Below are positions 1 to 40,672 of a stretch of 40,672 nucleotides of DNA, piece after piece. Positions within the stretch are counted from its first letter, which is position 1. Every line of letters starts with the position of its first letter. The translations under genes and the position numbers were made by a program. The notes under the pieces were generated by a model. It saw only the letters and a program-made list of their open reading frames with translations, had not been told where the DNA came from and made no database searches. Origin of the DNA: Lachnospiraceae bacterium (GTDB lineage Bacteria > Bacillota > Clostridia > Lachnospirales > Lachnospiraceae); contig JAFUKJ010000105.1 of the NCBI GenBank assembly GCA_017467805.1, positions 1-40,672 of the forward strand, read 5' to 3'.

Positions 1-812
1 TGAACTTTGAGACAAAATATGAGAGCCGTGGAGAAAACGAGATTGATTTACTGGGTGAGCATATCAATCAGCTTTCAACAAGTCTTGAAAATACAATTTC
101 CGAGCTAAAAACAGCCAATAATGAGCTGCAAAAGGATTTGGAGAAAAAGGAACAGATAGATGAGATGCGTAAGGAATTCTTATCCAATGTATCTCATGAA
201 TTAAAGACACCGCTTGCTTTGATACAAGGCTATGCGGAGGGGCTAAAAGAGGGAATTAATCAGGATGACACAGAAAGCAGGGATTTTTACTGCGATGTCA
301 TCATGGATGAAGCAAATAAAATGAGTGTTATGGTAAAGAAGCTTCTGGATTTGAATCAACTGGAGTTTGGCAATGACATCGTATCTTTGGAAAGATTCGA
401 TATCGTGGAGCTTTTAAATAACTTCCTACAGTCAGCAGAAATTCTGGTGAAGCAGAATGAAGTAACTGTTAAGATGGCTGAGTATCCGCCAATCTATGTA
501 TGGGCAGATGAATATAAGACAGAAGAAGTTATTCGAAATTATTTCAGTAATGCCATAAATCATGCGGGTGGTGATAAGATTATCGAAATTAAATGCACGC
601 GCATGGGACCAAAGGTTAGAATCAGCGTATTTAATACGGGAGAGCCAATACCTGAGGAGTCACTTCCACACATTTGGGAGAAGTTCTATAAGGTGGATAA
701 GGCACGCACCAGAGAATACGGCGGAAGCGGTGTAGGCTTGTCAATTGTAAAGGCGATTATGGAGTCTATGAATCAGCAGTATGGTGCTGTAAATTATACA
801 AATGGTGTTTAG
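1..812 (+). CDS. sensor histidine kinase, 3' part (5' end outside window)
   Basis: The reading frame is open from base 3, so the gene begins outside the window; only the C-terminal 270 or so residues are visible. A helical linker (probably following HAMP) leads to the HisKA box FLSNVSHELKTPLALIQGY, whose phospho-accepting His is residue 65 of the visible part. The HATPase domain shows the N box (NYFSNAINHA), the NTGEPIP segment and the G2 box GGSGVGLSIVKAI. By family it autophosphorylates at the membrane and passes phosphate to a response regulator, presumably encoded just upstream. Oddity: the stop (TAG, 810-812) falls exactly where relatives continue as GVEF plus a last strand; reading past it gives FRMELETKS, the expected family ending, so a GAG to TAG change may have removed the final strand. 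Confidence 0.93.
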   Translation, partial: NFETKYESRGENEIDLLGEHINQLSTSLENTISELKTANNELQKDLEKKEQIDEMRKEFLSNVSHELKTPLALIQGYAEGLKEGINQDDTESRDFYCDVIMDEANKMSVMVKKLLDLNQLEFGNDIVSLERFDIVELLNNFLQSAEILVKQNEVTVKMAEYPPIYVWADEYKTEEVIRNYFSNAINHAGGDKIIEIKCTRMGPKVRISVFNTGEPIPEESLPHIWEKFYKVDKARTREYGGSGVGLSIVKAIMESMNQQYGAVNYTNGV

Positions 813-840
813 TTCAGGATGGAGCTTGAGACAAAATCAT

Positions 841-1677
841 ATGGATGTGTTTATTGTGAAAAAGGGGAAATTATTAGGAATGATAGCGATGGTTGCGCTG
901 CTGTTAACGGGGTGCGTGGATAACATGCCTGATATGACCAAAGAGCAGTCAGAGCTGGTGGCGGAATATGCTGCAGGATTATTGCTGAAGTATTCACCAA
1001 ATTATGAATATGGTCTGGCAGATGATGAGGCGCTTGTTGAGGAGGAGACTTTGATAGAAGAGTCATCAATTGAAGAGTCTTCAAACGAAGAAACTTCGAC
1101 AGAAGAAGCAGCAGAGAAAGAAAGCTCTAAGGAAGAGGAATCCAGTGTAACAACGGAGATTGATATTCATGTAGGAGCAGATAAGACAGAGCCTGATGTG
1201 AAGTATATTCCGATTAATAGTACAGAGACTGTAGTGCTGCAGGAGAATCCTTATGAGGTAGAGCTTGCAGATGTAATCGAAGCTACAGACTTGGGAATCC
1301 GTTATACTTATTATGAAATTTGTAATGAATATCCAAACGGCTCTAGTAACAGTGGATTTACTGTTCAACCGCAGAAGGGTAAGAAGCTGCTTGTAATTCA
1401 TTTCAAATTAGAGAACAAGTCGAACGAAGCGCTTGCTTGCGACTTATTTGACAGCGGCATCAGGATGAAGGTTAATTTAAATGAGCAGGGCTTTGAAAAG
1501 ACCATGAGTACACTTTTGATGAATGATATTACAACTTATATCGAAGACGTAAAGGCTGGCGAAAGCACAGATGTGGTAACTGTGATGGAGGTAGATGCTG
1601 CTACGGAAGAGGAAATTACCTCCTTGAATCTCTTGATGGAGTGCGGAGCGAATCGAAGTGCATTGCAGCTAAAATAA
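841..1677 (+). CDS. predicted lipoprotein with DUF4352-like C-terminal domain
   Basis: A short basic n-region (KKGK), a hydrophobic stretch and the lipobox LLTGC mark a lipoprotein processed at Cys 26 (counting from the 841 start). A Glu/Ser-rich disordered linker follows (about residues 60-115), then a beta-rich domain of about 150 residues with the segment KKLLVIHFKLENKS, typical of DUF4352/telokin-like immunoglobulin folds on Gram-positive surfaces. The frame is open from an ATG at 802, but that start lies inside the kinase gene; ATG 841 or GTG 856 is likelier. Neither has a well-placed ribosome binding site (GGATGGAG at 817-824 is 16 nt away from 841), so translation is probably coupled to the kinase gene. 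A role in signal sensing beside the kinase is inference. Confidence 0.78.
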   Translation: MDVFIVKKGKLLGMIAMVALLLTGCVDNMPDMTKEQSELVAEYAAGLLLKYSPNYEYGLADDEALVEEETLIEESSIEESSNEETSTEEAAEKESSKEEESSVTTEIDIHVGADKTEPDVKYIPINSTETVVLQENPYEVELADVIEATDLGIRYTYYEICNEYPNGSSNSGFTVQPQKGKKLLVIHFKLENKSNEALACDLFDSGIRMKVNLNEQGFEKTMSTLLMNDITTYIEDVKAGESTDVVTVMEVDAATEEEITSLNLLMECGANRSALQLK

Positions 1678-1722
1678 AGTGTCGATAAATTTCATAAATT
1701 TTTAAAAAATAACTGAAAATAA

Positions 1723-1752
1723 TTGTAATTAGAAATATATGTGTGTTATAAT
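1723..1752 (+). promoter_or_regulatory. sigma-A-type promoter of cheV
   Basis: TTGTAA (1723-1728), an 18-bp spacer and TATAAT (1747-1752), with TG one base before the -10, giving the extended form TGTTATAAT. It lies in the gap between the lipoprotein gene and cheV, about 60 bp before the cheV start, which has the site GAGAGGTGG. Confidence 0.7.
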
Positions 1753-1811
1753 TATTTATAGATTAATATTCTGCAAAGAGTTTGTAATAGGAAGAACGGA
1801 GAGGTGGCAAT

Positions 1812-2708
1812 ATGGAGACAAAGATTCTCTTAGAAAACGGAACGAATGAATTGGAAGTATTGGAATTTGTTGTGGATGGTAATTCCTACGGAATAAATGT
1901 TGCTAAAATTAAGGAAATCATTCCATATCAGGCTGTTACACCGGTTCCAAATTCTCATCCAAGTGTGGAAGGAATTTTTATGCCGAGAGATGCAATGATT
2001 ACAGCAATTGATTTGCGTAACTGCCTCCAAAGAGGTGAGTCCGCAGAGGGGGGCTTGTTTATCATTACAAGCTTTAATAAATTGGATATCGCATTCCATG
2101 TTGATGCTGTAATCGGTATTCATAGAGTATCGTGGGTAGATATTATTAAGCCTGGTGCAACAGTATCTACTTCGGATGAAGGTATCTCAACAGGAATTAT
2201 TAAGATTGATGGCAAGTTAATTATTATTCTTGACTTCGAGAAGATTATCAGTGATATTAACCCTGAAACAGGTCTTAAGGTAACTGAAATTGATGCATTG
2301 GGAGTTAGAACTGAGAACGATGTGCCAATTCTGATTGCAGAGGATTCTGTATTACTTAGAAAATTAATTGTTGATTCTTTACATAAAGCTGGATATGATA
2401 ATGTTATCAAGACAGAGAATGGTGAGGAAGCTTGGGAAATCATTGCAGAGGCGAAGGTAAAGGGTACCTTGAAGGATGATATCAAACTGGTTATCACAGA
2501 TATTGAGATGCCGCTTATGGATGGTCACCGCCTTACAAAGCTGATTAAGAGTGATGATGCAACTAAGCATATACCGGTTGTTATCTTCTCATCACTGGTA
2601 AATGAAGAAATGAGAAAGAAAGGCGAGATGTTAGGTGCTGATGCACAGTTGTCAAAGCCTGAAATCGGTAACCTGGTTCGTGTGATTGATCAATTACTTG
2701 CAAAATAA
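1812..2708 (+). CDS. cheV: CheV-type chemotaxis adaptor (CheW plus receiver)
   Basis: 298 residues, the normal CheV length. Residues about 12-155 are a CheW-like domain (LEFVVDGNSYGINVAKIKEII, later GIFMPRDAMITAIDLR), which docks to chemoreceptors and CheA. Residues about 171-298 are a response-regulator receiver: acidic pair E177/D178, phospho-acceptor D230 in LVITDIEMP, and Lys 282 in LSKPE. By family CheV couples receptors to CheA and its phosphorylation tunes adaptation. It stands alone here between its own promoter and terminator, with no other chemotaxis gene in the window, so its partners must be encoded elsewhere. The start follows a GAGAGGTGG site. Confidence 0.93.
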   Translation: METKILLENGTNELEVLEFVVDGNSYGINVAKIKEIIPYQAVTPVPNSHPSVEGIFMPRDAMITAIDLRNCLQRGESAEGGLFIITSFNKLDIAFHVDAVIGIHRVSWVDIIKPGATVSTSDEGISTGIIKIDGKLIIILDFEKIISDINPETGLKVTEIDALGVRTENDVPILIAEDSVLLRKLIVDSLHKAGYDNVIKTENGEEAWEIIAEAKVKGTLKDDIKLVITDIEMPLMDGHRLTKLIKSDDATKHIPVVIFSSLVNEEMRKKGEMLGADAQLSKPEIGNLVRVIDQLLAK

Positions 2709-2717
2709 TAGACTTGA

Positions 2718-2742
2718 AGAGCCGGGAACTTTTCCCGGCTCT
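2718..2742 (+). terminator. intrinsic terminator after cheV
   Basis: Perfect 11-bp stem AGAGCCGGGAA / TTCCCGGCTCT (2718-2728 with 2732-2742) and a 3-nt loop. The following T-tract (ATATTT) is weak. It separates cheV from the next gene. Confidence 0.82.
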
Positions 2743-2766
2743 ATATTTGACATCTAGGGAGGCAGA

Positions 2767-3549
2767 ATGAGTAAGACAGAAATTTTAAAAGAAAAAATTG
2801 CAGATGCAGATTTGGTATTGATTGGAGTTGGCGAGGAGTTCAATGAGAATTTCTCGAAGATAGGAGATTATCCGAAGCTGGTAAGAGCTTTGGAGGTAGT
2901 TGAGAAGAATCCACAGCTTAGCTGGCTTGTACCATATTTGGAGCAGATGTACCTTGCACAATACGAGAATCAGGAGCTTTTAGAGGCTTATGAGAAGTTA
3001 GGTGCTTTGGTGCAGGATAAGAATTATTTTTTGATTACTACCTGTATCGATGGAAGAATTTATCATGCAGGAATGAATAATGAGAAGATGGTTTCCCCGT
3101 GTGGAGGCTATCGTAAACTACAGTGTAGTGCAAAGTGTTGTACACAGCTTTGGGATGCTGATGAAGTGATGCAGGATATTCAAGCTTGGATTGAAGAGGA
3201 AAGAGATTTGACTGCTTTACAGCAGCCTGTGTGCGAGCATTGTGGTAAGCCGTTGGTATTTAATAATATCATGGCAGAGAATTATGTGGAGGAAGGTTAC
3301 CTGGAGCAGTGGGAGAAGTATACCAAATGGCTGCAGCTAACCTTGAATAAAAAGCTTTGTATTATAGAGCTTGGCGTTGGCATGAATATGCCTGGCATCA
3401 TGAGATGGCCTTTTGAAAAGATTGCATTTTATAATCAGAAAGCAAGCTTTTTTAGAATAAATCAGGCGCTATATCAGTTGCCTGAAGATGTGGGAGAAAA
3501 GGGAATTAGTATAGAAGGGAATGCTAAGGAGTTTTTGAGGAATTTATAA
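2767..3549 (+). CDS. degenerate sirtuin-like (Sir2-fold) protein
   Basis: 260 residues with the order of sirtuin motifs but altered catalytic residues. LVLIGVGEEF (17-26) sits where the NAD-binding GAGxS loop is expected. FLITTCIDGRIYHAG (88-102) matches the TQN-[IV]-D motif, keeping D95 but with Cys 93 for Asn. SPCGG (110-114) sits where the catalytic His of HG[SN] belongs, now Cys 112. Zinc-binding Cys appear as C120/C124 and C156/C159, and LGVGMNMPGIM (202-212) resembles the late nucleotide-binding strand. I infer a Sir2-family fold that binds a nucleotide; ordinary deacylase chemistry is doubtful. Some SirTM ADP-ribosyl sirtuins also lack the usual His, but no macrodomain gene is adjacent. 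The start has an AGGGAGG site. It is first gene of a run leading to hisHF. Confidence 0.68.
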   Translation: MSKTEILKEKIADADLVLIGVGEEFNENFSKIGDYPKLVRALEVVEKNPQLSWLVPYLEQMYLAQYENQELLEAYEKLGALVQDKNYFLITTCIDGRIYHAGMNNEKMVSPCGGYRKLQCSAKCCTQLWDADEVMQDIQAWIEEERDLTALQQPVCEHCGKPLVFNNIMAENYVEEGYLEQWEKYTKWLQLTLNKKLCIIELGVGMNMPGIMRWPFEKIAFYNQKASFFRINQALYQLPEDVGEKGISIEGNAKEFLRNL

Positions 3550-3604
3550 TAGCCTTAAAGCTTCGAAAAAGATTGAGGGAAATATGTAAATAGGAGGAAT
3601 TATC

Positions 3605-5587
3605 ATGAGTACTGAAGAAGAAAATTACTTGGATAATTTACTGAAATCCTTAACCGAACCTGAAGAATCGGAAATGTTGGAAGAGACAGCAGAGGATACA
3701 ACATCAGCTATCGCAGATGTCGGGACAGAGACTATTACAACTCCCGAGATAGAAGAAATAAATATAGAAGAACTTCCTGATTTAGAAGAGCCTATAGCAA
3801 TAGAGGAGCTTCCTGATTTAGAGGAGCCTGTGGCGATGGAGGAACTTCCTGATTTGGAGGAGCCTGTAGCGATGGAGGAACTTCCAGATTTAGAGGAGCC
3901 TGTAGCGATGGAGGAACTTCCAGATTTAGAGGAGCCTGTAGCGATAGAGGAGCTTCCAGACTTAGAAGAGCCTGTAGCAATGGAAGAGGTTGCGGTTGAA
4001 GAATCTGTAGTTGAAGTGGATGAGCCACAGATTGTATCGTCAAGTAATGATACGGATGAGTTCAATTTAGATGACTTAGGTTTGGATGATATTGATTTGA
4101 ATAATATCGACCTCGATAATGTAAGTCTGGATTTGGATGATGCTGACTTTGCAGAGTTAACCTCTGCGATGGATGTACAGGATACTATGCCAGAGGAGCC
4201 AGTAGCGGAACCAACGTTAGAACCAGTAGTGATGGAAGAGACGGTGTCAGAGCCGCTTCCTAATTTGGAAGAAGCTGTTACGATACCTGAGGAGCCTGTG
4301 GCAATGGCAGAGGAGCCGACTGTGGATATTTCTGATTTAGATTTGGATTCTATAGACCTTACTACTTTGGATATTGATAGCTTAAATGGTGGCGGAGAGT
4401 CTACGCAGAGTCTTGCAGATTTGATGTCTGAGGAGACAGGAGCAGATGATGATGATATTGCTGATGTGCTGAATCTTTTAGATGATGATGCAGATATGGC
4501 AGAAATCGGAGATTTGCTTTCTAAGTCAGACAGTCATGAGCCTGTACAGGACGATATGATGGCGATGCTAAGCCAGATGGCAGATACAGAGGCGGAGAAG
4601 GTCAATGCCAGTGATAAGGCTTCAAATACAGAGACAGCAACCAAGAGTGCCGAGGATGTCGCCGTGGTAGCTGAGAAGGTAGAGAAGAAAAAGGGCAGAA
4701 AGATATTTAAGCCTGAGGTAGATGTCAATGCTTCTGTAGAGGAAAAGCCAAAGAAGAATGGTATTTTTGCAAAGATGTTTGCAAGCCTTACCGAGGAATG
4801 GGAGTCTGAACCAACCGAAGAGGAATTAAAGCAGGCGGCTGAGCAGAAAGCATTTGAGAAGCAGGCTGCCAAGGAAAAGAAGGAAGAGGAAAAGGCTGCT
4901 AAGGCTGAGGAGAAGAAGCAGAAGGCAGAAGAGGCTGCGGCGCTTAAGAAGGCGAAGAAGGAAGAAGCTGATAAGGCAAAGCAGGCGAAGAAAGAGGCCA
5001 AGGAAGCAAAGAGAGCTGCCGAGGAAGAAGAGGAAGCGAAAAAGGGTGGCAAGAAGCGTATTTCCAAGAAGAAATATGTGGTAGTTACCATCATGGCAGC
5101 TTCAATTCTGGGCGGAATACTGTTAGCATCAGAGCTTCTGAACTCCTATACGAACCGTATGGATGGTAGAAAAGCCTACTATGCAGGTAACTATAAGGGT
5201 ACCTACTTAGAGATGTACGGTGAGGAACTGGATGAATCAGATGCATTATTGCAGGCACGTTCTAAGGTAATTATGAAGATGCAAAGAAAGCTGGATTCCT
5301 ATAAGAATTATAGTAAGATGGGATATGAGCTTGAGGCATTGCATGCATTACTGGAAGGTCTGACTGTATATGATAATGTAAATCTTGAGGCTGAACAGTA
5401 TCAGGTAGCCGAGGAAGTAGAAGATATCAGAGCCGATATTTTGATGATTCTTAGTGCAAATTATGGACTGTCAGAGGAAAATGCTCGAGAACTTCTGCAA
5501 AATGAAGACGAAATTTCGTATACAAAAGCGTTAAATCATATTATAATGGGAACTGATAGTGAATTGGTTTCCAATGATATGGAATAG
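3605..5587 (+). CDS. acidic repeat protein with coiled coil and one membrane span
   Basis: 660 residues; I do not recognise a named family. The N-terminal two thirds is extremely acidic, with six tandem 12-residue repeats of the type ELPDLEEPVAME (about residues 56-127) and further DLDDIDL-like stretches. A Lys/Glu/Ala-rich, probably coiled-coil region follows (about 400-490), then a basic patch and one hydrophobic span (YVVVTIMAASILGGILL, near 494-514), and a C-terminal helical domain of about 145 residues. The basic residues before the span predict a cytoplasmic N-terminus and an outward C-terminus. Start chosen by the AGGAGGAATTATC leader. It lies between the sirtuin-like gene and hisH with no terminator between them. 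Function unknown; a scaffold or envelope role is only a guess. Confidence 0.85.
   Translation: MSTEEENYLDNLLKSLTEPEESEMLEETAEDTTSAIADVGTETITTPEIEEINIEELPDLEEPIAIEELPDLEEPVAMEELPDLEEPVAMEELPDLEEPVAMEELPDLEEPVAIEELPDLEEPVAMEEVAVEESVVEVDEPQIVSSSNDTDEFNLDDLGLDDIDLNNIDLDNVSLDLDDADFAELTSAMDVQDTMPEEPVAEPTLEPVVMEETVSEPLPNLEEAVTIPEEPVAMAEEPTVDISDLDLDSIDLTTLDIDSLNGGGESTQSLADLMSEETGADDDDIADVLNLLDDDADMAEIGDLLSKSDSHEPVQDDMMAMLSQMADTEAEKVNASDKASNTETATKSAEDVAVVAEKVEKKKGRKIFKPEVDVNASVEEKPKKNGIFAKMFASLTEEWESEPTEEELKQAAEQKAFEKQAAKEKKEEEKAAKAEEKKQKAEEAAALKKAKKEEADKAKQAKKEAKEAKRAAEEEEEAKKGGKKRISKKKYVVVTIMAASILGGILLASELLNSYTNRMDGRKAYYAGNYKGTYLEMYGEELDESDALLQARSKVIMKMQRKLDSYKNYSKMGYELEALHALLEGLTVYDNVNLEAEQYQVAEEVEDIRADILMILSANYGLSEENARELLQNEDEISYTKALNHIIMGTDSELVSNDME
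3770..3985 (+). repeat. in-frame 36-bp tandem repeat, six units
   Basis: Six consecutive 36-bp units (starts 3770, 3806, 3842, 3878, 3914, 3950), each coding 12 residues of the type ELPDLEEP[VI]A[MI]E. Units 3 to 5 are almost identical at DNA level, including third positions, so the array probably expands and contracts by slippage or recombination. Confidence 0.95.
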
Positions 5588-5635
5588 CAGGAGAATCAAA
5601 TTGCTATCACAGTTTATTGATATGAGGTTGATTAG

Positions 5636-6247
5636 ATGATAGCGATTATTGATTACGATGCAGGAAATATTAAAAGTGTAGAGAAGGCATTAATCTCCTT
5701 AGGAGAGGAAGCAGTTATTACCAGAGATAAGGACGAGATACTTGCGGCGGACCATGTGATTTTGCCAGGTGTTGGAGCCTTTGGTGATGCGATGGATAAG
5801 ATTAGGAGATATGGCCTTGAAGAGATTATCAAAGAAGTTGTAGCCAAGGGTACTCCTTTTCTGGGAATTTGCCTCGGGTTACAGCTTCTTTTTGAGTCCA
5901 GTGAGGAGACTGTAGGTGTTGAGGGACTTGGTATTTTGAAGGGTAAGATTGTGAAAATCCCTGATAATCAGGGCTTGAAGGTTCCACATATCGGTTGGAA
6001 TTCGCTGAAGTTCCCTAATAAAGGACGTTTATATGAAGGCATCAAAGAGGATTCGTATGTGTATTTCGTACATTCCTATTATTTACAGGCCGAAGATGAG
6101 GATATTGTAGTTGCAACAACAGAGTATGCCACACATATTCATGCATCTGTAGAGAAGAGCAATGTATTTGCGTGTCAGTTCCATCCTGAGAAGAGCTCGG
6201 ATGTCGGCTTACAGATTTTGAAAAACTTTATTAACATAGGAAGGTAG
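5636..6247 (+). CDS. hisH: imidazole glycerol phosphate synthase, glutaminase subunit
   Basis: 203 residues, the usual HisH length. Class I glutamine amidotransferase triad: nucleophile C79 in [11 protein letters not shown]183 and E185 in CQFHPEKSS; the oxyanion strand [10 protein letters not shown] is also present. HisH releases ammonia from glutamine and channels it to HisF to make IGP and AICAR in histidine biosynthesis. GAGGTTGATTAG places the site about 7 nt before the ATG. hisF starts 5 bp downstream, as expected for partners made in equal amount. No other his gene is present in the window, so the pathway is split across the genome. Confidence 0.97.
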
Positions 6248-6252
6248 AGAGT

Positions 6253-7014
6253 ATGCATACAAAGAGAATTATTCCATGTCTGGATGTGAATAACGGACGT
6301 GTGGTAAAGGGCGTTAATTTTGTGAATTTAATAGATGCAGGAGACCCTGTTGCGATTGCAGAGGCCTATGATAAGGCTGGTGCGGACGAACTGGTATTCC
6401 TTGATATTACAGCTTCTTCTGATAACAGAGGAACTGTGGTAGATATGGTTAGAAGAGTAGCCGAGAAGGTATTTATCCCATTTACAGTTGGGGGTGGTAT
6501 CAGAACTGTTGATGATTTTAAGGCGATTTTGCGTGAGGGTGCTGATAAGGTATCTGTAAACAGTGCGGCAATTATGAATCCTCGTTTGATTAGTGATGCG
6601 GCAGATAAGTTTGGCAGTCAGTGTGTTGTAGTAGCCATTGATGCGAAGAGAAGAGCAGACGGAAGCGGCTGGAATATTTATAAGAACGGTGGTCGTGTGG
6701 ATATGGGCATCGATGCAGTAGAGTGGGCAATGCAGGCAGATAAGCTTGGTGCAGGTGAGATTCTTCTTACCAGTATGGACTGCGATGGTACAAAGGCTGG
6801 TTATGATATTGAACTGACTAAGATTATTTCAGAGAATGTGTCAATTCCTGTGATTGCATCAGGTGGTGCAGGTACGATGGAGCATTTTTATGATGCTTTG
6901 GATGCAGGTAAGGCAGATGCAGCACTTGCGGCTTCTCTTTTCCACTTTAAGGAGCTTGAGATTAAGGAAGTAAAGCAATATTTGCGTGAACGTGGCATAT
7001 CGGTAAGATTATAA
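6253..7014 (+). CDS. hisF: imidazole glycerol phosphate synthase, cyclase subunit
   Basis: 253 residues, full length. A (beta/alpha)8 barrel beginning [12 protein letters not shown], with the catalytic acids D11 (CLDV) and D130 (VVAIDAKR), and phosphate-binding loops VGGGIRT and IASGGAGT. It uses ammonia from HisH to convert PRFAR to imidazole glycerol phosphate and AICAR. The start has GGAAGGTAGAGAGT just upstream, overlapping the hisH end; ung follows 13 bp downstream in the same transcript. Confidence 0.98.
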
Positions 7015-7027
7015 GGAGCAAAAGATT

Positions 7028-7705
7028 ATGGCTATGATTAACAACGATTGGCTTGGCGCATTAGAGAATGAGTTCAAACAGCCATATTATAAGGATTTAT
7101 TTACATTTGTGAAGGAGGAATACAGTCAGCAGGTGATTTATCCGCCAGCAGATGATATTTTTAATGCGTTTCATTTCACACCATTAAGTGAAGTAAAGGT
7201 ATTGTTATTAGGGCAGGACCCTTATCATAATGTAAATCAGGCGCATGGCTTATCCTTTTCGGTGTTACCGTCACAGAAGGATATTCCGCCATCTTTGCAG
7301 AATATCTATAAGGAATTAGAGACGGATTGTGGCTGTTACATACCAAATAACGGCTATCTGAAGAAGTGGGCAGACCAGGGCGTGTTGCTTTTGAATACTG
7401 TATTAACAGTGCGCGCGCATCAGGCAAATTCCCATCAGGGAAAGGGCTGGGAGAAGTTTACGGACTCGGTTATTAGAGCATTGAATGAACAGGACAGACC
7501 AATTGTTTATTTCCTATGGGGCCGTCCTGCGCAGATGAAGCGTTCCATGCTCAATAATCCAAAGCAGCTCGTGTTAACAGCACCGCATCCAAGTCCGTTA
7601 TCAGCATATAGAGGCTTTTTTGGATGCAAGCATTTTAGTCAGGCGAATGAGTTTTTGCAGGCAAATGGTATTGCACCGATTGACTGGCAGATTGAGAACA
7701 TATAG
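7028..7705 (+). CDS. ung: uracil-DNA glycosylase, family 1
   Basis: 225 residues, typical for family 1 UDG. Water-activating Asp 64 lies in LLLGQDPYH, and the catalytic His 187 in HPSPLSAYRGF; the uracil-binding LLNTVLTV segment is present. It removes uracil from DNA as the first step of base excision repair. AAGGAGCAAAAGATT gives a site about 9 nt before ATG 7028; an in-frame ATG two codons later is an alternative. It is embedded in the hisHF transcript, 13 bp after hisF, with no functional link evident. Confidence 0.98.
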   Translation: MAMINNDWLGALENEFKQPYYKDLFTFVKEEYSQQVIYPPADDIFNAFHFTPLSEVKVLLLGQDPYHNVNQAHGLSFSVLPSQKDIPPSLQNIYKELETDCGCYIPNNGYLKKWADQGVLLLNTVLTVRAHQANSHQGKGWEKFTDSVIRALNEQDRPIVYFLWGRPAQMKRSMLNNPKQLVLTAPHPSPLSAYRGFFGCKHFSQANEFLQANGIAPIDWQIENI

Positions 7706-7714
7706 TGAGGTTAT

Positions 7715-7984
7715 ATGGAAACAAGAATTGCATTGATTGGAATTATTGTAGAGAATATGGATTCTGTAGAGAAGCTGAATCATATATTGCATGAGTATGG
7801 ACAGTATATTATCGGGCGTATGGGGATTCCCTATCGTGAGAAGAAGGTAAATATTATCAGTGTTGCCGTTGATGCGCCGCAGGATGTGATTAATGCTTTG
7901 ACTGGTAAGATTGGTGCGTTGGATGGTATCGGTGCAAAGACGGTATATTCACGGCTAGCCCTTGACGCAGATAAGAAAGTATAG
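7715..7984 (+). CDS. TM1266-family iron-only hydrogenase system regulator
   Basis: 89 residues with the ACT-like/NikR C-terminal-like fold of the TM1266 family: METRIALIGIIVENMDSV, GRMGIPYREKKVNIISV and GKIGALDGIGAKTVYSRL. Relatives lie near [FeFe]-hydrogenase maturation genes and are annotated as putative hydrogenase system regulators. There is no DNA-binding domain in this short form. It starts 9 bp after ung and is the last gene before a terminator. No hydrogenase or hydEFG gene lies in the window. Confidence 0.88.
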   Translation: METRIALIGIIVENMDSVEKLNHILHEYGQYIIGRMGIPYREKKVNIISVAVDAPQDVINALTGKIGALDGIGAKTVYSRLALDADKKV

Positions 7985-8015
7985 TATAGTGTTCCTATGA
8001 TGAACTACTAACAAG

Positions 8016-8041
8016 GTGTTGCTGTATGGCAACACTTTTTT
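8016..8041 (+). terminator. intrinsic terminator after the hisHF-ung run
   Basis: Stem GTGTTGC / GCAACAC (8016-8022 with 8029-8035), 6-nt loop, followed by six T. This hairpin rules out translation starts for the next gene upstream of 8041. Confidence 0.9.
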
Positions 8042-8054
8042 GAGGAGCAGGAAT

Positions 8055-8762
8055 ATGAACGAATCTTTACTTATTGAGAAATTAATGCACTTTGCGTTGA
8101 CAAGACAGGAGGCAACGATTTATCTTTGTCTGGTGTCTAATGAGAAGCTGTCAGGCTATGAGGTTTCAAAGCTTACAGGAATATCACGTTCGAATGTTTA
8201 TAGCGCACTGGCAAGGCTGGTGGAGGAAGGTGCTGCGTACCTTTTAGAGGGAGAGACCAATAAGTATATTGCTGTGGATGTCGAGGAGTTTTGTAATAAT
8301 AAGATTCGACAGCTGGAGGAGCTTAAGACAGAGCTTACTCAAGAGCTACCTGAGATTGGAAGAGATACAGAAGGCTATATTACGATTAGCAGTCATAAGC
8401 ATATTATGGATAAGGTACATAACATGCTGTCACAGGTGGAGCAGAGAGTATATGTTTCCATGCCGACAGAGTATTTGGAGAAGTGTCGTGAGGAGTTAGA
8501 GAGGCTGATTGCTGATGGTAGGAAGGTAGTAATTCTGGCACCAGAGCATGTGGATTTTCCAGGAAGCATTTTATATATTACGAAGGAGCATGAGCTTCAA
8601 ATTCGATTAATCGTCGATTCAGAGTATGTTCTTACGGGAGATATGTCAGGCAGTGCGACGGATAGCTGTTTGTATTGCGGGCAGAAGAATTTTGTAAATG
8701 TATTTAAAGAGGCACTCAGAAATGAGATTAGGCTGATTGAATTAACAGGAGGAGATAAATAA
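8055..8762 (+). CDS. TrmB-family transcriptional regulator
   Basis: 235 residues. The N-terminal winged helix (MNESLLIEKLMHFALTRQE, then GYEVSKLTGISRSNVYSALARLVEEGA) is the TrmB/HTH type. The C-terminal part (about 115-235) resembles the phospholipase-D-like effector domain found behind many TrmB helices (YVSMPTEYLEKCREELERLI and later DSEYVLTGDMSGSATD). The frame extends upstream, but only ATG 8055 follows a ribosome binding site (GAGGAGCAGGA), and upstream codons lie in a terminator. Its stop overlaps the lysA start (TAATG), so the two are translationally coupled. It may control lysA and the MATE gene; the ligand is not known. Confidence 0.87.
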   Translation: MNESLLIEKLMHFALTRQEATIYLCLVSNEKLSGYEVSKLTGISRSNVYSALARLVEEGAAYLLEGETNKYIAVDVEEFCNNKIRQLEELKTELTQELPEIGRDTEGYITISSHKHIMDKVHNMLSQVEQRVYVSMPTEYLEKCREELERLIADGRKVVILAPEHVDFPGSILYITKEHELQIRLIVDSEYVLTGDMSGSATDSCLYCGQKNFVNVFKEALRNEIRLIELTGGDK

Positions 8763-10033
8763 TGAAAAAAACACCATTTGTAACGAAGGAGCAGATTGAG
8801 GAAATCGTAAAGACTTATCCGACTCCATTTCATATCTATGATGAGAAGGGAATTAGAGAGAATGCACAGGCTATGAAGGAAGCATTTTCTTGGAATAAAG
8901 GCTTCAAGGAGTATTTTGCGGTAAAGGCAACTCCTAACCCATTTTTGATTAATATTCTTCGTGAGTATGGCTGTGGCTGTGACTGCTCATCTATGACAGA
9001 GCTTATGCTGAGCAATGCGATGGGCGTTAAGGGCGAGGATATCATGTTCTCTTCTAATGAGACACCTGCGGAGGAGTATGCATATGCTTATAAGCTTGGA
9101 GCTACGATTAACTTAGATGATATTACACATATTGAGTTTTTGGAGCAGACCATTGGTACATTACCTGAGACAATCAGCTGCCGTTTTAATCCAGGTGGAT
9201 TATTCAAGATTAGTACAGATATTATGGATAACCCTGGTGATGCGAAGTACGGCTTTACAACAGAGCAGTTATTCGAAGGCTTTAAGATTTTAAAGAGCAA
9301 GGGTGTTAAGAACTTCGGTATTCATGCGTTCCTTGCAAGTAATACAGTAACAAACGAGTACTATCCTACACTTGCAAAGACCTTATTTGAGGTTGCGGTG
9401 CAGTTAGAGAAGGAGACAGGTGCTGATATTAAGTTTATCAACCTTTCAGGCGGTATCGGTATTCCTTACAGACCTGATCAGGAGCCTAATGACATCAGAG
9501 AAATCGGTGCAAAGGTTCGTGAGGTATACGAAGAGGTACTTGTACCAGCAGGTATGGGCGATGTAGCAATCTATACAGAGCTCGGTCGTTTTATGATGGC
9601 GCCTTATGGTGCACTTGTTACTAAGGCAATTCATGAGAAGCACACACATAAGGAGTACATTGGTGTAGATGCTTGTGCAGTTAATCTTATGAGACCTGCT
9701 ATGTATGGTGCATATCATCATATTACAGTTCTTGGTAAGGAGGAGGCACCATTAGAGTGTACCTATGATGTAGTTGGTTCTCTTTGCGAGAATAACGATA
9801 AGTTTGCAATCGACAGACAGCTTCCAAGAATTGATAAGGGAGATTATCTTGTCATTCATGATACAGGCGCGCATGGCTTTGCAATGGGTTATAATTATAA
9901 TGGTAAGCTCAAGTCAGCAGAGCTTCTGTTAAAGGAAGATGGAAACGTGGAGTTAATCAGACGTGCAGAGACTCCAAAGGATTACTTTGCGACCTTTGAT
10001 TGCTTCGATATCTACAAGAAGATGGGATTTTAA
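8762..10033 (+). CDS. lysA: diaminopimelate decarboxylase
   Basis: 423 residues, fold type III PLP enzyme. PLP-Lys 55 is in YFAVKATPNP; the phosphate-binding Gly-rich turn is LSGGIGIPY; IYTELGRF and GSLCENNDKF hold active-site Glu and Cys residues. It decarboxylates meso-diaminopimelate to L-lysine. The form is closest to the DapDC branch with ECSSMTEL-like text (here DCSSMTELML). AGGAGGAGATAAATA upstream gives a strong site; the start overlaps the trmB stop by one base. A related decarboxylase acting on another diamino acid cannot be fully excluded, but the motifs favour LysA. Confidence 0.9.
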   Translation: MKKTPFVTKEQIEEIVKTYPTPFHIYDEKGIRENAQAMKEAFSWNKGFKEYFAVKATPNPFLINILREYGCGCDCSSMTELMLSNAMGVKGEDIMFSSNETPAEEYAYAYKLGATINLDDITHIEFLEQTIGTLPETISCRFNPGGLFKISTDIMDNPGDAKYGFTTEQLFEGFKILKSKGVKNFGIHAFLASNTVTNEYYPTLAKTLFEVAVQLEKETGADIKFINLSGGIGIPYRPDQEPNDIREIGAKVREVYEEVLVPAGMGDVAIYTELGRFMMAPYGALVTKAIHEKHTHKEYIGVDACAVNLMRPAMYGAYHHITVLGKEEAPLECTYDVVGSLCENNDKFAIDRQLPRIDKGDYLVIHDTGAHGFAMGYNYNGKLKSAELLLKEDGNVELIRRAETPKDYFATFDCFDIYKKMGF

Positions 10034-10039
10034 AGGATA

Positions 10040-11425
10040 ATGAACATAAGAAAACTGTTTGGAACAAAGGATTTTTATAAAAAGGTCATTTTTATAACGA
10101 TTCCGATTATATTACAGAATGGTATTACGAACTTTGTTAGCTTACTGGATAACATTATGGTTGGTCAGATGGGAACTGACCAGATGTCTGGTGTGGCGAT
10201 TGTGAATCAGCTGATATTCGTATTCAATCTGAGTATATTCGGGGGAATTTCAGGAGCGGGAATTTTTACAGCACAATATTACGGAAGTGGAAATAGGGAG
10301 GGTGTCAGAGACACCTTCCGTTTTAAGCTACTGATTTGTCTGGCGATAGCCGTTATTGGAATAGCAATTTTATTAGGCTTGAATACGCCGTTAATCAGTA
10401 TGTTCCTGCATGAGGGGAGTGAGACAGGAGATGCGGCGGCAACCTTGCAGTATGCGAAGGATTACTTGACGGTAATGTTGATTGGCTTATTCCCGTTTGC
10501 GATTAACAATGCTTATACGAGTACTTTGCGTGAAACGGGAGAAACAGTGCTTCCGATGAAAGCTGGTGTTGTAGCGGTATTTGTGAATCTGATTTTGAAT
10601 TACATATTAATTTTTGGTAACGTTGGAGCGCCGATGCTTGGCTGCGTGGGTGCAGCGATAGCAACCGTGATTTCCAGATTTGTAGAGACAGCGATTGTTA
10701 TTATCTGGACACATACTCATAGGGAGAAGCATCCATTTATCGAGGATGCCTTTAAGCAGTTTAGAATACCTAAGGCTTTAATGGGCGATATCATTAAGAA
10801 GGGTATGCCTCTCATGATGAATGAGATATTATGGTCCTGCGGTATGACAATGTTGACACAGTGCTACTCTACCAGAGGATTGGCGACAGTAGCCGCGCTG
10901 AACATTAGTAATACGATTAATAACCTGTTCAACGTTATCTATATTGCGCTTGGCTCTACGGTAGCGATTATGATTGGTCAGCTTTTAGGTGCAGGTAAGA
11001 TGAAGGAAGCCAAGGAGCAGGATGCACAGTTGATTACCTTCTCTGTATTAAGCTGCTTTGTAGTAGGTGCGGGATTGATTGCGTTGTCACCTGTATTTCC
11101 ACAGCTTTACAATACGACAGATGAAGTGAAGGCACTCGCACAGCAGTTTATCTGTATTGTAGCTATTTTCATGCCTGTAAATGCATTTATTCATGCATCG
11201 TATTTTACACTTCGCTCGGGCGGTAAGACGATTGTTACATTCTTCTTTGATAGCGTATTCGTATGCTGTATCAGCGTTCCGATTGCTTATATGCTTGCGA
11301 ACTTCACGGCGATTCCTGTTGTGACCTTATATGTATTAGTATTAAGTATTGATTTGATTAAATGTGTGATTGGATTCATCCTTGTGAAGAAGGGTGTTTG
11401 GTTGCAGAATATAGTGAAAGCGTAA
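10040..11425 (+). CDS. MATE-family multidrug/solute exporter
   Basis: 461 residues with about 12 membrane spans in two internally similar halves. The start MNIRKLFGTKDFYKKVIFITIPIILQNGI and the LDNIMVGQMG segment are the signature of MATE (MOP superfamily) cation-coupled exporters. The gene begins 6 bp after lysA; its ribosome binding site (AAAGGA) is very close to the ATG, so it probably depends on translation of lysA. It ends at a strong terminator. The substrate cannot be read from the sequence; amino acids or cationic drugs are possible. Confidence 0.93.
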   Translation: MNIRKLFGTKDFYKKVIFITIPIILQNGITNFVSLLDNIMVGQMGTDQMSGVAIVNQLIFVFNLSIFGGISGAGIFTAQYYGSGNREGVRDTFRFKLLICLAIAVIGIAILLGLNTPLISMFLHEGSETGDAAATLQYAKDYLTVMLIGLFPFAINNAYTSTLRETGETVLPMKAGVVAVFVNLILNYILIFGNVGAPMLGCVGAAIATVISRFVETAIVIIWTHTHREKHPFIEDAFKQFRIPKALMGDIIKKGMPLMMNEILWSCGMTMLTQCYSTRGLATVAALNISNTINNLFNVIYIALGSTVAIMIGQLLGAGKMKEAKEQDAQLITFSVLSCFVVGAGLIALSPVFPQLYNTTDEVKALAQQFICIVAIFMPVNAFIHASYFTLRSGGKTIVTFFFDSVFVCCISVPIAYMLANFTAIPVVTLYVLVLSIDLIKCVIGFILVKKGVWLQNIVKA

Positions 11426-11453
11426 AAGTGTTGCCCTCGGGCAACACTTTTTT
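11425..11453 (+). terminator. intrinsic terminator after the lysA-MATE operon
   Basis: Stem AAAGTGTTGCCC / GGGCAACACTTT (11425-11436 with 11439-11450), in practice a GTGTTGCC stem with a CTCG tetraloop, followed by a T run (11448-11453). Confidence 0.93.
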
Positions 11454-11580
11454 ATGTAATAGGAAATTCCTATTACATAAAAAAGTAGCTCCGCGAGGAT
11501 GCACACGCAAAAGTAAGGAAAATGTCGCATAAATACGACGCTTTTGCGGCGCGGAATGTGCTTTCAGCACATTCTTTCTT
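11448..11580. repeat. structured inverted-repeat element, three hairpins
   Basis: Three consecutive hairpins fill this stretch. First, a perfect palindrome with 18-nt arms (11448-11465 and 11467-11484) around one base. Second, a nested structure: TCCGCG (11490-11495) with CGCGGA (11550-11555), inside it CGCAAAAG (11506-11513) with CTTTTGCG (11541-11548), inside that GTCG (11524-11527) with CGAC (11536-11539). Third, GAATGTGC (11554-11561) with GCACATTC (11567-11574) and a T-rich tail. No supported ORF. It resembles a dispersed non-coding repeat (REP or MITE-like); whether it is transcribed is unknown. Confidence 0.7.
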
Positions 11581-11678
11581 GTGTAGGAAAATATTAAATA
11601 CAGTCTCTGTATGCTAAAGAATGAATAAACAAGTTCTAATTTGTGCATTCGATGAGAGGTGTTTTTTTGTTTTGCTTA

Positions 11679-11687
11679 TGATAAAAT
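11679..11687 (+). promoter_or_regulatory. possible extended -10 promoter reading into the hairpin array
   Basis: TGATAAAAT (TG at 11679-11680, TAAAAT at 11682-11687) matches an extended -10. A clear -35 is not seen. A start about 7 nt later would place the 5' end roughly 10 nt before the first unit of the array. Confidence 0.35.
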
Positions 11688-11703
11688 GTTAGAGTGATGA
11701 TAG

Positions 11704-12000
11704 AAATACGGAGAAAATGAGGTGTAAGGTTGACAATATCCGTATTTTGAGTTGGTGGTAAGAAGAAAATACGGAGAAAATGAGGTGTAAGGTCGAAAAT
11801 ATCCGTATTTTGAGTTGGTGGTAAGAAGAAAATACGGAGAAAATGAGGTATATACTTGAAAATATCCGTATTTTGAGTTTGTGGCGAGAAGAAAATACGG
11901 AGAAAATAAGGTATATGGTCAAAAATATCCGTATTTTGCATTGGCGGACAGAACAGAATACGGCGGAAAAGAGGCATATGGTCGAAAATATCCGTATTTT
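11704..12000. repeat. hairpin array 1: five 63-bp units
   Basis: Five tandem units at an exact 63-bp period. Each has a left arm AAAATACGGA, a 26-nt loop, a right arm TCCGTATTTT and a 17-nt spacer. Arm pairs: 11704-11712/11739-11747, 11766-11775/11802-11811, 11829-11838/11865-11874, 11892-11901/11928-11937, 11955-11964/11991-12000. The right arm is identical in all five; the left arm changes only in unit 5 (one G-U-compatible change, one mismatch), while loops and spacers vary. Units 1 and 2 are nearly identical and divergence rises toward unit 5. This pattern suggests the paired arms matter. No flanking cas gene or integrase; function unknown. Confidence 0.95.
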
Positions 12001-12029
12001 AGATTTGGGCGAGTAGGAAAGAGAGAGGC

Positions 12030-12051
12030 TTCTTGAACGATAGTTCAAGAA
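12030..12051. repeat. hairpin downstream of array 1
   Basis: Perfect 9-bp stem TTCTTGAAC / GTTCAAGAA (12030-12038 with 12043-12051), GATA loop. There is no T-tract on the plus strand, so it is not an obvious terminator; it could be an operator or RNA-end structure. A second weaker dyad (AGTTTAT / ATAAACT, 12085-12106) lies before the next gene. Confidence 0.6.
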
Positions 12052-12151
12052 AATGAAATTTTGGTAATAAGATAACTAGTCTTGAGTTTATAGAGTTCGA
12101 TAAACTTGAATAGGATGAAGAGATAAAGAAGAATTTGTAGAGGTAGAAAGT

Positions 12152-12607
12152 TTGGAAATAATTGATTATTTTGATAGTGATAAAAAAATATATTGGATAA
12201 CCCAGATTGAAAGTTGTGATTGGAATGCTGCTAAATTATTGTCTAAATTATTGCGAAATCCTATTGAGTTTCTAAATGTGCTAGGAGATAACGGTAAACT
12301 CTTTATCTTGAAATATAATGACAAATTGGTTTCATTTGCTACATTAACACAAAGAGAGTGCATAAGGGAGGACTCATTATATCCGTGGATAGGATTTGTT
12401 TTTACAAGACCTGAGTATCGAGGAAACAAATATAGTAAAAAAATTATTGAGCATGCTTGTAAAGTGGCAAAAGAGCAAGGATACGATAGGGTATATATAG
12501 CGACTGAGCACGCGGGGGAGTTATATAAAAAATATGGATTTTTGTATAAAGAAAATATGTTAGACGTGTTTGGGGTAGAAAATCAAGTTTTTTATAAAGA
12601 TATATAA
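12152..12607 (+). CDS. GNAT-family N-acetyltransferase
   Basis: 151 residues with the GNAT core: a substrate-side beta-alpha region (residues about 15-60), FATLTQRECIREDSLYPWIGFVFTRPEYRG with the acetyl-CoA-binding segment RPEYRGNKYSKKIIEHA, and the closing strand YIATEHAGELYKKYGF. It transfers an acetyl group from acetyl-CoA to an amine; the acceptor is unknown. It starts with TTG preceded by AGAGGTAGAAAG; no better start exists. It stands alone, downstream of the hairpin array and upstream of a bidirectional terminator, and is more AT-rich than its neighbours, which may indicate recent acquisition. Confidence 0.88.
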   Translation: MEIIDYFDSDKKIYWITQIESCDWNAAKLLSKLLRNPIEFLNVLGDNGKLFILKYNDKLVSFATLTQRECIREDSLYPWIGFVFTRPEYRGNKYSKKIIEHACKVAKEQGYDRVYIATEHAGELYKKYGFLYKENMLDVFGVENQVFYKDI

Positions 12608-12666
12608 GTGAAGGAAAACAAATTCCAAGTTATCGAGCACTTGAAACTTCAGTTTGGGAGATATAA

Positions 12667-12700
12667 GACAGAAGAGTTGCCTTAGGGCAACACTTCTGTC
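12667..12700. terminator. bidirectional terminator between GNAT gene and pnuC
   Basis: Arms GACAGAAG-A-GTTGCC and GGCAAC-A-CTTCTGTC (12667-12681 with 12686-12700), 14 pairs around one A/A mismatch and a 4-nt loop. It lies between two convergent genes, but T-tracts on either side are short. Confidence 0.72.
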
Positions 12701-12701
12701 A

Positions 12702-13385
12702 CTATTGTGCTTGCCTTTTTGACATCTTATTCCAACTATGAAATCCATAAATATCATTTGCAAGGAATGCAACAAAACAAACAGCAACAGAGATATATCT
12801 GGTGTCCTCTATACTTGCCAGTACCCAAAGAATAATTAGGATGATGTCGTTTGCAGCATAAGCGATAGAGAAATAAGGACTTCTTCGGAAAGTTAAGTAT
12901 ACTGCGACAAAGCTTGTAGTAACGGACAGGGTGCTTGGTAAAAGGTTAGAGGTATTGAGTGTGGCAAGTATAAAGTAGAATATAAGTGTAACTAATAGAG
13001 TAAGAATCCACATAAAGATTACTTCTTTCTTGCTGATATGATTTACCTGAACCTCAGCCCTGTTGCCGTTATAAGGGTGTCGAAGCCATGATATCAATGC
13101 AAAGATAGCCATAGGCATAGTCATGCCAAGGTAGGTTATCATTTCACCATAGTAAGCAAAGGAATAAGATATGATTCCATATAGCAGGCTGAAGATAACC
13201 ATGAGAAGCTGTCCTAAAGGATTACCCTTAGCATTAATGATGATAGAGGTCACGCCAAGTAAGGAAGCGGCTAGTGTCATGTAGTTTGCTCTGTCAAAAG
13301 TGATAAAGGATAGTAGTATAAGCAGGACGGAGCTGCTCCAAAGTGTGAGTTCGGTTTTGGTAAAGTAGTGTAGTATTGATTTCAT
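12702..13385 (-). CDS. pnuC: PnuC-family vitamin transporter (likely nicotinamide riboside)
   Basis: 227 residues with about seven hydrophobic spans and the PnuC layout: ASLLGVTSIIINAKGNPLGQ near the N-terminus, then SWLRHPYNG, and an aromatic-rich last third (YAANDIILIILWVLAS). PnuC proteins facilitate uptake of nicotinamide riboside for NAD synthesis; PnuT (thiamine) and PnuX (riboflavin) paralogues look alike, so the substrate is inferred. The frame is open farther upstream, but that extension lies within a leader terminator; ATG 13385 follows AAAGGACTCACACC, so I start there. It has its own promoter inside the end of the nitroreductase gene. Confidence 0.9.
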   Translation of the reverse strand: MKSILHYFTKTELTLWSSSVLLILLSFITFDRANYMTLAASLLGVTSIIINAKGNPLGQLLMVIFSLLYGIISYSFAYYGEMITYLGMTMPMAIFALISWLRHPYNGNRAEVQVNHISKKEVIFMWILTLLVTLIFYFILATLNTSNLLPSTLSVTTSFVAVYLTFRRSPYFSIAYAANDIILIILWVLASIEDTRYISVAVCFVAFLANDIYGFHSWNKMSKRQAQ

Positions 13386-13510
13386 GGTGTGAGTCCTTTC
13401 GGCGTGATACTTAAAAAGCATTCGCAAACATATCTTCTAAGACCTAACGATATGTTCACGAATGCTCTATGCATTCAACTACCCGGTGGCAGTACAATAT
13501 TTATTTTGAC
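13386..13510 (-). promoter_or_regulatory. pnuC leader: attenuator, candidate riboswitch
   Basis: Between the predicted start (near 13510) and the pnuC site, two mutually exclusive hairpins can form. GAATGC-ATAGA-GCATTC (RNA of 13476 to 13460) would block the left arm of the terminator. Upstream of that the RNA has a GC-rich element ACTGCC-ACC-GGGTAGT. A short 5' element competing with a terminator just ahead of a vitamin transporter gene is the layout of a transcriptional riboswitch. I do not recognise a known aptamer class here. Confidence 0.62.
13413..13465 (-). terminator. terminator in the pnuC leader
   Basis: 17-bp stem: 13418-13434 (GCATTCGCAAACATATC on the plus strand) with 13449-13465 (GATATGTTCACGAATGC), two G-U pairs in RNA, 14-nt loop, then U5 (13417-13413). 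It stops transcription before pnuC unless its arm at 13460-13465 is sequestered. Confidence 0.85.
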
Positions 13511-13516
13511 TTGAGT

Positions 13517-13545
13517 ATCTTAGCATGTGATTGCGGGAGTGTCAA
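13517..13545 (-). promoter_or_regulatory. promoter of pnuC
   Basis: On the minus strand, TTGACA (13545-13540), a 17-bp spacer and TAAGAT (13522-13517). The -35 is a perfect consensus and lies inside the last codons of the nitroreductase gene. Confidence 0.78.
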
Positions 13546-14305
13546 GGTTATAAGTGGCAACTAAATTCATCACAGTCTCATCGCCTTCAATAGAATCACT
13601 GTGCAGCGTTCTTTCATAGCTAATATTTTCATGCTGTAGGCAGAGTTCCAAGAACAGCAGAAAAATACCGATATCGATTCGATTAGAATAAGTAACTCTG
13701 TGTGCAGGCATCATGCCGCGTTTGCTAGGTTCCTTGTAGCGATAGACCTCCAGCTTATCTTCGGAGCTTATTACTTTCCAAGGCTGAGTATTACAGCTAC
13801 TTGGTGTAAAACGGACAATATTGTCGATAGCTTGGTAGGGAGTACCTTCCCAAATATCTGTCAAAGGCTTGCGTTTGCTTTTGAACATATCCTTGCGAAA
13901 TTTCTCAGAGGGAACTTTCTTAATAGCAATCATGATAACAAAATCTAAATCGTTATATTTTACATATTCCGTCTTACCAAAGCCAAACCAAAGTGTGCCG
14001 ATATTTTGTGAGGCAAGATACAAGTCTAATAGTCCCCCAAGATAGCCTATATTTTGTAAATAGTTATCAGCCTTTTCGCTGTATAGTAAGATGCAGTATT
14101 CCTGACCGCGATTGCAGGTGGTTTCCTCAGCAGGAACGATGCGAATGGCAGTCCTAATGTCAGGGAGGAGTGGTGTTAGCGATTGATAGGTTGCCTGGAT
14201 TGCATCTAATTCCTTTTGTGTAATCTGTTCATTGCCTGTATCTCTGAATAAGTGAAATGATTTACGCTTAAATATCATCTGATAGAATAATTCATTTTGA
14301 TTCAT
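13520..14305 (-). CDS. nitroreductase-family protein (TM1586-like)
   Basis: 261 residues. The FMN-binding nitroreductase core is visible: MIFKRKSFHLF at the start (the usual RRS/RKS box), the middle segment GGLLDLYLASQNIGTLWFGFG, and IVRFTPSSCNTQPWKV, the conserved PSSxNxQPW motif. The layout fits the TM1586 type with two nitroreductase-like halves. By family it reduces nitro or quinone compounds with NAD(P)H using FMN; the real substrate is unknown. The start follows AATAGGAGAAACAT. It precedes pnuC in the same direction, with the pnuC promoter inside its 3' end. Confidence 0.85.
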   Translation of the reverse strand: MNQNELFYQMIFKRKSFHLFRDTGNEQITQKELDAIQATYQSLTPLLPDIRTAIRIVPAEETTCNRGQEYCILLYSEKADNYLQNIGYLGGLLDLYLASQNIGTLWFGFGKTEYVKYNDLDFVIMIAIKKVPSEKFRKDMFKSKRKPLTDIWEGTPYQAIDNIVRFTPSSCNTQPWKVISSEDKLEVYRYKEPSKRGMMPAHRVTYSNRIDIGIFLLFLELCLQHENISYERTLHSDSIEGDETVMNLVATYNLDTPAITC

Positions 14306-14419
14306 ATGTTTCTCCTATTAAGTGTATTCGGAATATCTCGAGTATACTATCAATAAGGCTAAGTTAATTTAAAATATTATTCAAGAGTTTTTTGAAAAGA
14401 ATGAGTGTGATATCCCTTT

Positions 14420-14448
14420 TTGACAGAAATAATAATCAGTTGTAAAAT
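14420..14448 (+). promoter_or_regulatory. promoter of the CD3324-like gene
   Basis: TTGACA (14420-14425), 17-bp spacer, TAAAAT (14443-14448). The predicted transcript start near 14455 leaves a leader of about 128 nt. Confidence 0.78.
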
Positions 14449-14480
14449 AGAGCCAATAAGTAAAAAAGGGGGCTTTCCGT

Positions 14481-14507
14481 ATGAAACGATATGTTATGTT
14501 TGTATAG
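14481..14507 (+). CDS. candidate leader peptide MKRYVMFV
   Basis: An 8-codon ORF in the leader of the CD3324-like gene, preceded by AAAAAAGGGGGG about 7 nt before its ATG. Its stop (14505-14507) overlaps the left arm of the next hairpin. That layout is used by translation-sensing attenuators. The peptide is short and unproven. Confidence 0.4.
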   Translation: MKRYVMFV

Positions 14508-14549
14508 CACTGGCTATTGCAATAAAGAATAATTGTTATAGCCAATGCT
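14506..14549 (+). promoter_or_regulatory. leader hairpin before the CD3324-like gene
   Basis: Arms AGCACTGGCTAT (14506-14517) and ATAGCCAATGCT (14538-14549), 11 of 12 paired. No T-tract follows, so it is not a plain terminator; it sits 34 nt before the start codon and may control access to the AGGAGG site. Confidence 0.55.
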
Positions 14550-14582
14550 ATTCCTAAGAGAATATGAATTTAGGAGGCAAAC

Positions 14583-14855
14583 ATGGGCTATATAAAAGCA
14601 GAAGAAATTCTGCCGATTGAAGTGATAGAATTGATACAACAGTATGTGGATGGACAAAATATCTATATTCCAAGAAAGTCTGAGAATCGTTTGGAGTGGG
14701 GAACAGGAACCACGACCAGACAGGAGTTATATATCAGAAATCAGAAGATATATAATGAGTTTCAGGCGGGAGTGCAGATGCAGGAACTGGCGGGAAGGTA
14801 TTATTTGTCAGTAAAGAGCATACAGCGTATTATTAGAGAATTTTCTTTTCAATAA
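14583..14855 (+). CDS. CD3324-family small HTH protein (Mor-like)
   Basis: 90 residues starting MGYIKAEEILPIEVIELIQQYVDG, then YIPRKSENRLEWG and a C-terminal helix-turn-helix (LAGRYYLSVKSIQRIIRE). This is the CD3324-family pattern found singly throughout Clostridia, related to the Mor transcription activator family. It is probably a small DNA-binding regulator; targets are unknown. Strong TTTAGGAGGCAAAC site upstream. It is a single-gene unit with its own promoter, a structured leader and a terminator. Confidence 0.9.
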   Translation: MGYIKAEEILPIEVIELIQQYVDGQNIYIPRKSENRLEWGTGTTTRQELYIRNQKIYNEFQAGVQMQELAGRYYLSVKSIQRIIREFSFQ

Positions 14856-14871
14856 GTGATTCCAGAAACTA

Positions 14872-14908
14872 AAAGGCACTCTCACATAGCGGAAAGTGCC
14901 TTTGGGTT
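14872..14908 (+). terminator. terminator after the CD3324-like gene
   Basis: Stem AAAGGCACT / AGTGCCTTT (14872-14880 with 14895-14903) with a 14-nt loop, followed by GGGTTTTT. It also separates this gene from the convergent anti-sigma gene. Confidence 0.78.
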
Positions 14909-14942
14909 TTTATTCAGTATTTTAAATAGGGGGCAACAAGGT

Positions 14943-15686
14943 TTAGTTAGTGCTTTTAATCATTCTGATAACATATTCTTCGATTTCAGCAAGAGTTGTT
15001 ACATCTGCAATGCTTGGGTAAGCTGATTTTGCAAATACAACGCCATTATCAGTCTCAAGGAATGCATATCTGCTACCATCTGAAAAACCATAGTCCGCAA
15101 TATCCTTAAGTGCTAAAGTTGAATCATTTATCTGCCAAACTGAAGTTTCATCATATGTTATCGGCATGAAAATTCCTGTCATGCCTTCTCTCATAGCAGA
15201 TACAGTTTCAGTATCTTCCATCTTTAAGTCTTCATTAACAGGTCCGGGTAATAAAACAGAAACGGTTTTATTTATCTGAGCGCTGCCACGGTATACATTT
15301 TCAATCGTTATTTTTGCAATTGCTCTGTACTGTTCAATACCATTAAAGTCTAAAACAATATTGTCTATGCTAACAATAGTTCCCTTAAAAATTTCTGTAT
15401 CTTTTGCAAATAACTCTTCTTCAGAAAGTGCTACAAGTTTTCCGAAAGAGTAAAAATTAGGAATATCTTCCGTATATTTTACTGTAACTCCACTAGATGC
15501 ATCTGTTAACGATATCTTTTCTTGAGTCTTTATCATAGGTACCGCTACTAAGGTAAGTACAAGACAAGCTGCTATTGCTCCCCATTTAGTCCATGCGTTG
15601 TGTGTGTGTTTCTTTTGTGCTTTAGCATTTGCCACGTGCGTTTCATTAATGTTACCAATTACTTCATATAATTTTTCGTTTGTCAT
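14943..15686 (-). CDS. membrane protein, probable anti-sigma partner
   Basis: 247 residues. The N-terminal cytoplasmic part is short (MTNEKLYEVIGNINE...), followed by one membrane span (about residues 33-51, WGAIAACLVLTLVAVPMI) and an extracytoplasmic domain of about 190 residues with a beta-rich look (KGTIVSIDNIVLDF, AIAKITIENVYRG). It overlaps the upstream ECF sigma gene by 4 bp (ATGA), the usual arrangement for sigma and its membrane-bound anti-sigma factor. The N-terminal part lacks a recognisable zinc anti-sigma motif. The signal that releases the sigma factor is unknown. Confidence 0.75.
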   Translation of the reverse strand: MTNEKLYEVIGNINETHVANAKAQKKHTHNAWTKWGAIAACLVLTLVAVPMIKTQEKISLTDASSGVTVKYTEDIPNFYSFGKLVALSEEELFAKDTEIFKGTIVSIDNIVLDFNGIEQYRAIAKITIENVYRGSAQINKTVSVLLPGPVNEDLKMEDTETVSAMREGMTGIFMPITYDETSVWQINDSTLALKDIADYGFSDGSRYAFLETDNGVVFAKSAYPSIADVTTLAEIEEYVIRMIKSTN

Positions 15687-16243
15687 AATTCAAATTCCCT
15701 TTCTGATAAATAGTTGTGTAGTTTCAATCTTAAGCGATTGAGTGTCATGGATACTGCATTTTCCTTCATGCCATGCTGAAGTGCAATAGAGGATATACTA
15801 TCTGTGTACCAGTATCTGCAGATGAAGATGCTTCTTTTTTGGGGAGAAAGAGTATCAAGAAAGTCATTAATAGCTTTTATGAGTTCTTTGTATTCGATTT
15901 CTTTCTCAACATTGCTTTTCCCAGAAACACAGTCGTTTAATTCGTCCAATACTGCCGGAAGTACACTTCCGCCACGTTTGTCAGCATGAGTATGCTTAAA
16001 TTTGTTAAATGATAAGTTCCTTGTAATCTTCCCAAGGAAAGTAGATAACATAGTAGGTCTGTGAGGGGGCATAGAGTTCCAGGCATTCATATATGTATCA
16101 TTGACACATTCTTCTGCATCCTCATGATTGCCAAGGATATTTTTGGCAATAGAAGAGCAGTATTTACCATATTTATGCGCTGTTTGAGTTATAGCATTTT
16201 GGTCTCTATCCCAATACAACTGAACTATTTTAGTATCCTCCAT
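15683..16243 (-). CDS. ECF RNA polymerase sigma factor
   Basis: 186 residues. Sigma region 2 is seen in GKYCSSIAKNILGNHEDAEE with NDTYMNAWNS, and region 4 in LSPQKRSIFICRYWYTDSI followed by the helix-turn-helix SSIALQHGMKENAVSMTLNRLR. No region 1.1 or 3, as in ECF factors. The frame is open 11 codons farther up, but ATG 16243 follows AGAAAGGAGGATTTTT, an excellent site. It is cotranscribed with the membrane partner downstream, so it probably responds to a surface signal. Confidence 0.93.
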   Translation of the reverse strand: MEDTKIVQLYWDRDQNAITQTAHKYGKYCSSIAKNILGNHEDAEECVNDTYMNAWNSMPPHRPTMLSTFLGKITRNLSFNKFKHTHADKRGGSVLPAVLDELNDCVSGKSNVEKEIEYKELIKAINDFLDTLSPQKRSIFICRYWYTDSISSIALQHGMKENAVSMTLNRLRLKLHNYLSEREFEL

Positions 16244-16518
16244 AAAAATCCTCCTTTCTGTTTTTATCCTTTTCATCTATATACACAACATTTGATTTGG
16301 AATCTCACACATTTGGGGAGAAAATTTGATAATTATTATTTCCATTATAACTTTAAAAATATATTTTGCTAGATTAGCTAAGAGTATATTAGAATGTATA
16401 TTTTCACAAATTCGGACATAGCAAATGTGGATGGACTCAAACTTTATTATAAAAAAGATTGAGGTGGTTGTGGGGGGATGGGAGTGGTATCATGAATGTG
16501 TGATAGGAGGAGTTTATA
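16244..16518. other. divergent intergenic region
   Basis: AT-rich gap between the divergent ECF sigma gene and the DUF2441 gene. On the minus strand TATAAT (16349-16344) could be the -10 of the sigma gene, but no good -35 accompanies it. No clear sigma-A promoter is visible for the plus-strand genes. No ORF or strong hairpin seen. Confidence 0.4.
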
Positions 16519-17079
16519 ATGTTGGAAACATTTTACGGCTATCATGTAGTGACCGAAAGACCGATGCATTTGGGACAACATATTATTTTTGATGAGTATC
16601 AGCACAGCGGTGTGTACCAAAGAGTAATGGAAAGAAAAGAGATTGTGGAAGATATCTATACCAACCCGATAAAATATGAGAAAATAGAATTAGATTATCC
16701 TGTGGTAGTAGCTTTGCGGGAGTTGGCATTAGAAGAGATACGAAAGAAAAAGTATCCGAGTTATCCATCAAGACTAGGATGTCTTTATGTGTCAGAAACG
16801 TTACATGAGGCGGAACAGTGGGCGGACTATTTTGTAAGTCTTGGCAGACCAACCTTCCAGATTGTGAAGCTTAAGATTGCAGGCAGCAGGTTTGTTGGAG
16901 ATGCGACAAAGTGCTTTTATGCGACGATTGATAAAGAAGAAAATTTAAAACTGGCAGAGAGATATTGGAAGAATGAAGAGCAGTCAACTGACGAACCGCC
17001 GATAAATGAGATTTTAGTTGGTGGAGATATTGAGGTAGTGGAGATTGTAAAGGAGATTCAATATGTATCAGGTAATTAA
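16519..17079 (+). CDS. DUF2441-family protein
   Basis: 186 residues with the DUF2441 start FYGYHVVTERPMHLGQHIIFDE and later SRLGCLYVSETLHEAEQWADYF. The family has no settled function; its fold has been compared with ADP-ribosyltransferase-like proteins, which I cannot confirm here. No signal peptide or membrane span. Start follows TAGGAGGAGTTTATA. Its last 17 bp overlap the next gene, a GNAT acetyltransferase, so the two are cotranslated and may act together. Confidence 0.82.
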   Translation: MLETFYGYHVVTERPMHLGQHIIFDEYQHSGVYQRVMERKEIVEDIYTNPIKYEKIELDYPVVVALRELALEEIRKKKYPSYPSRLGCLYVSETLHEAEQWADYFVSLGRPTFQIVKLKIAGSRFVGDATKCFYATIDKEENLKLAERYWKNEEQSTDEPPINEILVGGDIEVVEIVKEIQYVSGN

Positions 17080-17929
17080 GAATTACAGAGATAACGAAGC
17101 ATTAAGACATAGCTTTAATGAATTAGCAGGAAAGACCTTCGGGCTAGACTTTGAGGACTGGTATCAGAACGGATTCTGGGGCGATAATTATAACCCATAT
17201 TCTATCGTGATAGATGGAAAAGTAGTTGCGAATGTGTCTGTAAATAAAACGGATATGTTGATTGATGGAGAGATAAAGCATTTATTGCAGCTTGGAACGG
17301 TTATGACGGATGAGGAGTATCGTAATCAGGGATTGAGTAGAATGATTATGGAGCAGATAGATGCAGATTATGCAGGAAAGGTGGATGGTATCTATCTGTT
17401 TGGAAATGACAGTGTAGTGGAGTTCTATCCAAGATTCGGCTTTGTAAAAGGAGAGGAATACTTGTATTCTAAGAAGGTTTCGCTTACAGGAGAATCACAG
17501 CTGGAGCAGATTATAATGGATAAGCCTGTAGTATGGAAGCAGCTAACGGATGCCATGCAGCGTAGTGTTTTCCATGGAAGTATGGATATGGTTCATAACA
17601 ATGAGCTTATCATGTTCTATGTGAGCAAGTTCATGCAGGAAAATGTTTATTATCATAAGACTACGGATACCTATGTCATTGCGGAAATAGAAGAGAATAG
17701 CTTGTTGATTCATAATGTATTTTCAAGTACAATAACAGCGTTGGATGAAGTAATAAAGCTCTTTGGTAAGGATATCACAGAAGTTACATTAGGCTTTGCA
17801 CCGATGGAGTGCGAGAGTTATGATGTCGTAAATTACCATGAGGAGGACTGCACTTTCTTTATAAAGGGAAAAGCCTTAGAAGTAGTTGCGGAGGAAAAAT
17901 TAAGAATTCCAAGCCTGGCGCATGCATAA
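17063..17929 (+). CDS. GNAT-family N-acetyltransferase, long form
   Basis: 288 residues. The N-terminal half is a GNAT domain: HLLQLGTVMTDEEYRNQGLSRMIM carries the acetyl-CoA pyrophosphate loop (R/Q-x-x-G-L/x-S), and LFGNDSVVEFYPRFGF is the closing strand. The C-terminal half (about 140-288) is an added domain, as in Eis-like or two-domain acetyltransferases, and may shape the acceptor site. AAGGAGATTCAAT precedes the ATG, which lies inside the DUF2441 gene. The acceptor is unknown. Confidence 0.88.
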   Translation: MYQVIKNYRDNEALRHSFNELAGKTFGLDFEDWYQNGFWGDNYNPYSIVIDGKVVANVSVNKTDMLIDGEIKHLLQLGTVMTDEEYRNQGLSRMIMEQIDADYAGKVDGIYLFGNDSVVEFYPRFGFVKGEEYLYSKKVSLTGESQLEQIIMDKPVVWKQLTDAMQRSVFHGSMDMVHNNELIMFYVSKFMQENVYYHKTTDTYVIAEIEENSLLIHNVFSSTITALDEVIKLFGKDITEVTLGFAPMECESYDVVNYHEEDCTFFIKGKALEVVAEEKLRIPSLAHA

Positions 17930-17990
17930 AAGCGCCATCCGAAGACGACGCTTTTGATAAGTGATTGCTATTGGGCAGTCACTTTTTTAG
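17928..17990. terminator. tandem terminator hairpins between convergent genes
   Basis: First AAAAGCG / CGCTTTT (17928-17934 with 17949-17955), then AAGTGATTGC / GCAGTCACTT (17959-17968 with 17975-17984, one G-U pair) followed by T6 on the plus strand. The second is a good intrinsic terminator for the GNAT gene and lies next to the end of the minus-strand MATE gene. Confidence 0.83.
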
Positions 17991-19315
17991 TATCCGTATT
18001 TCTTTTTATTGGTTACTAAGAATACAATCGTTACTACCAATGCCATAAGCTCAGCGACTACAATTGCCATCCAGATACCATTCAAGCCAAAGATAATTGG
18101 TAAAACCAATACTGCAATTATCTGGAACAGCAGGGTTCTAAGGAATGAAATCAGTGCAGACACCAAGCCATTTCCTAAAGCTGTAAAGAAGGATGAACCA
18201 TAGATATTCAGTCCCATAACGATAAAGGACAGGCTGTAAATGATAAAACCGTTCTTGGTCATTTCAAAGAGTGCGGCATCGTAGCTTACGAAGATACCTG
18301 CAAGAACACCAGACAGTGCAATGGCAGCAGCGCACATCGCAATTCCTGCACCAACATTAAATCGAATACTCTTCTTATAAACATTAGTCAATTCTTCCTT
18401 ATTTCCTGCTCCATAGTTGTAACCAATAATCGGGGCAGTTCCAACAGCATATCCGATGAACACTGCGATAAAGATAAAGTTCACATACATAATAACGCCG
18501 TATGCGGCAACGCCATCTTCGCCAGCATAGTTCATTAACTGAAGATTGTACAGCATATTTACGATGGACATGGAGATGTTCGTCATCAGCTCGGAAGAAC
18601 CATTGAAGCAGGTCTTGCCTAAGATTCTATAGTTCACTTTTGAACGAACTAATTTCAATGCACTGTTATTTTCTCTAAGAAAATAAATGAGCGGAATCAC
18701 GCCGCCGATAATCTGGCTGATACTGGTTGCTAATGCAGCACCGACAACGCCCCAGCGTAACACTCCAATCAGAACAAAATCCAATACAACATTTGTTAAG
18801 CCTGCAATTACAGTGATTACCAATCCGAAGGTCGGCTTTTCTGCTGTAACAAGAAAGCTTTGAAAAACATTCTGCAGCATAAAGGCTGTAAGTGAAAGCA
18901 GAAGAATGCGTCCGTAGCTTACACAATGCTCTAATAAATCAGGTGTAGCTCCAAGTAATAAAGCGATTTCTCTTATAAAGACAATTCCAAGAACTGTTAA
19001 GAGGATGCCGACGATAATCGTTACTTTAATTAGCATAGAAAAGATTTCGTTTGCTTCCTTTTTCTTGCCCTGACCAAGTGACATAGAAACCAATGCGCTT
19101 CCGCCAGTTCCAACCATGAATCCAAAGGCACCCAGCATCATTGGAAATGGCATGATTAAGTTGACTGCGGCAAACTCCGTCTTTCCAACATAGTTTGATA
19201 CAAAGAAGCCGTCCACCACACCATAGATAGATGTGAAAATCATCATAACAATGGATGGAATAACAAAACGAAACAGCCTTTTGTAAGTAAAATGGTCTGA
19301 TAATTTGATTTCCAT
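17987..19315 (-). CDS. MATE-family exporter, second copy
   Basis: 442 residues, about 12 membrane spans in two halves. The N-terminal FTYKRLFRFVIPSIVMMIFTSIYGVVDGFFVSNYVG and the second-half repeat (YNLQLMNYAGEDGVAAYGV, GTAPIIGYNYGAGNKEE) are typical of the bacterial MepA-like branch of MATE proteins. It is not a close duplicate of the exporter at 10040-11425. Start follows TTAGGAGGTTTTT. The gene has its own promoter and a 147-nt leader holding a terminator, so expression is probably signal-controlled; the substrate is unknown. Confidence 0.94.
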   Translation of the reverse strand: MEIKLSDHFTYKRLFRFVIPSIVMMIFTSIYGVVDGFFVSNYVGKTEFAAVNLIMPFPMMLGAFGFMVGTGGSALVSMSLGQGKKKEANEIFSMLIKVTIIVGILLTVLGIVFIREIALLLGATPDLLEHCVSYGRILLLSLTAFMLQNVFQSFLVTAEKPTFGLVITVIAGLTNVVLDFVLIGVLRWGVVGAALATSISQIIGGVIPLIYFLRENNSALKLVRSKVNYRILGKTCFNGSSELMTNISMSIVNMLYNLQLMNYAGEDGVAAYGVIMYVNFIFIAVFIGYAVGTAPIIGYNYGAGNKEELTNVYKKSIRFNVGAGIAMCAAAIALSGVLAGIFVSYDAALFEMTKNGFIIYSLSFIVMGLNIYGSSFFTALGNGLVSALISFLRTLLFQIIAVLVLPIIFGLNGIWMAIVVAELMALVVTIVFLVTNKKKYGY

Positions 19316-19462
19316 AAAAACCTCCTAAATGTAAGCAATGTGCGCGCCGCTTAGGTACTGCACGCAAGCATAAAAAAAGCCAGATAAGAGAAACAGGTAT
19401 TTCAGCCTGTAGCCTTATCCAGCATCACATTTCTAGCGAATGCTTTGCCCTCCGAGCCAGCA
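19316..19462 (-). promoter_or_regulatory. MATE leader: attenuator, candidate riboswitch
   Basis: The predicted transcript begins near 19462, contains GCTGGCTCGGAGGGCAAAGC and a CATT...AATG hairpin, then a terminator (19372-19419), then about 45 nt to the ribosome binding site. An early short structured element followed by a terminator ahead of an exporter gene fits a riboswitch or other attenuator. The GGGCAAA block recalls c-di-GMP-I RNA, but the GACGCAAAGC block of that class is missing. Confidence 0.58.
19372..19419 (-). terminator. terminator in the MATE leader
   Basis: Two-part stem on the minus strand: GATAAG/CTTATC (19383-19388 with 19414-19419) and ACAGG/CCTGT (19393-19397 with 19406-19410) separated by an internal loop, followed by U7 (19378-19372). 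It lies about 55 nt before the start codon. Confidence 0.8.
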
Positions 19463-19468
19463 ATATGT

Positions 19469-19497
19469 ACTATAGCATAATCCGACAGGAAGCGCAA
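19469..19497 (-). promoter_or_regulatory. promoter of the second MATE gene
   Basis: On the minus strand TTGCGC (19497-19492), 17-bp spacer, TATAGT (19474-19469), with TG one base before the -10 (TGCTATAGT). Confidence 0.68.
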
Positions 19498-19552
19498 GTG
19501 GTTGCGAATGCGGCATGCGAGTTCTCTTGGTAACCACGGATATCTCAAGTTA

Positions 19553-19701
19553 TTTCCCGACTGCTCAAGCAATTTAGTGGTTCCAGTCGGAAATGACTCG
19601 GTATTTTCTCCGACTGCTCAAGCAATTCAGTGGTTCCAGTCGGAAATGACTCGGCATTTTTCCCGACCGTTCAAATAATTTTTGCACTCTAGTCGGGAAA
19701 A
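19553..19701. repeat. hairpin array 2: three 53-bp units
   Basis: Three tandem units at an exact 53-bp period. Units 1 and 2: arms CCGACTG / CAGTCGG (19557-19563 with 19584-19590; 19610-19616 with 19637-19643) around a 20-nt loop CTCAAGCAATT[TC]AGTGGTTC. Unit 3 is diverged but still forms a perfect 10-bp stem TTTTCCCGAC / GTCGGGAAAA (19658-19667 with 19692-19701). Spacer text is AAATGACTCGG plus a T-rich stretch. No repeat-linked ORF. The array lies upstream of the MATE promoter, between divergent genes; function unknown. Confidence 0.92.
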
Positions 19702-20169
19702 CAAGTACATTAATGACTATAGTTCGTCCTCAGAAAAAGACATTGTATCTGTGTATATAACCAAGCCATCTTTCGCAATACAGCTATAAAAAGTGCTTGC
19801 GCCTAGGTATACGAAAATTGTATATATCCTACCAAATCAAAGAAATGGTATTTTTAGTAGGATTTTAAGCAATAAAACGAGTCCGAGTTACTCAATAATA
19901 TATCTATGAGTATACCAGAGCAAGCTTATTATTACTGTATACTTTTTCGTATCTTCTAGACAGATATAGTCATGGTTCATGCCGCCATTCCGCAAAGATG
20001 TTTTACATAAAAAACTTAAAAATTTTTCAAAAATATGTGATAATTTGAAAGAGTAAAGCGAGTATATAGTGAAGGCCTTTAAAAAGTGTTGGCACTGGTC
20101 AACACATACAAGAAGCTGCAAAAGCAGAGTCTTGAGATACAAGAGATAAATTATGAGCGGAGGGAAGAC
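19702..20169. other. intergenic region before the second ECF sigma gene
   Basis: About 470 bp with no convincing gene. It holds a dyad ATCCTAC / GTAGGAT (19826-19832 with 19857-19863) and, near 20040, a possible -10 (GATAAT) without a clear -35. The sigma reading frame is open back to a TTG at 20086, but no ribosome binding site supports translation there. The 5' boundary of the sigma transcript is not clear. Confidence 0.5.
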
Positions 20170-20679
20170 GTGTTACTGGAAGAATACAGAAGGTTAACCA
20201 ATTTATATTTAGATGATATATACAGAGTAGCGTATAGCGGATGCAGGAACAGGCAGGATGCCGAGGATGTGACGCAGGAGGTGTTTGAAGCTCTACTGAA
20301 GTATAAGGGAGAGTTCGAAAATGATGAGCATGCAAAGTTCTGGCTTATCAGAGTGACTTCTAATAAGTGTAAAAGCATGTGGCGTTCTCCATGGAAATGC
20401 AGGGTAGACTTGTCCGATGAAGAATTGCCTGTGATAAAGCAGGAATGGACAAAAGAGCAGGAGGAGCTATATATAGCTTTGAGGAAGCTGCCACCAAAGT
20501 ACGCACAGTGTGTACATCTGTATTATTTTGAGGAAATGAAGACAAGAGATATAGCCAAGCAATTAGGAATCTCGGAAACAGCGGTATCGACAAGATTGCA
20601 GAGAGCAAGGGAGAAACTTAAGTCTTTTTTAGGAGAGGAGCAGTTAAATGAGCGAAATGTTAACAACGGATACATATAA
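20170..20679 (+). CDS. ECF RNA polymerase sigma factor, second
   Basis: 169 residues from GTG 20170, chosen because GCGGAGGG lies 5 nt upstream and the protein then begins at the family's usual region 2 (LYLDDIYRVAYSGCRNRQDAEDVTQEVFEALLKY). Region 4 is LRKLPPKYAQCVHLYYFEEM with the helix-turn-helix DIAKQLGISETAVSTRLQRAREKL. Its last 32 bp overlap the next gene, a one-span membrane protein that is the likely anti-sigma factor. The target promoters are unknown; the starch enzyme downstream is a neighbour but has a sigma-A-like promoter. Confidence 0.92.
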   Translation: MLLEEYRRLTNLYLDDIYRVAYSGCRNRQDAEDVTQEVFEALLKYKGEFENDEHAKFWLIRVTSNKCKSMWRSPWKCRVDLSDEELPVIKQEWTKEQEELYIALRKLPPKYAQCVHLYYFEEMKTRDIAKQLGISETAVSTRLQRAREKLKSFLGEEQLNERNVNNGYI

Positions 20680-21652
20680 GACAATTTATAATGACATTAC
20701 ACCAAGTGATGAATTTAGGCAGAGAATGCTGAATCAGGGAGCAGAAACAAGGATATATAAAATGAAACCGCGTTTGTCATATGCAGCAGCAATTGTTGCA
20801 TGTATGGTTCTTATGGTAAGCGGAACGGTGTATGCGTATACACATCCTGCACTGATACGTGCTTTATTTGGCGAGGATGCACCAAAAGAATTTGTGGAAA
20901 AGGTATATGCACCGATAGAGCAGACGATTATTCGTGATGGATATATTTATATTGTGGAAGGAAACATATATGATGAGCAGATGGGAACAGGTTGTCTTAC
21001 TGTAAGGATAGAGGCAGAGGATGGTTCGATTCCTGATGTGAAGGCGTCAGATAGTATATTTACAGCACCTATTTTTGGACAGGGAATAGACGGACATAGA
21101 TTTTGGGTAGGAGAAAAAGAGATGCTTTTTCTTTTTAGAAGTGGCTTAAGTGGATTTTGGAGTTGGCCACAATGTACGGAGGAAGGTGTGTTTTATCATT
21201 TGAAATATACGATGTTGGACCCAGAGGATGAATTGGGATTGATTGTGATAAGTATGGAAGAATATGATGAAATTATTGCCAATATTCAATTTGATAGTGA
21301 TGGTAATTGGAAAAAGAATTGCGAAATTTATGAGGAAGTAAAGGATAGTCTTGAAAGTATAGAGTTAGTATATCAACCAATGGACTATTTAGAACTATAT
21401 TCAGATGGATTGACGCTAGAGATAGATAATATGAATCTCCGTGCAAAATGGAATCGTATAGGAAAAGAGATTGATACCTTAACAGTGATTGAAGCAGATG
21501 GAAATCTCATAGAGATTGTAAAGAATGGTGATACATCAAGTGGTTCGTGTACGATAGTAAGTAGTGGAGATATAACGATGGAATATACTTTCGAAAAGAT
21601 AATAGATCCAACAACAATTCAGGTAGAGGTAAATGGTGAAATAATAGAGTAA
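20648..21652 (+). CDS. membrane protein, probable anti-sigma partner
   Basis: 334 residues. A short cytoplasmic N-terminus containing YNDITPSDEFRQRMLNQ, a pattern common in Clostridial anti-sigma proteins near ECF factors, one membrane span (about residues 45-63, YAAAIVACMVLMVSGTVYAY), then a long extracytoplasmic domain rich in Asp, Glu and aromatic residues. The ATG follows GGAGAGGAGCAGTTA inside the sigma gene, so it is translated together with it. The outer domain is not one I recognise; it presumably senses the stimulus. Confidence 0.77.
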   Translation: MSEMLTTDTYKTIYNDITPSDEFRQRMLNQGAETRIYKMKPRLSYAAAIVACMVLMVSGTVYAYTHPALIRALFGEDAPKEFVEKVYAPIEQTIIRDGYIYIVEGNIYDEQMGTGCLTVRIEAEDGSIPDVKASDSIFTAPIFGQGIDGHRFWVGEKEMLFLFRSGLSGFWSWPQCTEEGVFYHLKYTMLDPEDELGLIVISMEEYDEIIANIQFDSDGNWKKNCEIYEEVKDSLESIELVYQPMDYLELYSDGLTLEIDNMNLRAKWNRIGKEIDTLTVIEADGNLIEIVKNGDTSSGSCTIVSSGDITMEYTFEKIIDPTTIQVEVNGEIIE

Positions 21653-21663
21653 TAGAGCGAGAG

Positions 21664-21690
21664 TGGCTGGTAAATTATGTTTACCAGCCA
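21664..21690 (+). terminator. terminator-like hairpin after the sigma/anti-sigma pair
   Basis: Perfect 11-bp stem TGGCTGGTAAA / TTTACCAGCCA (21664-21674 with 21680-21690), 5-nt loop. The downstream sequence (TAATTTGG) lacks a solid T-tract, so termination may be partial. Confidence 0.65.
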
Positions 21691-21754
21691 TAATTTGGTA
21701 ATAAATAACAAAATGTACACGAAAAGATTGTGAAGTATTTGATTTGTATACAGA

Positions 21755-21783
21755 TTGCACAAGAAAACGTTTTCGAGTATACT
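21755..21783 (+). promoter_or_regulatory. promoter of the GH13 gene with LacI-type operator in the spacer
   Basis: TTGCAC (21755-21760), 17-bp spacer, TATACT (21778-21783). A perfect palindrome GAAAACGTTTTC (21763-21774) fills most of the spacer. It has the CG centre of LacI/GalR-family operators and is close to a CcpA cre box. A repressor bound here would block RNA polymerase. Confidence 0.8.
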
Positions 21784-21788
21784 AAGAT

Positions 21789-21813
21789 TTGTTCAGAGTT
21801 AATCTCTGAACAA
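21789..21813 (+). promoter_or_regulatory. 5' end hairpin of the GH13 mRNA
   Basis: Perfect 10-bp stem TTGTTCAGAG / CTCTGAACAA (21789-21798 with 21804-21813), 5-nt loop, beginning at the predicted transcript start. Such 5' hairpins often protect mRNA; a role as a second operator is possible. Confidence 0.65.
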
Positions 21814-21839
21814 GTGAAAAAAGAAATAGGAGGAGCAAC

Positions 21840-24800
21840 ATGAGGGTTGTAAAGAAAAAGGGTTTGCATGCAAAGTCTGTAGGACACAGAGTGTTCGCGT
21901 GGATTTTGGCAGCAGCACTTGCTTTCTCATCCTGTCCGATTGCAGCGAATGCTGAGGAGGAGAGCGTACAGGCAGAGGAAGTCGTGGAAGTATCTGAGAG
22001 TATGCCAGACGAGATAGTGCTTGAGACAGTTGAGTTCATGTCAAGTGAGGCAGAAGCTGAGATGGCTGAGACTTTAGCAGGTGAGACAGAAGAAACGGAG
22101 TCTTCATTTTTTTATGAGGATTTTGGAAACGTTTCCGAAACCGTTACCGAAAGTGCTGAAAAAGACACTGTGGAAGTAATTGAAACAGCGGTTGTTGAAA
22201 CAGAAACTGCAACTGAGGCAGAAACTGAAACACAGACTGAAGCAGCAGTACTTAGTGTAGAGCCTGTGCAGGAAGCAGTTGTATTAGCAAATGAGGTAGC
22301 AACAGTAACCAAGACATGCCCGACCATTGGGGAGGATGGCAAGGTAACATTTTGGTTCTACGAAGAGGACGGCGTGGACTATAGTGAGGTCTATGTCAAG
22401 GGTTCATGGGTGAGTGACTGGAGTCAGTACTACTACATGACAGAAGATACAGAGCAGGAAAGCGTTTGGAGCGTAGAGGTTTTGCTTGCTCTTGATAAGT
22501 CTTACGAATACGGTATCGTTGCAGATGGTAACTGGAAGGGTGACCCGATGAATCCAAACAGCAACGGTAATGCGGAGATTCTGAGAAATCCAGTTTATAC
22601 AAGCGACGGAAGTGCGAAGCTTTATTATTATCCACAGGGCGATGAAAGTGTAACACTTCTCTATAAGACAGCAGATGCGGCAGAGTATCAGAGCATTGCA
22701 ATGACTAAGGACGGCTCACATTCAGCACTGCTATCAGCAGTAGTATCTGAGCAGGGTGAATATGAATATTGCTTTGAGGTAAATGGTACACAGAGTGCTG
22801 ACAAGAACTGTGTGGATGCTAAGTTCAGTATTTCAAAGCTTCCAGAGGATGACGCATCCGTAATGAGTCCTGTAATTAATGGTACAGAGGTTACCTTCAA
22901 TTACTATGGACCTACAGCTAAGAGTGTGAACCTGGCTGGCGAGATGAACGGCTGGTCATCATCAGCAGATGCACTTACTTATAATAGTGAAACAGGCTTC
23001 TGGTCTGTTACCAAGACCTTAGCACCTGGTAAATATGAGTATAAGTTTGTTGTAGATGAGAAGAACTGGACCTGTGACAGCAGAAATCAGGCAACAAGCA
23101 ATGGCAATAGTGTATTCTATGTGGCAGGGCTTGTATCAAAGACCTTGAATGTAGAGTCAGGACAGAGTGTAACATTGCCAGCAGAGCTTACATTATACGA
23201 TGCGGCAGGTAACGCAAGCAGTGTAGCACCTGTATACGAGATTGAAAGTACATATGCAGATGTATTAACTATTACAGATGGCGCAATTACAGTACCTGCA
23301 AGCTTTAGCAGCACATATTTCAAGGTGATTGCAAGCTACGGTGATTACAGTGTAGATATCTATGTTGATGTAATTGCAGCAATCTATAACTACACAATTT
23401 ATTACTGTGACGAAACACATCAGAGTACAGATACAGCTTCTCTTTGGATTTGGACTGACGGTGTAAATGGTCAGCAGTATTTCTTTGATGAGGCAGTTAC
23501 TTTAGATGATGGAAAGACATGGTTAAAGGCTGAAGTATCGGTTCCTTATACTACTTTAAATATTATTCCAAGAGCATATGCAGACTGGTCTTGGCAGGAT
23601 GCAGACAAGTACTTTGATAACAGTACTACTTTGGATAAGAATGCAGAGCTTTATCTTGTGAAAGGAGATAGCACTGTATATACTGAGCTTCCTGATTTAG
23701 AGGAGAAGGAAGGCAGATATGTATTAATCGAGTATAGCAGACCTGTTGGCGACTATGAAGGCTGGAATATTTACAGTTGGAACACAGGCTACGGCAGTGA
23801 GGTAACTGTGAACTTCGAAGAGATTGATGGCAAGATGGTTGCTTTTGTGCCTGTAGTTGATACAAAGGAGAGCATTTCTTTCTGTATGAGAAGAAGTGAG
23901 GAAGGCAGCGCTTGGGCTGAGAAGGATGGCGGTGACCATACAGCAGTGATTCCACTTGACCAGACAATCGTTAAGGTTCAGTTTGAGCAGGGAACAGGTG
24001 TTGTAGGCAATCTTCCTTACAATAACGGATATACCACAGATGTAGTAAATGGTAAGATTACTTTTACATATCGTGATGATAAATTATATAAGGCATATGA
24101 GGAAGAAGCTCTTGAGGGCAAGGTAGTGCTTGTCTTAGACGGCTCTGAGTATGTAATGTCTTATGATGAAGCAAACGAGAGATATACCTATACAGCAAAG
24201 CTTGAGAGCGGAAAGCATGCTTATGCATACAAGGTAGATGGACAGCTTATCATTGATAAGTATAATGATGAAACTGTTGAGGTTGAAGGTGTGACATATT
24301 CAGCATATGAATACATCACATTTGATGCAAAGCTTACTGCAAAGGTAACTCCTGCAAGTATTGACTACAATGACAATGCAGTATTGGAGCTTTCTGTTGA
24401 TGCAGGTGAAGATACAAATGCGATTGAAATAACAGAAGCATATGTTGATTTGAGTGCATTAGGTTTATCAAATAATCTCAAGCTTGATACATCTCTTATG
24501 GCAGGAACTATTGCTGTGAAGGATTCTATTGCAGTCGGCGAAAAGGAGCTTCCTGTTGTAGCAAAGGACCAGTATGGAAATATATACAAGACAACTGCAA
24601 ATGTGACTGTTACCCCTAGACAGAGCGCGGCAGATGATTTTGCTTGGGATGAGGCTGTTATTTATTTTGCAGTAACAGACAGATTCTTTGACGGAAATAC
24701 AGCAAATAACGATGCATATGGCACAGGAACCTATAATCCCGAAATGGGTTCTATGTATCATGGCGGTGACCTTGCAGGCTTAGAGGCGAAGCTTGATTAC

Positions 24801-26957
24801 CTGCAGGAGCTTGGTGTGAATACTATCTGGATTACACCAATTGTAGAGAATATCGAGGACGTATTAGCTTGCGATGGTTATGAAGGTCAGTATAGTGCTG
24901 GTTATCATGGATATTGGGCAAATGACTTTACAACCTTAAATCAGCACCTTGGTACAGAGGAAGAGCTTAGCTCGTTGATTGATGCAATGCATGCGCGCGG
25001 CATGAAGCTGATGGTAGACGTAGTATTAAATCATGCAGGCTATGGCGCAGAGGATGAATTTAATAATACTTATATTGAAGATACTAAGATGCTTCGAGAT
25101 AAGAGTACAACTGTTAGCGGAGATGAGCAGAAGGATGGTCTTTCAGGCTTGCCTGACTTCGTAACAGAGAACCCCGAGGTAAGAGCGCTCTTAATCGAAT
25201 GGCAGACAGCATGGGTAAGCAAGTATGATATTGATTACTTTAGAGTAGATACTGTAAAGCATGTTGAGGATACTACATGGAAAGCATTCAAGAATGCATT
25301 AACTCTTGTAGACCCTGATTTCAAGATGATTGGTGAACATGCGGGTTCAGGTGCAATTACCAATGCAGGTCAGTTAGGAACAGGTCAGATGGATTCTATT
25401 CTTGACTTTGATTTTAACGACAAGACACTTGCTTTTGTAAAGGGCGAGTTTAGCAATGTTGAGAGCTTCTTAGAGAGCAGAAATGAAGTGATTGATAACA
25501 CTGCTACAGTAGGAAGCTTCTTAGGAAGCCATGATGAGGACGGTTTAATGTATCGTATGATGCAGGGAACCAATAATGGCGGTCTTGGCTTTGATGAAGA
25601 AAAGGCTTATGATTTGATGAAGGTAGCTGCGTCATTGCAGATAACAGCAAAGGGACAGCCTGTTATCTATTATGGTGAGGAGCTTGGTCAGACAGGTGCA
25701 AACAACTGGCCATATCAGGAGAATCGTTATGATTTTGATTGGTCAATTGCGAATGATGAGAATGAGATGCTGACACACTATGAGACTTTGTTAGATATCA
25801 GAAATGAGTATTCAGAGGTATTTGCAAAGGGTGACAGAGCTACTGTGAAGCTTGATGAGAGCAATGGTGTACTGGTTGTCAGCAGAGCATATGCAGATGA
25901 GACATTATATGTAGGCTTTAATGTAAATCAGTCAGAGGCTAAGGAGGTAACTCTTCCATTAGAAGCAGGTAAAGTGTTTGTTGACTTATATAGCGGCAAG
26001 ACATTTGTAGCAAATGAGAATGGTGAGGTAGTAGTAACGATTCCTGCGGCAACAGATGGCGGTACAGTAATTCTTAAGGAAGATGTGACACCTGAAGAAG
26101 AAAAGCCTGAGGATAAGCCATCAGAAGAGGAGACATCATCAGAGGAGGAGACACCGTCAGAGGAGAAGACACCATCAGAAGAGGAGACATCGTCAGAGGA
26201 GGAGACACCATCAGAAGAGGAGACACCGTCAGAAGAGGAGACATCGTCAGAAGAGGAGAAGCCTTCTGAGGAGGAAAAACCTTCTGTAGATGACAAGCCT
26301 GTAATTGATGGTGGTGTTGAAACTAAGCCATCTCCAGTAGCAAAGCCAGTAGTAGTTACAAGACCTGTAGTAGTTCCTACATCTTCAACAAAGCAGGAGC
26401 CTGCATACATTAAGATGGATGGAACGGTTGTAACAGGCTGGAGAGATGTTATCAGAGAGTCGATTAAGGATGCTGAGGCAAATCGCGTTCCTCTTGCAGG
26501 CAGTGTGGCAGATGCAGGAGTACAGAGCCTGATAGTAGACATTATGCTTGGCGAGAATACGATTAAGACAATTCCGTCTTCTGTGGTTAAGGAAATGGCA
26601 GCAAGTGGTGCAAGCTTCAGATTCCACTATGGTAAGGATGCGGCGATAGCAGTAACAAGTACAGCCTTAGCAGAGGTGGCAGGAAGTCTTGATTTGGATA
26701 TCCTGGTAGATAAGGATATGGATTTTGGTCAGAACTTTAAGTCAGTAGTATTGAATCCTCAGAAGGATACAATTTTTGGCGTTAAGCTTGCAGCAGCAGT
26801 TTTATTAGGTGAGGAATATGCTGGAAAGCCTGCATATATTTATCATAAGAACCTGTTAACTCAGGATATTGAGTTGATTTCAAGCTGCATTGTAGAAGAG
26901 AATGGTACAATTGCTGTATCTGGAATTGATTATACAGATTTGGTTATTCTATATTAG
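21840..26957 (+). CDS. secreted multi-domain GH13 starch enzyme (alpha-amylase/pullulanase type)
   Basis: 1705 residues. Signal peptide (KKKG..., hydrophobic core, cleavage after ANA), then a Glu/Thr/Val-rich linker (about 40-150). Two CBM48/E-set-like starch-binding domains follow (VTFWFYEEDGVDYSEVYVKG; VTFNYYGPTAKSVNLAGEMNGW), then CBM41/pullulanase-associated-like domains (TIYYCDETHQ...; YSRPVGDYEGWNIYSWN). The GH13 catalytic barrel starts near residue 935 (AVIYFAVTDRFFDG) and has nucleophile D1137 (YFRVDTVKH), acid/base E1166 (MIGEHAG) and D1232 (FLGSHDED). A Ser/Glu repeat linker and a C-terminal domain of about 190 residues end it. No LPxTG motif. It degrades starch outside the cell; whether it cuts alpha-1,4, alpha-1,6 or both cannot be told. 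Start follows AATAGGAGGAGCAAC. Confidence 0.94.
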   Translation: MRVVKKKGLHAKSVGHRVFAWILAAALAFSSCPIAANAEEESVQAEEVVEVSESMPDEIVLETVEFMSSEAEAEMAETLAGETEETESSFFYEDFGNVSETVTESAEKDTVEVIETAVVETETATEAETETQTEAAVLSVEPVQEAVVLANEVATVTKTCPTIGEDGKVTFWFYEEDGVDYSEVYVKGSWVSDWSQYYYMTEDTEQESVWSVEVLLALDKSYEYGIVADGNWKGDPMNPNSNGNAEILRNPVYTSDGSAKLYYYPQGDESVTLLYKTADAAEYQSIAMTKDGSHSALLSAVVSEQGEYEYCFEVNGTQSADKNCVDAKFSISKLPEDDASVMSPVINGTEVTFNYYGPTAKSVNLAGEMNGWSSSADALTYNSETGFWSVTKTLAPGKYEYKFVVDEKNWTCDSRNQATSNGNSVFYVAGLVSKTLNVESGQSVTLPAELTLYDAAGNASSVAPVYEIESTYADVLTITDGAITVPASFSSTYFKVIASYGDYSVDIYVDVIAAIYNYTIYYCDETHQSTDTASLWIWTDGVNGQQYFFDEAVTLDDGKTWLKAEVSVPYTTLNIIPRAYADWSWQDADKYFDNSTTLDKNAELYLVKGDSTVYTELPDLEEKEGRYVLIEYSRPVGDYEGWNIYSWNTGYGSEVTVNFEEIDGKMVAFVPVVDTKESISFCMRRSEEGSAWAEKDGGDHTAVIPLDQTIVKVQFEQGTGVVGNLPYNNGYTTDVVNGKITFTYRDDKLYKAYEEEALEGKVVLVLDGSEYVMSYDEANERYTYTAKLESGKHAYAYKVDGQLIIDKYNDETVEVEGVTYSAYEYITFDAKLTAKVTPASIDYNDNAVLELSVDAGEDTNAIEITEAYVDLSALGLSNNLKLDTSLMAGTIAVKDSIAVGEKELPVVAKDQYGNIYKTTANVTVTPRQSAADDFAWDEAVIYFAVTDRFFDGNTANNDAYGTGTYNPEMGSMYHGGDLAGLEAKLDYLQELGVNTIWITPIVENIEDVLACDGYEGQYSAGYHGYWANDFTTLNQHLGTEEELSSLIDAMHARGMKLMVDVVLNHAGYGAEDEFNNTYIEDTKMLRDKSTTVSGDEQKDGLSGLPDFVTENPEVRALLIEWQTAWVSKYDIDYFRVDTVKHVEDTTWKAFKNALTLVDPDFKMIGEHAGSGAITNAGQLGTGQMDSILDFDFNDKTLAFVKGEFSNVESFLESRNEVIDNTATVGSFLGSHDEDGLMYRMMQGTNNGGLGFDEEKAYDLMKVAASLQITAKGQPVIYYGEELGQTGANNWPYQENRYDFDWSIANDENEMLTHYETLLDIRNEYSEVFAKGDRATVKLDESNGVLVVSRAYADETLYVGFNVNQSEAKEVTLPLEAGKVFVDLYSGKTFVANENGEVVVTIPAATDGGTVILKEDVTPEEEKPEDKPSEEETSSEEETPSEEKTPSEEETSSEEETPSEEETPSEEETSSEEEKPSEEEKPSVDDKPVIDGGVETKPSPVAKPVVVTRPVVVPTSSTKQEPAYIKMDGTVVTGWRDVIRESIKDAEANRVPLAGSVADAGVQSLIVDIMLGENTIKTIPSSVVKEMAASGASFRFHYGKDAAIAVTSTALAEVAGSLDLDILVDKDMDFGQNFKSVVLNPQKDTIFGVKLAAAVLLGEEYAGKPAYIYHKNLLTQDIELISSCIVEENGTIAVSGIDYTDLVILY
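22125..22136. promoter_or_regulatory. second LacI-type palindrome, inside the GH13 gene
   Basis: GGAAACGTTTCC, a perfect 12-bp palindrome with the same AAACGTTT core as the promoter operator. Centre-to-centre distance is 362 bp. It lies in the non-conserved linker-coding part, where codon choice is free. A repressor loop between both sites is possible. Confidence 0.5.
26110..26290 (+). repeat. Ser/Glu/Pro-Thr tandem repeat in the GH13 gene
   Basis: About eight imperfect 18-bp repeats of the type (P/S)SEEE(T/K), coding a flexible linker between the catalytic domain and the C-terminal domain. Near-identical codons (TCAGAAGAGGAGACA) suggest slippage and length variation between strains. Confidence 0.88.
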
Positions 26958-26979
26958 TATATGGTGCATAATAAAACAA

Positions 26980-27016
26980 AAAAGCGGAGTCTGGTGATAA
27001 CCAGACTTCGCTTTTA
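26980..27016 (+). terminator. intrinsic terminator after the GH13 gene
   Basis: 15-bp stem AAAAGCGGAGTCTGG / CCAGACTTCGCTTTT (26980-26994 with 27001-27015) with one G-U pair, 6-nt loop, T4 at the end. Confidence 0.9.
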
Positions 27017-27042
27017 CTATTCTCAAAGTGGAAAAATTAGGA

Positions 27043-27048
27043 TATAAT
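27043..27048 (+). promoter_or_regulatory. -10 element of the PBP-GGDEF gene
   Basis: TATAAT at 27043-27048. A poor -35 (TTCTCA, 27020-27025) is at 17-bp spacing. The site is 43 bp before the ATG. Confidence 0.5.
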
Positions 27049-27091
27049 ATATTTAATGGGCTAAAATTGGTCTTTTATTGTGAGGTATTTT

Positions 27092-28969
27092 ATGGGAAGG
27101 GTTAAAAAGATTGCATTAATCATTTGTGCATCTAATTTTGAAAGACAAAAGAGAGTGGTTCATGAGGTTCATGAAGCACTTAGTAGCATGGGCGATTATG
27201 CACTATATGTATTTACAAATTATGGTATATATGTTGGTGACAGTCCATATATCAGAGGTGCAAAGTCGATATATGAATTATTGAAGTTGCATGATTTTGA
27301 TGGATGTATTATAGATAGCAATCTTGGCAATCCCGACATGGAATGTGAGCTTGTAAGCGGATTAAAGCAGTGTGGGATTCCTGTGATAGGTTTGAATGTT
27401 ATTCTCGATGATATTCCGTTTTCTATTCTGGATGGTTATTCAGCACAGGTAAAGTTGATGGAACATCTGATTTTTGAGCATCATTGCACGAAGATTAATT
27501 TTGTGGGCTTTTATGGTGCAGATATATTTACAGACCAGGCATTGGCTGCTTATAAGGATTCACTGGAAAAAGCGGGGCTTCCTTATGAAGAGAGACGTGT
27601 CATTAAACAAAGGGTTTCCATAGAGAATGGCAGGGATTTGTATCATACTTTCAAGGAGCGCGGTACGGATGATGCCGAGGCGACGATATGCTTGCATGAT
27701 GTAATGGCGATTGGTTTGTGTTTGGAGATGGCGGATAGAGGTCTTTCTGTTCCTGAGGATATGCTTTTATGTACATTGAACTATAGTGCGAACAGTATTG
27801 GATTCAGACCGTCTCTGACTGGTATAGACAGGCAGGACGAATATGTATCGCGAAAAGCCTGTGAGCTTTTGTGCGACATGCTGGAAGGGCGTGAGGTACC
27901 TCGTGAAAATTATTACGAGGGGCAGATTTTCTACGGACAAAGCTGTGCATGTGTTTCAAATAATGTAGAATATGAGAATGGTATTTATCAGGATATCATT
28001 TTAAATAAGATAGAAGCTGGCAGTCAGATTAGTTTGATGATGAACTATAATGATGCATTGGAGACGGTAGAGTCTTTGCAGGAGCTTGGTAATAATATCT
28101 TCAATATTATGCAAGGACAAAAGGGACGAGAGTTCCTGATGTGTTTTAATAAGAGAGATATCGGATATATTTTGAATGAAGTAGATGAATTACCGACAGA
28201 TGAGGCGCATCCTTTTGATGAAGAGATGGTTGTAATTATCGGTAATACCAAGGAGCAGGGGCGTATTTCGGGGATGGAATATGCATTGAAGGATTTGTTC
28301 CCGATGTCGCCAAAGTCAGGGGATATATTTATTCTGATGCCTGTGCATCGTAATGACAGGGTGTATGGCTATGTAGTATTTATCAATAATTATATACCGA
28401 TAGATATGTATAATCATCGAATCCTGCATGAGAGCATTTGTACAAGTATTGAGAATCTTCGCAGGCAAATGATTCTGAGAAACAGTATCAGAGAGCTGGA
28501 TGAATTACATATGCATGATGCTTTGACAGGCTTATATAATCGTTATGCCCAGGAGCGCTATGCGAATCGTTATATCGGTACAGGTAATTATACTGTGGTA
28601 ATGATTGATATGGACGGACTGAAGAATATTAATGATACCTACGGACATCTTGCAGGTAATAATGCATTGAGTATTATGGCGGATGCGTTGAGAGACTGTG
28701 TGGATATGTCAGACCTTTTGATAAGATATGCGGGAGATGAGTTCCTCATTATATCTTATAATACGAATCAGGAGTATTGGGGTGGATTTAGTGAGCGTTT
28801 GAATGCTACATTAGCAAATTATGTGCATCTGCAGAAGCTTCCATATGAATTAGGTGCGAGTGTTGGTTATCATATTTCTCAGGATACGGAAGATATAAGC
28901 TTTGATGATTGCTATCAACAGGCGGATTCTAAGATGTATCTTAATAAGCAGGCAAGAAAAGTGAAATAA
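27092..28969 (+). CDS. LacI-like periplasmic-binding-fold sensor fused to GGDEF
   Basis: 625 residues from ATG 27092, which follows GAGGTATTTT; a GTG at 27080 is an alternative. Residues 1 to about 275 have the type I periplasmic-binding fold used as the effector domain of LacI/GalR repressors (KKIALIICASNFERQK, HDFDGCIIDSNLG, ENGRDLY..., PEDMLLCTLNY) but no helix-turn-helix and no signal peptide or span, so it is a cytoplasmic sensor. A GAF-like middle part (about 305-460) leads to a GGDEF domain (HDALTGLYNRYAQERY, VVMIDMDGLKNINDTYGH, IRYAGDEFLI). The signature reads AGDEF, a form found in some active diguanylate cyclases; the inhibitory RxxD site is DMSD. Next to a starch enzyme, it may translate a sugar signal into c-di-GMP; that is inference. 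Confidence 0.87.
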   Translation: MGRVKKIALIICASNFERQKRVVHEVHEALSSMGDYALYVFTNYGIYVGDSPYIRGAKSIYELLKLHDFDGCIIDSNLGNPDMECELVSGLKQCGIPVIGLNVILDDIPFSILDGYSAQVKLMEHLIFEHHCTKINFVGFYGADIFTDQALAAYKDSLEKAGLPYEERRVIKQRVSIENGRDLYHTFKERGTDDAEATICLHDVMAIGLCLEMADRGLSVPEDMLLCTLNYSANSIGFRPSLTGIDRQDEYVSRKACELLCDMLEGREVPRENYYEGQIFYGQSCACVSNNVEYENGIYQDIILNKIEAGSQISLMMNYNDALETVESLQELGNNIFNIMQGQKGREFLMCFNKRDIGYILNEVDELPTDEAHPFDEEMVVIIGNTKEQGRISGMEYALKDLFPMSPKSGDIFILMPVHRNDRVYGYVVFINNYIPIDMYNHRILHESICTSIENLRRQMILRNSIRELDELHMHDALTGLYNRYAQERYANRYIGTGNYTVVMIDMDGLKNINDTYGHLAGNNALSIMADALRDCVDMSDLLIRYAGDEFLIISYNTNQEYWGGFSERLNATLANYVHLQKLPYELGASVGYHISQDTEDISFDDCYQQADSKMYLNKQARKVK

Positions 28970-28979
28970 TAAATAAAAG

Positions 28980-29012
28980 AAAGATGTTGCTTTAATAGGT
29001 GACATCTTTTTT
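28980..29012 (+). terminator. terminator after the PBP-GGDEF gene
   Basis: Stem AAAGATGT / ACATCTTT (28980-28987 with 29002-29009), 14-nt loop, T7 downstream. Confidence 0.8.
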
Positions 29013-29143
29013 TGATACGGAATATATGAAATATAATATGAGGGTATGCATAATTTGCTGATGTGTGCAGTGAAGCTAAGAATGGGTATATGAAAATGTA
29101 TATACCTCGAATGTGATAAAATATAGCGGATTTGCAAAGGTCG

Positions 29144-29152
29144 TGCTATAAT
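29144..29152 (+). promoter_or_regulatory. extended -10 promoter of the LysR gene
   Basis: TGCTATAAT (TG 29144-29145, TATAAT 29147-29152). No fitting -35. The leader of about 50 nt has an AT hairpin TATATAT/ATATATA (29161-29178). Upstream, GGTATAT/ATATACC near 29085-29106 could be a regulator site. Confidence 0.6.
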
Positions 29153-29208
29153 ACAGGCGTATATATAAAAATATATATGGAGTAATAATAAGAGAGAAGG
29201 TTAAGTGT

Positions 29209-30138
29209 ATGAATACTTTGTATTTAAATTATGCACTTGAAGTGGAAAAGACAGGTTCTATTTCTCAGGCATCACAGAATTTGTTTATGGCACAACCGAA
29301 TTTAAGTAAGGCAATAAGAGATTTAGAGAGTGATTTAGGTTATAAGATTTTCAATAGAACAAATAGCGGTGTAGTGGTAACTGAAAAGGGAACGGAATTT
29401 CTGTATCATGCGAAAAAGGTAACAGAGCAGCTGGCTGAAATGGAGAAAATTTCTGGAAGAGAAGATTCAGAAAGTACAAGATTCAAGATTTCTATTCCAA
29501 GAGGCAGTTATATTGCAAATGGTTTTACTGCTTTTGTGTCCGCGTTGCAAATATCGCACGGAATGGATATTACAATTAATGAAACAAATACATTAAGAAC
29601 TATTTCAAATGTTGCGGACAAAGGATATAATATGGGAATTATCCGCTATCCGTTATCAGATGAAGAAAGTATAAAGAGTCTACTAAAGAGTAATAAACTA
29701 GAGCAGGAGACTATCTGGGAGTTTGAGTATGTGCTTGTTATGTCAAAGTGTCATCCGTTAGCGAAGAAGGAGAATCTGCATGTAGAGGATTTAGAGGAGT
29801 ATACAAAGATTACACATGCAGATATTGACATTCCGCATGCCAAAAATGAGCGAAATGAAAAGACCCAGCATATGCATAAGACAATCTATGTTTATGAACG
29901 AGGCAGTCAGTTTGACCTTCTGGCAAATGTTCCCACAACTTATATGTGGGTTTCCCCTATACCTGATTCGTATCTGGAGAAGAATCACTTGGTACAGAGA
30001 GCCTGCAAAGCGCAAAATAATCGTTATAAGGATGTGTTGATTTATAGAAGAGATTATAAATTGGGAGAATATGATAAGTTATTTCAAAATAAGATTTATG
30101 AATCGAAGGTTGATGTGGCATCAGCTAAATATAATTAG
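29209..30138 (+). CDS. LysR-family transcriptional regulator
   Basis: 309 residues. The N-terminal winged helix is classic LysR: LNYALEVEKTGSISQASQNLFMAQPNLSKAIRDLE...GYKIFNRTNSGVVVTEKG. The rest (about 90-300) is a type II periplasmic-binding effector domain, rather diverged. LysR proteins usually control a neighbouring gene in response to a small molecule. The FNT channel gene 120 bp downstream is the likely target or partner, although a strong terminator lies between. Start follows AGAAGGTTAAGTGT. Confidence 0.92.
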   Translation: MNTLYLNYALEVEKTGSISQASQNLFMAQPNLSKAIRDLESDLGYKIFNRTNSGVVVTEKGTEFLYHAKKVTEQLAEMEKISGREDSESTRFKISIPRGSYIANGFTAFVSALQISHGMDITINETNTLRTISNVADKGYNMGIIRYPLSDEESIKSLLKSNKLEQETIWEFEYVLVMSKCHPLAKKENLHVEDLEEYTKITHADIDIPHAKNERNEKTQHMHKTIYVYERGSQFDLLANVPTTYMWVSPIPDSYLEKNHLVQRACKAQNNRYKDVLIYRRDYKLGEYDKLFQNKIYESKVDVASAKYN

Positions 30139-30144
30139 AGCAAT

Positions 30145-30191
30145 AGAAGCATTAGTATATGGAATGGTATATACTGATGCTTCTTTTTTTA
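30145..30191 (+). terminator. intrinsic terminator after the LysR gene
   Basis: 16-bp stem, 30145-30160 with 30169-30184, one G-U pair, 8-nt loop, followed by T7. Confidence 0.93.
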
Positions 30192-30258
30192 TATTTCCAT
30201 AAACAACAAAAATTTGATAGGATACGAGAGGTAAAAAAATAGCACGAGGAGAAAAAAA

Positions 30259-31164
30259 GTGGAAGGTTATTTATCTGCAAAAGAATCAGTAGAGAAGTAT
30301 ATAGAAGGTTCTCAGGTGAAGTTCCAAATGTCATTTTTACAATTATTCTGTAAAGCCATTCTGGCAGGGGCAATGATTGCTTTTGGAGCTGCGGCTAGTA
30401 GTGTGGCAGCCCATACCGTTTCAGATGTAGGTTTAGCAAGACTGGCGGCGGCAGTTGTGTTTCCTGTAGGACTAATGATGGTTATTTTGCTTGGAGCAGA
30501 GTTGTTTACAGGCGATTGTATGATTGCAATGAGTGTTATGGATGGGAAACAAAAGCTTGGTGATTTGATTCGTGTTCTATTCATTGTATATTTTGGAAAT
30601 TTTGTAGGGGCAACAATGCTGGCAGTGGGAATTTCATTAAGTGGTCAGCTTGACTATTCCGCAGGAATGCTCGGAGCATACACGATTAAGGTTGCGATAG
30701 GAAAGACAAATATATCATTTGAACAGGGAATTGTGTCAGGGATATTATGTAACATTTTGGTATGTGCAGCAGTATTAATGGCTGGTTGTGCAAAGGATGT
30801 TACAGGGAAATTAATGGCTTCATTTTTTACAATTATGCTCTTTGTTACAGCTGGATTTGAACACTGTGTTGCTAATATGTATTATATAACGGCAGGCCTT
30901 CTTGCAAAGAGAAATTCTGAATATGTAAGGTTGGCAATGGAGACATATGGTTATTCTCAGGATAAGCTGGATAGCCTGAATCTCACAAATTATTTAGTTA
31001 CTAATTTGGTTCCTGTGACGATAGGTAATATATTAGGTGGTATTCTCTTTTTGGCTGTGCCAATGTACTGCCTGAATATACAAAAGGAAAAGAAAATTAA
31101 GGTTGAAGTAAAGGAGAAAAGAGATGTTATATGTACAACAGTTTTTGCAGACTCTGCTCATTGA
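30259..31164 (+). CDS. FNT-family formate/nitrite-type channel, first
   Basis: 301 residues, six membrane spans. FNT hallmarks: KAILAGAMIAFGAAAS near the start, LGAELFTGDCM (first pore loop region), VSGILCNILVCAA, and GFEHCVANMYY, which carries the pore His. FNT proteins are pentameric and pass formate, nitrite, lactate or hydrosulfide. The text is closer to FocA than NirC, but the substrate is not fixed by sequence. Starts with GTG after GAGGAGAAAAAAA. Its end is overlapped by a small membrane protein gene. A second FNT gene lies at 33636. Confidence 0.93.
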   Translation: MEGYLSAKESVEKYIEGSQVKFQMSFLQLFCKAILAGAMIAFGAAASSVAAHTVSDVGLARLAAAVVFPVGLMMVILLGAELFTGDCMIAMSVMDGKQKLGDLIRVLFIVYFGNFVGATMLAVGISLSGQLDYSAGMLGAYTIKVAIGKTNISFEQGIVSGILCNILVCAAVLMAGCAKDVTGKLMASFFTIMLFVTAGFEHCVANMYYITAGLLAKRNSEYVRLAMETYGYSQDKLDSLNLTNYLVTNLVPVTIGNILGGILFLAVPMYCLNIQKEKKIKVEVKEKRDVICTTVFADSAH

Positions 31165-31243
31165 GGTAGTAGGTGTTGCTGGTACAGCAGCGGTTCTTTA
31201 TCTGTATTGGAACACAATTACAAAGAAAAAAGCAAATAAGTAA
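31124..31243 (+). CDS. 39-residue single-span membrane microprotein
   Basis: A small gene overlapping the FNT 3' end by 41 bp in another frame. ATG 31124 follows AAGGAGAAAAGAG, a perfect ribosome binding site at the right distance. The protein starts MLYVQQFLQTLLIEVVGVAG, has one hydrophobic span (about 10-28) and ends with a basic tail TKKKANK. Positive-inside rule predicts N-out, C-in. The position suggests a partner or regulator of the FNT channel. I know no named family; the good site and the terminator 7 bp after its stop support a real gene. Confidence 0.72.
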   Translation: MLYVQQFLQTLLIEVVGVAGTAAVLYLYWNTITKKKANK

Positions 31244-31250
31244 TGTAAAA

Positions 31251-31281
31251 AAAGCATGTGCATTTAATATGCACATGCTTT
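31251..31281. terminator. bidirectional terminator between FNT and OFA genes
   Basis: Perfect 13-bp stem AAAGCATGTGCAT / ATGCACATGCTTT (31251-31263 with 31269-31281), 5-nt loop. On the minus strand it is followed by U7 (from 31253 downward), so it ends the OFA gene best; on the plus strand the T-tract is short. Confidence 0.9.
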
Positions 31282-31294
31282 CTATGTATAGATA

Positions 31295-32608
31295 TTAGTT
31301 CTCTTTCTTAGACTTAACGAAGAATAAGCTCATGAGAAGTGCAACAATGTAAAGTACAATTGTTACATAGAGTACTGTCTGGTATCCTGTAGGGTTAACC
31401 ATGTAACCGTCAACCTCAACCTGCTCACCAAAGTTATTAACAATCCATGTAGCAAGCTGGTTACCTGTAAGACCTGCAAAGCCCCATGCTGATAATGTAA
31501 TACCGTGAAGAGCTGAGATACTTCCCATACCATAGTTATCTGAAAGTAATGTTGGTACGTTAGAGAAGCCTCCGCCGTAGCCTGCGTTTACAGCCATGAT
31601 TAAGATAAGTACAAGTGCTGTTAAGCCTATGTTACCGTTACCGTTTGCAATACCACCTGTTAATATTACAAGTCCTGTAAATGCAATAGAAACGATGAAG
31701 ATAATCTTGTAAACTGTATTTCTGTCCTTCATTGTATCAGCCCATGCAGATAAACCAAGACGTCCGCCTGCATTGAAGATAGCAGATACTGTAGAGATAA
31801 TACCTACAGAAGCAGCAAGACCAAGACACTTAACAATAGCCTTCTCCTGAGAGATTAATGCAAGACCACATGTGATATTGATGTAGAACATTAACCAGAT
31901 ACCGATGTAGTTTGTAATAGGTCTTGTCTTAATAACCTCGATGATGCTTGGCTTCTTCTCATCGCCTGAAGGCTCATGCCATCCTTCTGGCTTCTTTAAT
32001 AATAAATGTCCAACGAACATCATTACAAAGTATACACAAGCAAGGATAAGAAACATCTGCCAGATACCATTCTCGCCAAGGCTCTCAAGAAGTGTCTGCA
32101 TAATTGGGCTTGCGATAGCCTTAGCAGCACCAAAACCTGCTACAGCAAGACCTGTTGCAAGACCCTTACGGTCTGCGAACCAAAGCATAAGTGTCTTAAC
32201 TGGTGAAAGATAACCTGTACCAAGACCAACACCCATGATGAAACCATAGCATACATAAATTCCGATAAGAGCTACGAGGCTACCCTGATGTGAACCACCG
32301 TACCAAATAAAGAATCCTGTACCAGCCATACCCACTGCGAAGCAGATAGTAGCGATTAATGAAGACTTGTGAATATCCTTCTCAACAATATTTCCTAAGA
32401 ATGCAGCTGACATTCCTAAGAAGAAGATAGCGAAGCTGAATGCCCACTCAGTTGCGCTCTTTGTGTGTCCGATGTACTCGGCGATTTCCTGGCTGAAGAT
32501 AGACCAGCAATATACAGTACCGATACTACAGTGAAGTAATAAGGCAGGAATTGCAGCTCTAATCCACTTGTTGGTGCGCCAGCCACCAGTTTTCTTAGTG
32601 TTTTCCAT
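31295..32608 (-). CDS. OFA-family major facilitator (oxalate/formate antiporter-like)
   Basis: 437 residues, 12 spans. OFA-type MFS text: IRAAIPALLLHCSIGTVYCWSIF, AFSFAIFFLGMSAAFLG, GVGLGTGYLSPVKTLMLWFADRKGLATGLAV. The family exchanges small carboxylates such as oxalate, formate or lactate. Its neighbours are two formate/nitrite-type channels, which fits a shared small-acid substrate. It is convergent with the first FNT gene and divergent from the XRE regulator gene. Start follows AGAAAGGACATATGAATT. The codon use is richer in GC than nearby genes (a highly expressed look). Confidence 0.9.
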   Translation of the reverse strand: MENTKKTGGWRTNKWIRAAIPALLLHCSIGTVYCWSIFSQEIAEYIGHTKSATEWAFSFAIFFLGMSAAFLGNIVEKDIHKSSLIATICFAVGMAGTGFFIWYGGSHQGSLVALIGIYVCYGFIMGVGLGTGYLSPVKTLMLWFADRKGLATGLAVAGFGAAKAIASPIMQTLLESLGENGIWQMFLILACVYFVMMFVGHLLLKKPEGWHEPSGDEKKPSIIEVIKTRPITNYIGIWLMFYINITCGLALISQEKAIVKCLGLAASVGIISTVSAIFNAGGRLGLSAWADTMKDRNTVYKIIFIVSIAFTGLVILTGGIANGNGNIGLTALVLILIMAVNAGYGGGFSNVPTLLSDNYGMGSISALHGITLSAWGFAGLTGNQLATWIVNNFGEQVEVDGYMVNPTGYQTVLYVTIVLYIVALLMSLFFVKSKKEN

Positions 32609-32972
32609 AATTCATATGTCCTTTCTGAATTGATGCAGAATGCGTCAATTTTTTTAATTTAAATTAGGATTCTACCCGAAAAAATTATAAATCGGTATCT
32701 GCATTATAATAGGAAATAACAGATGAATCCTTAAATTTATATAACCTTATATATATTATCATATACAAAAGTGGTTTGCAATAAAAGTCATAAGAAAGTA
32801 TAAAAACAATTAAATTACTATAAAGAAAAATAAAAAAAGAATGCAAAAAGCGACAAAATTAGAGCGTGATAAAGTTGCGTATTGCAACAAATGAAATTTT
32901 GTGTTATATTAAAACATATCGTTATTATATGAGATTTGTTATGGCAGTCATATCTGATTGGAGGTATATAAG
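32609..32972. other. divergent regulatory region between OFA and XRE genes
   Basis: 364 bp, very AT-rich. A dyad TTGA...TCAA (about 32623-32648) lies in the OFA leader. On the minus strand TATAAT (32708-32703) is a possible OFA -10 without a good -35. The plus-strand promoter of the XRE gene is at 32882-32910. No ORF. Confidence 0.5.
32874..32910 (+). promoter_or_regulatory. promoter of the XRE gene with overlapping dyad
   Basis: TTGCAA (32882-32887), 17-bp spacer, TATATT (32905-32910) with TG one base before. A dyad GTTGC-GTATT-GCAAC (32874-32888) overlaps the -35, a plausible autoregulatory operator. Confidence 0.68.
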
Positions 32973-33605
32973 ATGCAGGATAGGGAATTGTGTGAACTGA
33001 TAGGATTAAGAATAAAGCAGAGAAGAACTGAGCTTGGTCTTGGACAGCAGTATCTTGCGGATAAGCTGGATGTGAACAAATCTACAATACAAAGATATGA
33101 GGCAGGTACGATTGATAACTCTAAGAAGCTGATTTTGGAGGGACTTTCAGAGGCACTTCAGGTTTCCGCAGAGTGGCTTAGAGGTGAGTGTGATACCTAT
33201 GCGCCTGAGGTAACAGACAGAAGAGAGCTGCAAATTGGAGACGCGATGACCCAGATTCTTCAGGAGATTCATATGATTCATGCAGATATGAGGGATGAGG
33301 AATTGTATTTTTCTGAGGATTTGCTGCTTTTGATGCTACGGGAATATATGACCTTCGTAGAGCGGTTTAAGGATGCTAGCGAGAAATATGCCAAGCTAAG
33401 CGGCAGGGATGAGGTAGCAGTGGCGGCAGGCTTTACTTCGGAGAAAGAGTTGAATGAGACTTTGTTTTTAAGAAGCATCTTTCATACAACGAATACTTTT
33501 AAGGATATGAGTGAGATAATCAGATTGTATCCAAAGGCACCACAGGAAGCAAGAGCAAGACTTAGACAGCTATTGCAGGAAGTTCGTAAGGAAGATTGCG
33601 TTTAG
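32973..33605 (+). CDS. XRE-family transcriptional regulator
   Basis: 210 residues. N-terminal HTH_3 domain: LIGLRIKQRRTELGLGQQYLADKLDVNKSTIQRYEAG (residues about 8-45). The C-terminal 140 residues are helical and unfamiliar, perhaps for dimer formation or signal binding. The frame is open to a TTG at 32958, but GGAGG (32959-32963) is at the correct distance from ATG 32973. The second FNT gene follows after 30 bp, so the regulator and channel are probably one transcript. Confidence 0.9.
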   Translation: MQDRELCELIGLRIKQRRTELGLGQQYLADKLDVNKSTIQRYEAGTIDNSKKLILEGLSEALQVSAEWLRGECDTYAPEVTDRRELQIGDAMTQILQEIHMIHADMRDEELYFSEDLLLLMLREYMTFVERFKDASEKYAKLSGRDEVAVAAGFTSEKELNETLFLRSIFHTTNTFKDMSEIIRLYPKAPQEARARLRQLLQEVRKEDCV

Positions 33606-33635
33606 AATATATGGAATAAAGGAAAAGGGTAAAAT

Positions 33636-34577
33636 ATGGAGAATCAGAATTTTTTAGTACCGACAGAGGTAATTGAGACAAATATGAAAGCGGCACAGGC
33701 GAAGGTTAACTATCCGTTTTTTAAATTAGTTTTATTGGGAATTATGGCAGGTATCTTTGTGGGATTTGGTGCAGCAGCCAGTAGTACTGCCATGCACGGG
33801 ATTTCAGATGTAGGTATAGCCAGACTTGTAGCGGGATGCATTTTCCCTGTTGGACTTATGATGATTATTTTTGTGGGCGGAGAGCTGATTACCAGCAACT
33901 GCCTTATGATATCAGGCGTTATCAATGGAAGATATAGTGCCTGGAAGATGCTGAAAACACTGGCGATTCTTTATATAAGTAATGCAATTGGTTCGGTAAT
34001 CGTTGCTGCATTGGTATATTATAGTGATATTTTAAATTATTCAGGTGGTGCGCTTGGTGCATACGCAATTAATGTAGCATACGCAAAGGCGAATGTAGCA
34101 TCAGGGGCTGCTGTTTGTTCAGGAATTTTGTGTAATATTCTGGTATGTGCGGCATCTTTGATGGCAACTGCTGCAAAGGATATTGCGGGCAAGACATGGG
34201 CAATTTTCTTCCCTATTTTTGCCTTTGTTATCTGTGGCTTTGAGCATTGTGTTGCGAATATGTATTATCTTGCATTAGGAATACTGGCAGGCAGTAATGC
34301 GGATTATGCGGCAAAGGCAGAGGAGCTATACGGATTTTCTTCGGTGCAGCTACAGGAAAGTCTTACAATCGGGGGCTTTTTTTCTAACCAGATTCCTGTT
34401 ACAATAGGAAATATCCTGGGAGGAATGGTATTTGTGGCGCTGCCATTATATGCTATTTATAAGAGTAAGGGATTGAATCAAAAAATGGAAGCTCATGTGC
34501 ATGCCGAAGCTGAAACACATTGTTCTATCTGCGATTTCTACGAGGCTGCATCCAGAGCAGAACGAGAGGACGCATGA
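33636..34577 (+). CDS. FNT-family formate/nitrite-type channel, second
   Basis: 313 residues, six spans, same motif order as the first FNT: LGIMAGIFVGFGAAASS, VGGELITSNCLMI, CSGILCNILVCAAS, GFEHCVANMYYLALG with the pore His. The C-terminal tail carries three His and two Cys (HVHAEAETHCSICDF), absent in the first FNT, which might bind metal. The ATG follows AAAGGGTAAAAT. Its stop overlaps the greA start (ATGA). The differences from the first copy are large enough for a different substrate or regulation. Confidence 0.93.
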   Translation: MENQNFLVPTEVIETNMKAAQAKVNYPFFKLVLLGIMAGIFVGFGAAASSTAMHGISDVGIARLVAGCIFPVGLMMIIFVGGELITSNCLMISGVINGRYSAWKMLKTLAILYISNAIGSVIVAALVYYSDILNYSGGALGAYAINVAYAKANVASGAAVCSGILCNILVCAASLMATAAKDIAGKTWAIFFPIFAFVICGFEHCVANMYYLALGILAGSNADYAAKAEELYGFSSVQLQESLTIGGFFSNQIPVTIGNILGGMVFVALPLYAIYKSKGLNQKMEAHVHAEAETHCSICDFYEAASRAEREDA

Positions 34578-35077
34578 ACGATAGATTAACGAGAAATGAC
34601 ATTAAGAAGATGGAAGAAGAAATCGAGCATCGTAAGCTGGTTATCCGCAAGGAAGCACTTGAGGCGGTAAAGGAAGCCAGAGCGCAGGGCGATTTAAGCG
34701 AGAATTTTGAGTATTATGCTGCAAAGAAGTATAAGAATCAGAATGAAAGCCGTATTCGTTACCTTGAGCTTATGATTAAGACCGCAGAGATTATTGAGGA
34801 TGATGCGAAAGAGGATGAGATTGGTCTGAATAAGACTGTAACAGTTCTGTTTGAAGAGGATGGTATGGTAGAGACCTACCGTTTGGTGACAACCGTGCGT
34901 AACAATCCGTTAAAGGGATTGATAAGTATAGAGTCACCGATTGCAAAGGCCTTGATAGGACACAAGGCAGGGGACAGAGTCTATGTGCAGGTGAATGACG
35001 GCTTTGGCTACTACGTTACGATTCAGACTGTGGAGAATACTCCAGATGATGATTCCATAGAGATTAGGAAGTTCTAG
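34574..35077 (+). CDS. greA: GreA/GreB-type transcript cleavage factor
   Basis: 167 residues. N-terminal coiled-coil hairpin (LTRNDIKKMEEEIEHRKLVIRKEALEAVKEARAQGDLSENFEYYAAK) with the acidic tip D/E residues (QGDLSENFEYYAAK) that reach into the RNA polymerase channel, and a C-terminal FKBP-like domain (GLNKTVTVLFEEDG...IAKALIGHKAGDRVYV). It rescues backtracked RNA polymerase by stimulating transcript cleavage. The frame is open upstream to 34520, inside the FNT gene; ATG 34574 is chosen for GAGAGGAC and the usual start MNDRLTRND. The 4-bp overlap shows cotranslation with the FNT gene, an unusual partner. Confidence 0.93.
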   Translation: MNDRLTRNDIKKMEEEIEHRKLVIRKEALEAVKEARAQGDLSENFEYYAAKKYKNQNESRIRYLELMIKTAEIIEDDAKEDEIGLNKTVTVLFEEDGMVETYRLVTTVRNNPLKGLISIESPIAKALIGHKAGDRVYVQVNDGFGYYVTIQTVENTPDDDSIEIRKF

Positions 35078-35103
35078 AAGTTAACATAATAATAAGAAAC
35101 GCT

Positions 35104-35135
35104 AAGGTGGTGAAATTTTTTTCATCACCTTTTTC
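35104..35135 (+). terminator. intrinsic terminator after greA
   Basis: 11-bp stem AAGGTGGTGAA / TTCATCACCTT (35104-35114 with 35121-35131), one G-U pair, followed by a T-tract. Confidence 0.88.
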
Positions 35136-35257
35136 AAATTGGTTAACAATTTAGACGATTTCTGTAACCTTGATAAATACTGGGTTCGTACTAAAGTACT
35201 ATAAATGTTACGAAATTATTAACTGACAAAAGAGAATATTGTACCTTGAAAACTGTA

Positions 35258-35286
35258 TTGACAAAGTGGCGCAAAATCAGTATTCT
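35258..35286 (+). promoter_or_regulatory. promoter of the first secreted esterase gene
   Basis: Consensus TTGACA (35258-35263), 17-bp spacer, TATTCT (35281-35286). The predicted transcript start near 35293 excludes translation starts farther upstream. Confidence 0.8.
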
Positions 35287-35295
35287 TGGGACATA

Positions 35296-35334
35296 CGCAT
35301 GACAGAAAGGAAGGTAAAGAGGAGATGTCATGCG
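35296..35334 (+). promoter_or_regulatory. hairpin at the 5' end of the esterase mRNA
   Basis: Perfect 9-bp stem CGCATGACA / TGTCATGCG (35296-35304 with 35326-35334); the 21-nt loop is purine-rich (GAAAGGAAGGTAAAGAGGAG). It begins a few nt after the predicted start and ends 5 nt before the ribosome binding site. Confidence 0.7.
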
Positions 35335-35352
35335 GGATGGGAGTTAAGGATA

Positions 35353-36189
35353 ATGAAATATTTGGGTAACAATTTGAAGGCTATGCTTGGCATGGCAGTA
35401 TTTCTTATTGCTTTGAACTCACAACAGGTATCGGCAGCAGAGAGCAATATCGAAGGAAGTATCGAAAGAGAAGCGGTAACAGAAGAATTTGTGGTAGTAG
35501 AGCCTATGGACGGCGTTATTGCAGAGGGCTTGGATGTTATGTATCAGAAGAGTGCCTCTACAACAAACGTAAGTAATTTTGGCTACTGGGTATACAGACC
35601 AACCATTTCTACAACAGAAGAGCTACCATTGATTGTATATATGCATGGAATTGGAGAGCGCGGAAGTAATTTAAACAAGCTTACAACCGTAAGCCTTCCG
35701 AAGCACTTATATGATGGCGATGTGACAGTCAATGCCATTGTTATTTGTCCACAGTGTCCTGCAGGAACCAATTGGACAAATCTTGCAGACGATGTTATGG
35801 AATTGATTAATATCGTATGTGAGGAAGAGAATGTAGACAGAACCAGTATCAGTCTGACAGGACATAGTCTTGGCGGTATCGGTACATGGAGCGTGGCTTT
35901 AAAGTACCCTGATGTATTTGCAAGTCTTGTACCTGTAAGCAGTACGATTAAGACACCATATGACTGTACATCAATTGCACATATTCCTGTGTGGTCTTTC
36001 CACGGTGCATTAGACACTATGAGACCTGCATCTATGCTGACAGCGCAGACGGTAATTAACGAAGCAGGTGGTAATATGATGGTTACAATGTTTGAGAAGG
36101 AAGGTCATTGTATCACGGATATTGTATATAATAATCCTGAGTATAATGTACTGGACTGGATGGCGAGCCAGCATATCACAATTGAATAG
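35353..36189 (+). CDS. secreted alpha/beta-hydrolase (feruloyl/PHB-depolymerase-like esterase)
   Basis: 278 residues from ATG 35353, which follows GGGAG at 9 nt and gives a clean signal peptide (MKYLGNNLKAMLGMAVFLIA, cleavage after VSA). Catalytic domain: YWVYRP, LPLIVYMHGIGERGSN (oxyanion region), nucleophile elbow GHSLGGIG, acid in FHGALDTM, and His in EGHC. This is the esterase_PHB / LpqC-like group of secreted alpha/beta-hydrolases (feruloyl or acetyl-xylan esterases are relatives). It probably removes acyl groups from polysaccharides. Its own promoter lies upstream; a paralogue is at 38001. Confidence 0.85.
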   Translation: MKYLGNNLKAMLGMAVFLIALNSQQVSAAESNIEGSIEREAVTEEFVVVEPMDGVIAEGLDVMYQKSASTTNVSNFGYWVYRPTISTTEELPLIVYMHGIGERGSNLNKLTTVSLPKHLYDGDVTVNAIVICPQCPAGTNWTNLADDVMELINIVCEEENVDRTSISLTGHSLGGIGTWSVALKYPDVFASLVPVSSTIKTPYDCTSIAHIPVWSFHGALDTMRPASMLTAQTVINEAGGNMMVTMFEKEGHCITDIVYNNPEYNVLDWMASQHITIE

Positions 36190-36205
36190 AGAAGTAAAGA
36201 GGATG

Positions 36206-36240
36206 AAGCTCGATGGCGCCTGTGGTGCTGTCGGGCTTTT
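36206..36240 (+). terminator. terminator after the first esterase gene
   Basis: 15-pair stem 36206-36220 with 36224-36238, four of them G-U, a 3-nt loop, then T. A second dyad TTTAATTG / CAATTAAA (36304-36311 with 36318-36325) lies in the gap before the LRR gene. Confidence 0.72.
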
Positions 36241-36389
36241 GTGATATTAAAAGTTGTGCTAGCCAACTGGATTAACACAAGATTGTAAATTGTGCTAATT
36301 GACTTTAATTGTATATGCAATTAAAATAATATTAGACAATAAATTCAGACAGCCGTGGAAAGAATATGAAAAGGGGAAGGTGGCTGTCT

Positions 36390-37613
36390 ATGAAGAGCAG
36401 TAGATTTATCAAAAGATTAGTTTCACTCGGGATTGTTGCGATTACAACAACGACACTTTGGTCTGTGCAGACAGTACAGGCAGAGGCGGTTTTGCCAAGA
36501 ACTAGCGTAGTTGGAGCAGTAAATACAGAGGATGAGCTATGGATTGAGTTAGAGGGTAAGGTAGTTAGTAACCTAAGCACCACTCTTGATTATAACAAAG
36601 CAACGATTAATGATTATGAAAAATTTGTAACGGCTTTACAGCAGTTTCCATATTTGACAAGAGTTGAGCTATGTGAGAGCAATTTAACCAATGAGCAGAT
36701 GGAAGGATTACAAAATACTTATCCCAATGTAAAATTTGTCTGGACTCTATATTTAAAAAATTATTGGAAGGTCAGGACAGATCAGGTTGCATTTTGCACG
36801 AATAAGGGAATAAGAGATGACGAACCCATGCTTTATAGCGAGGACGTAGCTCAGTTAAAGTATTGTACGGATATGGTAGCACTGGATTTGGGACATAATC
36901 GAATTAAGGATATTTCTTTTGTAGAGTATATGCCAAATCTGCGTATTTTGATTCTGGTAGATAACAGACTTGCTGATTTGTCGCCCGTGGCGCATTGTAA
37001 GAAGCTGGAGTATATTGAAACCTTCGTAAATCGAATTACAGATTTTTCAGCTTTGGCAAATTTGGCAAATTTGAGAGATGTTAATATTTGCTATAACAGA
37101 TTTAGTGATATTACACCACTATTGAATAAACCCAGATTAGAGCGTTTGTTTGTGTCACACTGTGGATTGTCAACAGAGCAGTTAGACCAGTTGAAGGCTG
37201 AATATCCTGACGTACAGATTAATCATACAGTTACACAGTCCATCCATGGAGGCTGGCGTAAAGTAGACCGTTATTATGCGATGCGTAAGATGTTTAAGTC
37301 TAATACGGTAAGTGAATTGTTTACGACAGATGCAGATTGGTTTGCACATTATGCCAATGTATTTGATTTGGAGTATTACATTACCAATCATCCTGAGGTC
37401 GTAGAGCAGGCGGGAACAGACCCGATGGAAATTCTTTATTATTTCCTTGATTATGGTATCGCGCTTGGACATCAGGCGAGTCCTAATTTCTCTATAGCTG
37501 CTTATAAGGAGTATAATACAGAATTGTATCCGTTCTGTGGAGATGATTTAAATGCATATTTCAGGCATTATATGGGTTATGGATACAAGGAAAATAGAAT
37601 AGCGACTTACTAA
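36390..37613 (+). CDS. secreted leucine-rich-repeat protein
   Basis: 407 residues from ATG 36390 (AAGGTGG upstream; an ATG at 36366 is an alternative). Signal peptide MKSSRFIKRLVSLGIVAITT, cleavage after VQA. Residues about 90-270 hold leucine-rich repeats: TDMVALDLGHNRIKDISFVEYM, PNLRILILVDNRLADLSPVAH, KKLEYIETFVNRITDFSALAN, NLRDVNICYNRFSDITPLL. A C-terminal part has two copies of a YY-x-NHPEV...GIALGHQASPNF / YGYKENR type module common in clostridial surface proteins. It likely binds a protein or glycan outside the cell. It lies between two secreted esterases. Confidence 0.85.
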   Translation: MKSSRFIKRLVSLGIVAITTTTLWSVQTVQAEAVLPRTSVVGAVNTEDELWIELEGKVVSNLSTTLDYNKATINDYEKFVTALQQFPYLTRVELCESNLTNEQMEGLQNTYPNVKFVWTLYLKNYWKVRTDQVAFCTNKGIRDDEPMLYSEDVAQLKYCTDMVALDLGHNRIKDISFVEYMPNLRILILVDNRLADLSPVAHCKKLEYIETFVNRITDFSALANLANLRDVNICYNRFSDITPLLNKPRLERLFVSHCGLSTEQLDQLKAEYPDVQINHTVTQSIHGGWRKVDRYYAMRKMFKSNTVSELFTTDADWFAHYANVFDLEYYITNHPEVVEQAGTDPMEILYYFLDYGIALGHQASPNFSIAAYKEYNTELYPFCGDDLNAYFRHYMGYGYKENRIATY

Positions 37614-37617
37614 ATAG

Positions 37618-37664
37618 AAAACACCATTCTGTAAAAAATAAATACTTTACAGAATGGTGTTTTT
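37618..37664 (+). terminator. intrinsic terminator after the LRR gene
   Basis: Perfect 18-bp stem (37618-37635 with 37646-37663), 10-nt loop, ending in T5. Confidence 0.95.
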
Positions 37665-37827
37665 GTCCAATAAGCCGTCTCGCGAAGCGTGGCGGTGTTT
37701 GGTGTGCAGTAGTGTGTTGGAATGCCAATAGCCGAACAATAACAGGAGTTATCAGACAGAATAAATATTACAAAAATGTTAACAAGAAATATTAAAATAA
37801 TTACATTAAAGTTGTACGCGTGCAATA
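37665..37827. other. non-coding gap before the second esterase promoter
   Basis: No gene or clear regulatory site; GC-richer near 37680-37740 than the surroundings, without a stable hairpin I can support. Confidence 0.4.
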
Positions 37828-37856
37828 TTGACTTGATAAGACAATGGTAGTATAGT
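37828..37856 (+). promoter_or_regulatory. promoter of the second secreted esterase gene
   Basis: TTGACT (37828-37833), 17-bp spacer, TATAGT (37851-37856). It leaves an untranslated leader of nearly 140 nt, which is long and holds purine-rich AGGAGG-like text (37867-37886) not linked to an obvious ORF. Confidence 0.78.
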
Positions 37857-38000
37857 AAAAAATGTCAGGAGAACTTAGGAGGAAAGTACTACTGATATAA
37901 CAGATGGATGACTACTTGAGAAAGGGTAACAAAGTCGTAATAATTTTGTGAGTTGAAGGAGTAAGGCTTGCAAGATTAGACTTTGGAAAAGGGTATAATA

Positions 38001-39080
38001 ATGAAATATGTAAGTAAATTTGTAGCAGGCTTATTTGTACTGACTGTTGTTTCTGTGACTTCTGTTTCTATTCATGCAGGAGTTCAGGAAGCGAAAGCTA
38101 GTGAGCAGGTTGAGATTATCGCATTTGATACTATAGCAGAGAATGCAGCGGTAGAGGAAACTACAGTTGCGGAAACCATAGTAGAGGAAGCTTCGATAGA
38201 AGAAACTGTAACAGAAGAAACTGTAACAGAAGAGACAGTTCCTGTTGCGAGTAGTCTTAAAAATATAGGACAGAACGATGAGCCTACAGCAGTATACGGC
38301 TGTGAGGTAGTTGGCTTTGAAAGCGAGGCCCAAAGAGCTGCATATGTAGATGCGCTTTCTGATGAGTATGAGATGATTGCTTCTGCAACAGTCGAGCGCG
38401 AGTGGACAGAGGAAGAAATCGCACAGAATTATACAATGGAACAGAAGTCAGTTATGATTTCTAACGGCAAGAATATGGGTTACTGGTTATATAAGCCATA
38501 TGAGACTGATGAAAAGATGCCACTTGTTATTTATTTGCATGGTAAGGACGGATGCGGTAGTAATCTGGATAGATTAATGAATATTCAGGGTATTCCTCAG
38601 TATATTAATGAGGGTAAGATTTATCCTAATGCCATTGTAATTTCACCACAGTGTCCTTCAGGTTCAAGCTGGACAAAGCAGGCAGATGCTGTAATGGAGT
38701 TAATTGAGGCAGTTGTAGCAGAGGAAAATATTGACCGTTCCAGAATTTCTTTAACAGGTGCCAGCCTTGGTGGAATCGGAACCTTTAATATTGCAATTAA
38801 GAATCCGACATATTTTTCTGCAATTGTTCCTGTATGCGGTTCGGTAACAGCTTCTAAGTGTAGCGTGTTAAATGATGTACCTGTGAAGATTTACCATGGA
38901 ACAAAAGATACAGGTATGGGCTTTAGCGTAAAGGATGCAGCAGTTGTAATCGCAGAGAATGGTGGTAACTGTGAGTTGAATATGTTAGAGGGTAAGGGAC
39001 ACGAAATCAGATATGTGTACTATGATGATACCTATAATGTTCTTGATTGGATGATTAGCCAGCAGAGAACAGATTCCTAG
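38001..39080 (+). CDS. secreted alpha/beta-hydrolase, second copy
   Basis: 359 residues from ATG 38001 (AAAAGGG 8 nt upstream; a TTG at 37983 is possible). Signal peptide MKYVSKFVAGLFVLTVVSVT, cleavage near IHA or AKA. A Glu/Thr/Val-rich linker with EETVTEE repeats (about 45-80) precedes a short N-domain and the catalytic domain: GYWLYKPYE, LPLV-like MPLVIYLHGKDGCGSN, nucleophile elbow GASLGGIG, acid in HGTKDTGM and His in GKGHE. Same family as the enzyme at 35353 (Gly-Ala-Ser instead of Gly-His-Ser at the elbow). Likely acts on acylated polysaccharides outside the cell. Confidence 0.86.
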   Translation: MKYVSKFVAGLFVLTVVSVTSVSIHAGVQEAKASEQVEIIAFDTIAENAAVEETTVAETIVEEASIEETVTEETVTEETVPVASSLKNIGQNDEPTAVYGCEVVGFESEAQRAAYVDALSDEYEMIASATVEREWTEEEIAQNYTMEQKSVMISNGKNMGYWLYKPYETDEKMPLVIYLHGKDGCGSNLDRLMNIQGIPQYINEGKIYPNAIVISPQCPSGSSWTKQADAVMELIEAVVAEENIDRSRISLTGASLGGIGTFNIAIKNPTYFSAIVPVCGSVTASKCSVLNDVPVKIYHGTKDTGMGFSVKDAAVVIAENGGNCELNMLEGKGHEIRYVYYDDTYNVLDWMISQQRTDS

Positions 39081-39091
39081 ATATAGAATAA

Positions 39092-39143
39092 AGTATAACA
39101 CAACAAGCATTCGGTAGATATCGGATGCTTGTTGTGTTATACT
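39092..39143. terminator. long perfect hairpin after the second esterase gene
   Basis: Perfect 19-bp stem AGTATAACACAACAAGCAT with its complement (39092-39110 with 39125-39143), 14-nt loop. The following bases (GAGGTTTG) lack a strong T-tract, but the stem itself is very stable. Confidence 0.75.
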
Positions 39144-39177
39144 GAGGTTTGAAAAAATTGAAAGGCATGGTTGGAGC

Positions 39178-40518
39178 ATGAATTTAATTAACATCGAGAA
39201 TATTACGAAATCATATACGGATACATTGCTATTTGATGATGCGTCCTTTTCTGTAAATGAAGGAGAAAAGGTAGGAATCATCGGCATCAATGGAACGGGC
39301 AAGACTACACTTCTTAAGATGCTGGTAGGGATTGAGACACCTGAAAAGGGTAAGATTACCAGAGCGAATAATATGGTAATCCGTTATCTGCCACAGAACC
39401 CTGTATTTGCTGAGAATGCGACAGTACTCGAAGCGGTTATGGACGGGAATCTGAATACACATAATGAGTGGTCGCTTGAAAGTGAAGCAAAGTCCATGCT
39501 GCAAAAGCTTGGAATTACAGAATATGATGCGAAGGTAGCAGTGTTGTCGGGAGGACAAAGAAAGCGTATTGCCCTTGCAAATACTCTGCTTGCAACGGCT
39601 GATGTTCTGGTATTGGACGAGCCGACCAACCATTTGGATTCGTCTATGGCGGATTGGTTAGAGGAATATCTGAAGAATTTTAGAGGTGCGTTGGTTATGA
39701 TTACGCATGACAGATATTTCTTAGACAGTGTTTCAAATAGAATTGTAGAGATTGATAAAGGAAAGACCTATAGTTATCAGACGAATTATTCTGGCTTTTT
39801 ACAGTTAAAGGCGCAGCGTGAGGAAATGGCATTGGCAACGGAGCGTAAGCGTCAAAGCATCCTCAGAGTAGAGCTTGAGTGGATGCAGAGAGGTGCGAGA
39901 GCGCGTTCTACGAAGCAGAAGGCACATATTCAGCGCTATGAGGAGCTGGTGACACAAAAGGGACCAGTATCGGATGCGCAGTTGGATATCAGTTCAGTAT
40001 CAACCAGAATGGGTAGAACTACGATAGAGCTTCAGGATATCTGTAAGAGCTATGGAGATAAGAACTTAATCAGTCATTTTGACTATATTTTCTTAAAGGG
40101 AGACAGAATCGGATTTATTGGTGAAAATGGATGTGGTAAGTCTACTCTTATGAAGATTATCTGTGGTATGGAACAGCCTGATTCTGGAGAGGTCCTGACA
40201 GGTCAGACCATTAAGATTGGCTATTATGCACAGGAGATTCGTAATGATAAGGATGCGGGACTGGCTTATATGGACCCGAATATGCGCGTCATAGATTATA
40301 TTCGCAATACGGCAGAGTATGTACAGACGGTGGATGGCTCGGTTTCAGCATCCGTGATGCTGGAGAGATTTCTGTTCCCTGCGGACAAGCAGTATTCTCC
40401 ACTTGGCAAGCTTTCAGGCGGAGAGAAGAGACGACTGAATCTGCTTCGTGTATTGATGGAGGCACCAAATGTATTGATTCTGGATGTAAACTGTAGTACC
40501 CTATTGGGGTGTGCATAG
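39178..40518 (+). pseudogene. Uup-like ABC-F ATPase, interrupted in the second Walker B
   Basis: 446 codons. First ATPase domain intact: Walker A GINGTGKTT, signature LSGGQRKR, Walker B VLVLDEPTNHLD, switch His in MITHDRYFLD. The linker has the Uup-type text RVELEWMQRGARARSTKQKA. Second domain: Walker A GENGCGKST, signature LSGGEKRR, then VLILD followed by VNCSTLLGCA and a stop. EPTNDLD and about 150-180 residues should follow (rest of domain 2 and a C-terminal DNA-binding coiled coil). Sequence continuity with the family ends at 40485-40487. Uup-like ABC-F proteins act on ribosomes or branched DNA; this one is probably non-functional, or its 3' half lies beyond an insertion outside the window. 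Confidence 0.88.
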
Positions 40519-40600
40519 AGTGTATCGTGTAAAAATATAGGTGTAAAAGGTAAATGATACACAAAAATATAATTGTACTGTGTATAGTGTAGGAGATGAT

Positions 40601-40627
40601 GTAGTAAAAAGAGGTGACTACTTTTTT
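40601..40627 (+). terminator. terminator-like hairpin near the element end
   Basis: GTAGT / ACTAC (40601-40605 with 40617-40621) followed by T6. It may shield the element from transcription coming from the host gene. Confidence 0.5.
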
Positions 40628-40641
40628 ATTTTGTGTATAAT
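40614..40641 (+). promoter_or_regulatory. promoter reading out of the window
   Basis: TATAAT (40636-40641) with a poor -35 (GTGACT, 40614-40619) at 16-bp spacing. Downstream, AAAGAGGAAACAA at the window end looks like a ribosome binding site, so a gene probably starts just past 40672. Confidence 0.55.
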
Positions 40642-40672
40642 GGTAGCTAGAACAAGATGAAAGAGGAAACAA

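Follow-up and report, generated by a model that had tools for sequence, protein, structure and literature searches.

The window, by which we mean the whole 40,672-nt stretch of contig JAFUKJ010000105.1 from a Lachnospiraceae bacterium, carries an array of hairpin-forming units between two genes of the same strand, and a second array, with unrelated arms, further along:

10040..11425, plus strand: gene of the MatE family (PF01554), upstream of the array (ORF, Pfam)
11424..11451, plus strand: intrinsic-terminator-like hairpin behind the MatE gene, arms AAAAGTGTTGCCC / GGGCAACACTTTT
11591..11706, plus strand: upstream flank, also found beside the seven-unit array of contig C70 (by gapped alignment, with BLAST starting at 11631)
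11704..12008, plus strand: five-unit hairpin array, period 63 (TRF, sequence reading)
11707..11744, plus strand: core of unit 1, 38 nt, TACGG..CCGTA (core pattern)
11770..11807, plus strand: core of unit 2, 38 nt (core pattern)
11833..11870, plus strand: core of unit 3, 38 nt (core pattern)
11896..11933, plus strand: core of unit 4, 38 nt (core pattern)
11959..11996, plus strand: core of unit 5, 38 nt, the most divergent (mean identity to the other units 0.82)
12152..12607, plus strand: GNAT acetyltransferase gene (PF00583), downstream of the array (ORF, Pfam)
19553..19700, no strand assigned: second array, 53 bp (TRF, 2.3 copies, plus a third unit by eye)

As an earlier note on this DNA had described, the array consists of five units at an exact 63-bp period (copy-to-copy spacing 63, 63, 63 and 63; TRF period 63, 4.8 copies, 86% matches, 0% indels, score 419), and the unit reads as a 10-nt arm, a 26-nt loop, a second 10-nt arm and a 17-nt spacer, which add up to 63. 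The right arm, TCCGTATTTT, is indeed identical in all five units; units 2-4 have precisely AAAATACGGA as left arm, in which unit 1 replaces the first A by G. The accompanying claim that unit 5 mostly keeps pairing is only half right: of the two changes in its left arm (AGAATACGGC), one produces a G-T wobble and the other (A to C) breaks the pair. The spacers of units 1 and 2 are identical and the remaining ones similar, and A's follow inside both arms on one strand, giving the unit a polarity. The inverted repeat of the consensus unit was better than those of 60 out of 60 shuffles, plus-strand folding of three units gave z-scores of -2.2 to -4.8, and unit 2 folded at z -3.2 on the plus strand and -3.1 on the minus strand. 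ARAGORN found no tRNA in the window, an Rfam cmscan of the window returned 0 families at gathering score, and a permissive Rfam scan of the window placed nothing within 11704-12008; the same permissive scans over arrays of other genomes yielded two overlaps only, both at chance level (E 0.91 and 3). The ORFs overlapping the array (minimum 80 aa) lie on the minus strand only, measure 113 and 119 aa, and are mechanical.

Just upstream, the flank shared with contig C70 contains an extended -10-like motif, TGATAAAAT, at 11679-11687, which is present in the C70 copy as well and might act as a promoter element. The stretch from the MatE terminator to the array (11425-11592) is itself a dispersed repeat, possibly MITE-like: of the 43 matches listed between the window and the sister species G313, most fall there, and partial copies occur in the samples of the own and G313 genomes, with 0 in 288 kb of the array-poor congener G196. 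At 11446-11486, a perfect 20-nt inverted repeat with a 1-nt loop adjoins the MatE terminator; its permissive Rfam match as a microRNA, below threshold and on both strands, is surely due to chance. Elsewhere in the window, six 36-bp repeats (3770-3984) lie within a 660-aa ORF (3605-5587) without a Pfam match, and repeats of 18/36/54 bp (26118-26275) lie within a 1705-aa ORF (21840-26957).

The units belong to a dispersed family. One unit used as a BLAST query against its own genome gave 37 matches over several contigs, and a scan with the core pattern recovered 39 units at 10 loci (reversed control, 0), comprising eight arrays (of 5, 7, 5, 3, 3, 6, 2 and 6 units) and two singles; because this pattern fixes the arm letters, arm invariance among the 39 own units comes from the way they were selected. 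All 39 cores are exactly 38 nt long, other lengths having been permitted by the pattern, and the units are arranged head-to-tail, at a period of 63 bp in six arrays and 53 bp in two. In the 22 arrays of at least 4 units with 60 nt or more of flank on both sides, the core that diverged most was last in 10, first in 5 and internal in 7, a split that is suggestive only, and growth of arrays from one fixed end is not claimed.

The search of related genomes that the earlier note had proposed turned up arrays in the sister species G313 and in at least five metagenome-assembled genomes (MAGs). A family-level sample of 299 genomes contained three with matches, namely the own genome plus two others, each with a single match, and a pattern scan of genome contigs found tandem arrays in records of at least five other genomes:

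Horse_feces272, a Lachnospiraceae MAG: tandem arrays
Candidatus Pseudolachnospira avium, a Clostridia incertae sedis MAG: tandem arrays
UBA9736, a Lachnospiraceae MAG: tandem arrays
RUI574, a Lachnospiraceae MAG: tandem arrays, with units in both orientations
Candidatus Treponema equifaecale, Spirochaetota, the record being a MAG: tandem arrays

A covariance model built from 44 units made 53, 93, 21, 28 and 16 matches in these five genomes, in the order given, and within the genus it matched 2 of 39 genomes, the own genome and G313; a looser pattern gave 39 units in the own genome, 36 in G313 and 0-5 per genome in the remaining 37 (reversed control, 0-4). Some of the horse units score about equally in either orientation. 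The non-array matches listed in the genome-contig scan look mostly like chance singles, viral contigs produced 10 single matches and no arrays, and plasmids and phages had no match to the array unit.

Across these genomes, core length and spacing are tightly confined. Cores measure 36-38 nt in 246 of 251 units (sought at 34-40 nt), and start-to-start distances take few values (number of pairs in parentheses): 63 (23) and 53 (6) in the own genome; 84 (9 of 9) in Treponema; 94 (11) and 93 (1) in UBA9736; 53 (64), 52 (10), 51 (1) and 106 (2) in P. avium; and 62 (47) and 63 (5) in the horse MAG. The 12 distances of RUI574, where some pairs look like copies of each other, are 52 (1), 53 (3), 61 (2), 62 (1), 63 (2), 72 (1), 74 (1) and 75 (1). 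G313 has 63 (4) and 127 (1); a separate reading adds 63 (4) and 64 (1) at one locus and 63 (5) behind groEL. The distances thus cluster at 52-53, 61-63, 72-75, 84 and 93-94 bp, or about 5-9 helical turns. In the horse and P. avium genomes, when a core is one nucleotide longer or shorter the period moves by the same amount, which makes the spacer the constant part. Spacers between cores measure about 15-16, 25-26, 37-38, 47 and 57, and the centres of neighbouring arms lie some 20-21, 30-31, 42-43, 52 and 62 bp apart between units and 31-33 bp apart within units, all approximating multiples of 10.5. When repeats from 7 to 16 bp were tried, the best fit was obtained at 10.5 bp. Monte Carlo sampling gave P = 0.0012 (Rayleigh) for the five spacer classes, 0.00014 for the five period classes and 0.0004 when a misfitting distance of 81 was added as a sixth class, values that serve as guides, the classes having been grouped post hoc and arrays in one genome sharing descent. 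That misfit, behind prfA in G313, is 3 bp off a whole-turn value. The arms of most arrays thus all sit close to one face of the DNA helix.

The arms also change together. At the position just outside TACGG/CCGTA (-1/+1), 187 of 247 units hold a Watson-Crick pair where 67 are expected, and all four pair types occur; the arm covariation for which the earlier note had suggested a check is present at the end pairs. Mismatches at this position include 16 G-T (25 expected) and 38 A-C (38 expected). The 44-unit alignment has a standard -1/+1 pair in 36 of 44, and pairing fades further outward. An inner stem within the loop, convincing by eye in some units, was rejected, as halves swapped between arrays pair nearly equally well: observed pairing was 6.81 against 6.55 +/- 0.16 in the control, a value reached in 16 of 300 swaps; the horse set lay below its control and the five Treponema units above theirs.

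The closest comparison is with G313, whose GroEL is 99% and 100% identical to the own protein over two fragments. In all four neighbourhoods compared, G313 has arrays with arms other than those of the own genome (GACGG/CCGTC, TGGACC/GGTCCA and TTGTATATAT/ATATATACAA). Behind groEL, the period is 63 bp in both species, with T.A in 5 of 5 own units and G.C in 5 of 6 units of G313; one position further out, 5 of 5 own units have C.G, a pair that 4 of 6 G313 units have lost (A.A). Behind an ABC-transporter gene, six own units run at 53 bp (T.A in 6 of 6, C.G in 5 of 6) and five G313 units at 63 bp (G.C and A.T in 4 of 5), and CCGTA at the right end of the last unit is kept in both. The MatE gene upstream of the window array is followed in G313 by four units spaced 52, 52 and 53 bp, whose arms, TGGACC..GGTCCA, are unrelated. 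Behind prfA, where the own genome has three units at 63 bp, the lack of any TRF call in G313 had hinted at an empty site; this is ruled out by three AT-rich hairpins of 37 nt (L376, 4115-4283) with the arms TTGTATATAT..ATATATACAA, one arm carrying a change. They are spaced 81 and 51 bp, a set that fits whole turns badly, and their stretch holds 11 perfect 9-bp arms (cores 34-43 nt) against 0.06 in shuffles. Both arms change between the sister species, which disposes of the idea that the right arm is a special invariant part. TACGG hairpins behind groEL occur in the own stretch alone, with 0 in 29 congener stretches, and 131 kb of congener loci contained no three-unit chain of 6-nt arms of any sequence.

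A scan for tandem and inverted repeats over 329 kb of the own genome, 266 kb of G313 and 288 kb of G196 uncovered arrays with unrelated arms, running at 52, 53 and 62 bp. The second array of the window has arms TTCCCGACTG / CAGTCGGAAA that form 9 of 10 pairs, where 2 of 60 shuffles did as well, and sits in a divergent gap, between a MatE gene and a sigma-factor gene. Two further own arrays share a period of 62 bp and lie in opposite orientation on two contigs:

G000:C11:383-548 (L325): GGTGTAC/GTACACC array, 62 bp
G000:C15:9176-9402 (L329): GGTGTAC/GTACACC array, 62 bp, reaching nearly to the contig end

The core measures about 33 nt in a 52-bp array of G313, whose arms are AAAGACCAA/TTGGTCTTT. 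The arms of a 53-bp G313 repeat (L367) were no better than shuffles (14 of 60), and the tandem repeats of G196 (45, 48 and 78 bp, multiples of 3) held no inverted repeat clearly better than shuffles (10-47 of 60).

Placement was assessed at 58 loci with genes called by a custom script. No array lies inside a called gene, the 39 own units included, and of the 47 loci with a gene upstream, 37 have that gene on the same strand as the array. For the 33 arrays with both neighbours known, gaps were co-directional tandem in 20, antisense tandem in 7, convergent in 6 and divergent in 0, compared to 75 tandem, 17 divergent and 9 convergent among 101 array-free gaps of the same loci, so that the 33 classified arrays avoid divergent gaps (0 of 33 vs 17 of 101); the array at 19553-19700, not among these 33, is the exception. 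Within the 150 nt upstream, 13 of 49 arrays have a terminator-like hairpin on their own strand and 4 of 49 have one on the opposite strand; downstream, one faces the array in 2 of 37, and by eye some arrays begin directly after such hairpins. The 85 immediate neighbours share no common function: they span 150 Pfam families, the commonest with just 3 members, and a shared neighbour gene was rejected.

Cumulatively, the arrays form a family with cores of 36-38 nt whose inverted arms vary in sequence but mostly remain complementary; the units of any one array are similar, and arrays lie between genes. In place and form the family resembles REP/BIME clusters, which likewise are short palindromes, many per genome, extragenic, regularly clustered and species-specific in sequence, and the own genome indeed has many dispersed extragenic palindromes (39 units at 10 loci, none in predicted genes). 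We would nevertheless not file it as a member, because regular alternation, a GTAG-type end and an associated Y1 transposase were not found. REP/BIME units alternate in orientation, whereas own units run head-to-tail and those of RUI574 are mixed; the loop inside the arms is large here (about 24-28 nt), and spacing steps are near helical turns. One account gives a usual REP copy number above 100, against 39 units in the own genome, and a GTAG-type 5' end as a REP feature (PMC2817692). No constant GTAG precedes the core in own and G313 units. PF01797 is the Y1 (RAYT) transposase, an enzyme family associated with REPs; it has no match in the own genome (95% complete) or that of P. avium, and matches at 9 places in four of the five other array genomes. 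Eight of these nine loci, scanned with about 1.5 kb of flanks, held no convincing unit (best E 0.11), and with the absence from two array genomes this led us to reject the transposase as a common partner.

Iterons and clustered parS or operator sites are tandem protein-binding repeats phased by helical turns. The arrays share with them the tandem, helix-phased layout and differ in being dispersed over the chromosome beside unrelated genes, and no replication or partition family is among the 25 listed of the 150 neighbour Pfam families. CRISPR arrays are similar in their regular repeats, of 36-38 nt here, with spacers, and in the divergent last unit of some arrays, but CRISPR spacers are non-repeated, whereas here the spacers themselves are repeated. 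No cas cluster was found among the 10 proteins neighbouring the window array when searched against PADLOC-DB, the sole match being a weak Csa3 (E 0.00047) on a protein that Pfam calls TrmB. The intergenic TAACTGA repeats of Beggiatoaceae are dispersed, reported from distant lineages and credited with a possible role only (PMC4679880); they are short direct heptamer repeats, whereas the present units are palindromic. We found no description of such arrays in searches of the open part of PubMed Central, and looking for the terms within PMC12306157 gave no hits.

What the arrays do can be weighed from this evidence. We see about an even chance that they are a REP/BIME-like dispersed family serving, most likely, as phased docking sites for a putative oligomeric DNA-binding protein. 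The arrays would act as double-stranded DNA, on which a symmetric, oligomerising protein would assemble near gene ends, also touching its neighbours, with chromosome organisation or a block to read-through as the perhaps resulting outcome; renewal by unit duplication or conversion would carry changed arms and near whole-turn changes of the spacer through an array. Double-stranded DNA and a symmetric binder are favoured because the spacing is near whole turns, the arms change symmetrically and there is no preference for G-U.

That the units are instead a selfish REP-like hairpin element, moved and amplified as single-stranded DNA by an HUH-type or other enzyme and devoid of a host role, seems fairly unlikely. 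In its favour, the family is dispersed, patchy (2 of 39 genus genomes by the model) and intergenic, the window and C70 arrays have flanking sequence in common, unrelated arms at the same place in G313 could be fresh insertions, and palindromy is retained while sequence changes. The mobile-enzyme search, which covered PF01797, speaks against it in the own and P. avium genomes, as do the eight Y1 loci of other genomes that lack a convincing unit, and a selfish element does not require whole-turn spacing. A selfish origin of the REP kind would, however, be compatible with docking.

Of the two functions proposed in the earlier note, structured RNA and binding sites on DNA for a dimeric protein, the second gains more, from the 10.5-bp multiples, the lack of a G-U excess and the upstream terminators in 13 of 49. 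Arrays acting as RNA, in the form of tandem 3' or 5' UTR hairpins that bind a protein or steady the transcript, are in our estimation improbable, and the idea is kept alive by the strand preference (37 of 47) and by hairpin potential: window units fold well (z -2.2 to -4.8, three units, plus strand), end pairs covary, and an extended -10-like motif lies just upstream in both the window and the C70 copy. Yet G-U/U-G combinations (16) are no more frequent than A-C/C-A (38) where the end pair covaries, pairing in the inner stem is marginal at most, a terminator-like hairpin precedes the array within 150 nt in 13 of 49 cases, Rfam gave no match at threshold in the window and only chance-level ones in permissive scans, and an RNA role would leave the 10.5-bp steps unexplained. 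That a chance palindrome was duplicated in tandem by neutral local events, the outcome that the earlier note would have accepted against a function, is hardly credible and is refuted as a full account: slippage does expand tandem repeats and end units are often the most divergent, but the array is no local duplication because its own genome has 39 units in eight arrays and two singles, and the family is dispersed across genomes, recurs as arrays in records of two phyla, and keeps a near-fixed core length and clustered spacing.

The docking of a protein on double-stranded DNA faces difficulties of its own. The 81-bp misfit in G313, the lost outer pair behind groEL, the divergent-gap array at 19553 and the core of about 33 nt all count against it, although the misfit and the switched arms at that fourth locus pull in opposite directions. 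Arms that differ between arrays of one genome do not suit a single sequence-specific binder, and the polarity of the unit and the strand match of 37 of 47 suit RNA or a strand-specific action and are left unexplained by docking. A wider claim, which we advance tentatively and would not rate as probable, is that helix-phased palindromic docking arrays occur chromosome-wide in Clostridia and a Treponema and serve one or more putative oligomeric binders with fast-evolving specificity, such that between sister species arms switch and spacing jumps by about a helical turn while place and geometry are kept. If true, the double helix, and not just the letters, would be constrained between genes in these bacteria; sister species would provide natural swaps of arms and spacers at the same locus; and the role of palindromic repeat clusters at gene ends would become directly testable.
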